From Acidobacteriota bacterium (lineage in GTDB: Bacteria > Acidobacteriota > Vicinamibacteria > Vicinamibacterales > UBA2999), in NCBI GenBank assembly GCA_016871195.1, contig VFZN01000006.1, positions 1 through 64,000 of the forward strand: a stretch of DNA of 64,000 bases. Direction: 5' to 3'. Of the stretch, positions 1 to 64,000 are shown piece after piece. Both the position numbers and the translations under genes were made by a program. The notes under the pieces were generated by a model. That model ran no database searches. It had not been told where the DNA came from and was given only the letters and a program-made list of their open reading frames with translations. Within the stretch, counting starts at the first letter, position 1; the number at the start of each line of letters is the position of its first letter.

Positions 1-71
1 CCGCGAGGTCACGGGCTGATCGCTGCGCACGAGGTTACCGCCGGTCGGCCGCGCCGCACAGGAATCGCCGC

Positions 72-1106
72 ATGACGTGGTCACTGCTGATGCGTGTGCC
101 AGGAATAATCGCTGTGGTGGTGACGGCACTGATCTGGCACCCGACCGGCGCAGGGGCATGGGCCGACCTCGTGCTCGGCGTCACCATGGCGCTGGCGTTG
201 CTCTGGGCCGAACGTCGTGTGCACACCGCTCCACTCCCTGGTCTGGCGGGTGCTGTCATCGGCGGCACGCTGGGACTCGCGGTGGCGGGTGCGGCAGGCA
301 AGGCCCTGGTCGCGATCGGTGGAGGTAGCCCGCGTGCGTCCTTCGCGCAGGCGGTCGTGCTGCTGACCGGGCCGTGGCTCGGGGCGGGTCTCGGGTGGCG
401 TCCCGGTCACTGGCTTGAACCGTCGCGGTGGCTGGGCCTCGCACGCACCGCGCCGTCCGATCGCCGTTACAAGATTCTCGACACATCGGTCATCATCGAC
501 GGACGGGTCGCGGACCTGTGCCAGACCGGCTTTCTAGAAGGCACGCTGGTGATTCCGCAGTGTGTCCTCAGGGAACTGCAGAATGTGGCCGACTCGGCCG
601 ATGCGTCACGACGAAACCGTGGACGCCGGGGACTCGACATCGTGCAGAAGATGCAGAAGATGTCCGACCGCGAGGTGCTGGTGTCGGATATCGACTATCC
701 CGACATTCGCGAGGTCGATCTGAAGCTGGTCGAACTGGCCCGCCGTATGCCTGGCAGCATCGTCACCAATGACCTGAACCTCAACAAGGTGGCGCAGGTG
801 CGCGGCGTACTGGTGCTCAACATCAACGAACTCGCTAATGCGCTGAAGCCCGTGGCGCTGCCCGGCGAGCTGATGCGCGTCGCCATCCTGAAGGAAGGCA
901 AGGAACCCAACCAGGGGGTGGCCTATCTCGATGATGGCACCATGGTGGTGGTGGACCACGCCCGGCGTCTCGTCGGACGCACGGTCGACATCAGCGTCAC
1001 CAGCGTGCTGCAGACATCGGCGGGCAAGATGATCTTCGGGCGCCTCCACGAAAGTGCGGCGGGACCGGGCCCCGTGGCGGTCGTGGCATCAGCGGGCGGG
1101 CAGTGA
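72..1106 (+). CDS. PIN/TRAM domain membrane protein (YacL-like)
   Basis: N-terminal hydrophobic segments, PIN core '[37 protein letters not shown]', C-terminal TRAM-like region '[24 protein letters not shown]'. Confidence 0.85.
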
Positions 1107-1846
1107 TGCCCGACCTTTTTCATCTGATCTGGACGGTCGCCTTCCTGATTCCGGTGATTGGAATCAGCACCATCGTCTTCGGAGCCGTGTCGCTGTTGTC
1201 GACGCTGGTCGATCGGCGCGGATACACGGCCCATGCCATCGCACGCGGCTGGGCACGGCTCATTCTCGTCGTGACACGTGTGCGCGTGACCGTCGAGGGT
1301 CTGCAGCACCTCGAACCGGGCCGCACGTATGTGTTCGTGGCGAATCATCAAAGCCTGTTCGACATTCCCGTGCTCTTCTGGTCGCTGCCGTTCCAGTTGC
1401 GTATCATTGCGAAGGAATCATTGGGCCGCTTTCCCGTGATCGGGGCCCACCTGAAGCGGTCGGGGCACATGCTGGTCGATCGCAGCCGGCCGGACCGAGC
1501 CGGCATCTTCGGATGGGCGGGACGGCTGACACGTGACGGTCTGTCGCTCATCGTGTTTCCGGAAGGCACGCGCAGTCGCGATGGCCGGGTCCAGCCATTC
1601 AAGGGGGGGAGTTTCTACCTGGCCATGCAGGCTGGCTTGCCCCTGGTCCCGCTGTCGGTGGTGGGCAGTCGGCACGTCATGCGGAAGGGAGAAGTGACGG
1701 CGCGTCCCGGGCGGGTGTCCCTCGTGATTCATCCGCCCATCCACACCCGGCAGAGCGATGCTCCGGCGGCGAGTGAGGTGAGGGCGCTGGCCGAGCAGGT
1801 GCGGCAGGTCATCAGGGCGGGCCCTGACGCCGAAGCCAGCCGCTAG
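1103..1846 (+). CDS. plsC: 1-acyl-sn-glycerol-3-phosphate acyltransferase
   Basis: Acyltransferase motifs '[13 protein letters not shown]' (NHxxxxD type) and '[11 protein letters not shown]'; ATGA overlap with the upstream gene. Confidence 0.85.
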
Positions 1847-2484
1847 CGCGACGACCGCAGGCTGCGGGCCACTTCGATGACCAGCGGCAGCACCGACACG
1901 CCGACGATGCCCAGCACCACGAGTTCGAAGTTGTTCTTGACGATGGGAATGTTGCCGAAGGCGTAACCGGCGCCTGCGCAGATAGTCACCCAGAGCACCG
2001 CGCCGACAACATTGAAGACGGCGAAGGTGCGATACGGCATGTCGGCGCCGCCGGCGACGAAGGGCACAAACGTGCGCACGATGGGCACAAACCTGGCGAG
2101 GATGACGGCCTTCCCGCCGTGCGTGACGAAGAACTCGTGAGCCCGTGCCACATGCTCGCGTTTGACGAGCCGTGCCAGCCACCCGGTGCGGGGCGTATCG
2201 AGCGACAGGAACTGATGCGCCAGCCGTCGTCCAACGGCGTAATTGACGGCATCGCCGAGAATCGCCGCCGCGATCAGCAGGACGGCCAGCACGTCGAGAC
2301 GCAGCGCTCCTGTCGCCGCCAGTGCCCCTGCCGCGAAGAGCAGCGAGTCACCGGGCAGGAACGGCGTCACCACAAGACCGGTTTCGGCAAAGATGATGGC
2401 GAACAGGATGCCGTAGAGCACGGTGCCGTACTGGCTGGCCCACAGGGCGAGTTGTTCGTCGGCGTGCAGCAGCAGGTCAAGCAT
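1843..2484 (-). CDS. DedA family membrane protein
   Basis: 'FAETGLVVTPFLPGDSLLFAAG', 'HGGKAVILARFVPIVRTFVPFVAG' DedA/SNARE-associated motifs; start chosen at MLDLLLHADEQ. Confidence 0.85.
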   Translation of the reverse strand: MLDLLLHADEQLALWASQYGTVLYGILFAIIFAETGLVVTPFLPGDSLLFAAGALAATGALRLDVLAVLLIAAAILGDAVNYAVGRRLAHQFLSLDTPRTGWLARLVKREHVARAHEFFVTHGGKAVILARFVPIVRTFVPFVAGGADMPYRTFAVFNVVGAVLWVTICAGAGYAFGNIPIVKNNFELVVLGIVGVSVLPLVIEVARSLRSSR

Positions 2485-2527
2485 CAGCCGACCAGTGTAC
2501 ACGCACCGGCGGGTACAATACCCGGGT

Positions 2528-3175
2528 ATGACGGCCCTGCCCCAGTTCACGGTTGACGCGGCACTGACGGCGATTGTGCGTCCCGCGGTGCTCTGGTGGG
2601 ACGGCGCACGCGTGACAGATCAGTCCGAGGTGCTCGACCGGGAATTGCCGGAGGCCGAGGTGCGCGTCCGCACGATGCCTCCCGAAGAAACCGCAGCCGT
2701 GCGCACGATGTACAAGCGCATCGGGATCGATCCGACCCGCACCCGCCCCTCGAACGAGGCACTGCTGCGTCGCCTGCGGAAGGGTGATCGCCTGCCGCGC
2801 ATCAACACCATGGTCGATGTCATCAACTGGTGCTCGGTCGAAATGCAGTTGCCCTATGGGCTCTACGATCGGGTCCTGATGCATCCGCCCGTGACGCTGC
2901 GCCTCGGGGCGCCGGAAGAAGAGTACGCGGGCATCCGGAAGGACACGGTGCACGTGGGGGGACGACTGGTCGTGGCCGACGCCGAGGGAGCCTTCGGCAA
3001 TCCCACCTCCGATTCGGCCCGGACGATGGTGACGGCGGCGACGGTTGATGCGCTGGTGGTGGTGTATGCACCAGCTGATGTGAGCGAGCGTCGACTGGCG
3101 CAGGTGCTTGATCTCACCGCCGGGCGCTTGCTGCGGGTGTGCGGAGGGCATGAGGCCGGACGGTGGATGGCGTGA
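2528..3175 (+). CDS. B3/B4 tRNA-binding/editing-like domain protein (PheRS beta-like)
   Basis: 'YKRIGIDPTRTRPSNEALLRRL', 'INWCSVEMQLPYGLYD' typical of free-standing B3/4 proteins; start ATG at 2528. Confidence 0.7.
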   Translation: MTALPQFTVDAALTAIVRPAVLWWDGARVTDQSEVLDRELPEAEVRVRTMPPEETAAVRTMYKRIGIDPTRTRPSNEALLRRLRKGDRLPRINTMVDVINWCSVEMQLPYGLYDRVLMHPPVTLRLGAPEEEYAGIRKDTVHVGGRLVVADAEGAFGNPTSDSARTMVTAATVDALVVVYAPADVSERRLAQVLDLTAGRLLRVCGGHEAGRWMA

Positions 3176-4347
3176 TGCCGCGTCCGAGGGTGTCTGCACT
3201 GATAGCGGCCGGAGGGCAGGGGCTCAGGCTCGGTGCGCCCGAGCCCAAGCAGTTCCTCGTCCTCGGGGCCCAGACCATCCTTGAGCACAGCATCGAGCGG
3301 CTGCTGGTGCATCCCGGCGTCGACGAGGTGGTCGTCGCCGTGCCGGCGGATCGGGTGCACGGCGTGGCGGCCCGCTGCCGTGAGAGGGGCTGGCACCGGG
3401 TGACCTGCGTCGAGGGTGGGGCGCGGCGACAGGATTCGGTGGCCGCGGCCTTCGCCGCAGCGAAGACCGACGCCGAGGTGGTCGTGATTCACGACGCGGC
3501 CCGTCCCTTTGTCTCGGCGTCTCTGATTGAGGCCACCATCGAGGCGGCCGTGACCCATGGGGCGGTCATTGCGGCCGTGCCGGTGCGCGACACGGTCAAG
3601 CAGGCGCGGGGAGACCGGACGGCCCCTTCGCGTCCGGTGGCAGGGACGCTGCCTCGCGAAGACATTTTTCTGGCCCAGACGCCGCAGGCGTTTCGTCGCG
3701 AGGTGCTGGCGCGGGCGCTGGCGTCTGGACACGGCCCGGACGTCACCGATGAAGCGATGCTGGTGGAAGCGCAGGGGCAGGCGGTGTTCCTCGTTCCAGG
3801 AGAAGCAACCAACGTGAAGATCACCACACAGGACGACCTTGAGTGGGCGCGGCACCACGTGGCGCGCACCGGCACGATGCGGGTCGGCACCGGCTATGAC
3901 CTGCATCGTCTGGTGGAGGGTCGGCCGCTGATCCTTGGCGGCGTGCACATTCCCTTCGACCGGGGCCTCGACGGTCACTCGGACGCCGACATCGTCTGTC
4001 ATGCGGTGACCGATGCGGTGCTTGGGGCGGCGGCGGCCGGAGACATCGGCCGGCTGTTCCCCGACACCGATCCCCAGTGGACAGGAGCTGACAGCGTACG
4101 GCTCCTTGAAGCCGCCGTCGTTCATCTTCACCAGTGCGGATTTCATGTGAGCAATGTCGATGTCACGGTGATTGCGCAGCGGCCAAAGCTGCTGCCCTAT
4201 CTCGAGGCCATGCGCGGCCGTCTGGCATCGGCCCTCCAGGTGCCCATCGCGTCAGTCAGCATCAAGGGCAAGACCAACGAACAGGTCGACAGCATGGGGC
4301 GGGGGGAATCGATGGCCTGCCACGCGGTCGCCATGGTGGTGTCATGA
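3175..4347 (+). CDS. ispDF: Bifunctional IspD/IspF (MEP cytidylyltransferase / MEcPP synthase)
   Basis: IspD 'ALIAAGGQGLRLGAPEPKQFL', 'VIHDAARPFV'; IspF 'RVGTGYDLHRLVEGRPLILGGVHIPFDRGLDGHSDADIVCHAVTDAVLGA'. Confidence 0.92.
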   Translation: MPRPRVSALIAAGGQGLRLGAPEPKQFLVLGAQTILEHSIERLLVHPGVDEVVVAVPADRVHGVAARCRERGWHRVTCVEGGARRQDSVAAAFAAAKTDAEVVVIHDAARPFVSASLIEATIEAAVTHGAVIAAVPVRDTVKQARGDRTAPSRPVAGTLPREDIFLAQTPQAFRREVLARALASGHGPDVTDEAMLVEAQGQAVFLVPGEATNVKITTQDDLEWARHHVARTGTMRVGTGYDLHRLVEGRPLILGGVHIPFDRGLDGHSDADIVCHAVTDAVLGAAAAGDIGRLFPDTDPQWTGADSVRLLEAAVVHLHQCGFHVSNVDVTVIAQRPKLLPYLEAMRGRLASALQVPIASVSIKGKTNEQVDSMGRGESMACHAVAMVVS

Positions 4348-5894
4348 GAGTACGCTTTGCCCCGTCGCCGACCGGGCACCTGCATGTCGGCAATGCGCGC
4401 ACGGCGCTGTTCAACTGGCTGCTGGCCCGCGGGCACGGCGGCACCTTCATTCTCCGCATTGAAGACACCGATCTCGAACGGTCGACGCGCGAGTCGGAAC
4501 AGCGCATCCTCGACGACCTGCGGTGGATGGGGCTGCAGTGGGACGAGGGGGTCGAGTGTGGCGGCGACACGGGGCCGTATCGCCAGACCGAGCGGTTCGA
4601 CATCTATCGCGCCCACACCGAGCGACTGCTGGCGAGTGGTGCGGCGTATCACTGCTTCTGTTCGGAAGAGGCGCTCGAGGCCGATCGGCGTGCCCAGCTG
4701 GCCGCAGGGGTGCCACCCCGCTACAGCGGCACGTGCCGCACGCTGCCGGCCGATGAGGTTGCGCGCCGGCTCGGGGCCGGGCAGACCCCGGTCGTGCGCT
4801 TGCGGGTACCGGCCCATCGAGAGGTGCACTTCGATGACGAGGTGCGCGGGCGCGTGACCTTCCATACCGATGTAATCGGCGACCCGGTGCTGGTGCGGTC
4901 AGACGGCGTTCCGGCCTACAACTATGCCGTGGTCATCGACGATCACCTGATGCATGTGACGCACGTGATTCGAGGTGAAGACCATATCTCGAACACCCCG
5001 CGGCAGGTGCTGATCTACGAGGCGTTCGGGTGGACGCCGCCGGCCTTCGCACACCTGTCGCTGGTGCTTGGCCCCGACCACGCCCCCTTGTCCAAGCGAC
5101 ATGGGGCCACGTCCGTCGCCGAGTTCCGCCAGAAAGGCTACCTGCCCGAGGCACTCGTCAACTATCTGGCACTCATCGGCTGGTCGCCGCGGCGCCTGCC
5201 CGATGGCGGTATTTCCGAGCAGACTGAGCCCTCGTCTGACGAGCTGGTGCCGGCAGCCGAGATGGCCCGTCGTTTCCGCCTGTCGGATGTGTCGCACAGT
5301 GCTGGCGTCTTTGACGAGCAGAAGCTGGCGTGGGTCAACCGGCACTATCTCAAGGGCTGCGAGCCCGAGCGGCTTGTGCGCGAGGCGTTGCCGTTCCTGA
5401 GGCAGGCAGGACTGGTGACCGGTCTGCTGTCGGATGCAGCCGATGCATGGCTGCGCGAGGTACTGCCCCCGACGGTCGCATCAGTTGACCGACTGTCTCA
5501 GATTCCCGATCGACTCACGACCATTTTTCACATGACGGCTGATGCCGTGTTCAATACGCCGGCGCTGACCGACGAGCTCACGGCACCGGCCGCGAGATCG
5601 GTGGCCCTGGCGCTGGCGCGCCTGCTCGACACGACCGGCCCGCTCGAGACGCGTGAACAGTTCCGCGCGCTGGCGACGCAGGTCAGGGACGCGACGGGTC
5701 AGAAGGGGAAGGCGCTGTTCCACCCGATCCGTGTCGTGCTGACCGGGGCGGCCGAAGGGCCTGAGCTTGACCTGCTGGTGCCGGCCATTGATCGGGCGGC
5801 GGTACTGCCGGCGGATGCCGGATTGTCTCCGGTTGTCAGCTGCCGGAGCCGTGCCTTCGCGATCGCCGAACGGCTGACCCGGCATTCGGCATAG
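4344..5894 (+). CDS. gltX: Glutamyl-tRNA synthetase
   Basis: 'VRFAPSPTGHLHVGNARTALFNWL', 'PLSKRHGATSV' class I signature; start ATG 4344 overlaps ispDF stop. Confidence 0.93.
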   Translation: MRVRFAPSPTGHLHVGNARTALFNWLLARGHGGTFILRIEDTDLERSTRESEQRILDDLRWMGLQWDEGVECGGDTGPYRQTERFDIYRAHTERLLASGAAYHCFCSEEALEADRRAQLAAGVPPRYSGTCRTLPADEVARRLGAGQTPVVRLRVPAHREVHFDDEVRGRVTFHTDVIGDPVLVRSDGVPAYNYAVVIDDHLMHVTHVIRGEDHISNTPRQVLIYEAFGWTPPAFAHLSLVLGPDHAPLSKRHGATSVAEFRQKGYLPEALVNYLALIGWSPRRLPDGGISEQTEPSSDELVPAAEMARRFRLSDVSHSAGVFDEQKLAWVNRHYLKGCEPERLVREALPFLRQAGLVTGLLSDAADAWLREVLPPTVASVDRLSQIPDRLTTIFHMTADAVFNTPALTDELTAPAARSVALALARLLDTTGPLETREQFRALATQVRDATGQKGKALFHPIRVVLTGAAEGPELDLLVPAIDRAAVLPADAGLSPVVSCRSRAFAIAERLTRHSA

Positions 5895-5897
5895 AAT
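5892..5897 (+). promoter_or_regulatory. Candidate -10 element (TAGAAT) for the amidohydrolase gene
   Basis: TAGAAT 48 nt before the ATG; ggagg ribosome-binding site just before the start. Confidence 0.3.
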
Positions 5898-5945
5898 CCC
5901 CCCGCGGGAGCCTGCGGCACGGCATCGTCTCCCGGAGGAGTGCTG

Positions 5946-8942
5946 ATGTCGATGAAGGCTGGTGTGTGTTCGGCGCTGCTGCTGGCGCTGGTGTCAGTGG
6001 CAGTGCTACAGGCGCAGTCGCGCCAGGCGGCGGCGCCTTCAGCGCCGCCCGTCATTGATCTCACGGTGCAGGAAGGCACCTCAATGGCGGTGGCCATCTC
6101 ACCAGATGGCCGCATGCTCGCTATCGACCTGCAGGGCGGACTCTGGACCGTGCCTGTCGCAGGTGGTGCGGCCACCCGCATCTCAGACATCTACGAAGAC
6201 ATCAGGCAGCCGGTGTGGTCGCCCGACGGCACGGCCATCACGTACTTCTCGTATGCCGAGGGCAACTACGACATCTGGAGCGTGGCGCCGGACGGCAGCC
6301 ACCGCCGCAAGCTGACCTGGGGAGCATTCGATGATCGCGAACCGATGTGGTCGCATGACGGCACGCGGGTCGCCTTCTCGTCGGACCGCGGTGATCACCT
6401 GGGCAGCGACTACAACATCTGGGTGCTGGATGTGCGCACGGGAGAGATGCGCCAGCTGACCAACGACCCGTCGGAAGACTACATGCCCACCTGGTCGCCC
6501 GACGATCGCGAGATCGCGTTCGCATCGACACGCGAAGGCGGCCGCAGCATCTGGGCTGTGTCGGTGGCCGATCTCAAGCAGCGCAAGGTGGTCACGTCTG
6601 AGACGGCCCGTCTCGACGCGCCGTCGTACAGCCCCTCGGGCACACTGGTCTATCACGCGACCACGCCGACGACGAGCCAGTATCTGGTGAACGGTGCGCC
6701 GATCAGCGGTGACGAGAACGTGTTCGCCTTCAGGGCCTCCTGGGCATCACCCACCGAACTGGTGTACGTGTCGGACGGCCGCATCCGTCGACGCACGATC
6801 GGTCAGGCGTCTTCGGCGACCGTGCCGTTCACCGCCGCACTGCAGGTGACGCGGGCCCAGTATCCGCGACGGACGCGCGACTTCACCTCGACGCGTCCGC
6901 GGAGGGCACTCGGCATTGTCCGGCCGATGATCTCACCCGATGGCACGCAGATCGCCTTCGCGGCCGTTGGCGACATCTACGTCGTGCCCTCGACCGGAGG
7001 CACGCCGGTCAACCTCACCAGCGACTCGGCGCTCGACACCGACCCGGCGTGGTCGCCTGACGGCAAGAGCCTCGTCTATTCGTCGGACAAGGACAGCCCG
7101 CAGATGCAGCTGTGGATTCGGGACATGACGACCGGGCAGTCGCGCAAGGTCACGAACCTCGAGACGCAACCGCAGGCCGCGGTCTTTTCGCCGGACGGCA
7201 AGCGGCTGGCGTTCATCAACATCGACGGCATGTGGCGTGTGGCGCCCCTCTCTGTGCTGGACATTGCCACGGGCGCGGTCACCCAGATTCACAACACGCT
7301 GCCGCAGCCGGGCGGCCCGCAGTGGTCTCCCGACGGCATGCGCGTCGCCATCGGCGGCGTGGCGCCCCTCAGCACGCGCTTCCGGGAAGGCACCAACCAG
7401 GTCATGACAATTTCGACGGTGGGTGGGCCGGTCGAATGGCACGCACCCATTCCCATGATGGGCATTGACTCGCGCGGTGGTGGCGGCCCGGCCTGGTCAC
7501 CCGACGGCACGAAGATGGCGGGTGTATACGGCGGCCTGCTGCACGTATGGCCGGTGTCGAATACCGGCGCGCCGCTGGGCCCGCCCCGTGCGGTGACGTC
7601 AGAGCTGGCGCACGCGCCCTCGTGGCAGGGCGATTCGCGGCACATTCTGTATCAGTCGTACGACACGCTCATGATTCTCGACACGATCACCGGAGCCACG
7701 CGCGCCGTGCCCATGTCGTTCGAGTGGACGCCGGCCGTGCCGACCTCGCGGCTCGTGATTCACGCCGGGCGGCTCATCGACATGACGTCGCCCACCCCGC
7801 GCACGAATGTCGATGTGATTGTCGAGGGAAATCGGATTGTGCGCGTCGTGCCGCATTCCGAGAGCAACCGCGGACGCGGACAGTTCATCGACGCGTCGGA
7901 CAAGACCGTCATGCCCGGGCTGACGGAGTTCCACTCGCACCTGCAGAAGGATTACGGCGCCGCACAGGGGCGTGCCTGGCTGGCGTTCGGCATCACGACC
8001 GTGCGCAGCCCCGGCAACACTCCGTACGAAGCGGTCGAAGACCGCGAGGCCGTCGAGGCCGGTGTGCGCCCGGGCCCGCGCGTATTCGGCACCGGCTACC
8101 TGATGGAGTGGGGCCGGGTCTACTACAAGATGGGCATTGCCATTTCGAGCGTGAGCCATCTCGAGATGGAGCTGCAGCGGGCCAAGGTGCTCGAGCACGA
8201 TCTCATCAAGAGCTATGTGCGCCTGCCCGATCCGCAGCAGAAGCGCATGGTCGAGTTTGCCCACAGCATCGGCGTACCAGTGGCGACGCATGAAATCTTC
8301 CCCGCCGCCTTCGTCGGGGTCGACAACACCGAGCACACCGCGGCCTCGAGCCGTCGCGGCTATTCGCCGAAGATGGCGACGCTGCAGCGGTCGTACGAGG
8401 ACGTCGTGCAGCTGTTCGGGCAGAGCCAGCGGATCTTCTGTCCGATGATCTCCGGTGGCGGCACGCGGCAACTGTTCGAGCAGGATGCGGCCCTGAAGGC
8501 CGATCCCCGCTTCCTGCTGTATCCCGGCTGGATTCAGCGCCAGGTGGCGGCGCAGCCGGTGACGATGAACGCCGGTGGCGGCGGTGATCCCCGAGGCGGA
8601 AGCGGACGGATGGTGGTGGACATCATGAAGGCCGGTGGCCTCGTGGTGGCGGGCACGGACACGCCGAACGCCGTCAACCTGCACGGCGAACTGATGTCCT
8701 ACACCATGGCGGGCATGAGCAACTTCGACGCGCTGAAGACGGCGACGGTCAACCCGGCGCGGGCCCTGAACGTCAACGGGGGCACGATCGAGGCCGGCAA
8801 ACTGGCGGATATCATCGTGCTCGACGGCAACCCGCTCGAGAACATCGCCCACACCACGCGCGTGACCGGCGTGGTGGCCAACGGCACCTACCATGCGGTG
8901 TCGGATCTGGTGAAGGGCGGGGCCGCGGCGGGTCGCCGCTAG
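5946..8942 (+). CDS. Secreted amidohydrolase with N-terminal TolB/PD40 beta-propeller
   Basis: Signal peptide; repeated 'SPDG' propeller repeats; amidohydrolase 'VMPGLTEFHSHL', 'AGTDTP', 'GKLADIIVLDGNPL'. Confidence 0.85.
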   Translation: MSMKAGVCSALLLALVSVAVLQAQSRQAAAPSAPPVIDLTVQEGTSMAVAISPDGRMLAIDLQGGLWTVPVAGGAATRISDIYEDIRQPVWSPDGTAITYFSYAEGNYDIWSVAPDGSHRRKLTWGAFDDREPMWSHDGTRVAFSSDRGDHLGSDYNIWVLDVRTGEMRQLTNDPSEDYMPTWSPDDREIAFASTREGGRSIWAVSVADLKQRKVVTSETARLDAPSYSPSGTLVYHATTPTTSQYLVNGAPISGDENVFAFRASWASPTELVYVSDGRIRRRTIGQASSATVPFTAALQVTRAQYPRRTRDFTSTRPRRALGIVRPMISPDGTQIAFAAVGDIYVVPSTGGTPVNLTSDSALDTDPAWSPDGKSLVYSSDKDSPQMQLWIRDMTTGQSRKVTNLETQPQAAVFSPDGKRLAFINIDGMWRVAPLSVLDIATGAVTQIHNTLPQPGGPQWSPDGMRVAIGGVAPLSTRFREGTNQVMTISTVGGPVEWHAPIPMMGIDSRGGGGPAWSPDGTKMAGVYGGLLHVWPVSNTGAPLGPPRAVTSELAHAPSWQGDSRHILYQSYDTLMILDTITGATRAVPMSFEWTPAVPTSRLVIHAGRLIDMTSPTPRTNVDVIVEGNRIVRVVPHSESNRGRGQFIDASDKTVMPGLTEFHSHLQKDYGAAQGRAWLAFGITTVRSPGNTPYEAVEDREAVEAGVRPGPRVFGTGYLMEWGRVYYKMGIAISSVSHLEMELQRAKVLEHDLIKSYVRLPDPQQKRMVEFAHSIGVPVATHEIFPAAFVGVDNTEHTAASSRRGYSPKMATLQRSYEDVVQLFGQSQRIFCPMISGGGTRQLFEQDAALKADPRFLLYPGWIQRQVAAQPVTMNAGGGGDPRGGSGRMVVDIMKAGGLVVAGTDTPNAVNLHGELMSYTMAGMSNFDALKTATVNPARALNVNGGTIEAGKLADIIVLDGNPLENIAHTTRVTGVVANGTYHAVSDLVKGGAAAGRR

Positions 8943-8965
8943 GGCGGAACGGAACCGGAAAGGAC

Positions 8966-8996
8966 ACGGGCGGGGCCACAAGGTGGCTCCGCCCGT
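8966..8996. terminator. Strong bidirectional hairpin terminator between convergent genes
   Basis: ACGGGCGGGGCCA-CAAGG-TGGCTCCGCCCGT: 13-bp stem (one G-U), 5-nt loop. Confidence 0.75.
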
Positions 8997-9011
8997 TGTG
9001 TGGTGCCGGCT

Positions 9012-11636
9012 CTAGGGTCGACGAGGAGCCGTCGCTTCAGCGCCGCGCTGCTGGTAGATCTTCTTGGCCTCGTCGAACTGTGCGAAGACGTGAGCCCGTT
9101 CCTTCTGCGAGCGCCAGCCTGGCCACGCTTCGGCCATGAGCCGAAGCGTGTCGATCCACTTCACCGAGTACGCGGCTGACTCGGCGCTTCTCACTGGCGC
9201 GCCACCCACGGTCACCCACACCGGATTGGTGAACGCCTGGGCAAACCCGGCATCGAGCGGAAAGCGCTCGCTGCGCGCGCCTTCGATGCGCAGGTGATAC
9301 CAGCCACTCTGCGTCACCTTCAGCGTGCGTGTGAATTCGAGGGACATGCGATCACCCGTGAACGGTATCTCCTCGATCACCTGACCGTTGTGCACCAGCA
9401 GCGCCATGGCCACTGGCGTGATCGACCGGGCCCATCCACTGAGCTCGATGGGGCCACCGCCCACGGGCAGCGCCACCTCCTCACCAGGCCCACGGCCGTT
9501 GACCGTCATGGTCACGAGCGGACCGGTGGTGACAAACGCGCGTCCTGCCCGCAATCCGTCGAACCACGCAGGCATCGTCAGCCCGCGTTCGCCCGTGTAG
9601 ACGTAGGTGCGTACCGAGCCCACGAGCTTGCTGGCGTGCATGCTGCTGATGGAGTCTTCGCCACCGACCGCGGTTACCTTGAAGCCGTTGTTCAGCACGG
9701 CATACCAGGGCGAAAACCCGGCCCGTGCCGCGTCCGACCACTCCACCGCATCGGTCGTACCGAGGGCAGCGTCGACCATGAAGCCCTTCCCGCCACCGAG
9801 ACCGAACTGCAGCGGGTCATTGTCGCCGCCGAAGGCATGCACGTAGCCGACTGTGGCTCCCTGCGCCCGGGCCTTCCTGAGCATGTCGGTGTTGCTGGGA
9901 TACAGGCTCTCGATGGCTGTGCCTTCGTAGCCGGTGGTGAACGGCGACAGCAGGTGATCGCGCATGCCGAACATGAACACATGCCCGTAGAACGGCGGAC
10001 GATATTCCTGCCCGACGACCAGCACCCGATCGGCCTGCGACCGGGGATGCGGGCCACCGCCCTTGATGAAGTACTGGTAGTCGAGCACGCGGTTGTCCTT
10101 GTTCGCCACCTGCTCGTTGACGATGTCCTGATCCTCGGCGGCGGACATCATCATGAGGTTGTCGAGCGTGTTGTGCAGGTTGCCGGCATAGTTCATGTGC
10201 ACATGCGTTGATCCGCTGTACCAGCCGCGTGCATTGAGGTCGGCGATGCGCTTCATGCGGACCGTGACATGCGTCACTTCGTTCGCCCGGATGGCGAACG
10301 ACTGCCGATCGACGGCAGCCTCGAATCCGGCCACGGTGGTCATCTCCGACGGCCCGATCGGCATCTCGACGGTGAACGTGCCGGGCGTGTGGAAGATGCG
10401 GTCGCCGATGCCGCTGACGCGGGCGTAGGCCGTGGTGGGCACCCACTGCTTGCGGTCGGCGCCTGTCAGATGTGTGCGGGCCCCGATGATCTGCCCGGAT
10501 TGATCGTCGACCACGCGCACCGACAGCGTGCCCATGGGCCGTTTGTAGCGACGTTCGGTGATGTGCACGGTGCGTTGGGCACCGCCGTAGACTTCGAGCA
10601 GGGCCAGCTGCGGCAGGCCTTCCTCATTCGAGATGTAGGCGATCCATTCGCCGTCGGGTGACCAGCGGGGATGGAAGGCATCGTGCTCGAAGAAGGTCAG
10701 CTTGTAAGGCTCGCCCCCCTTGGTCGGCTGCACATAGAGATTGTTGTACTGGTCGGCCGAACCGCGCGTCGATGTGTAGACAAACCTGGCGCCGTCAATC
10801 GAGACATCGGGTCGGGTGCGGTAGAGCGTCTGTTCGGCCAGCACGACCGTGCCGCGTTCCATCGCCCGGGGTTCCGCGGGCACCCGGTACACGTTGCCCG
10901 ATCCGAGGGCGACATTCCGGTTCGAAATCACCAGCAGCTCGCGGCCGTCCGGCATCCAGGACGGCGCGATGTGCACGTCGGTGTTGCCGAAGTACAGGCG
11001 GTCGTTGGGGAAGGTGTTGTCGGTCGTCAGCGCGATCTCCGGCCCGGCGAAGGCACCATCACGGACAGGGCGTACTTTCAGGTTGAAGAATCCGTTCGGC
11101 GCCGTCGAGACATAGGCGAGGCGTGTGCCGTCGGGGGAGAACACCGGGTCGGTATAGACGTGGTCGTCCGAGGTCAGCGGTGTGGACACACCCGTGGCCA
11201 GGTTCAGCATCTCGAGCTGAATCTTCTGGCCGTCGTGATCCGCGGTGTACACGAGCCACTTGCCGTCGGGCGAGATGTCCGGAGACGAGTGATAGGCCGT
11301 GCCGGTGGTGAGTTCCTCGGCGCGACCGGTGGCAGGATCAACTTTCCAGATCGAGCCGCTCATGGCGACGGCGAGCCAGGTGCCGTCGGGCGCCCACTCG
11401 GGCCACCACGGCGTGGAGCTGACCGCAGGGGGCAGATAGAAATTGTGCATGTAATTGTCGCCCGTGCGGGCGGCGGCGTAGGGGCGCTGGCCCCCTCGGG
11501 TCTGCTGCTGCTGCGAGCCGCCCTGCATGGGAATCGGGGTCGGGGTCTGTGCGGTCAGCACGGCAACGGTGCCCAGGCCAAGCGCCAGCAGGGCACCCAG
11601 CACGGAACGCGAACGGGAACGACGGGGATGAGGCAT
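9012..11636 (-). CDS. CehA/McbA-like metallohydrolase with PD40 propeller, secreted
   Basis: Signal peptide from MPHPRRSRSRS; 'SPDGKWLVYTADHDG' repeats; 'GSTHVHMNYAGNLHNTLDNLMMMSAAEDQDIVNEQ' metal-site region; GGAGGA RBS. Confidence 0.75.
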   Translation of the reverse strand: MPHPRRSRSRSVLGALLALGLGTVAVLTAQTPTPIPMQGGSQQQQTRGGQRPYAAARTGDNYMHNFYLPPAVSSTPWWPEWAPDGTWLAVAMSGSIWKVDPATGRAEELTTGTAYHSSPDISPDGKWLVYTADHDGQKIQLEMLNLATGVSTPLTSDDHVYTDPVFSPDGTRLAYVSTAPNGFFNLKVRPVRDGAFAGPEIALTTDNTFPNDRLYFGNTDVHIAPSWMPDGRELLVISNRNVALGSGNVYRVPAEPRAMERGTVVLAEQTLYRTRPDVSIDGARFVYTSTRGSADQYNNLYVQPTKGGEPYKLTFFEHDAFHPRWSPDGEWIAYISNEEGLPQLALLEVYGGAQRTVHITERRYKRPMGTLSVRVVDDQSGQIIGARTHLTGADRKQWVPTTAYARVSGIGDRIFHTPGTFTVEMPIGPSEMTTVAGFEAAVDRQSFAIRANEVTHVTVRMKRIADLNARGWYSGSTHVHMNYAGNLHNTLDNLMMMSAAEDQDIVNEQVANKDNRVLDYQYFIKGGGPHPRSQADRVLVVGQEYRPPFYGHVFMFGMRDHLLSPFTTGYEGTAIESLYPSNTDMLRKARAQGATVGYVHAFGGDNDPLQFGLGGGKGFMVDAALGTTDAVEWSDAARAGFSPWYAVLNNGFKVTAVGGEDSISSMHASKLVGSVRTYVYTGERGLTMPAWFDGLRAGRAFVTTGPLVTMTVNGRGPGEEVALPVGGGPIELSGWARSITPVAMALLVHNGQVIEEIPFTGDRMSLEFTRTLKVTQSGWYHLRIEGARSERFPLDAGFAQAFTNPVWVTVGGAPVRSAESAAYSVKWIDTLRLMAEAWPGWRSQKERAHVFAQFDEAKKIYQQRGAEATAPRRP

Positions 11637-11710
11637 GGGGTCCTCCGGAGATGAGTTGGGGGAAGAACAGCCCGGCACCCCAGGACGGGATGCCGGGCAG
11701 GGCCGGGCGC

Positions 11711-14617
11711 TTAGAACGCCAGGCGGAAGGCGAACTGCATCACGCGCGGCTGATAGGCGTTGAGCAGATTCTGTCGCGGCTGGCCGAACGTCGCCGAGTT
11801 GACCTGGCCGTTGTAGGTGCCGTAGTTGGCGTGGTTGAACAGATTGAACACTTCGGCGATGGCCGTGATGCGCGAACCGCCGACCAGCGGAATGTCCTTC
11901 GACAGTCGCGCGTCGACGCGGTGCAGTGGGAATCCGCGCAGCGCGTTGCGGGGGATGACCTCGCCGATGCCGTACGACGTCTTCCCGTCAAAACGATCGG
12001 CGACGTCGGCCGGAATGGTGACTGGCGCGGTCACATAGCGGGTGACGCCGCCGTGGCCGAACGGATTGGCCGCATAGTTGGTCTGAAAATAGTTGCCAGA
12101 CCCGAACAGATAGGCCCCCGACACATTGATGCCCCACTTCATGCGCCAGATGGCGTTCAGCCGCAGCGTGTGGCGCTGGAAGTCGGTCGAGCGCGCCCAC
12201 TCGGCGTCCGGGTTGAACGGGTTGTCGCCCTGATATTGGAAGCTGTTCGTGTTGTCATGCTGGAACAGCAGATAGGTGTACGAGAGCGACGCCTGCCAGT
12301 TGTTGCGATAGCGGCGATTGATGGCCGACGAAATTGCCGCGTAGTCGGCCTTGCCATTCGACTCGAGCCACTGGATGACCCCATACCTGGGATCGGGGCG
12401 GCCCGCGGTCGTCGGATTCAGGCTGTAGCCGGTGGTGGGATTGAAGAACAGGTTCGGGTCGCGCTGGCGGGCGAAGTTGTAGCCCTTCCAGTAGGTGAAG
12501 TCGGCTTCGACGCCAATCACATCGCCCAGCTGCCCCTGGGCACCCAGGGTGCTCTGCCAGGTATACGGCATGCGGTAGTCGTGCGCGATGACGCGCGGCG
12601 ACTGGGCCGGCAGCGGGAACTTGCCACTGATGTAGTCCTGCGCCGTGCGGCCACGGGTCGGATCCTGCACGAAGTTCGGCAGTCCGTCATACGGGAACGA
12701 GTTTACGAGAATACGCTGTCCGTTGAACGACTGCTGGCTGAACGTGGTGTTCGAATCGGGAATACTGAAGTAAAGGCCGCTGCCGCCACGCACCACGAGG
12801 TTGCCCTTGCCGCCGACATTCCAGTTGAAGCCCCCGCGCGGCGCCACATTCCGGAGGTCGCGCAGGCCACCCGGATAGAGCTTGTCGCCGGGGTTGAGCG
12901 GGATGTCCGTGTACTGGTTGCCTGTGCGCGGATTGAAGGTGAGCTGCGAGGTCACGTACGGCGGGTCGAGTGCGCCCCAGTCAGCGTCCCACCGGATGCC
13001 GTAATTCACCGTGAAGGTGTTGGTCATCCGCCACGTGTCGCCGGCCCAGAGGGCCACGGTCGGACGGGGAATCTCGATCGTCCAGTCGCCGAAGTTGAGG
13101 TCGAAGCGCTGGACGAAGCCGTCGAGGCCCGTCACGTCCCACTTGCTTGGATCGTTCCACGCGCTGGCCGGGAACCGGCGGTTGAGGTCGTCGGGATTGC
13201 GTGTGAAGATGAACTCGCCGCGTGACAGCAGCTGCCACTCGCCCGTATCGCGCCACCGCAGATATTCGGCGCCGACCTTGATGTCGTGCTTGCCACGCGT
13301 CAGGTTGAGGTCGTAGCGACCGCTGAACGTGTTCTGGTTGAACCGCTGCGGATAGTTGCGGCGCTGGCCCACGGTGAGGGCCGGGAACACGTAGTTGGGC
13401 GTGTTCCGCAGGGCATCGACCGCCAGATCGTTCCGCCAGTTGAAGTGCGTGTAGCCCAGGCGCACCTCCTGAAGGGTCGAGGGTCCGAGCACCTTGGCCC
13501 AGGTGGCCACGACGTTGCCGGCGCGCTGCGAACGGTTGGCGGCCTGCGACGGATGCTCGATGCCGGACACCTGCGTGAAGGGGTTCTTGCGGTCCCAGTA
13601 CGAGCCGCGCACGGTCAGGTGATCCTGCGGCTTGACCTGCCAGTCGCCTCGGCCGAGGAAGCTGTTCTGCACGGTCTTGGTGTCGAACGAGAAGTTCTGC
13701 CCCGGCAGTCCCGGGGGCGCCGTGATGATGGTGTTCGGCTCGTTCTCGCGCTCGTACGACAGGAAGTAGTGCATCTGGTCACGGATGATCGGGCCGCCGA
13801 TGGCCGCGCCCATCTGCTGGTTCGAGTAGGGCAGCACGCGGTTGGCCACGAAGTCCTTCTCGTTGAACTTGTCGTCGCGGAAGAACCCGTAGACCGCGCC
13901 ATCGACGTTGTTGGTTCCCGAGCGTGAGATGGCCTGCACCTGCATGCCGAGCGAGCGGCCCTGGGTGACGTCGAACAGGTTGGTAACCACCTGGAACTCC
14001 GCAATCGCCTCGCGGCTGAAGCGCGGCTGACCGAAGCCGCCGCCGGCGACCTGCTGCGTGATTTCCTGGCCGTCGAGGTTCAGCTGGAAGGCACGGTCAC
14101 GCACGCCGGGGTTGTTGTCGATGGCATTGGCCACGACACCGCGGACCTGCATGGCCAGTTCCATCCAGTTGCGGCCCTGCAGCGGCAGTTCCTCCATCTG
14201 GCGGCGGTCGACGTTGCCGCCGACCTGGGTCGAGGCGATGTCGACCAGCGGCGCTTCACCGGTCACGGTGACCGTCTCCTGGAGCGTGGCGACCTTCAGC
14301 GAGAAGGGGATGGTGCGCGACTGGCCCACCAGCAGTTCCACATCGGGAATCAGCACGGTGTTGAAGCCGGCCAGTTCGGCGGTCACTTTGTAGCGGGCCG
14401 GAGGCAGCCCGCGCAGCCGGTACTCGCCCCGTTCGTCGGTGACATCCGAGAACACGCGACCGGTGTCGAGTCCCGTGGCCGTCACGGTGACGCCCGGCAG
14501 GGCACCACCGGTGTCGTCGGTCACGGTCCCGACCAGCGTGGCCTCCTGGGCGGCGGCCACACCGACGCCCACGCCCAGCAGCAGCGCCACGATTCCTGCC
14601 ATCACACGATTTCGCAT
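11711..14617 (-). CDS. TonB-dependent receptor with carboxypeptidase-regulatory-like N-terminal domain (Oar-like)
   Basis: Signal peptide, 'TLVGTVTDDTGGALPGVTVTATGLDTG', plug region 'VNLDGQEI'-type, terminal Phe 'MQFAFRLAF'; RBS before ATG at 14617. Confidence 0.88.
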   Translation of the reverse strand: MRNRVMAGIVALLLGVGVGVAAAQEATLVGTVTDDTGGALPGVTVTATGLDTGRVFSDVTDERGEYRLRGLPPARYKVTAELAGFNTVLIPDVELLVGQSRTIPFSLKVATLQETVTVTGEAPLVDIASTQVGGNVDRRQMEELPLQGRNWMELAMQVRGVVANAIDNNPGVRDRAFQLNLDGQEITQQVAGGGFGQPRFSREAIAEFQVVTNLFDVTQGRSLGMQVQAISRSGTNNVDGAVYGFFRDDKFNEKDFVANRVLPYSNQQMGAAIGGPIIRDQMHYFLSYERENEPNTIITAPPGLPGQNFSFDTKTVQNSFLGRGDWQVKPQDHLTVRGSYWDRKNPFTQVSGIEHPSQAANRSQRAGNVVATWAKVLGPSTLQEVRLGYTHFNWRNDLAVDALRNTPNYVFPALTVGQRRNYPQRFNQNTFSGRYDLNLTRGKHDIKVGAEYLRWRDTGEWQLLSRGEFIFTRNPDDLNRRFPASAWNDPSKWDVTGLDGFVQRFDLNFGDWTIEIPRPTVALWAGDTWRMTNTFTVNYGIRWDADWGALDPPYVTSQLTFNPRTGNQYTDIPLNPGDKLYPGGLRDLRNVAPRGGFNWNVGGKGNLVVRGGSGLYFSIPDSNTTFSQQSFNGQRILVNSFPYDGLPNFVQDPTRGRTAQDYISGKFPLPAQSPRVIAHDYRMPYTWQSTLGAQGQLGDVIGVEADFTYWKGYNFARQRDPNLFFNPTTGYSLNPTTAGRPDPRYGVIQWLESNGKADYAAISSAINRRYRNNWQASLSYTYLLFQHDNTNSFQYQGDNPFNPDAEWARSTDFQRHTLRLNAIWRMKWGINVSGAYLFGSGNYFQTNYAANPFGHGGVTRYVTAPVTIPADVADRFDGKTSYGIGEVIPRNALRGFPLHRVDARLSKDIPLVGGSRITAIAEVFNLFNHANYGTYNGQVNSATFGQPRQNLLNAYQPRVMQFAFRLAF

Positions 14618-14781
14618 ACAACCTCCTCCGATGGGCACTCCCCCAGGGCACAGCCCCTGATGACACATCCCCTGCAGAGCAACAGGTCCTACAGACGGAC
14701 GCATACCGGCCATCTGCGGCCCGGAGGGGCTGCCGAATGGCGCGAAGCATAGCACAGGGCATGCGGCCGCGACCGGGCCGC

Positions 14782-14787
14782 TATACT
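14782..14787 (+). promoter_or_regulatory. -10-like element TATACT, 10 nt before rlmB GTG (probable leaderless)
   Basis: TATACT-N10-GTG with no Shine-Dalgarno. Confidence 0.5.
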
Positions 14788-14797
14788 CGTCGGCACC

Positions 14798-15517
14798 GTG
14801 CGAATTCATGGGGTGAATCCAGTCATCGAGGCCCTGCGGGCCGGCCGGGTGCGACGGGTACGGGTGGCTGACCGGGATGATGCCCGGATGCGCGAACTGC
14901 TGGACCTGGCGGCCTCGCGCGGCGTGCCCGTCGTTCGCACGACGCGAGACGTGCTCGACCGCGAGTCGCAGCACGGGGTGCATCAGGGGGTGACCGCCGA
15001 CGTCGACGCACTGCCGGCCGGCAGCCTCGACGCCTTCACGGCCCGTCTCGACCCGCCGCCGCTCATCGTGGTGCTTGACGAGGTGGAAGATCCCCAGAAC
15101 GTCGGGGCCATCCTGCGGTCGATGGATGCGGTGGGTGCCACGGGGCTGGTGCGTCAGACGCGCCGCGCCGCGCCGCTCGAGGGGGCGGCCGCCAAGGCCT
15201 CGGCCGGCGCGGTGCACCATGTGCCTGTGGCGGACACGGTCAACATCGCGCGGGCGGTCGAGCAGCTGAAGGCCGCGGGGGTCTGGACAATTGGACTGGA
15301 CGCGTCGGCGGAGATTCCGTATCATCAGTGGGATCTCACGCTTCCAACGGCGCTCGTGCTGGGCGCCGAGGGGCACGGGCTGCGTCGGCTCGTGCGGGAA
15401 CGGTGTGACAGCGTGGTCAGCATTCCGATGCGGGGCCACGTGGGCAGTTTGAATGTTTCGGCGGCGGCAGCGGTCGTGTTGTACGAGGCGCTGCGCCAGC
15501 GAAGCCGGGGGAGGTAA
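14798..15517 (+). CDS. rlmB: 23S rRNA 2'-O-ribose methyltransferase RlmB-like (SpoU family)
   Basis: 'IHGVNPVIEALRAG', 'VLDEVEDPQNVGAILRSMDAVGATGLV', 'LVLGAEGHGLRRLVRERCDSVVSIPMRGHVGSLNVSAAAAVVLYE'. Confidence 0.88.
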   Translation: MRIHGVNPVIEALRAGRVRRVRVADRDDARMRELLDLAASRGVPVVRTTRDVLDRESQHGVHQGVTADVDALPAGSLDAFTARLDPPPLIVVLDEVEDPQNVGAILRSMDAVGATGLVRQTRRAAPLEGAAAKASAGAVHHVPVADTVNIARAVEQLKAAGVWTIGLDASAEIPYHQWDLTLPTALVLGAEGHGLRRLVRERCDSVVSIPMRGHVGSLNVSAAAAVVLYEALRQRSRGR

Positions 15518-15629
15518 CCCGGCCCTGAACTCCGTGGCGGCTGCGCAGTGCGCGCAGGGGCCGTCGGAACAGCAGGGACGGGGCCGTTCGACTCCGGAGG
15601 AGGTGTCTGTCTGACGTAAGCCCTGCAGC

Positions 15630-15658
15630 TTGCGCGTCCGTTCTGGACGTGCTACTCT
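15630..15658 (+). promoter_or_regulatory. sigma70-type promoter of the tRNA-tuf cluster
   Basis: TTGCGC (15630-15635) - 17 bp - TACTCT (15653-15658). Confidence 0.6.
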
Positions 15659-15673
15659 TCCCTTCTTTGTCTG

Positions 15674-15750
15674 GCTGGCGTAGCTCAGCCCGGTAGAGCA
15701 GCTGATTTGTAATCAGCCGGTCGGGGGTTCAAATCCCTCCGCCAGCTCCA
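15674..15750 (+). tRNA. tRNA-Thr (TGT)
   Basis: Cloverleaf: acceptor GCTGGCG/CGCCAGC, anticodon arm GCTGA-TTTGTAA-TCAGC, GGTTCAAATCC T arm, encoded CCA. Confidence 0.95.
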
Positions 15751-15855
15751 CCGGCTCTTCGCGATACAGACGGTGCCGGTCACTTCGGGGGCCGGGACAG
15801 GTAGACGGAGGGTCGGCAGGGAGCGGTTCGCAGCACGACGGGCGATTCAGGTGTC

Positions 15856-15942
15856 GGGCAGGTGGCGGAGCGGTCAATCGCAGCAGACTGTAAATCTGCC
15901 GCCCCATGGGCTACGGAGGTTCGAATCCTCCCCTGCCCACCA
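15856..15942 (+). tRNA. tRNA-Tyr (GTA)
   Basis: Acceptor GGGCAGG/CCTGCCC, anticodon arm GCAGA-CTGTAAA-TCTGC, long variable arm, encoded CCA. Confidence 0.95.
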
Positions 15943-16105
15943 ACGTCTGGTCCCATGAAGCCAGGTCTTTCGTGACAGGTCGGCAGCCGCCGGCCTCGGG
16001 CGGGCGGCAGTTGTCCGGTGTGTGCGAGCGTCAGGCAGGCGAGACGGACAGGAGTGAGACGCGTGGTCGGGTGCGCAGCCGCGCCCGGTCGGGCATGGTG
16101 CGAAG

Positions 16106-16180
16106 GCGGGAGTAACTCAGTGGTAGAGTCACAGCCTTCCAAGCTGTTGGTCGCGGGTTCGATCCCCGTCTCCCGCTCCA
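16106..16180 (+). tRNA. tRNA-Gly (TCC)
   Basis: Acceptor GCGGGAG/CTCCCGC, anticodon arm ACAGC-CTTCCAA-GCTGT, encoded CCA. Confidence 0.95.
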
Positions 16181-16181
16181 T

Positions 16182-16257
16182 GCCGATGTAGCTCAGTTGG
16201 CAGAGCACGTCCTTGGTAAGGACGAGGTCACCGGTTCGATCCCGGTCATCGGCTCCA
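16182..16257 (+). tRNA. tRNA-Thr (GGT)
   Basis: Acceptor GCCGATG/CATCGGC, anticodon arm CGTCC-TTGGTAA-GGACG, encoded CCA. Confidence 0.95.
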
Positions 16258-16276
16258 GTGTGTTGCGGTAAGGCGT

Positions 16277-16347
16277 CCGGGTGCCTTACTGCGGAAGGCA
16301 GGGCACCCGGGTGAACAGTCACGACGCCGGCACGGTGCCGAGCCGTC
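16277..16347 (+). promoter_or_regulatory. Structured tuf 5' leader (hairpins)
   Basis: CCGGGTGCC (16277-16285)/GGCACCCGG (16302-16310); GTGA-ACAG-TCAC; CGGCACGGTGCCG palindrome at 16328-16340. Confidence 0.45.
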
Positions 16348-16374
16348 AGTCCTCGAGGAAGCGAAGAGCGAGTC

Positions 16375-17574
<1,200 letters not shown>

Positions 17575-17650
17575 TCAGGCTGCGCAGTGGCGGGCACCGG
17601 CCTCTGGCTGGTGCCCTGCTGCTCGGGCGCGGGTCTTTGGGATATACCCC

Positions 17651-17800
17651 ATGCGAGACATCATTCAGATGGCGTGCGGCGACTGCAAGCGCCGGAACTA
17701 CAGCACGACCAAGAACAAGAAGAAGACCACCGAGCGGGTAGAGCTCAGCAAGTACTGCCGGTTCTGCCGGAAGCATACGCCGCACAAAGAACAGAAGTAA
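17651..17800 (+). CDS. rpmG: 50S ribosomal protein L33 (zinc-binding type)
   Basis: Translation [49 protein letters not shown]; too short for the ORF track. Confidence 0.95.
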
Positions 17801-17840
17801 GGCGACGCGTGCGACGGTCGGGGCGGGCGCCCCGAGGTGT

Positions 17841-17916
17841 AGGCCAGTAGCTCAATTGGTAGAGCACCGGTCTCCAAAACCGGGGGTTGGGGGTTCGAGT
17901 CCCTCCTGGCCTGCCA
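17841..17916 (+). tRNA. tRNA-Trp (CCA)
   Basis: Acceptor AGGCCAG/CTGGCCT, anticodon arm CCGGT-CTCCAAA-ACCGG, encoded CCA. Confidence 0.95.
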
Positions 17917-17929
17917 CACTTCATCGCGG

Positions 17930-18205
17930 TTGAGGACCAGGGCATTGGCAACTGAGACGGTAGAACAGACACACGACGGATCGGGCAGCCCTGCGGGCCA
18001 GGAGGGTCGCGTCGGCGGCTTCTTCGCCGACGTACAGGCGGAGATGAAGCGGGTCACCTGGCCGTCGCAGCGCGAGGTCAGCGCGACCACGATCGTCGTC
18101 ATTGTGACGTCGGTGGTGTTCGGCTTGTATCTTTTCGGGGTCGATTTGCTCATCAGCCGCGGCGTGCAGTGGGTGCTGCAGCGCTTCGGGGCAGGTGGCG
18201 CATGA
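17930..18205 (+). CDS. secE: Preprotein translocase subunit SecE
   Basis: '[43 protein letters not shown]'; start could be slightly downstream. Confidence 0.93.
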
Positions 18206-18741
18206 GCGAGAGCGGCAAGCAGTGGTACATCGTGCACACCTATTCCGGCTTCGAGCGGAAGGTGGCCGAGTCGCTGGCCGATCGGGCGAAAGCGTATGGT
18301 CTGGCCGACGACATCGGCGAGATTCTGGTGCCGAGCGAAGACGTCATCGAGATGCGCGGCGGCCGGAAGATTGTGACCAACAAGCGCATCCTGCCGGGCT
18401 ACATCCTGGTTGAGATGCACATGACCGACAACGCGTGGCATGTTGTCAAGAACACGCCGAAGGTGACCGGATTTGTCGGGCCCGGGTCCAAGCCGCATCC
18501 GCTGACCAAGGAGGAGGTCGAACACGTCCTCGAACAGGTGCGGACGGCGGCCGAGAAACCGAAGCCCAAGTATTCGTTCGATCGGGGCGATCAGGTGCGC
18601 ATCAACGAGGGGCCGTTTGCGAGCTTCAGCGGTGTGGTCGACGAGGTTAACCCCGACAAGAACACGCTGAAGGTCATGGTGACTATTTTCGGCCGCTCGA
18701 CGCCCGTGGAACTCGATTTCCTCCAGGTGGAGAAGCTCTGA
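18202..18741 (+). CDS. nusG: Transcription termination/antitermination factor NusG
   Basis: '[20 protein letters not shown]', KOW '[51 protein letters not shown]'. Confidence 0.97.
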
Positions 18742-18774
18742 GCCCCGGCGCGGGCTGAAAGCGAACAGTAAATT

Positions 18775-19200
18775 ATGGCGAAGAAAGTTCAAGGCTTCGT
18801 GAAGCTCCAGATTCCGGCCGGCAAGGCCACGCCGGCGCCGCCGGTGGGCACGGCCCTCGGGCCGCACGGCGTCAACATCATGGACTTCTGCAAGGCGTTC
18901 AACGCGCGCACCGCGAAGGACGAAGGGCTGATCATTCCGGCGGTGGTGACGATTTATTCCGATCGGTCGTACACGTTCGTCACCAAGACGCCGCCGGCTC
19001 CGGTGCTGCTCAAGCGCGCAGCCAACATCGCCAAGGGTTCGGCGGTGCCGAACAAAAACAAGGTAGGCACGGTTACGGCGAAGCAGGTCGAGGAGATCGC
19101 GAAGCTGAAGATGCCCGATCTGAACTGCGAGTCTCTCGAGGCCGCCGTGAAGACCGTGGCGGGCACGGCCCGGTCGATGGGACTCGACGTCATCCAGTAA
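18775..19200 (+). CDS. rplK: 50S ribosomal protein L11
   Basis: '[41 protein letters not shown]'. Confidence 0.98.
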
Positions 19201-19207
19201 GGCGTAT

Positions 19208-19912
19208 ATGGCTACTCACGGCAAGAAGTATTCGGCGGCCAAGCAGCAGGTTGAGGACCGCCCGTATGCTCTGGACGAAGCGCTACCGCTCGTCCAGAAG
19301 CTCAAGTTTGCAAAGTTTGACGAGACCGTCGCGCTTTCGATCCGGCTGGGGGTCGACCCCAAGCATGCCGACCAGATGGTGCGCGGCACGGTCGTGCTGC
19401 CCCACGGTCTCGGCAAGTCGAAGCGGGTGGTGGTGATCGCCAGCCCCGACAAGCAGAAGGACGCGCTCGAGGCGGGAGCCGACGTCGTCGGCGGCGACGA
19501 GTTGGTCGACCGCATCGCGGGTGGCTGGGTCGACTTCGAGGCGGTGGTCGCCACGCCCGACATGATGCGTGCCGTCGGCAAGCTCGGCAAGGTGCTGGGG
19601 CCCCGTGGCCTGATGCCCAACCCGAAGACGGGCACCGTCACGCCCAACGTCGCGCAGGCCGTCACGGAAATCAAGGCCGGCAAGGTTGAGTTCCGCGTCG
19701 ACAAGACCGGCATCGTGCACGCTCCGGTCGGCAAGGTGTCGTTCCCCGCGCAGAACCTGATTGAAAACGCCTCAGCGCTGCTCGATAGCATCGTCCGGGC
19801 GAAGCCCTCGGCCGCCAAGGGTAAGTTTCTGAAGAGCATCACGGTGTCCTCGACCATGGGGCCCGGGGTGCGCATCGATGAGACCGGCGTGGAAGCTGCC
19901 GCGAAGCGCTAG
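19208..19912 (+). CDS. rplA: 50S ribosomal protein L1
   Basis: '[26 protein letters not shown]'. Confidence 0.98.
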
Positions 19913-19936
19913 CCGCGGGGGGAGACGACAATAATC

Positions 19937-20461
19937 ATGGCAGTCACACGAGCCGACAAGGCAGCCGAGCTGGCCGCGCTGGAGGGTCTCTTCCAGGGGG
20001 CCGACGCGGCAGTGCTCATCGACTTCACGGGCATCAACGTGCCGCAGGTCACCGAACTGCGACGCGAACTGCGCAAGGCCACGGCCGAATATCGCGTGGT
20101 CAAGAACACGCTGGCCCGGCGCGCACTGGCAGGGACGCCGTATGCCGTCCTGTCGGCACACTTTGAGGGGACGACGGCGGTCGCCTACACCGGAGAAGAC
20201 CCGGTCGGGCTGGCCAAGACGCTGACGACCTTCATGAAGAACGCCCCGACGCTCAAGATCAAAGCGGCGGTGGTGCAGGGGCAGGCCATCAAGCCTGCCG
20301 AAGTCACCGACCTTGCGAACATGCCGGGCAAGCCCGAGCTGTACGCGCAGCTGCTCTCCGTGCTGCAGGGCCCGGCCACCAGTCTGGTGCGGGTGCTGAG
20401 CGCGGTGCCGCGGGATCTGGTGAGCGTGCTCTCGCAGGCCGAGCAGCAGCGCAAGGGTTAG
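19937..20461 (+). CDS. rplJ: 50S ribosomal protein L10
   Basis: L10 fold sequence '[38 protein letters not shown]' and operon position. Confidence 0.96.
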
Positions 20462-20534
20462 CAGGAGGCCGGCGGCCGTCCGGCGCCGGCAAACAGGTGT
20501 GAAGTGGGTAGCAGTTCTTAAGGAGCAGAGTGCA

Positions 20535-20927
20535 ATGGCCGAAGTAAACCAGCAGCAGGTGATCGACTACATCAAGGGCATCAGCGTGATCGAGCTCTCG
20601 CATCTCGTCAAGGCGCTCGAGAGCGAACTGGGCGTGACCGCCGCGGCCGCGATGCCGATGATGGGCATGCCGATGATGGCCGGTGGCGGCGCCGCGGCGC
20701 CGGCGGCTGAGGAGCAGACCGAATTCACGGTCACGCTGACCGATGCCGGCGCGAACAAGATCAACGTCATCAAGGTCGTGCGTGAAGTGACCAGCCTCGG
20801 CCTCAAGGAAGCCAAGGACCTGGTGGAGAGCGCGCCGAAGGCCATCAAGGAAGGCGTGACGAAGGACGAGGCGCAGGCCATCAAGAAGAAGTTCGAAGAG
20901 GCGGGCGCCAAGGTCGAGGTCAAGTAG
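20535..20927 (+). CDS. rplL: 50S ribosomal protein L7/L12
   Basis: '[49 protein letters not shown]'; start ATG 20535 after AAGGAG. Confidence 0.97.
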
Positions 20928-20952
20928 CCTCCGACCGTCCGAACGTGAGATA

Positions 20953-20980
20953 CGGGCACCGGGAAGGGCTCCGGTGTCCG
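20953..20980 (+). promoter_or_regulatory. Hairpin between rplL and rpoB (candidate attenuator/RNA-processing site)
   Basis: CGGGCACCGG-GAAGGGCT-CCGGTGTCCG, 10-bp stem with one G-U pair. Confidence 0.55.
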
Positions 20981-20993
20981 GCGTGTCTTTGGC

Positions 20994-25328
<4,335 letters not shown>

Positions 25329-25335
25329 GAACGTG

Positions 25336-29556
<4,221 letters not shown>

Positions 29557-29586
29557 CCGGCTCGGCTTCCCTCAGCTCCTGCCATC

Positions 29587-29620
29587 ACGGGCACGCCTCT
29601 ACCGCTGGGGGCGTGCCCGT
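29587..29620 (+). terminator. Hairpin terminator after rpoC
   Basis: ACGGGCACGCC...GGCGTGCCCGT 11-bp perfect stem. Confidence 0.65.
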
Positions 29621-29646
29621 TGGCATTCTGGGGCAGAATACCGTGC

Positions 29647-31011
29647 ATGTCGTCAGCTGCCTGGTTGCGTCCGGTGTTCGCCGTCGGTCTCGTGGTGGGA
29701 GTCGTCTTCGCCGTGGCCACCGTGGCGCAGCCCCCGTCTGTGCGGCGTCCCAATGTGCTGGTGATCATCGCCGACGACATGGGCTACGGTGACATCGGCG
29801 CGTATGGCGCCACAGACACGCGCACGCCGAACCTCGACCGGCTGGCCGCCGAAGGCGTACGCCTGACTGACTTTTACGCCAACGCGCCAGTCTGCACCCC
29901 GACACGGGCCGCCCTGATGACCGGCCGCTATCAGCAACGGTTGATGCTCGAGCGACCGCTGGCGAGCGTCGGCGCAGACCTCGACGCCGTCCTTCCCGTG
30001 ACGGGGCGCTCAGTGCCGCAGCTGATGAAGGACGCCGGTTACCGCACAGCGCTCATCGGAAAGTGGCATCTGGGCTACCAGCCCGCCTCAGGACCGCGAG
30101 CCCACGGCTTTGACTATTTCTGGGGATTCCTGTCGGGCTATCTCGATTGGTACACGCACGTGCGCGGGGACGGCCAGCATGATGTCTGGGAGAACGAAAC
30201 CCCCGTGCACGTTGACGGCTATTTCCACCACGAGACCACCAGACGGGCGCAGGCCGAACTTGACCGCAGCGTCGCTGACGGTCGGCCGTTCTTCCTCGAG
30301 GTGGCCTACGGCGCGCCGCACTGGCCGTTTCAGTCGCCGAGGGTGCCGTCGGTGGCCGAACGCCGGAACAACTCCATGACGCCCGACCCGTCCGACGCCA
30401 ATGCAGCGACGCGTGCAGACTATGTGGCCATCGTGGAGGACTTCGACGCGGAAATCGGGACGCTGCTGGAACGGCTCCGTCACCACGGCATTGAGCGCGA
30501 CACCCTGGTGGTGTTCATGAGCGACAACGGTGGTGAGTGGCTGTCACGGAACAGTCCGCTCTTTCATCGCAAGGACACCGTGTGGGAGGGGGGCGTGCGG
30601 GTGCCGGCTATCTTCAGGTGGCCCGCGCGTCTGCCACGCGGCACGGTGTCAAGTCAGGTGGGCATCACGATGGATATCTCTGCCAGCGTGGTCGCGGCGG
30701 CCGGTGTGGCCCGGACGGATTTGGCGTTCGAGGGAATGGATCTGGTGGCACTGCTGGCGAGTGGGCGCATGGTGGAGCGCGAGCTGCTGTGGCGAGTAAT
30801 CCGCCCGAATGTGCAGCAACGCGCGATACGCGCCGGCGATTTCAAGTACGTCGAAGATGGCGGTCAGCGGTTCCTGTTCAATGTGCGCGCCGACCCTGGT
30901 GAACGGGACGATCTCACCAGCCGCGATCCGGCACGCGTTCGTGCCCTGCGTGAGCGAATCGCGGCGTGGGAGGCTGACGTTGACGGCGAGGCCCGCCGGG
31001 CTCAGCCCTGA
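29647..31011 (+). CDS. Sulfatase (arylsulfatase-like), secreted
   Basis: 'NVLVIIADDMGYGDIGAYGATDTRTPNLDRLAAEG', 'NAPVCTPTRAALMTGRYQQR' (C-x-P-x-R formylglycine motif). Confidence 0.92.
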   Translation: MSSAAWLRPVFAVGLVVGVVFAVATVAQPPSVRRPNVLVIIADDMGYGDIGAYGATDTRTPNLDRLAAEGVRLTDFYANAPVCTPTRAALMTGRYQQRLMLERPLASVGADLDAVLPVTGRSVPQLMKDAGYRTALIGKWHLGYQPASGPRAHGFDYFWGFLSGYLDWYTHVRGDGQHDVWENETPVHVDGYFHHETTRRAQAELDRSVADGRPFFLEVAYGAPHWPFQSPRVPSVAERRNNSMTPDPSDANAATRADYVAIVEDFDAEIGTLLERLRHHGIERDTLVVFMSDNGGEWLSRNSPLFHRKDTVWEGGVRVPAIFRWPARLPRGTVSSQVGITMDISASVVAAAGVARTDLAFEGMDLVALLASGRMVERELLWRVIRPNVQQRAIRAGDFKYVEDGGQRFLFNVRADPGERDDLTSRDPARVRALRERIAAWEADVDGEARRAQP

Positions 31012-31895
31012 GTGCCGGCTGCAGCGGCGCGCCGTTCCACGGAGGCCGACCGCAGCAGACTATACGCGGTGTAGAGCACCACGAAGACGACCAGCAGACG
31101 CACCGTATCGAGCGGAAGCGACTTGACGATGAAGGCGGCGATGAGCACGGCTCCGGGACCGCCAACCATGAACGACACCGCCGTGCGCAGGTCGTACTTG
31201 TTCTCGCGCACGAATTGAATGCTGCCGGTCGGCATCAGGAACGAGCAAGCGCCCATCATGATGGGGAAGGCGGCCGTGGGGTTCATGCCGAGCAGGCTGA
31301 TCATGATGAGGCACGGGGCATAAAAGCCGATGCCCAGCATCATCAGGGCGCCGAAGACCATCGAGCATCCAATCGCAATGCCCAGCTTGAGGCCGGACAC
31401 ACCCAGGGCAACACCCGGCGCAGGCCCGATACCCAGATAGGACAGCGTCATCAGCGTGGCCGCTGCGATGAGCGCTGTACCCATGCCCAGCTGAATGCCC
31501 CGACGCGGCAGTCGAGCCACCACGCCGGCGCCGAGGTAGGCCCCAACGACGGCCGCCGTGATGATGGCGGCCAGTGTGGTGAACTCGACCTCGACGATGG
31601 TGACATAAATGAGCGTTTGGACGACGGTCGGCAGCACGTAGCCTACGTTCAGGGTGCCGGGAATTTTTTCGTCAGGCACGATCTTCCAGAGCTTGAGCAT
31701 CGCGGTCGAGGTGGCATATGACCCGATGCCGAGCGTGTCGAAGAAGTTGGCAATGAACCCGATGGCCGTGCCGACCGGGGTGGGTGTGGCCGGGCCCAGG
31801 AGTCCCTGCCGGCGCCGCACCGACGTGAACCAGAAGGCGTGATACCCGATGGTGATGAGCACCAGGGCCGAAAGCAGGAGGGTCTTGGGGTCCAT
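31002..31895 (-). CDS. Sulfite exporter TauE/SafE family permease
   Basis: Multi-spanning; 'GIGSYATSTAMLKLWKIVPDEKIPGTLNVGYVLPTVVQTL'. Confidence 0.75.
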   Translation of the reverse strand: MDPKTLLLSALVLITIGYHAFWFTSVRRRQGLLGPATPTPVGTAIGFIANFFDTLGIGSYATSTAMLKLWKIVPDEKIPGTLNVGYVLPTVVQTLIYVTIVEVEFTTLAAIITAAVVGAYLGAGVVARLPRRGIQLGMGTALIAAATLMTLSYLGIGPAPGVALGVSGLKLGIAIGCSMVFGALMMLGIGFYAPCLIMISLLGMNPTAAFPIMMGACSFLMPTGSIQFVRENKYDLRTAVSFMVGGPGAVLIAAFIVKSLPLDTVRLLVVFVVLYTAYSLLRSASVERRAAAAGTQG

Positions 31896-31907
31896 AGGTG
31901 CCCGATT

Positions 31908-32588
31908 CTATCCGACGAACTTGTAGCCAGACCCGTGAATTGTGAGGATGTGCTCAGGGGCGTGGGGGGCCTTCTCGATTTTCTGCCGGAGCTTGGCCAC
32001 GAAATTGTCGATGGTGCGGGTGGTGGGGTACTCCTCATATCCCCAGACGTCATTGAGGATTTGCTCGCGGGTCACCACCTGACCGACGCGCTGCACCAGA
32101 TACCTGAGCAGCTCGAATTCCCGTGCGGTGAACTCGACGCGGGCCGACCCGCGGCGGGCCTGGTGCAGCCGGAAGTCGAAGTCGATGTCGCCGATGCGGA
32201 TCGTGTCGGTGGCGGGCCGCTGCGGGTTCGACCGCCTCAGCACGGCGCGCACCCGCGCGAGCAGTTCGGTGATCGAGAATGGCTTGGTGACGTAGTCGTC
32301 TGCGCCCAGCTCGAGGCCGAGGACCTTGTCGGTTTCCGCCGAGCGGGCCGTCAGCATCACGATGGGCGTCGAGACATTGCGGGCGCGCAGTTCGCGGCAG
32401 ACATCAAAGCCGTTCCGCTTGGGCAGCATGATGTCGAGGAGGACCAGATCGGGTGCGGTTGACGAGGCCTTCTGCAGGCCTTCGTCGCCATCGGCGGCCG
32501 TCTGGACGTCGTAGCCTTCGAGCTCCAGGTTGTCACGCAGGCCCAGCAGCATCTGCGGTTCGTCTTCGATCACCAGAATCCGTTTCAT
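31908..32588 (-). CDS. OmpR/PhoB-family response regulator
   Basis: 'MKRILVIEDEPQMLLGLRDNLELEGYDV', 'PDLVLLDIMLP', winged helix 'VTREQILNDVWGYEEYPTTRTIDNFVAKLRQKIE'. Confidence 0.95.
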   Translation of the reverse strand: MKRILVIEDEPQMLLGLRDNLELEGYDVQTAADGDEGLQKASSTAPDLVLLDIMLPKRNGFDVCRELRARNVSTPIVMLTARSAETDKVLGLELGADDYVTKPFSITELLARVRAVLRRSNPQRPATDTIRIGDIDFDFRLHQARRGSARVEFTAREFELLRYLVQRVGQVVTREQILNDVWGYEEYPTTRTIDNFVAKLRQKIEKAPHAPEHILTIHGSGYKFVG

Positions 32589-34320
32589 TGCGAACGTCCT
32601 CGTCTGTCAGTGTGCCATCGATGGGGAAATGCAGGGTGAACTGACTGCCCACCCCTGGCGTACTGTCGACCGTCACTGAGCCGCCGTGCCCCCGCATGGT
32701 GTGCTCGACAATGGCCAGGCCGAGCCCGGTGCCCTGCGGTCCGCCGCCCAGTTCCTGCTGGACGCGATAGAACTTCCGGAAGATCCGGCGAAGTTCCTGA
32801 CGGGGGATCCCGATGCCGTGGTCGCTGATGCGCACCTGCACCTGCTGGTCTGCGGCGACGACGGCGATGTCGATCTGCTTCGCGTCGCCCGAGTACTTGA
32901 GGGCGTTGGTCAGCAGATTCTCGACGGCACGCTCGACGGCCAGCACATCGGCCATCACGGCTGGCAGCGGGTCGTCGCGATGCACCTGCACCGAGAACTT
33001 TCCCTGTGTGAACTGGGGTGCCATCATGTCGACGACGCGATCGACGATGGCGCCAATGTCTTCGGGCTGGCGCGTGTAGGGGCGCAGGCCGGCCTCCATG
33101 CGGGAGAAGTCGAGGATGTTTTCGATCAGTCTGGTGAGCTTCCGGGCCTCGAGATTGATGATGCGGTAATACTCGTGCGCCCGATCGGGGTTCCTGACGC
33201 GTCCCAGTTCGAGGGTTTCGGCGAAGAGCTGGATAAGTGCCAGGGGGGTCTTGAGGTCGTGCGAGACCGACGCGACGAAGTTCGACTTGAGCTCGGCGAG
33301 TCGCACCTCGCGGGCTGCGGCCCGGATGACCAGGAACACGCCGATGGACATCAGCACGCCCACCAGGCCGAGCAGCATCTTCTGTGGCTGAGTGCTAGCG
33401 CTGACGACGTGGAGAATGTCGTTGGCGCCGTAGGTCGTGCGCAGCTGCCAGGTCTCACGACGCGCCTCGTAGGGTGCGGCGAATTCGAGCAGTTCCTTGT
33501 CGAAGAAGACCAGCGGAAAGGAGCGGGTATCGAGGAAGGTGTCGCCCGGGCCATGGCCGGAGACGACGAGCCTGCCGTCCCCGTCTTCCAGCGCGAGCCG
33601 CAAGGGGGGGAATCCCGAGGGCTGCTGCAGCGACTGCAGTCGCGTGGCGAGCAGGGCCGGAAGGAACTCCGACCGCAGCCGCTCGGCATCGACGGCAAAT
33701 GCGACGAGGCTGGTCAGTTCGTCACGCGCCGGCGAGGACCACCGCAGCTGGGCCTGCACATAGTGTGGGCGCCCATCGATGGTGTCGCTGAAGGCGACGA
33801 TGGCACGCTTGAGCGAGGCGAGTTGCTGCAGCTTCCCGAGCAGGGCCCGTCGGGTGGTCGGTTCGTCCCTGAATCGGTCTGCGGCCACGGTCGTCTGGAG
33901 GCGTGCGGACTGCGCATCGTAGGTGAGCCAGCGGCCTGACAGCGGGTCACCGGCGGCGGGGCGCGTCCACACGTAGAACGCTTCGACGAACGGGCTGGCT
34001 TGCAGGCCGTCGGCGAGGACGGGCGCGACAAACCCGGGGTCGAGCGGTTCGACGCGTGCCTGGGGCAGCGCGAGCAGCACCTTGATGTGCGGTTCCTTCA
34101 ATACGCTCTCGATGGTGCGGGCGGCATTATCGACGGTGTCGGTGCTGAGCTGGCGCAGCACCACGGCGGATGTGGACTCGAGCGAGGCGAGGGCGCGGTA
34201 CTGAAAGACAAACAGCACGCCCACCGGAATGGCGACCGCCACGGCGAGGCTGAGCGCGAGCCGGACACCGCGGTCGGCGATGTAGAGGGGGCTGAACCAC
34301 GGTCGTGGGTTGAGGCGCAT
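32533..34320 (-). CDS. Membrane sensor histidine kinase
   Basis: HisKA 'FVASVSHDLKTPLALIQLFAETLELGR', N box 'ERAVENLLTNALKYS', G box 'GTGLGLAIVEHTMRGHGG'. Confidence 0.95.
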   Translation of the reverse strand: MRLNPRPWFSPLYIADRGVRLALSLAVAVAIPVGVLFVFQYRALASLESTSAVVLRQLSTDTVDNAARTIESVLKEPHIKVLLALPQARVEPLDPGFVAPVLADGLQASPFVEAFYVWTRPAAGDPLSGRWLTYDAQSARLQTTVAADRFRDEPTTRRALLGKLQQLASLKRAIVAFSDTIDGRPHYVQAQLRWSSPARDELTSLVAFAVDAERLRSEFLPALLATRLQSLQQPSGFPPLRLALEDGDGRLVVSGHGPGDTFLDTRSFPLVFFDKELLEFAAPYEARRETWQLRTTYGANDILHVVSASTQPQKMLLGLVGVLMSIGVFLVIRAAAREVRLAELKSNFVASVSHDLKTPLALIQLFAETLELGRVRNPDRAHEYYRIINLEARKLTRLIENILDFSRMEAGLRPYTRQPEDIGAIVDRVVDMMAPQFTQGKFSVQVHRDDPLPAVMADVLAVERAVENLLTNALKYSGDAKQIDIAVVAADQQVQVRISDHGIGIPRQELRRIFRKFYRVQQELGGGPQGTGLGLAIVEHTMRGHGGSVTVDSTPGVGSQFTLHFPIDGTLTDEDVRNETDSGDRRRTADAAGPA

Positions 34321-34339
34321 GGCAATTCGCTCCTGGTGC

Positions 34340-35614
34340 TCAGGCGTGACGCGCGGGCAGTTGACGCTGGAGCCACTGCTGCACGGGTTCCCAGCCGGCG
34401 AGACCGGGCTGCTGGGACACGAGGGCCCACAGGATGGCGCTGGTATCGGCCAGGACCTGTTCCCGATAGGCTCCGGACAGCTGCGCGGCCGATGACTGCA
34501 TGAGGGTCAAGGCGGCAATCGGGTCGCCGGCGGCGAGCAGGGCCAGGCCGAGGCGTGTGCCCTGGACCGGATTCCGTTCGGGGTCGCGCCCCTGTCCGGC
34601 CTCGTAGGCGGCGACCGACGCGCGGAACCGCCCTTGAAGAAAGAGCGTGTGCCCGAGGTTGTAATAGCCGTACGGGCGTTCGGGGTCGAGGGTGGTGACG
34701 GTGCGGAAGGCGGCTTCGGATTCGCTGAGCCGGCCCAGTTCGCGCGTGACCACGCCGACGTTGTTATGGGCCTGCGGATTCAGGGGGTCGAGTTGCAGCA
34801 GGTGGGTGAACGCCTGCAGGGCTTCCGATGTGCGGTCAAGTTCGCCGAGGGCGGCGCCGAGGTTGCCCCAGGCGCCGGCAAACGCCGGCAGGCACCGTGC
34901 GGCCTCCGAGAAACACCGGGCGGCCTGCGCCATGTCGTCGGCGCGCAGCCAGACCTTGCCGCGTTCGAACCACGCCGCTGCCCAGTCGGGAGCCTGTCGG
35001 CAGGCCTCGTCGAGGTCACGTCCGGCGCTGTCGAGGTCGTTCACCTCCTGGCAGGCGCTGGCCACAGCCAGCAGCCGCGGAGGTGTGCGGCCATCGGCGA
35101 GGCAGGCGACCAGGGCCTGCAGGCGCGTCTCGGCCGTGGGGAGACGCATCGCCGCGGCGAGTGCGTGATGCTCGTCAGGTGGTGGCCACGCGTCGTCCGG
35201 GTGCGGGTCGAGGCAGGTCACGGCGGCCTGGCGGAACAGCCCCCGGCGCTTGAGCAACTCGGGGGTGTGTGCATCCAGCGTGGCATGGTGCCCGCCGGCG
35301 ACGACAACTGGGGGTCGCTGCCCGGCGTCCAGCAGCCACTCGGCCAGCAGGAAGGGCAGTTGCGTCGTGACGAGCCGCGTCGACCCGGTCTGCGCCGTCT
35401 CGACGGCGAGATGCAGATCGGTCACGGTTAGGACGAGGGCTGCGGCTGGCGTCGGGCGTGGCCAGTGCCAGGGCCAGGAGGCTGCCGACGGCAGCGGGAG
35501 TTCGGTCAGTCCGTGCGTGTCGGCGAGGGCCCGGGCCACCCGGCTCACCTCGTCACGAACACGGCGCGCATCGTCGCCGAGGACGAGATGAAGGCGCGGG
35601 ACTTCCTGGGGCAT
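34340..35614 (-). CDS. TPR-repeat protein
   Basis: Repeats such as 'AWGNLGAALGELDRTSEALQAFTHLLQLDPLNPQAHNNVGVV', 'YGYYNLGHTLFLQGRFRASVAAYEAGQGRDP'; start at MPQEVPRLHLVLGDD. Confidence 0.85.
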   Translation of the reverse strand: MPQEVPRLHLVLGDDARRVRDEVSRVARALADTHGLTELPLPSAASWPWHWPRPTPAAALVLTVTDLHLAVETAQTGSTRLVTTQLPFLLAEWLLDAGQRPPVVVAGGHHATLDAHTPELLKRRGLFRQAAVTCLDPHPDDAWPPPDEHHALAAAMRLPTAETRLQALVACLADGRTPPRLLAVASACQEVNDLDSAGRDLDEACRQAPDWAAAWFERGKVWLRADDMAQAARCFSEAARCLPAFAGAWGNLGAALGELDRTSEALQAFTHLLQLDPLNPQAHNNVGVVTRELGRLSESEAAFRTVTTLDPERPYGYYNLGHTLFLQGRFRASVAAYEAGQGRDPERNPVQGTRLGLALLAAGDPIAALTLMQSSAAQLSGAYREQVLADTSAILWALVSQQPGLAGWEPVQQWLQRQLPARHA

Positions 35615-35733
35615 ACTGGATCCACTATACGAGCCTCTGTCGTGAGATGCCACCCGGGCCGACGTGCCGATAGTGTGCACGCAACTGCACAGGGGGCGTC
35701 CGGTCGGCCGTCCGTTCTCGCGCCGCAAAGTGC

Positions 35734-35762
35734 TTGCAGGCCCTGTGGGCCCGTGTTATGCT
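35734..35762 (+). promoter_or_regulatory. sigma70-type promoter of the rpsL (str-S10-spc-alpha) operon
   Basis: TTGCAG (35734-35739) - 17 bp - TATGCT (35757-35762). Confidence 0.7.
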
Positions 35763-35775
35763 CGACCGGTTCTCG

Positions 35776-35935
35776 TGAGACTAGGACACCCTATCTAGTC
35801 TCATTTGCATCGTGACGCCATCGGTATGGAGCGTCCGCCGGTGCCGGACACCATAAACAGTAGGGGATTGCCAGGGGTGCCAAGTCGCAAGACTTTCAGG
35901 CCTCAGGCGCCACGGCCACCGCAGGGTGGTAGTGG
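35776..35935 (+). promoter_or_regulatory. Structured ~197-nt rpsL 5' leader
   Basis: TGAGACTAG/CTAGTCTCA; GTCCG/CGGAC; AAGTC-GCAA-GACTT GNRA hairpin flanked by GGTGCC/GGCGCC; CCACC/GGTGG. Confidence 0.5.
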
Positions 35936-35965
35936 GTGGTTTTGTCGCTTGGAGTGGAGCGAAGC

Positions 35966-36340
35966 GTGCCGACGATCAGTCAGCTTGTCCGCAACGGACG
36001 CGAACAGATTCTCTGGAAGACAAAGAGCCCGGCTCTGCAGGAGAGCCCGCAGAAGCGGGGTGTCTGCGTGCGCGTGTTCACCCAGACACCGAAGAAGCCG
36101 AACTCGGCCCTCCGCAAGGTGGCGCGCGTCCGCCTGACCAACAAGCTCGAAGTGACCACGTATATTCCCGGGGTAGGTCACAACCTGCAGGAGCACTCGC
36201 TGGTGCTGGTGCGTGGCGGTCGTGTGAAGGACCTGCCGGGTGTGCGCTACCACGTGGTGCGTGGGACGCTCGATGCCGTGGGTGTCCAGGGGCGCAAGCA
36301 GGGGCGTTCGAAGTACGGCGCCAAGCGTCCGAAGCAGTAA
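35966..36340 (+). CDS. rpsL: 30S ribosomal protein S12
   Basis: '[14 protein letters not shown]', '[60 protein letters not shown]'; GTG start. Confidence 0.98.
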
Positions 36341-36358
36341 GCGAGAGCGAGACGAGAT

Positions 36359-36832
36359 ATGCCGCGTAGACGAGTAATCGCGAAGCGTGAACTGGCCCCG
36401 GATGCCCTCTATGGCAGCCCGCTGGTGACCAAGTTCATCAACACCATCATGCTGCAGGGGCGCCGGTCGACGGCGCAGCGGATTCTGTACGAGAGCTTCG
36501 ACATCATCAAGGAGCGCTCGGGAGACGACCCGCTGAAGGTGTTCAAGAAGGCGCTCGACAACGTGAAGCCGGCGCTCGAGGTCAAGTCGCGCCGCGTGGG
36601 CGGGTCGAACTATCAGGTGCCGATCGAGGTCAATCCGAACCGCCGCCTGTCGCTGAGCATCCGCTGGGTCGTGAGCTACGCCCGGTCGCGTGGCGACGGC
36701 AAGACGATGCAGGAGAAGCTGGCGAACGAACTGCTCGACGCGGCCAACCTGCGCGGTGGCGCGGTGAAGAAGCGCGAGGATACGCACCGGATGGCCGAGG
36801 CCAACAAGGCATTCGCCCATTACCGCTGGTAA
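36359..36832 (+). CDS. rpsG: 30S ribosomal protein S7
   Basis: '[31 protein letters not shown]'. Confidence 0.98.
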
Positions 36833-36837
36833 CACGT

Positions 36838-36867
36838 CCGACCCTGGCGCCTGACGGCGCCGGTCGG
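36838..36867 (+). promoter_or_regulatory. Strong bulged hairpin between rpsG and fusA
   Basis: CCGACC-CT-GGCGCC-TGAC-GGCGCC-GGTCGG: 12 bp with a 2-nt bulge and 4-nt loop. Confidence 0.6.
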
Positions 36868-36919
36868 CGCACGGCGCAACGAACAACGCACGATACTGCG
36901 GAAAGCGACTGAAGCAGCA

Positions 36920-39031
<2,112 letters not shown>

Positions 39032-39059
39032 GCGCAAGGCACAAGGCAAAGGCAGAACC

Positions 39060-39389
<330 letters not shown>

Positions 39390-39392
39390 GCC

Positions 39393-40073
39393 ATGGTGAC
39401 TGGAATCATTGGCAGAAAAGTCGGCATGACGCAGCTGTTCCTCGACGACGGCACCCTCGAGCCGGCCACAGTACTGAAGGCGGGTCCGTGCGTCGTGGTG
39501 CAGGCCAAGACGCAGCAGGGTGAAGGCTACGACGCGGTGCAGATTGGCTTCGTCGACGGCAAGTATGCGGCCAACAAGCCCACGGCGGGTCACTTCAAGC
39601 GGGCGCAGGTGCCGGCGACGCGCGTGCGTCGTGAAGTGGGCGTAGCCAAGGGAGCCAGCGCTCCGGCGCCTGGCGACCAGGTGCTGGTTTCGATTTTCAA
39701 CCAGGGTGAGCGCGTGGATGTCGTGGGCACGAGCAAGGGCCATGGCTTCCAGGGTGTCGTCAAGCGTCACCACTTCCGGGGGGGCGACAAGAGCCACGGC
39801 TCGATGTTCCACCGCGCGCCCGGGTCGATTGGGGCCTCGTCCTATCCGTCGCGCGTCATGCCCGGCATGCGCGCACACGGGCACATGGGGGTGGACCGCA
39901 TCACGGTGCGGAACCTCAAGGTGCTCAAGGTGGATGCAGAGAACAACCTGCTGCTGGTCAAGGGAGCAGTTCCCGGGGCCGCTGGTGGCTACGTGGTCAT
40001 CCGGAAGGCCGTTGCGGCCAAGCCCGAGCCCCAGCCGCAGCTGCAGGAGAAGCCCAAGAAGGGCAAGAAGTAG
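39393..40073 (+). CDS. rplC: 50S ribosomal protein L3
   Basis: '[17 protein letters not shown]', '[33 protein letters not shown]'. Confidence 0.98.
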
Positions 40074-40079
40074 GCCGTC

Positions 40080-40700
40080 ATGACAGTAGATGTGGTCAAC
40101 GCTGAAAACAAGAAGGTCGGCACCGTCTCGGTCAGCGACGCGGTGTTCGGCGGCCGGGTCAAGTCTGACCTGATTCACGAGTCAGTGGTGAGGGCCAATG
40201 CGGCCGAGCGCCGGGGCACGCACGCGACGAAGAATCGCGCGCTGGTGAGCGGATCGGGCAAGAAGCCGTGGCGCCAGAAGGGCACCGGTCGTGCACGCGT
40301 CGGCGAGATTCGCAATCCGCTGTGGCGGAAGGGCGGCACCGTATTCGGCCCGCAACCCCGCAGCTACGAGTATCAGCTGCCCAAGAAGGTCGAGAAGGGG
40401 GCGCTGCGTGCGGCCCTGTCGGCCAAGCTACAGGGCGGCGCGGTGGTCGTCGTCGAGGCGCTGGCCGTACCGGCGGTGAAGACGAAGGCAGCGGTGGAGA
40501 TGCTGAAGACCATTGGCGTCACCGGAAAGGTGCTGCTGGTGGATGTGCGTCCCGACGAGACGCTGGCGTTGTCCGTGCGCAATGTGCCCGGCGTGCACCT
40601 GCTGCCGAGCAACCGGATTACGGCGCGCGATGTGGCGAATACGCGGACGGTGGTCGTAACGCGTGCGGCGCTCGAGAAACTGGAGGCGGCGCTCGGGTAA
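40080..40700 (+). CDS. rplD: 50S ribosomal protein L4
   Basis: '[44 protein letters not shown]'. Confidence 0.97.
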
Positions 40701-40736
40701 CCCCGAGTGTGCCTGCAGAAAGCTGAGAGAGCAGAC

Positions 40737-41027
40737 ATGAAACTCACCGATGTGATTCGGCGGCCGCTGGTGACCGAAAAGACGACGATGCTTCGCGAGG
40801 CGGGGCGGACGGTGGTCTTCGAGGTTGCGCGTGACGCCAACAAGATTGATGTGAAGCGGGCGGTCGAGACACTGCTTGGCGCGAAGGTCGATGCGGTGCG
40901 CACGGCCAATACGCAGGGCAAGCTCAAGCGCCAGGGTCGCTTCGTGGGCCGTCGTTCCGACTGGAAGAAGGCCTACGTCACGCTGAAGGACGGCCAGAAA
41001 CTGCCGGACTTCATGGAAGGGGCATAA
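40737..41027 (+). CDS. rplW: 50S ribosomal protein L23
   Basis: 'MKLTDVIRRPLVTEKTT', 'KLKRQGRFVGRRSDWKKAYVTL'. Confidence 0.96.
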   Translation: MKLTDVIRRPLVTEKTTMLREAGRTVVFEVARDANKIDVKRAVETLLGAKVDAVRTANTQGKLKRQGRFVGRRSDWKKAYVTLKDGQKLPDFMEGA

Positions 41028-41030
41028 GCC

Positions 41031-41855
41031 GTGCCTATTCGTTCATTCAAGCCCACGTCGCCCGCCCGTCGTCAGATGACGGTGCAGACGTTTGATGAAA
41101 TCACGGTCGACCGTCCGTACAAGCCGCTGACCGAACCGGCCAAGGTGTCGGGTGGCCGCAACAACACGGGCGAGCAGACGTCGTGGTGGCGAGGCGGCGG
41201 GCACAAGCGCCTTTACCGCATCATCGACTTCAAGCGCGACAAGCGCGGCATTCCGGCCACTGTGTCGACGATCGAGTACGACCCGAATCGTTCGGCCCGC
41301 ATTGCGCTCGTGACGTATGCCGACGGTGAGAAGCGCTACATCCTGCAGCCGCTGGGCCTGAAGGTCGGCGACACGATTGTGGCGGGCGAGGGCATCGACA
41401 TCCTGCTAGGCAACTGCCTGCCGCTGGGGCAGATTCCCCTGGGCACCATGGTGCACAACGTCGAGCTGAAGCCCGGCAAGGGTGGTCAGCTGGCGCGCAG
41501 CGCCGGGGCGGGTGTGCAGGTGGTGGCCAAGGAAGGCGACTACGTCTCGGTCAAGATGCCGTCGGGAGAAATCCGCAAGATCGCCATGGTCTGCATGGCG
41601 ACCGTGGGCCAGGTGGGCAACCTCGACCACGAGAATGTCACGATCGGCAAGGCCGGCCGCAGCCGCTGGCTTGGCAAGCGCCCGCATGTGCGCGGCGTAG
41701 CCATGAACCCGGTCGACCACCCACTGGGTGGTGGTGAGGGCAAGACCTCGGGCGGTCGTCACCCGGTGACCCCGTGGGGTGTGCCGACCAAGGGTTACAA
41801 GACCCGCACGCGTCGGCCGAGTGATGCGTTCATCGTGCAGCGGCGGCCGAAGTAA
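41031..41855 (+). CDS. rplB: 50S ribosomal protein L2
   Basis: '[12 protein letters not shown]', '[43 protein letters not shown]'. Confidence 0.98.
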
Positions 41856-41885
41856 CGGCGCCCAGCTTGAGAGCAGAGAACTGAT

Positions 41886-42179
41886 ATGAGCCGTTCACTG
41901 AAGAAGGGACCGTTTGTCGACACCCACCTGCTCGAGAAGGTGGAGTCGATGAACAGCGCCAACGAAAAGAAGGTGGTCAAGACCTGGTCACGCCGGTCGA
42001 CTGTGATTCCCGAAATGGTCGGGCACACGCTCGCGGTGCACAACGGACGCAAGTTCGTGCCGGTTTACATCACCGAGAACATGGTGGGGAACAAGCTGGG
42101 TGAGTTCTCTCCCACGCGTGCGTTCAAGGGACATGCGGCCAAGGCCGAGAAGACGGCCTCGCCGGGTGGGAAGGGCTAG
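41886..42179 (+). CDS. rpsS: 30S ribosomal protein S19
   Basis: '[19 protein letters not shown]', '[51 protein letters not shown]'. Confidence 0.98.
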
Positions 42180-42182
42180 GCC

Positions 42183-42608
42183 ATGGTGCAGGCAGCAGCA
42201 ACCGCGAAGTATGTGCGGACCTCGGCGCAGAAGGCCGGGCTCGTGCTTGATCTCATCCGTGGCAAGGACGTCAACAAGGCCCTGACCGTGCTGCAGTTCA
42301 GCCGCAAGTCGGTGGCACGCGACGTGGCCAAGGTGCTGCGCTCGGCGGTGGCGAATGCGCAGCAGTCGGCGGGATTCGGCGGCGAAGTCGACCGGCTGTA
42401 TGTGTCGAAGTGCCATGCCGACAACGGCCCGTCGATGAAGCGTGTGCGGCCGGCTCCGATGGGCCGGGCGTTCCGGATTATCAAGCGCACCACGCACCTG
42501 ACGGTGCAGGTGACCGAGCGGCCGCAGAAGGTCAAGGCCGTGGGAACTGATGCCCCGACGACCCGGGCATCGCGTACGAAGAAGACTCCGCCCGCGGCGG
42601 CCGAGTAA
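42183..42608 (+). CDS. rplV: 50S ribosomal protein L22
   Basis: '[30 protein letters not shown]', '[28 protein letters not shown]'. Confidence 0.97.
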
Positions 42609-42621
42609 GAGGGAGATCACA

Positions 42622-43353
42622 GTGGGCCAGAAAGTTCACCCGTACGGGTTCCGGATCGGGTTCAACAAGACCTGGAAGTCACGCTGGTTTGCGGACAAGG
42701 ATTACGCCGACCTGCTGCACGAAGATCTGGCACTGAAGCGCGAACTCAAGCGCCGGTTCCAGCATGCAGGCGTGGCCAAGGTGGAAGTTGAACGCGCGGC
42801 CAACAAGCTGAAGATCGACATTCACACGTCGCGGCCCGGCATCATCATCGGGCGCAAGGGGCAGGAAGTCGACAAGCTCAAGCAGGAGATCCAGAAGCGC
42901 ACAAAGCGCGAGGTGTTCATCAACATCCAGGAAATCCAGAAGCCCGAGCTTGACGCCCAGCTGGTGGGCGAGTCGGTCGCGATGCAGCTTGAAAAGCGCG
43001 TGGCATTCCGCCGGGCGATGCGCAAGGCGGTCGAGTCGGCGCTGCGGTTCGGTGCGCGAGGCATCAAGGTACGCGTGTCGGGTCGCCTGAACGGGGCGGA
43101 AATCGCCCGCTCCGAATGGTATCTGCACGGTCAGCTGCCGCTGCAGACTCTGCGCGCCGACATTGATTACGGCTTTGCTGAAGCCAGCACGACCTACGGC
43201 CAGATTGGCGTCAAGGTGTGGCTCTATATGGGTGAGCGCCTGACGCCGCGCGTGGGGCGTGAGGAGGAGTTCGGCGGCGGTCGTCCCGACCGTGACCGGG
43301 ATCGTGATCGCGATCGGGGGCCGCGGCGTCCTCGACCTGAGGCCCGCGGGTAG
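42622..43353 (+). CDS. rpsC: 30S ribosomal protein S3
   Basis: '[35 protein letters not shown]', KH '[20 protein letters not shown]'; RD-rich C-terminal tail. Confidence 0.97.
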
Positions 43354-43381
43354 CGGCGGGCGGCATTGAAGGACTGACATC

Positions 43382-43807
43382 ATGTTGATGCCGAAGAAGG
43401 TCAAATACCGCAAGCAGCAGCGCGGTCGGATGTGTGGCAAGGCGTGGCGCGGGTCTGATGTTTCGTTTGGAGACTTCGGGCTGAAGGCGCTGGAGCCCTG
43501 CTGGCTGACCGACCGGCAGATTGAGGCGGCGCGTGTGGCCATGACGCGCTTCATCAAGCGCGGTGGAAAGATTTGGGTTCGGGTGTTCCCCGACAAGCCC
43601 GTCACCAAGAAGCCTCAGGAAACCCGTATGGGTAAGGGCAAGGGTGCCCCTGAGGGATGGGTGGTCGTGGTGCGTCCCGGTCGCATCCTGTTCGAGATGG
43701 AAGGGGTGCCCGAGGCGGATGCCCGGCGCGCCATGGAGCTCGCCTCGGCGAAGCTGCCCATCAAGACCAAGTTTGCGACGCGGTTTGCGCAGGAGAAGGT
43801 GTCATGA
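43382..43807 (+). CDS. rplP: 50S ribosomal protein L16
   Basis: '[37 protein letters not shown]', '[27 protein letters not shown]'. Confidence 0.98.
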
Positions 43808-43992
43808 AGGCGGTCGAACTGAGAGACCTCGATGTGGACGGCCTGCAGGTGAAGGCGCAGGAGCTTGACGACCAGCTGTTCCGGATGCGGATTCAGAAGT
43901 CGCTCGGCCAGCTCGAGGCCCCCGGGAAGATGAAGGATGTGCGCCGCGACCTGGCCCGCATCAAGACCATTCTCAGAGAGAAGGCGAAGTAG
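43804..43992 (+). CDS. rpmC: 50S ribosomal protein L29
   Basis: Translation [62 protein letters not shown]; internal to ORF 43657-43992. Confidence 0.95.
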
Positions 43993-43994
43993 TC

Positions 43995-44249
43995 ATGGCG
44001 GCGAAGGCAGAACTGCAGGGTGTGGTCGTCAGCGACAAGATGCAGAAGAGCGTCGTGGTCGCGGTCGAGCGCCGGGTGCAGCACCCGGTATACGGAAAGA
44101 CCCAGAAGCGGACCAGCCGGTTCGTGGCGCACAACGAGGGTGAGACGGCCCGCTTGGGTGACCGGGTGGCCATCACCGAAACGCGACCGATGAGCGCCCG
44201 CAAGCGCTGGACGGTGACGCGCGTCATCGAGCGCGCGGCGCAGGTGTAG
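43995..44249 (+). CDS. rpsQ: 30S ribosomal protein S17
   Basis: '[42 protein letters not shown]'. Confidence 0.97.
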
Positions 44250-44262
44250 GAGGAGGCGACCC

Positions 44263-44631
44263 ATGATCCAGATGCGATCGATTCTTGATGTCGCCGACAA
44301 TTCGGGGGCGCGGAAGATTTCCGTGATCAACCCCATCGGCGGCTCGACCGGGCGCTATGCCTATCTGGGCGACATCATCACGGCCAACGTGAAGGAAGCC
44401 TCGCCCGAGTCGAACGTGAAGAAGGGCCAGGTCGTGAAGGCCGTGGTGGTGCGAGTGCGCAAGGAGCAGCGCCGAAAGGACGGCAGCTACATCCGGTTCG
44501 ACCGCAATGCCGCCGTGCTGATTAACGACCAGGGCGACCCGATTGGCACGCGTGTGTTTGGCCCGGTGGCGCGTGAACTGCGCGAACGCCGCTTCATGAA
44601 AATCATTTCCCTGGCGCCCGAGGTGCTGTAG
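44263..44631 (+). CDS. rplN: 50S ribosomal protein L14
   Basis: '[27 protein letters not shown]', '[28 protein letters not shown]'. Confidence 0.98.
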
Positions 44632-44633
44632 TC

Positions 44634-44960
44634 ATGCCGTCGATGAGCATTCGGAAGAACGATCAGGTGGCGGTGCGGGCCGGCAAGGATCGCGGCAAGC
44701 AGGGCCGCGTGCTGACCGTGCTGGCCGACAAGAACCGGGTGGTGGTGGAGGGCGTGAACATCATCAAGCGCCACACCAAGCCGAACCCGACGAAGAACAT
44801 CAAGGGCGGCATTGTCGAGCGCGAGGCGCCGATTCATGCCAGCAATGTGATGCTGGTCGACCCGGAGACGGGAAAGCCGACCCGTATCGGGCACACGACC
44901 CTGGCTGATGGCCGTCGGGTGCGGATTGGCCGCAAGAGCGGCGCGCAGGTGGACAAATGA
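44634..44960 (+). CDS. rplX: 50S ribosomal protein L24
   Basis: '[46 protein letters not shown]'; start may be ATG 44643. Confidence 0.96.
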
Positions 44961-45511
44961 ACTCGAAGCTGACGCGGTTGCGCGCGAAGTATGAGCAGGA
45001 AGTCGTGCCCGGCCTCACGAAGGAGTTCGGCTACACGAACGTGATGGCCGTGCCCAAGGTCACCAAGGTAGTGATCAACATGGGCCTCGGCGACGCGACG
45101 CAGAACGCCAAAGTGGTTGATGTCGGCGCCGACGAGCTGGGCAAGATTACCGGCCAGAAGGCCGCCGTGCGCCGGGCCAAGAAGTCGATTGCGCAGTTCA
45201 AGGTGCGTCAGGGCATGCCCATTGGCGCGATGGTGACGCTGCGCGGCGAGCGGATGTATGAGTTCCTCGACCGGCTGTTCAGCATTGCGCTACCGCGCGT
45301 ACGCGACTTCCGCGGCGTCTCGTCGCGCGGGTTCGACGGACGCGGCAACTACACGCTCGGGCTACGTGACCAGCTTATCTTCACCGAAATCGACTACTTG
45401 AAGGTCGACAAGGCGCGCGGGATGAACCTGTGCGTGGTGACCACGGCCCGCACCGATGCGGAGGCCCGCAAGCTGTTGCAGCTGCTGGGCATGCCGTTCC
45501 GACAGAACTAA
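44957..45511 (+). CDS. rplE: 50S ribosomal protein L5
   Basis: '[21 protein letters not shown]', '[44 protein letters not shown]'. Confidence 0.98.
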
Positions 45512-45526
45512 GAGAGGACAATCGCA

Positions 45527-45712
45527 GTGGCCACCAAAGCGAAGAAGGCGCGCGAAGCAAAGACGCTGAAGTTTGAGGTCCGCCACCGGAACCGATGCCG
45601 CCGATGCGGCCGGTCACGGGCGTATCTGCGGAAGTTCGGGATGTGCCGTCTGTGTTTCCGTGAGCTGGCGCTCACGGGCGACGTAGCCGGCGTGACGAAG
45701 AGTAGCTGGTAA
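45527..45712 (+). CDS. rpsN: 30S ribosomal protein S14 (zinc-binding type Z)
   Basis: '[43 protein letters not shown]'; GTG start. Confidence 0.97.
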
Positions 45713-45783
45713 GCCCCCTGGGACCCGGGCGGTGCGCCGCCCTGCGCCGGGGACTGTTGAACTGCTGAAGAGCCGAGAGAGTC

Positions 45784-46197
45784 ATGACTGATCCGATTGC
45801 CGATATGCTGACGCGCATCCGCAACGCCGTGCATGCGAGGCATGCCCGAGTCGAGTTGCCCGCGTCGACGCTGAAGACCGAAATCGCGAAGATCCTGCAG
45901 GACGAGGGCTACATTGCCGGCTACAAGCTGGTCGAGACCCCGTCCGAGCGGCCTGGCAAGGCCCCGCGTCACGTGATGCGCGTGTTCCTCAAATATGGTC
46001 CCGGAGGCGAGCGGGTCATTTCTGGCCTCGAGCGGGTCAGCCGTCCCGGACGCCGTGTCTATGCCGGCCACGACGGCGTGCCGTCGGTGCTGGGTGGGCT
46101 GGGAGTCAACATCCTGACCACCTCCCGGGGTGTGATGACGGGGCGCGCCGCCAGGAAAGCCGGAATCGGCGGCGAAATCCTCTGCAACGTTTGGTAA
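45784..46197 (+). CDS. rpsH: 30S ribosomal protein S8
   Basis: 'MTDPIADMLTRIRNAVHARHARVELPASTLKTEIAKIL', 'GLGVNILTTSRGVMTGRAARKAGIGGEILCNVW'. Confidence 0.98.
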   Translation: MTDPIADMLTRIRNAVHARHARVELPASTLKTEIAKILQDEGYIAGYKLVETPSERPGKAPRHVMRVFLKYGPGGERVISGLERVSRPGRRVYAGHDGVPSVLGGLGVNILTTSRGVMTGRAARKAGIGGEILCNVW

Positions 46198-46201
46198 CGC
46201 C

Positions 46202-46738
46202 ATGTCGAGAATTGGAAAGAAGCCCATCGCGATCCCGAAGGGGGTCACCGTCAAGGTTGACGGCAATGCCGTCGAAATCAAAGGCCCCAAGGGGCAGATG
46301 CGCCAGGCCCTGCCGCCGGGCGTGACTGCGGTGGTGGAGGACGGCCAGCTGCTGACACGCAAGGCCGGCGACGACCGCGCCCTCGACAAGTTCCACGGCC
46401 TGGCCCGCAGTCTGGTCAACAACGCCGTGCTCGGCGTGACCGACGGCTGGAAGCGCGAGCTCGACATCGTCGGTGTCGGGTATCGCGCCGAGCTCAAGGG
46501 GCAGCAGATGACGCTGGCCCTGGGCTATTCACATCCGGTGGTATTCGACGTGCCCAAGGGCATCGAGATTGCCGTCGACAAGCAGACCCACATCACCGTG
46601 ACGGGCGTCGACCGTCAGCTTGTGGGGCAGGTGGCCGCCAACCTGCGCAGCCTGCGCAAGCCCGACCCGTACCAGCAGAAGGGTGTGCGGTACACGGGCG
46701 AAGTGCTGAAGAAGAAGGCCGGAAAGACCGGAGCGTAG
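46202..46738 (+). CDS. rplF: 50S ribosomal protein L6
   Basis: '[32 protein letters not shown]', '[28 protein letters not shown]'. Confidence 0.98.
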
Positions 46739-46740
46739 CG

Positions 46741-47115
46741 ATGAGGATTCTGACGAAGGAAGACCGGCGCGACCGGATCAAGTTCCGTATCCGCAAGCGC
46801 CTCAGTGGTACGGCGGAGCAGCCCCGCCTGACGGTATTCCGCAGCGGTGCGCACATGTATGCCCAGGTCACCAACGATGAGACCGGGCATACGCTGGCGG
46901 CGGCATCGAGCGTTGAGCCGGCGATGAAGGCGGCGATGGGTGAAGGAGCCCGTGGTGGCAACCAGAAGGGGGCCGCGGCCGTGGGCAAGGCCATTGCCGA
47001 GCGCCTGAAGGAGCAGGGCATCACACGCGTGGTGTTCGACCGCAACGGATTCCTGTATCACGGTCGCGTGCGCGCCGTGGCCGAGGCCGCCCGCGAGGCC
47101 GGCCTCCAGTTCTGA
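46741..47115 (+). CDS. rplR: 50S ribosomal protein L18
   Basis: '[35 protein letters not shown]', '[28 protein letters not shown]'. Confidence 0.97.
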
Positions 47116-47121
47116 AGGTGC

Positions 47122-47643
47122 ATGATGCCGACACGCGAGAAAATTGATCCGTCGCAGATGGAAATGAAGGACACCGTGGTGGCGATCAACCGCGTCACCA
47201 AGGTGGTCAAGGGGGGCAAGAACCTGAGTTTCAGTGCGCTGGTGGTCGTCGGTGACGGCCACGGGGTGGTGGGCTACGGGGTGGGCAAGGCCAAGGAAGT
47301 GCCCTCGGCCATCAAGAAGGGCATCGAGGCGGCCAAGAAAAACCTCATCCGCGTGCCCCTGCAGGGGACGACGGTACCGCATCCGGTGGTGGGGCGCTAC
47401 GGGGCGGGCCGGGTGCTGCTGAAGCCGGCCCCGGAAGGCACCGGTATCATCGCCGGTGGTGCCGTGCGCGCCGTCGTCGAATCGGCTGGCGTGTCGAACG
47501 TGCTGACCAAGTCGCTGGGCACGGCCAATCCGCACAATGTGGTGCGGGCGGCCTTCACCGCGCTGGAGCAGTTGAAAGATCCCGGGATGGTCGCCCGGCT
47601 CCGCGGCAAGGATGTCGAGGAGCTGCGGGCCGCCCGTTCGTAG
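47122..47643 (+). CDS. rpsE: 30S ribosomal protein S5
   Basis: '[62 protein letters not shown]'. Confidence 0.98.
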
Positions 47644-47653
47644 GACGCAGACC

Positions 47654-47848
47654 ATGGCGAAGGCAACCTCGACGAAGATGCTCAAGATTACGCTGCTGCG
47701 CAGCCCCATTGGGTTCAACCGGACCCAGGCGGCGACGGTGCAGGGCATGGGCCTGCGGAAGATCCGCCATACGGTGGAACTGGCGGATACGCCTGAAACC
47801 CGCGGCATGATTCACAAGGTGCGCCACCTGGTGCAGGTGGTGGAGTAG
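47654..47848 (+). CDS. rpmD: 50S ribosomal protein L30
   Basis: '[54 protein letters not shown]'. Confidence 0.95.
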
Positions 47849-47852
47849 GCGC

Positions 47853-48305
47853 ATGAGTCTCAATAATCTGAAGCCGGCCCCCGGGTCGAAGTTCAACCGG
47901 AAGCGCGTTGGCCGTGGCCCCGGATCGGGCAACGGCAAGACCGCGGGTCGTGGCAACAAGGGCGCACAGTCGCGCTCGGGCTACTCGTACAAGCGCGGCT
48001 TTGAAGGCGGCCAGATGCCGCTGCATCGCCGCGTGCCGAAGCGCGGGTTCAACAACACCGACTTCCGGATGGAGTACGCGGTCGTCAACCTCGACCAGCT
48101 CGAGAAGGCGTTTGAGGCCGGGGCCACCGTGACGCCGGAGTCGCTGCGTGCCGCGGGGCTGGTGCGTGACCGGCAGTCCCGCATCAAGCTGCTGGGCCGT
48201 GGTGCCCTCAGCAAGGCCCTGACCGTGCAGGTCCACAAGTTCAGCGGCACGGCCGCCGAGAAAATTGCGGCCGCTGGTGGCCGCGCCGACGCACTCAGCC
48301 ACTGA
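47853..48305 (+). CDS. rplO: 50S ribosomal protein L15
   Basis: '[66 protein letters not shown]'. Confidence 0.98.
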
Positions 48306-48319
48306 TTGAGGCGACGCCT

Positions 48320-49708
48320 GTGTTCGAGAGCCTGAGAAACCTGTTCGCTGTCGCCGACCTGCGGAACCGCGTGCTCTTTACGCTGGGACTGCTGGCGGTG
48401 TATCGGGTGGGCAACCATATCCCGACCCCGGGTGTGAACCCGGAGGCCCTGGCCATTTTGGCGCAGCAGGCGCAGAACACCATGTTCGGCCTCTACGACA
48501 TGTTCACGGGGGGCAGCCTGTCGCGCATCACGATCTTCGCGCTGGGCGTCATGCCGTACATCAGCTCGTCGATCATCCTGCAGCTGCTGACGGTGGTCTG
48601 GCCGTATCTTGAGCGGCTGTCGAAGGAAGGCGAGCTGGGCCGACGCAAGATCACCCAGTACACGCGCTATCTCACGCTGGTGCTGGCGGCCGTGCAGGCC
48701 CTCGGCATCGCCGTCTGGCTCGAGCGCAACACCGACATCCCCGGCGGCCTTCCGCTGGTGTATGACCCGGGATGGGGCTTTCGTCTGGGCGCGATGATTA
48801 CGCTGACGACCGGCACTATGTTCATCATGTGGCTGGGCGAGCAGATCACCGAACGCGGCATCGGAAACGGGATGTCGCTCATCATCTTCTCGGGCATCGT
48901 CGTCAACCTGCCCCGGGCCGTCTTCGCGACCTTCGATCAGATGCGCACGGGCCAGATCAGCCTGCTGGTGCTGGCGCTGCTGGCGGTCGTGATGGTGGGG
49001 GTTATTGCCGCGATCATCATGGTCGAGCGCGGTCACCGGCGCATCGTGGTGCAGTATGCCAAGCGGGTGGTGGGACGCCGGCAGTATGGCGGCTCATCGA
49101 CGCACATTCCCCTCAAGGTCAACACCGGGGGCGTGATTCCGGTCATCTTTGCCAGTTCGATTCTGACCTTCCCCAGCACACTCGTCGGAATGATGCAGGC
49201 GGGCGGGTGGGCCGAGTCGTTCGTGCGGCAGATTCAGTACGGCATGCCGCTGTACAACCTGCTTTACATTGTCCTGATCGTGTTTTTTGCCTACTTCTAT
49301 ACGGCCATCATCTTCAATCCGGATGATGTCGCCGAGAATATGCGGAAGTATGGCGGGTTCGTCCCCGGGGTGCGCCCCGGCAAGCGAACGGCCGAGTATA
49401 TTGACGCGATTCTGGCAAAGATCACGCTGGTGGGGGCGGTCTATCTGGCGCTGGTGGCGATTCTGCCCGAGTTTCTGCTGACCGGCTTCAAGGTGGCCCC
49501 GGTTCCGTTCATCGGTGAGTCGCTGGATGCCATTCTGCCCCGGTGGATTACCCAGGGCCTCAATGTGCCATTCTTCTTCGGGGGCACCTCGCTGCTCATC
49601 GTGGTGGGCGTGGCGATGGATACAGTGAATCAGGTCGAGTCGCAGCTCATCATGCGCAACTACGACGGGTTCATGAAGAAGACACGGATTCGCGGCCGAC
49701 GCGGGTGA
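48320..49708 (+). CDS. secY: Preprotein translocase subunit SecY
   Basis: 'TLGLLAVYRVGNHIPTPGVN', 'NTGGVIPVIFASSILTFPSTL', 'GGTSLLIVVGVAMDTVNQVESQLIMRNYDGFMKK'. Confidence 0.98.
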   Translation: MFESLRNLFAVADLRNRVLFTLGLLAVYRVGNHIPTPGVNPEALAILAQQAQNTMFGLYDMFTGGSLSRITIFALGVMPYISSSIILQLLTVVWPYLERLSKEGELGRRKITQYTRYLTLVLAAVQALGIAVWLERNTDIPGGLPLVYDPGWGFRLGAMITLTTGTMFIMWLGEQITERGIGNGMSLIIFSGIVVNLPRAVFATFDQMRTGQISLLVLALLAVVMVGVIAAIIMVERGHRRIVVQYAKRVVGRRQYGGSSTHIPLKVNTGGVIPVIFASSILTFPSTLVGMMQAGGWAESFVRQIQYGMPLYNLLYIVLIVFFAYFYTAIIFNPDDVAENMRKYGGFVPGVRPGKRTAEYIDAILAKITLVGAVYLALVAILPEFLLTGFKVAPVPFIGESLDAILPRWITQGLNVPFFFGGTSLLIVVGVAMDTVNQVESQLIMRNYDGFMKKTRIRGRRG

Positions 49709-49711
49709 GCC

Positions 49712-50401
49712 GTGGCGCTGAACGTAATCATGCTGGGACCCCCGGGTGCCGGCAAGGGGACGCAGGCTGAGGTGTTTGCGCGGGAGTTCGGGCTCCCGAA
49801 GATTTCGACGGGCGATATCCTCCGCGAGGAAATGCAGAGCGGAAGTGAGCTCGGGCGGGCCGTCAAGGCGGTGATGAACCGTGGGGAACTGGTCAGCGAC
49901 CAGCTCATCATAGGCATCGTCCGCGAGCGGCTGGCGAGGCCAGATGCGGCATCGGGTTTTGTGCTTGATGGCTTTCCGCGAACGGTGGGACAGGCCGAGG
50001 CGCTCGACGGACTGATGGAGGCACGCGATCCCCTCATCGTCGTCGAGATGCAGGTGGCGGATGAAGAGATTGTCCGGCGGGTCAAGTCGCGCCGGGTGTG
50101 CAGTGTGTGCGGGGCGAGCGTGTCGGCCTTTGGCAGCAAGCCCCTGGCGGTGAAGCGGTGTCAGCACTGTGGCGGGGCCCTGGTCACGCGCGCGGACGAC
50201 ACCGAGACGGTGGTGCGGGAGCGGTTGAAGGTCTACTGGCGCGAGACGCGCCCGATGATCGAGTATTACCGCGACCGCCCGACGTTTCGCCGGCTCAACG
50301 GCGCGCAGGCGCCTGAGGCGGTGCGCAGTGAACTGGAGGCCGCAATTTTTGCGGTGGCCGGGCGGCTGCAACTGGTAGTACCTCCCCGGAGGCCGGCATG
50401 A
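49712..50401 (+). CDS. adk: Adenylate kinase
   Basis: 'VIMLGPPGAGKGTQAEVFAREFGLPKISTGDILREE', 'FVLDGFPRTVGQAEALD'. Confidence 0.97.
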   Translation: MALNVIMLGPPGAGKGTQAEVFAREFGLPKISTGDILREEMQSGSELGRAVKAVMNRGELVSDQLIIGIVRERLARPDAASGFVLDGFPRTVGQAEALDGLMEARDPLIVVEMQVADEEIVRRVKSRRVCSVCGASVSAFGSKPLAVKRCQHCGGALVTRADDTETVVRERLKVYWRETRPMIEYYRDRPTFRRLNGAQAPEAVRSELEAAIFAVAGRLQLVVPPRRPA

Positions 50402-51156
50402 TTGTCTGCCGGTCGGCCGAGGAGATTGACAAGCTGGCACGGGTCAATGCGCTGGTGGCGCAGGTGCTGGCGGAGCTGATGCGGGTGGTCGAGCCTGGAG
50501 TGTCAACTCTGGACCTCGACCAGTTGGCGGAACGTCGGTTGCGGGAGGCAGGTGCGCTCCCGGCGTTCAAGGGGTATCACGGATATCCCGCCACGATCTG
50601 CGCATCGGTCAACGAGCAGGTGGTGCACGGCATTCCGAATGCCCGCCTGCTCACGAGCGGCGACATCGTGTCGGTGGACATGGGTGCCAAGCTCGACGGG
50701 TTTTTTGGCGACTCGGCCGTGACCGTTCCCGTGGGAATCGTCACCGCTCAGGCGCAGCGGTTGCTGGACGTGACCAGTGCCTCGCTCGACCGGGCGCTGT
50801 CAGCGGTGACGCCGGGCAACCGGGTGCAGGACATCGGCGCGGCGGTGCAGCAGCACGTGGAGGCACAGGGGTTTTCGGTGGTGCGCGAGTTTGTGGGGCA
50901 CGGGATCGGCACGGCACTTCACGAGGAGCCGCAGATTCCGAATTACGGCACGCCCGGACGAGGGGCGCGTCTGGCCGAAGGGATGGTGCTGGCGATTGAG
51001 CCGATGGTCAATGCGGGCAAGCCCGCCGTGAAGGTGCTCAGCGACGGCTGGACGGCGGTGACGAAGGACGGTAGCCTGTCGGCGCACTTCGAGCACACGG
51101 TGGTGGTCACGGCTGAGGGGTGTCGGATTCTGACGCTGCGGCCGGCTGGGGCCTGA
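50398..51156 (+). CDS. map: Methionine aminopeptidase type I
   Basis: 'GYPATICASVNEQVVHGIPN', 'DIVSVDMGAKLDGFFGDSAVT', 'EFVGHGIGTALHEEPQIPNYG'. Confidence 0.97.
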   Translation: MIVCRSAEEIDKLARVNALVAQVLAELMRVVEPGVSTLDLDQLAERRLREAGALPAFKGYHGYPATICASVNEQVVHGIPNARLLTSGDIVSVDMGAKLDGFFGDSAVTVPVGIVTAQAQRLLDVTSASLDRALSAVTPGNRVQDIGAAVQQHVEAQGFSVVREFVGHGIGTALHEEPQIPNYGTPGRGARLAEGMVLAIEPMVNAGKPAVKVLSDGWTAVTKDGSLSAHFEHTVVVTAEGCRILTLRPAGA

Positions 51157-51165
51157 CAGGCGCGG

Positions 51166-51372
51166 ATGGGGGCAGAGACTGTGGCGGTCGTGACGGCCCT
51201 GCTGCCAAACGAGCTGGTGCAGGTGGCGGTGGAAGGTGAGACGCATCGGGTGGTGGCACATCATGCCGACCCGGTGCGACGAAATTATGTGCGGCTGGTC
51301 GTCGGCGACCGTGTGCGCGTGGCACTGATGCCCCGCGACCAGGGGCGCGGGCGGATCCTGGAGAGGCTGTAG
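51166..51372 (+). CDS. infA: Divergent translation initiation factor IF-1-like protein
   Basis: 68 aa; '[59 protein letters not shown]' aligns with the IF-1 OB-fold; map-infA-rpmJ position. Confidence 0.8.
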
Positions 51373-51384
51373 AGGAACCAAGCG

Positions 51385-51498
51385 ATGAAGGTACGAGCAT
51401 CAGTCAGGAAGATCTGCGACAAGTGCAAGGTCGTCCGCCGCCGCGGGGTGGTGCGGGTGGTTTGCACGAACCAGAAGCACAAGCAGCGGCAAGGATAA
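51385..51498 (+). CDS. rpmJ: 50S ribosomal protein L36
   Basis: Translation [37 protein letters not shown]; too short for the ORF track. Confidence 0.97.
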
Positions 51499-51509
51499 GG
51501 CGAGGACCT

Positions 51510-51884
51510 ATGGCACGTATTTCAGGTGTCGATCTTCCGCGGACCAAGCGGGTGGAGATCGGGCTCACGTATATCTTCGGGATTGGGCGTCATCGCTCGA
51601 ACCTGATTCTTGAGGCAGCGGGCGTCAGCGGTGACGTGCGCGTCAAGGACCTCACCGACGACGACGTCCGGAAGATTACCCGGGTGATTGAAGAGCAGGG
51701 TGGGGTGGAAGGCGATCTCCGGAAGGAGATTTCGATGAACATCAAGCGGCTCATCGAAATCGGCAGTTTCCGCGGCAGCCGACATCGCCGCAGCCTGCCG
51801 GCCCGGGGGCAGCGCACGCGCACCAATGCGCGCACACGCAAGGGGCCGCGCAAGGGTGCAGTGGCCAAGAAGAAGACGGTGTAA
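51510..51884 (+). CDS. rpsM: 30S ribosomal protein S13
   Basis: '[34 protein letters not shown]', '[32 protein letters not shown]'. Confidence 0.98.
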
Positions 51885-51887
51885 GCC

Positions 51888-52310
51888 ATGGCAAAGACCG
51901 AATCAGCGGCAGGCAAGGAATCGCGCAAGAAGAAGACGTTCAAGAAGCGCGGCGAAAAGCGCGTCGTGCATCACGGCTTCGTGCATGTGCAGGCGTCGTT
52001 CAACAACACGCTCATCACGATCACCGACGCCGACGGGGCGGTGGTGTCGTGGTCAAGCGCGGGGGCCATTGGCTTCAAGGGATCGCGCAAGGGCACGCCG
52101 TTCGCGGCCACCCAGGCGGCCCTGACGGCCACAAACACGGCCAAGACGTTCGGCATGCGCTCGTGCGATGTGCTGGTGAAAGGGCCGGGCTCAGGACGCG
52201 AATCGGCCATCCGGGCGCTGTCGACGGCGGGCCTCGACGTCAAGTCGATTCGCGACGTCACCCCGATTCCCCATAACGGATGCCGGCCGCCGAAGCGGCG
52301 GCGCGTGTAA
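51888..52310 (+). CDS. rpsK: 30S ribosomal protein S11
   Basis: '[50 protein letters not shown]', '[18 protein letters not shown]'. Confidence 0.98.
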
Positions 52311-52341
52311 CTTCTAGAACAGACGACAAGGATCGATATTC

Positions 52342-52965
52342 ATGGCTCGTTACAACGGACCTGCCTGCCGACTCTGCCGCCGCGAAGGCATGAAGCTCTA
52401 TCTCAAGGGCGAGCGGTGCTACACCGAGAAGTGCGCGATCGAAAAGCGCAACACGCCTCCGGGCCAGCACGGCCGGGCGCGCAAGGCCAAGATGGTGGGC
52501 TACGGCGTCCAGCTGCGCGAGAAGCAGAAGGTCAAGCGCATTTACGGCGTGCTGGAAGACCAGTTCCGCCGCTATTTCGAGCAGGCCGACCGCACGCGCG
52601 GTATTACGGGCGAGACTCTGCTCCAGTTGCTGGAGCGCCGCCTCGACAACGCCGTCTACCGTTTGGGCTTCGCCACGTCGCGTGCGCAGGGGCGCCAGCT
52701 CGTGCTGCACGGTCACTTCCTCGTGAACGGCAAGAAGGTCGACGTGCCGTCGTATTCGCTCAAGTCGGGCGATGTGGTGTCGGTGCGTGAATCGAGCCGC
52801 GAAAACACCTCGATCGTGCATGCGATGGACGAGGTCAAGGGTCGCGGGATTCCCGAGTGGCTCACCCTCGACGGCAGCGCCGGCAAGGTCATGGGCCTGC
52901 CGACGCGCGAGCAGATCAACCTGCCCGTGCAGGAACAGCTCATCGTCGAGTTGTACAGCAAGTAA
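52342..52965 (+). CDS. rpsD: 30S ribosomal protein S4 (Cys-rich zinc-binding N-terminus)
   Basis: '[44 protein letters not shown]', S4 domain '[43 protein letters not shown]'. Confidence 0.98.
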
Positions 52966-53014
52966 TGGGACAGGGCGGGGGCGGGGCTGGTGCTCCGGAC
53001 CTCCGCCGCCACGC

Positions 53015-53075
53015 CATCGGCCCGCAGCTTGGCAGACCTGCAGCGGGAGGCCGGTGGCCGATGACTGCAGGTCTG
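53015..53075 (+). promoter_or_regulatory. Interlocking alternative stems (switch or pseudoknot) between rpsD and rpoA
   Basis: CATCGGCC (53015-53022)/GGCCGATG (53056-53063) interleaved with CAGACCTGCAG (53033-53043)/CTGCAGGTCTG (53065-53075). Confidence 0.5.
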
Positions 53076-53115
53076 GAGGCCGGGCTGCCGGCCCGCATGG
53101 CGAAAGGACACGACA

Positions 53116-54087
<972 letters not shown>

Positions 54088-54105
54088 CCGGGTAGGGGAA
54101 CTGTC

Positions 54106-54720
54106 ATGCGTCACGGTAATGCACACCGGAAGCTCGGCCGGGTCTCCGAGCACCGCATCGCGCTGCTGCGCAATCAGGCCACGGCCCTGCTGCAGCACGA
54201 GCGGATTGAAACCACACTGCCGAAGGCCAAGGAACTGCGGCCCTTCGTCGAGCGCCTCATCACCATCGCCAAGCGCGGCGTCAAGGCGGCCGATCCCAAG
54301 GGCACGACCCTGTCGGCCCGTCGACTGGTCATGCGCGACGTCCACAACGAGGACGTGGTCGTGAAGCTGTTCGACGACCTGGCGCCCCGCTTCGCGGAGC
54401 GTCCCGGCGGCTACACACGCATCCTGAAGCTGGGGCATCGTCGCGGCGACGCTGCGGACATGGCCCAGATGGAACTCGTGGGCAGCGAGTTCGATCCGAA
54501 GAAGGCCGAAGCCGAACGCAAGGCGGCCGAGGACGCCGCCCAGGGTGGCGAGACGTCGGCACCCAAGAAGAGCGTTGGCGAACGCCTGCGTTCAGCAGCG
54601 GCGGCCCTCGGCGGTGGCAAGAAAGCCAAGGGCGATGCCGGGGCCAAGAGCAAGGCCTCGCGCCCGGCACGTGCGGCGGCCAAGAAGGCAACCACCCCGC
54701 GTAAGGCTGGCGGATCGTAA
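54106..54720 (+). CDS. rplQ: 50S ribosomal protein L17 with long Ala/Lys-rich C-terminal extension
   Basis: '[58 protein letters not shown]'. Confidence 0.96.
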
Positions 54721-54768
54721 CCAGTGCGGTATCGCCCTCTCTGGGGCGGCCCGACCAACTCTTCGCTG

Positions 54769-54800
54769 CAGGCGCCCATCCCCCGGGGGGTGGGCGCCTG
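54769..54800 (+). terminator. Hairpin terminator after rplQ
   Basis: CAGGCGCCCA...TGGGCGCCTG followed by TTGTCGTT. Confidence 0.75.
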
Positions 54801-54863
54801 TTGTCGTTCGCGGGTCCTGACAGGCCAGGGCCAGGGCGCCCATGCCATACTCGCCCTGAAGCG

Positions 54864-56870
54864 ATGCTCCCGATGCCGGCGTCTCAACGGGTAATGGACG
54901 CGCTGACTGCCTGTCGGACCCGCACTCCGCGCGTGGCGAGAGCGCTGGTGATCGGAGCCCTCAGTCTCGCTGTGGCCACTGCGGTGCCGGTGGCTCACGC
55001 AGGTGCGCAGGGCACTGCGTCGCCGTCTGCAACTGTGCCACCTGCTCAGGCACCAGGCCAGGGCCTGCCACCGAACCCTCAACCTCCCGCCCCCCCTCAG
55101 CCTCAGGAGCCAGGCGGGCAACCCATCTTCAGGGCCGGCGTTGACCTCGTCCGTGTGGATGTCTCGGTGACCGGTCGGCGCGACGATCCGGTGGTCGACC
55201 TCACGGCAGACGATTTCATGGTCACCGAAGATGACGTGGCACAGAAGGTCGAGTCGGCGCAGTTCATCCGGCTGGACGGGCAGCGCGCGGTCGACAACGG
55301 CGAGTCACTCGAGATTCGGGGGCCCTCCCAGGGCCTTGCCGAGGCGGCCAAGGACGACGTTCGGCTCTATGCGATTTTTCTCGACGACTACCACATCGAT
55401 CGCATTCCCTCGATCGTTGGACCACTCAAGGATGCGCTCAAGGATTTCATCAATCAGCTACAACCCACCGATCTTGTCGTGCTGATGGAGCCGCTCACGA
55501 CGCTTGACAGCCTGCGGTTCACGAGAGACAAGGCGCAACTCATGGCCGCCATCAACCAGTTTCAGGGCCGCCGTGGCGAACTCTTCCCCGTCAAGAGCGC
55601 CGTGGAAGAGGCGCAACTCACGCAGCGGAATGTCTTTGAGCTGAGGGCTGCCGTCACCCTGTCGGCCATGGAGGCACTGGCCACCAGGCTCGGGGGGCTG
55701 CGTGAGGGGCGCAAGTCCATCATCTTTGTTAGTCAGGGCCCGCCTGTCGGTATGCCGGGCAGTTTCAACTACCCGCGCCTCGATGCGGCGGTCGAGGCGG
55801 CGAATCGAGGAAACGTGACCGTGCATGTGCTCGATCCGCGGCCCCTCGGCATGGCTCCGTTCGGAGGTGCCGAGGTGCTGCGGCGGTTTGCGTCCGAGAC
55901 AGGCGGCCGGTCGATCGTCAACACGAATGACCTCGAGGCGGGCCTCAAGGACGTTGTCGCCGATGCCAGCGCGTACTACCTGCTGGGATACTCGCCCACC
56001 CGCCCCCGCAACGACGGGAAGTTTCACCGCATCAGTGTGAAGGTGCGTCGGTCGGGCGTGCGAGTGACCTCGCGTCGCGGCTACTGGGCACCGTCCGAAA
56101 AAGAGATGACCGCAGCGGCACCGCCTCCCGCGGATCCGCGACTGACCGGGGCACTGGCACAACTCATCGACCCTGACGAGGATCGGGCCGTCGTTCTCTG
56201 GGTTGGCACCGAATACCACAACCAGAATGAAGTGCTGACGCGCGTGACGTGGGACGCGACACTGCGCGGTCCTGACGCATCGGGAGCCCCGCCTGCGTCG
56301 GTCGAAGTTGAACCCATCACGCGGACCGGAGCCGCGCTGGCCCCTCTCCAGACGCTTGGCCCGAACGACACCTCGGCAACCGATCCTCCCGCTAGAATGG
56401 CTGAATTCCGGCTGCAGCCAGGGACACAGGCCCTGCGATTGACCGTGCGAGATGCTCAGGGCGCGACGATCGAGCGCTGGACACAGTCGCTGATCATTGC
56501 CAGGCCCGAATCCACCATCGTATTTCTCGGCACGCCGATGGTCTTCCGCACACGCACTGCCGCAGAGTTCCGGGCGCTGAGGACGCAGACGGCACCCACG
56601 CCCTCGGCCGGGCGTCGGTTCCGGCGAACGGATCGACTGCGTGTGGACGTGCCTCTCGGGCCTGCCGATGTGACAGCAGAGACCGTGGTGCGCCTCACCA
56701 ACAGTCAGGGACAGGTGCTCGCCACACTGCCGTCGACCAGAGACGGCGGTACCATTCGCATCGACCTGCCACTGTCGAGTCTTGCGCCCAGCACTTACAC
56801 CATCCGTGTGGAAGCGCGGGTAGACGACACCTCAGCGGTGCAAGTGGTGGCGTTTACGGTGTCTCAGTAA
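54864..56870 (+). CDS. VWFA-related (acidobacterial-type) secreted protein
   Basis: Signal peptide, Pro-rich linker, 'FRAGVDLVRVDVSVTGRRDDPVVDLTADDFMVTEDDVAQKVESAQFI', 'YYLLGYSPTRPRNDGKFHRISVKVRRSGVRVTSRRGYWAP'; start uncertain. Confidence 0.8.
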   Translation: MLPMPASQRVMDALTACRTRTPRVARALVIGALSLAVATAVPVAHAGAQGTASPSATVPPAQAPGQGLPPNPQPPAPPQPQEPGGQPIFRAGVDLVRVDVSVTGRRDDPVVDLTADDFMVTEDDVAQKVESAQFIRLDGQRAVDNGESLEIRGPSQGLAEAAKDDVRLYAIFLDDYHIDRIPSIVGPLKDALKDFINQLQPTDLVVLMEPLTTLDSLRFTRDKAQLMAAINQFQGRRGELFPVKSAVEEAQLTQRNVFELRAAVTLSAMEALATRLGGLREGRKSIIFVSQGPPVGMPGSFNYPRLDAAVEAANRGNVTVHVLDPRPLGMAPFGGAEVLRRFASETGGRSIVNTNDLEAGLKDVVADASAYYLLGYSPTRPRNDGKFHRISVKVRRSGVRVTSRRGYWAPSEKEMTAAAPPPADPRLTGALAQLIDPDEDRAVVLWVGTEYHNQNEVLTRVTWDATLRGPDASGAPPASVEVEPITRTGAALAPLQTLGPNDTSATDPPARMAEFRLQPGTQALRLTVRDAQGATIERWTQSLIIARPESTIVFLGTPMVFRTRTAAEFRALRTQTAPTPSAGRRFRRTDRLRVDVPLGPADVTAETVVRLTNSQGQVLATLPSTRDGGTIRIDLPLSSLAPSTYTIRVEARVDDTSAVQVVAFTVSQ

Positions 56871-56908
56871 GGTCGGGCCAGGGACCGTCACGAGCGGCGA
56901 CGTCTCCG

Positions 56909-58213
56909 CTATTCGTAACGCAGGGCGTCGATGGGGTCCATGCGCGAAGCGCGCCAGGCCGGCAGCATGCCGAAGAACACGCCGACGAAGGCCGAGAATC
57001 CCAGCCCGAGCGCGAAGGACCACCACGGCAGTGACACGGGGAACCCTGACGCGAGATTCACGAGGAGTCCGATGGCGCTGCCTGCCAGCACGCCGATGAT
57101 TCCACCAACACCAGTCAGCACCACCGCTTCAATCAGGAACTGCGTCAGGATTTCGACGTTGCGTGCGCCGATGGCCTTCCGAACCCCGATTTCACGAGTG
57201 CGCTCGGTGACGGAAATCGTCATGATGGCCATGACGCCGATGCCCCCGACCATGAGGGCCACCGAGGAAATGACTACGAGTGCCAGAAGCACGGCCTGAG
57301 AGATCTGGTCCCAGACCTTGAGCACGGCATCCTGCGTGACCAGGTCGAAGTCATTGGGCTTGTCGAGCGTCAGCCCGTGGCGGATGCGCATGATGGTTTC
57401 CACCTCGCGCATGGCCTCGTCCCTCGAGACATCTTCCCTGGGCACTACGGCGATCATCACCGCCTGGCCTCCAAATGGCCCACGCCGGACGCGTTCGTTG
57501 CCGAACTGCTTGCGGAAGGCGGTATAGGGAATGACGGCCATGTTGTCCTGGCCCATCGCAAAGCCGCCGGCGCTAGGGCGCTTGCCCATGACGCCCACGA
57601 CGGCATATTCGACGGCGCCGATGCGGATGCGCTTGCCCACAGGGTCAATACCGCGTCTGGCAAAGAGTGCCTCGTAGACATCGAAGCCAATGACGGCGAC
57701 ACGCCGCCGACGCTCGACTTCCTGTTCGGTGAACATGCGGCCGGCAAACATCTTGGCGAAGTTGACGTCGATGAAGCGGTCGCTGGTGCCCATGACGGCT
57801 GCCGGGCGGGTGCGTTCTCCGGCATAGAACAGCCGTTCGAAGGTCGGGCCGGGAGGCCCGGCCCCGAGCCATGTATCGACCAGGTCAATCGTCGTGGAGT
57901 TGCGTTCGATGGCCTGGCCGTCCTCGATGGTGAGCGACGGTCGACGAATGAGATCGAGAAAGGATGCCCCGGCCGAGAAGCTGACGGCACCGAAACGCTG
58001 GACGAAGATGGTGCGTGGGCCGAGGGCCGAAATGCTGTCGCGCAGCGAGGTGTCGAAACCGCGGATCAGCGACGTCATGCCGACGATCGAGGTGACCCCG
58101 ATGACGACCCCCAGCACTGTGAGGGCTGACCGCATCTTGTTGGTCCGCAGGGTCTCGAAGGCCATGCGTGCCGTTTCGCGGAACAGGCCGAGATAGCGCT
58201 CGAACAGGGCCAT
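56909..58213 (-). CDS. MacB-like ABC transporter permease (FtsX family)
   Basis: 'TNKMRSALTVLGVVIGVTSIVGMTSLIRG', 'MTISVTERTREIGVRKAIGARNVEILTQFLIEAVVLTGVGG'. Confidence 0.92.
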   Translation of the reverse strand: MALFERYLGLFRETARMAFETLRTNKMRSALTVLGVVIGVTSIVGMTSLIRGFDTSLRDSISALGPRTIFVQRFGAVSFSAGASFLDLIRRPSLTIEDGQAIERNSTTIDLVDTWLGAGPPGPTFERLFYAGERTRPAAVMGTSDRFIDVNFAKMFAGRMFTEQEVERRRRVAVIGFDVYEALFARRGIDPVGKRIRIGAVEYAVVGVMGKRPSAGGFAMGQDNMAVIPYTAFRKQFGNERVRRGPFGGQAVMIAVVPREDVSRDEAMREVETIMRIRHGLTLDKPNDFDLVTQDAVLKVWDQISQAVLLALVVISSVALMVGGIGVMAIMTISVTERTREIGVRKAIGARNVEILTQFLIEAVVLTGVGGIIGVLAGSAIGLLVNLASGFPVSLPWWSFALGLGFSAFVGVFFGMLPAWRASRMDPIDALRYE

Positions 58214-58214
58214 G

Positions 58215-59438
58215 TTATTCGCGCCTCAGCGCTTCAATCGGGTCGAGCGACGCGGCTCGGCGCGCCGGATACCAGCCGAAGAACAGTCCCACGAGGGCGG
58301 TGACGACCACGCCCAGGACGATGGACCATGTCTCCACGGCAGCCGGCACTGGCGTGAGCGAGGCAATCAGCGTGGCGAGCGCCCACCCGAGCGCCACGCC
58401 CACCACACCGCCGGTCAGCGAGAGGGTCACCGACTCGGTGAGCACCTGCGACATGATGTCGAGCCGCCTAGCGCCCAGGGCCTTGCGGAGACCGATCTCG
58501 CGGGTGCGCTCGCTGACCACCATCAGCATGATGTTCATGATGACAATGCCGCCCACGACCAGCGACAGTCCCACGATGCCGACCAGCAGCACGGCGATGC
58601 CTGCGGTGGCCTGCCTGAAGATGTCGAGCACCGAGTCTGATGCGACGATCCCGAAGTTGTCGGGAGCGCCAGGCTTCAGGCGGCGTTCGACGCGGAGGGC
58701 CACGCGGGCTTCGTCCTTGGCGCGGTCGACCAGCGAAGCGTCTCTGGGCCGCACCATCAGCTGCAGCGACTGGCGCGCGCCGAACAGCTTCTGGTAGGAG
58801 CCCAGGGGAATGACGACGAATTCGTCGAGGGAACTGCCGAACGACGAACCTTTCTTGGCCGAGACGCCCACCACGCGGAAGGGGACGCCTGCCACACGCA
58901 GGGTCTTATCGAGAGGGTCTGCGGCGCCGAAGAGGCGGTCGGCCACCTGCCACCCTATTAGTGCCACCGGTCGATTACGCTGAATTTCCACGGGGCTGAT
59001 CATGTGTCCGCGTTCGGCATCAAACGTCGTGAACTCGAGATACTGTTCCGTCACGCCCTGCACCTGAATCGACTCGAGTTCCTCAGTGCGGTAGGCGATG
59101 CTGGCGTTCTGCTGGGCCTGCGCCATGACCGCTGAGGCCGACAGCGAAAACCGTCGGATCGCTGTCGCATCGTCGAGGGTGACGTTGGGGTTGCTGCGCT
59201 GCCGTTCGAACTCATCCTCGTTCTGGGTGAACGCCGTGCGCTGCACCACGAAGGAGTCGGCGCCGAGGTCGGAGACAATCGCATCGGTGACCGCGCCGTT
59301 CACCCCGGTGATGAGAGCCACCACCGTGATGATCGACGAGACAGCGACGATGTTGCCGAGCAGCGTCAGCAGCGATCGCAGCTTGTTGGCCCAGATGGAG
59401 GCGAGGGCCAGTCGAACCGATTCGAGCAGGTGGGCCAT
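58215..59438 (-). CDS. MacB-like ABC transporter permease (FtsX family)
   Basis: 'ANKLRSLLTLLGNIVAVSSIITVVALI', 'MLMVVSERTREIGLRKALGARRLDIMSQVLTESVTLSLTGG'. Confidence 0.92.
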   Translation of the reverse strand: MAHLLESVRLALASIWANKLRSLLTLLGNIVAVSSIITVVALITGVNGAVTDAIVSDLGADSFVVQRTAFTQNEDEFERQRSNPNVTLDDATAIRRFSLSASAVMAQAQQNASIAYRTEELESIQVQGVTEQYLEFTTFDAERGHMISPVEIQRNRPVALIGWQVADRLFGAADPLDKTLRVAGVPFRVVGVSAKKGSSFGSSLDEFVVIPLGSYQKLFGARQSLQLMVRPRDASLVDRAKDEARVALRVERRLKPGAPDNFGIVASDSVLDIFRQATAGIAVLLVGIVGLSLVVGGIVIMNIMLMVVSERTREIGLRKALGARRLDIMSQVLTESVTLSLTGGVVGVALGWALATLIASLTPVPAAVETWSIVLGVVVTALVGLFFGWYPARRAASLDPIEALRRE

Positions 59439-59445
59439 GTGATGA

Positions 59446-60837
59446 CTAGCTGCCGACGCGGACGGTCACGCCACGGCCGCCGTCTGTCTGGCCCGGCACC
59501 TGGGCCGTGGTGACCAGGTCGCCCTCATAGAGGCCACGCACCGATTCGAATGGCCCGGTGATGACTTGGTCGCCTTCTGCCAGGCCGTTCAGCACTTCCA
59601 GATAGCGTTCGCCGGCGATGCCCAGTTTGACGGCGACAAAGGCGGCTTTCCCATCGCGGATGAGAAACACGCCTTCGGTTTCCTGGCGCGTCTGGCCCGG
59701 CTGCAGTTCGGTGGACACGACGGGGGCAGGGGGCGTGGCCGAGGGGCGCCCAAAGCGGAACCCGGTCTGGGCAGGCCGCAGTTCAGGAATGACTTTGCCA
59801 TCGGTGCCGTAGAGCAGTTCGCGTACCGTGAGCGCCTGGATGGGCACCGAGAGGGCTGCAGTCCGGGAGGCCGTCGAAATTTCGGCCGTACAGGTGAATC
59901 CCGGACGCACGTCGGGAATCTGTTCGTCGAGCGTGATGGTGACTTTGAAATTGGTGGCGGTGCGTTGCGTGGCCGCTGCGGCCGTGGCTTGGATGGGGCT
60001 GTTACCGATCTCCGTCACGGTGCCCGTGAACACGCGGTCGGGCATGGCATCAATGGTGACCTTGGCCTTCTGGCCAAGCGTCACGAGCGGAATGTCCGTT
60101 TCGTCGACTTCGACCTCGGCCTCGATGACCGACATGTCGGCGACGGTCATGAGCACGGTGCCGGCGTTGTTCATGGTGCCGACGACGACGTTTTCTCCTT
60201 CCTCGATATTGCGACGGGTGACAATGCCGTCGAAGGGCGCATCGAATCGCACCTGCGAGAGGGTGTGCCGGCTGCTCTGCAGCCCGGCTTCGGTCTGGCG
60301 CAGCTGGGTTTCGCGGTTCTTGATTTCCTGTTCGCGGGCCCGCAGGTCGCTCTCGCGGACCTCGACGTCGGCCTGGGCGCGTTCGAGGGCCTCACGCGTG
60401 GTGAGTCCGGAGGCGGACAGTTCCTGCTGGCGCTTGAGGGCCTGGCGTGCCAGTTCGAGATTGGCGCGCGCACTCTGCAGTCCCACACGAGACTGTTCGA
60501 GGGCCGTGCGTGAACCTGCGACCGCGGCTTCGTCACGGCGGACCGCCGCTTCGGCCACCACGGCGTCGATCTGGAGGAGAAACTGCCCGGCCTTGACGCG
60601 GTCGCCTTCCTTGACGCCGAGGCGCGTCACGCGGCCCATCGACTGGGCACTGACGTTGACCACCTTCTGCGGCTCGATCTTGCCGGAGGCTGAGACCAGC
60701 GCCTCGAGGTCGCGTCGCTGGATGGTTTCAGCCGTGACCGTGGTGCCGGTCTGTCGACCCTTCGAAAAATATGCGGCGACCGCTCCGCCACTGGCCAGCA
60801 GCACGATGACCACCCAGAACCACTTGTTCCGCAGCAC
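59446..60837 (-). CDS. Periplasmic membrane-fusion (HlyD/MacA-like) adaptor protein
   Basis: 'ALVSASGKIEPQKVVNVSAQSMGRVTRLGVKEGDRVKAGQFLLQID', coiled-coil region, 'VRFDAPFDGIVTRRNIEEGENVV'. Confidence 0.92.
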   Translation of the reverse strand: MLRNKWFWVVIVLLASGGAVAAYFSKGRQTGTTVTAETIQRRDLEALVSASGKIEPQKVVNVSAQSMGRVTRLGVKEGDRVKAGQFLLQIDAVVAEAAVRRDEAAVAGSRTALEQSRVGLQSARANLELARQALKRQQELSASGLTTREALERAQADVEVRESDLRAREQEIKNRETQLRQTEAGLQSSRHTLSQVRFDAPFDGIVTRRNIEEGENVVVGTMNNAGTVLMTVADMSVIEAEVEVDETDIPLVTLGQKAKVTIDAMPDRVFTGTVTEIGNSPIQATAAAATQRTATNFKVTITLDEQIPDVRPGFTCTAEISTASRTAALSVPIQALTVRELLYGTDGKVIPELRPAQTGFRFGRPSATPPAPVVSTELQPGQTRQETEGVFLIRDGKAAFVAVKLGIAGERYLEVLNGLAEGDQVITGPFESVRGLYEGDLVTTAQVPGQTDGGRGVTVRVGS

Positions 60838-60838
60838 G

Positions 60839-61525
60839 CTAAGACCCTCCTCGCATCACCATCACCACCGCCAGAACGGCGGCCACTCCCACGTAGAGGG
60901 CCAGCATCGGCCCTGCATACTGTCGTGCCGGCCGACCGGTGGCGGCGCTCAGCCCGAAGGCGAGCAGCGCACCCCACCAGAGGGCCACCATGTCGATAGA
61001 GCCGAACAGGCGAGCCGGCAGGCTGCCGTCCTCGATGCCAGGCAGGACCGTCGCCAGATTGGTCATGTTAGTGACCGATTCGCGAAGGAACATGAGCGGT
61101 GTGATCACGGCCTGCTGGATGCCCAGGACCAGCGACGCCTGCACTGACACCGACAGGGCGGCGACCCACGGTAGCGTGGCCTGCTGGAACCGTGCGGTCT
61201 GCGCCAGTCCGACCGCCACCAGCAGGGTCACCAGCGGCAGCAGCAGCAGGCGGGTGCCGGTCAGATAGCTGGTAAAGGGGGGCGTCTGTTGCAGCGTGGC
61301 GTATTGGGCGTCCGACACGCTGCCCACGAAGGCTTCGGTGATGCGCACGTGCTCATCGACGAGGGCCTGTCGTCCCACGGGCGTCGACAGCAGCCAGGCG
61401 GCGGGAAGCAGCCACAGGGCCATCACGAACAGCCACGGCGTCGCGACTCTGGGGTGCGTCACGGCGGTGGCCATGGTGTGTCGGGGGCGGAAGAGCACGC
61501 CTGTCAGCAGGTGGAAGAGTGGCAT
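60839..61525 (-). CDS. Yip1-like multi-spanning membrane protein
   Basis: Hydrophobic protein 'LLTGVLFRPRHTM...' with several TM segments. Confidence 0.5.
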   Translation of the reverse strand: MPLFHLLTGVLFRPRHTMATAVTHPRVATPWLFVMALWLLPAAWLLSTPVGRQALVDEHVRITEAFVGSVSDAQYATLQQTPPFTSYLTGTRLLLLPLVTLLVAVGLAQTARFQQATLPWVAALSVSVQASLVLGIQQAVITPLMFLRESVTNMTNLATVLPGIEDGSLPARLFGSIDMVALWWGALLAFGLSAATGRPARQYAGPMLALYVGVAAVLAVVMVMRGGS

Positions 61526-61616
61526 AAGACCCTACGCCTGTAAGACGAAGCCAGCGCGTGACGGGTTCCGTGGCGGGAACACCGCACGAAGACCGCTGCC
61601 CTCCCCCTGAAGTTCG

Positions 61617-62852
61617 GTGGAGGTTGTGCCGAGACGACGACGCAGCATGGCAAAGGCGTCCAGTTCACCGATGCAGGCGAACCCACCGGAGGTGGCGGAC
61701 AGCGGCGCGGCCGACCGTCTCGACATCACCTCGCACTCGACGGCAGTGACGGCTGTCGACCACATGCTCCAGCTGGCGCTGCGTCTCGGCGCAAGCGATG
61801 TGCACTGCGAGCCCGGCCCGGAGGGCCTGCGGGTGCGTTTCCGCATCGATGGCCGCCTGACCGCGGTGGGCACCCTGCCGCCAACCCTGCGCGACGGCGT
61901 TATCACGCGCCTCAAGGTGCTGGCACGACTCGACGTGGCAGAGCGGAGGCTGCCACAGGACGGTCGATTCACGGTGAGGCCTGACGGCAGTGGCGATGCC
62001 GCGTGTGACGTCCGCGCCTCGACGCTGCCCACGCTGCTTGGCGAGAAGGCCGTGCTTCGAGTGGTGGCTCGAACGTCACTGGTCCCCGATTTCGAGGCAC
62101 TCGGATTCGATGCGGTCAGTGCCAGTGCATTCCGTCAGCATCTGCAGCGCCCGTGGGGGCTGGTGCTGGTCACCGGTCCCACGGGCAGTGGCAAGACCAG
62201 TACGCTGTACGCCGCCCTGCACCTACTGGCCACGCCAGACCGGCACATCATCACCGTGGAAGATCCCGTCGAGCGTTCCCTCGCGGGTGTCACGCAGGTG
62301 GCTGTGCGCGACTCAATCGGCCTGGGGTTTGCCTCGGTGCTGCGCGCCAGTCTCCGACAGGACCCCGACATCATGCTGGTGGGTGAAATCCGCGATGCGG
62401 AGACGGCAGCTGTCGCGATGCAGGCGGCCCTGACCGGGCACCTGGTGCTTGCCACCCTGCATACCACGGACGCCCCTGGTGCGCCGGCGCGGCTGCTGGA
62501 CATGGGGGTGCCTCCTTTCCTCGTCGCCGGCTCGCTGTCTGTGGTGTGTGCCCAGCGGCTCGTGCGGCGCCGATGCCTGCAGTGCCCGCCGGGTCGCGAC
62601 GTGCGGTGCGGGGCCTGTCGCAGCACGGGATACCGCGGCCGCACGGGGCTGTTCGAGGTGATGACGATGTCCGACGCCCTGCGCGCGCTGGTGATGCAGC
62701 GCGCCTCGGCTCAAGAGCTGCGGAGTCAGGCGCTCGCCGAGGGCATGGTCTCGCTGAGGCAGGCCGGCGTTCGGCGGGTCACCGACGGGGTGACGTCGAT
62801 GGAAGAGGTGTGGCGGGAAACCGCCGATGACGGCGTGGTGCCCCATGCATGA
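61617..62852 (+). CDS. GspE/PulE/PilB-type secretion ATPase (short form)
   Basis: Walker A 'VTGPTGSGKTSTLYAAL', 'DPDIMLVGEIRDAETAAVAMQAALTGHLVLATLHT', 'CLQCPPGRDVRCGACRSTGYRGRTGLFEVM'; start likely 61647. Confidence 0.9.
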   Translation: MEVVPRRRRSMAKASSSPMQANPPEVADSGAADRLDITSHSTAVTAVDHMLQLALRLGASDVHCEPGPEGLRVRFRIDGRLTAVGTLPPTLRDGVITRLKVLARLDVAERRLPQDGRFTVRPDGSGDAACDVRASTLPTLLGEKAVLRVVARTSLVPDFEALGFDAVSASAFRQHLQRPWGLVLVTGPTGSGKTSTLYAALHLLATPDRHIITVEDPVERSLAGVTQVAVRDSIGLGFASVLRASLRQDPDIMLVGEIRDAETAAVAMQAALTGHLVLATLHTTDAPGAPARLLDMGVPPFLVAGSLSVVCAQRLVRRRCLQCPPGRDVRCGACRSTGYRGRTGLFEVMTMSDALRALVMQRASAQELRSQALAEGMVSLRQAGVRRVTDGVTSMEEVWRETADDGVVPHA

Positions 62853-63930
62853 CCTGGTCGCGGCGGTCATGGCCGACGTTGTGGTGTCGGACGTGCACCT
62901 GCGGGTGGGCGAACCGATCTGGGTGCGTCGATGCGGTGTGATGCACGCGGTCGGGTCGGAGCGACTCGATGCGTCGGCACTCGATGCGGTGGCCGACTCC
63001 GTGCTCGATGCCTCGAGGAGGAGGCGCGTCGAGGCCGGGACCGACGTCGATGCGGCCTGGCCGATGCCGGGCAGCGACCGCTGGCGCGTGCATGCCTATC
63101 GCTCGGGCGGCCGACTGGCGCTGGCCCTGCGGCGCATCCCTTCGGTCGTGCCCACGCTGAGCGACCTCGGGCTTCCACAGAGCCTGGGTGACCTGGTGCA
63201 GCGGCCATCGGGGCTGGTGCTGGTAACCGGTCCCACTGGCAGCGGAAAGACGTCGACCATGGCCGCCCTGATCGACTGTCTCAACCGGCAACGCCCCTGT
63301 CATGTGCTGACCGTCGAAGACCCCGTCGAGTATGTGCACGCATCGCGTGTGGCCCTTGTGACACAACGGGAGCTCGACCGCGACATCGACACGATGGCCG
63401 GGGCGCTGCGGTCTGCCGTCCGCGCCGACCCTGACGTGGTGCTGGTCGGGGAACTGCGCGATGAGTCCACGGTCGATGCGGCGCTGCAACTGGCCGAGAC
63501 CGGACACCTGACGTTGGCTACGCTGCACACGCGGTCGGCCGTGGCGACCCTCCACCGCGTGGTCGATCTGGTGGCGCCGTCGAGGCAGGGCCATGTGCGA
63601 ACGCAGCTGGCGATGGTGCTGGCGGGTGTCGTAGCGCAGCGGCTGCTGCCGTCGGCCTCCGGTGAGGCACGCGTGGTCGCGGTCGAGGTGATGCGGGCGA
63701 CGCCGCCCATCCGTCACTTGCTTCGGGACGGCAAGGTGCATCAGCTGCCAGCGGCGATACAAGCGGCGGGCCGTGAAGGCGGCAGCTGGTTGCTCAATCA
63801 GTCGCTGGCCTCACTGGTCGCCAGCGGTCGCGTGCGCGCCCGTGACGCGCTGGCGGCGACAGACGACGAAGACGATCTCAGGCAATGGATAGCCCGCGCC
63901 TCGCGGGCCACCTGCGGTGACAGGAGTTAA
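62845..63930 (+). CDS. PilT/PilU-like twitching-motility ATPase
   Basis: Walker A 'VTGPTGSGKTSTMAALI', 'DPDVVLVGELRDESTVDAALQLAETGHLTLATLHT'. Confidence 0.88.
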   Translation: MHDLVAAVMADVVVSDVHLRVGEPIWVRRCGVMHAVGSERLDASALDAVADSVLDASRRRRVEAGTDVDAAWPMPGSDRWRVHAYRSGGRLALALRRIPSVVPTLSDLGLPQSLGDLVQRPSGLVLVTGPTGSGKTSTMAALIDCLNRQRPCHVLTVEDPVEYVHASRVALVTQRELDRDIDTMAGALRSAVRADPDVVLVGELRDESTVDAALQLAETGHLTLATLHTRSAVATLHRVVDLVAPSRQGHVRTQLAMVLAGVVAQRLLPSASGEARVVAVEVMRATPPIRHLLRDGKVHQLPAAIQAAGREGGSWLLNQSLASLVASGRVRARDALAATDDEDDLRQWIARASRATCGDRS

Positions 63931-63932
63931 GA

Positions 63933-64000
63933 ATGGCGGCACCGGGTCGGCTCGCGGGAGCGGAACAGGGGCGGGCGCTGCAGCAGTGTGCGCTGTTGCT
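63933..64000 (+). CDS. Start of a further ORF, truncated by window edge
   Basis: ATG after CAGGAGTT; MAAPGRLAGAEQGRALQQCALL... Confidence 0.5.
   Translation, partial: MAAPGRLAGAEQGRALQQCALL

Follow-up and report, generated by a model that had tools for sequence, protein, structure and literature searches.

A covarying H-type mRNA pseudoknot directly upstream of rpoA in the alpha operon of an order of Acidobacteriota

Described operators of ribosomal protein operons and the rpsD-rpoA gap

The matching of an RNA polymerase subunit to the supply of ribosomal proteins on one shared message is best studied in Escherichia coli, whose S4 operator (Rfam Alpha_RBS) is a pseudoknot of the alpha-operon mRNA situated at a ribosome-binding site; the alpha subunit itself escapes S4 control there and is regulated independently (PMC10931766). 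Three further groups of described elements are comparable: (i) the S4 leaders of Bacteroidia, Clostridia, Flavobacteria and Fusobacteriales (PMC7247131), which are structured RNAs of the same operon with a restricted lineage, preceding rpsD or rpsM, (ii) the L17 leader of Actino- and Proteobacteria (PMC7247131) and the L17 downstream element (PMC2864571), candidate feedback elements lying directly before or after rplQ, and (iii) the rpsO/S15 operators, H-type pseudoknots beside the Shine-Dalgarno (SD) sequence, of which the mycobacterial one precedes the initiation site (PMC10931766). No motif among the 20 of PMC7247131 is given for Acidobacteria, and none has rpoA as its first gene.

The element reported here was found in a 64,000-nt stretch of an Acidobacteriota genome (the window; contig VFZN01000006.1) and differs from each of these systems. 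Unlike Alpha_RBS, it is located before rpoA and not before rpsM, and leaves the SD sequence and the start codon outside the knot. It follows rpsD, whereas the S4 leaders precede rpsD or rpsM; the L17 elements adjoin rplQ and occur in other phyla, and the rpsO/S15 operators differ in gene and sequence, the ligand in the present case being putative. The first-pass annotation, made from the letters of the window, had likened the locus to the E. coli alpha-operon element, a comparison which found no basis in homology, either by sequence (no match to the Alpha_RBS covariance model) or by placement (not at the first gene, rpsM, around its ribosome-binding site). The Rfam search gave no match for the window element at the gathering score, nor any up to E = 10 in the region 51200-54300, and ten diverse members of the element likewise matched no family. 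In the open-licence PMC literature we found no description of a structured RNA before rpoA in Acidobacteria, and an earlier account may exist elsewhere.

Within the window, the stop codon of rpsD and the ATG of rpoA are separated by 150 nt (52966-53115), which is the sole long intergenic gap of the alpha operon; the remaining gaps are 11 nt (rpmJ-rpsM), 3 nt (rpsM-rpsK), 31 nt (rpsK-rpsD) and 18 nt (rpoA-rplQ). Neither a sigma-70-like promoter nor an intrinsic terminator was found in the rpsD-rpoA gap, and its folding z-score is -4.0. The first-pass annotation had noticed two interleaved perfect stems, and their arms, CATCGGCC (53015), CAGACCTGCAG (53033), GGCCGATG (53056) and CTGCAGGTCTG (53065), are indeed present, the number 33043 that it also gave for the second being a misprint; no other perfect stem in the gap reaches 8 bp. 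Of 2000 shuffled versions of the gap with the dinucleotide content preserved, 1.25% contained interleaved stems of 8 bp or more, and none (0/2000) contained interleaved stems one of which reached 11 bp. The features of the locus are collected in Table 1.

Table 1. Features of the rpsD-rpoA region (positions in the window)
Feature	Position	Strand	Evidence or remark
rpmJ	51385-51498		
rpsD, ribosomal protein S4, zinc CxxC type	52342-52965	+	ORF of 207 aa; full-length relatives 73-90% identical
Variable hairpin between rpsD stop and pseudoknot	52974-53007	+	fold; same place in relatives, with differing sequence
Tentative outer helix D, 5' arm CGCCA	53007-53011	+	pairs with 53098-53102
Stem A, 5' arm CCAUCGGCC	53014-53022	+	99.1% paired with 53049-53057 over 73 sequences, 111 double changes
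Stem A, inner extension CGC	53023-53025	+	pairs with GCG 53043-53045; GGA 53046-53048 bulged
Loop 1, opening with invariant AGC of GCAGC	53026-53032	+	invariant columns of alignment A1
Stem B, 5' arm CAGACCUGC	53033-53041	+	99.8% paired with 53067-53075 over 73 sequences
Stem A, 3' arm GGCCGGUGG	53049-53057	+	covariation; replaces 53056-53063 of the first-pass annotation
Loop 3	53058-53066	+	6-10 nt in relatives, rarely with inserted hairpin
Stem B, 3' arm GCAGGUCUG	53067-53075	+	covariation; conserved core of 9 bp
Hairpin C, GGCCGG/CCGGCC	53078-53093 (53078-53083 with 53088-53093)	+	98.5% paired, double changes in 4/6 pairs
Tentative outer helix D, 3' arm UGGCG	53098-53102	+	abuts the SD sequence
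rpoA Shine-Dalgarno sequence, GAAAGGA	53102-53108	+	sequence; kept in the alignment of relatives
rpoA, RNA polymerase alpha subunit	53116-54087	+	ORF of 323 aa; relatives 74-85% identical
rplQ, ribosomal protein L17	54106-54720	+	ORF; 3' of rpoA in 67/67 testable element-bearing loci

Anatomy and covariation of the pseudoknot

The rpsD-rpoA gap holds an H-type pseudoknot, usually succeeded by a hairpin (hairpin C), which ends beside the rpoA SD sequence. Its two helices interleave in the order 5'A-5'B-3'A-3'B, and both are kept by compensatory change. In most of the relatives the conserved stretch opens with the 5' arm of stem A and (C/A)GCAGC; a short linker leads to the 5' arm of stem B, RGCGGGA and the 3' arm of stem A, and 6-10 nt further on come the 3' arm of stem B, as a rule hairpin C, and the SD sequence, the last of which does not fall within any conserved stem.

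For the comparative analysis, gaps between rpsD and rpoA were collected from about 48 relatives, and 33 sequences were aligned (alignment A1). The pseudoknot together with hairpin C is 96.6% paired in this alignment, with 14 of the 26 pairs changed on both sides and 44 doubly changed cells, compared to 7.1 in shuffles. When the partners were displaced by 1-3 columns, pairing fell to at most 47%, a control which is biased towards the structure, as this was proposed from the same sequences; the shuffles are free of that bias. In a larger set each gap was parsed by its own anchors and members of the CAGCAGC type were brought into register, which yielded 73 distinct elements. The parser takes the best-pairing arms, which somewhat favours pairing, and places them at the same positions as alignment A1 with tight spacings; on this basis stem A (9 bp) is 99.1% paired, with double changes in 8/9 pairs, and stem B (9 bp) is 99.8% paired, with double changes in 6/9 pairs. 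The doubly changed cells number 111 in stem A (1000 shuffles: mean 20.0, maximum 33) and 18 in stem B (shuffles: mean 1.9, maximum 9). The sharpest cases in stem A are CCACGUUC/GAACGUGG (L005 and L011), CCGUCCUC/GAGGAUGG (L012) and CCUCUUAUC/GGUAAGAGG (L183, entered by hand), and those in stem B are CAGGCUUGC/GCAAGCCUG (L175) and UUGACCCGC/GCGGGUCGA (L183). Mapped on the rpoA tree, stem A changed its pair states at least 102 times with the arms still 99.1% paired. Over the 73 elements, 60 G.U pairs stand against 2 A.C mismatches, and the functional molecule is therefore the rpoA-sense RNA. A covariation check of rpsD-rpoA gaps had been proposed in the first-pass annotation, and the pseudoknot ahead of rpoA passed it strongly.

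The two stems proposed there fared differently. Stem B was placed correctly, with a conserved core of 9 bp (53033-53041 with 53067-53075). The partner assigned to stem A (53056-53063) had to be given up, since in the relatives it pairs in 47.1% of cells, compared to 45.5% in shuffled sequences, and shows no covariation. The segment GGCCGGTGGCCGATG contains two near-copies of the stem A 3' arm, and it is the copy at 53049-53057 that the relatives conserve; in the window, GGCCGGTGG pairs with CCATCGGCC (53014-53022) to form 9 bp, including one G.U pair. In the relatives stem A is extended inward, beyond the bulge, by GC/GC pairs, which correspond to CGC/GCG in the window. Two of these extension pairs (53024-53044 and 53025-53043) are kept in 33/33 sequences of alignment A1, and the window sequence suggests a third, C53023-G53045.

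Interleaved stems may represent either mutually exclusive states or a pseudoknot, and the first-pass annotation had left the choice between the two. The pseudoknot is favoured, because stems A and B are kept together in 73/73 sequences. The nested minimum-energy fold of the window, including its long outer helix, shows no excess pairing (74.6% compared to 74.1% in shuffled sequences), and a mutually exclusive switch is therefore not indicated.

Hairpin C is absent from L175 (G469), L183 (G470) and L166, in which the SD sequence follows only a few nucleotides after stem B; the A/B knot at the SD sequence is thus the core of the element. Loop 1 and the loop of hairpin C can be joined by a CAG/CUG contact, which is common in most families and lost in several members of family f10. 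A further outer helix (helix D) is tentatively assigned to the element: in most of 64 relatives the segment preceding stem A (UCGC or CGCC(A)) is complementary to one bordering the SD sequence (GCGA or (U)GGCG), with weak covariation (permutation p of 0.03 for helix length and 0.13 for energy).

In several loci hairpin-forming inserts of tens of nucleotides were observed in loop 3 (L136 and L027) or in hairpin C (L008, L078 and L143), stems A and B being intact, and insertions into the element seem to land in loops. The segment between the rpsD stop codon and the pseudoknot forms a further hairpin, with z-scores below -2 in 44 of 52 relatives, reaching -13, and of -1.8 in the window itself. 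In most relatives (e.g., L011, L024 and L030) this upstream hairpin is long, often near-perfect and unrelated in sequence, and sometimes it is made of short repeats such as GCAGTAGGCAGT.

Distribution and linkage to rpoA-rplQ

A covariance model of the element was searched against a phylum-wide sample of 396 genomes and 162 genomes of the order to which the window belongs. Strong matches were confined to this order, where 87 of the 162 genomes carry the element; outside it, the sample of 396 genomes gave nothing better than an E-value of about 1e-3. Four of the weak matches (E of about 3e-4 to 0.002), three outside the order (G207, G200 and G087) and one in family f8 (G053), were checked, had no rpsD or rpoA nearby and were taken as chance. 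The genome of the window contains one strong copy, the next match having E = 0.27, which rules out a dispersed DNA repeat. The element is missing from eight of the sampled families of the order, so that regulation by it is dispensable. Presence and absence require 6 changes on the rpoA tree, whose root and direction are not fixed, and this pattern would fit an ancestral presence with several later losses.

Two side observations were made. In L090 (G198:C11:54000-60000, about 2763-2960, minus strand) there is a second, degenerate copy of the 3' end of rpsD with part of the pseudoknot, adjoining an apparent IS3-type transposase fragment; this second copy is probably a stray duplication. In three loci of families f12 and f13 (L034, L042 and L048) a different short motif, GGCCTGACGCCGAGGCCTGAGAGCGGCG, precedes the SD sequence directly ahead of rpoA. 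A mini H-type pseudoknot, in which GGCC/GGCC interleaves with CGCCG/CGGCG, is a possible fold of this motif, the three sequences showing little variation.

All parsed elements lie directly before rpoA, and rplQ is the next gene in 67/67 loci long enough to tell. In two species of one genus (loci L093/L176 of G044 and L177 of G422; genus g33) the operon reads rpsM-rpsK-element-rpoA-rplQ and has no rpsD, and rpsK and rpoA are separated by a complete pseudoknot. The sole S4 found in these genomes is 43-46% identical and encoded elsewhere; the G422 protein, which was read, does not have the CxxC zinc motif present in the S4 of the window. Since the S4 of Acidobacteria belongs to the zinc-binding C+ group (PMC3087516), it looks, from the sequences, as if the zinc-type S4 of this genus was replaced by a divergent one, presumably by transfer, and rpsD deleted from the alpha operon. 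The element therefore tracks rpoA-rplQ, and the native S4 is not needed to keep it.

Putative function and ligand

A covarying and conserved structured RNA, lying upstream of an operon segment with a ribosomal protein gene (rpoA-rplQ, in all testable loci), fits a candidate ribosomal leader. Judged by sequence comparison, the element is probably a cis-acting translational control element for rpoA-rplQ in the alpha-operon mRNA, with a putative protein ligand. A compact knot ending at the SD sequence, or a hairpin's length before it, can hinder loading of the 30S subunit, and we infer that such a stable fold docked at the edge of the ribosome-binding site would set the translation of rpoA and also that of rplQ, located 18 nt behind it in the window. 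Excess operon protein would bind the pseudoknot and block 30S loading or the start at the rpoA AUG, the bound protein strengthening the hindrance. Control exerted here would separate the regulation of alpha and L17 from that of S13-S11-S4.

The single most likely ligand, ahead of S4, is L17, although we put it forward tentatively, from the gene neighbourhood: it is the only ribosomal protein encoded downstream, and thus the first candidate under the rule of the only regulated ribosomal protein gene (PMC7247131). The probability left by L17 and S4 falls to another protein, alpha itself included, or to no ligand at all.

The first-pass annotation had proposed an S4-responsive element before rpoA, and of this the regulatory RNA stands, by covariation, while S4 as the ligand is weakened. 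Free S4 binding the pseudoknot would tune alpha (and L17) and possibly feed back on the upstream rpsM-rpsK-rpsD message. S4 is the known regulator of the E. coli alpha operon, where its target is also a pseudoknot, it is the predicted ligand in Bacteroidia, Clostridia, Flavobacteria and Fusobacteriales (PMC7247131, PMC10931766), and the 11-nt gap before rpsM in the window leaves no room for an operator there. However, the E. coli protein represses S13, S11, S4 and L17 but not alpha (PMC10931766), and the element is intact in G044 and G422, which have no rpsD in the operon and only the divergent S4. That the element tracks rpoA-rplQ and not rpsD makes an S4 operator less likely, though it ranks only a little behind L17. 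Zinc and zinc-less S4 share the same place in the ribosome, and S4 is for this reason still a candidate ligand. A search for the rRNA, as the possible model of a mimicked site, gave no SSU match and LSU only in part, 5000 of the 7101 fetched bases of the rRNA region being N.

Somewhat less likely still is a segmentation of the message, in which the upstream hairpin and the pseudoknot would form a boundary of mRNA cutting or protection that gives rpsM-rpsK-rpsD and rpoA-rplQ separate stabilities with no protein ligand. The strong hairpin, unconserved in sequence, between the rpsD stop codon and the pseudoknot in 44/52 relatives would suit such a role, but a simple barrier could do without invariant loop letters (GCAGC and GGGA) and a conserved geometry, and some members (e.g., L039 and L175) have little or no upstream hairpin. 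A small-molecule riboswitch or a self-cleaving ribozyme is very improbable: H-type pseudoknots are common in both and unpaired invariant nucleotides are present, yet the element was found only before rpoA, never ahead of metabolic genes, and matches no riboswitch or ribozyme of Rfam. The region has a very high GC content and can adopt many strong folds, but a chance or compositional artefact, or a dispersed DNA repeat, is refuted by covariation far above shuffles, the one strong genomic copy and the strand asymmetry of the G.U pairs.

Translational control of rpoA-rplQ being the preferred reading, the element may represent a new class of mRNA pseudoknot by which RNA polymerase alpha (with L17) is autoregulated, alpha or L17 serving as the ligand, a proposal to which we give somewhat less than an even chance. 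If true, the supply of RNA polymerase would be tied directly to ribosome assembly, by control aimed at rpoA and not at the ribosomal protein genes. The host group is an order of soil and water Acidobacteria, a widespread environmental phylum, for whose annotation the element provides a new RNA family, and a covarying RNA placed exactly at rpoA, and kept after the S4 gene had left the operon, offers a concrete and testable control point for alpha.
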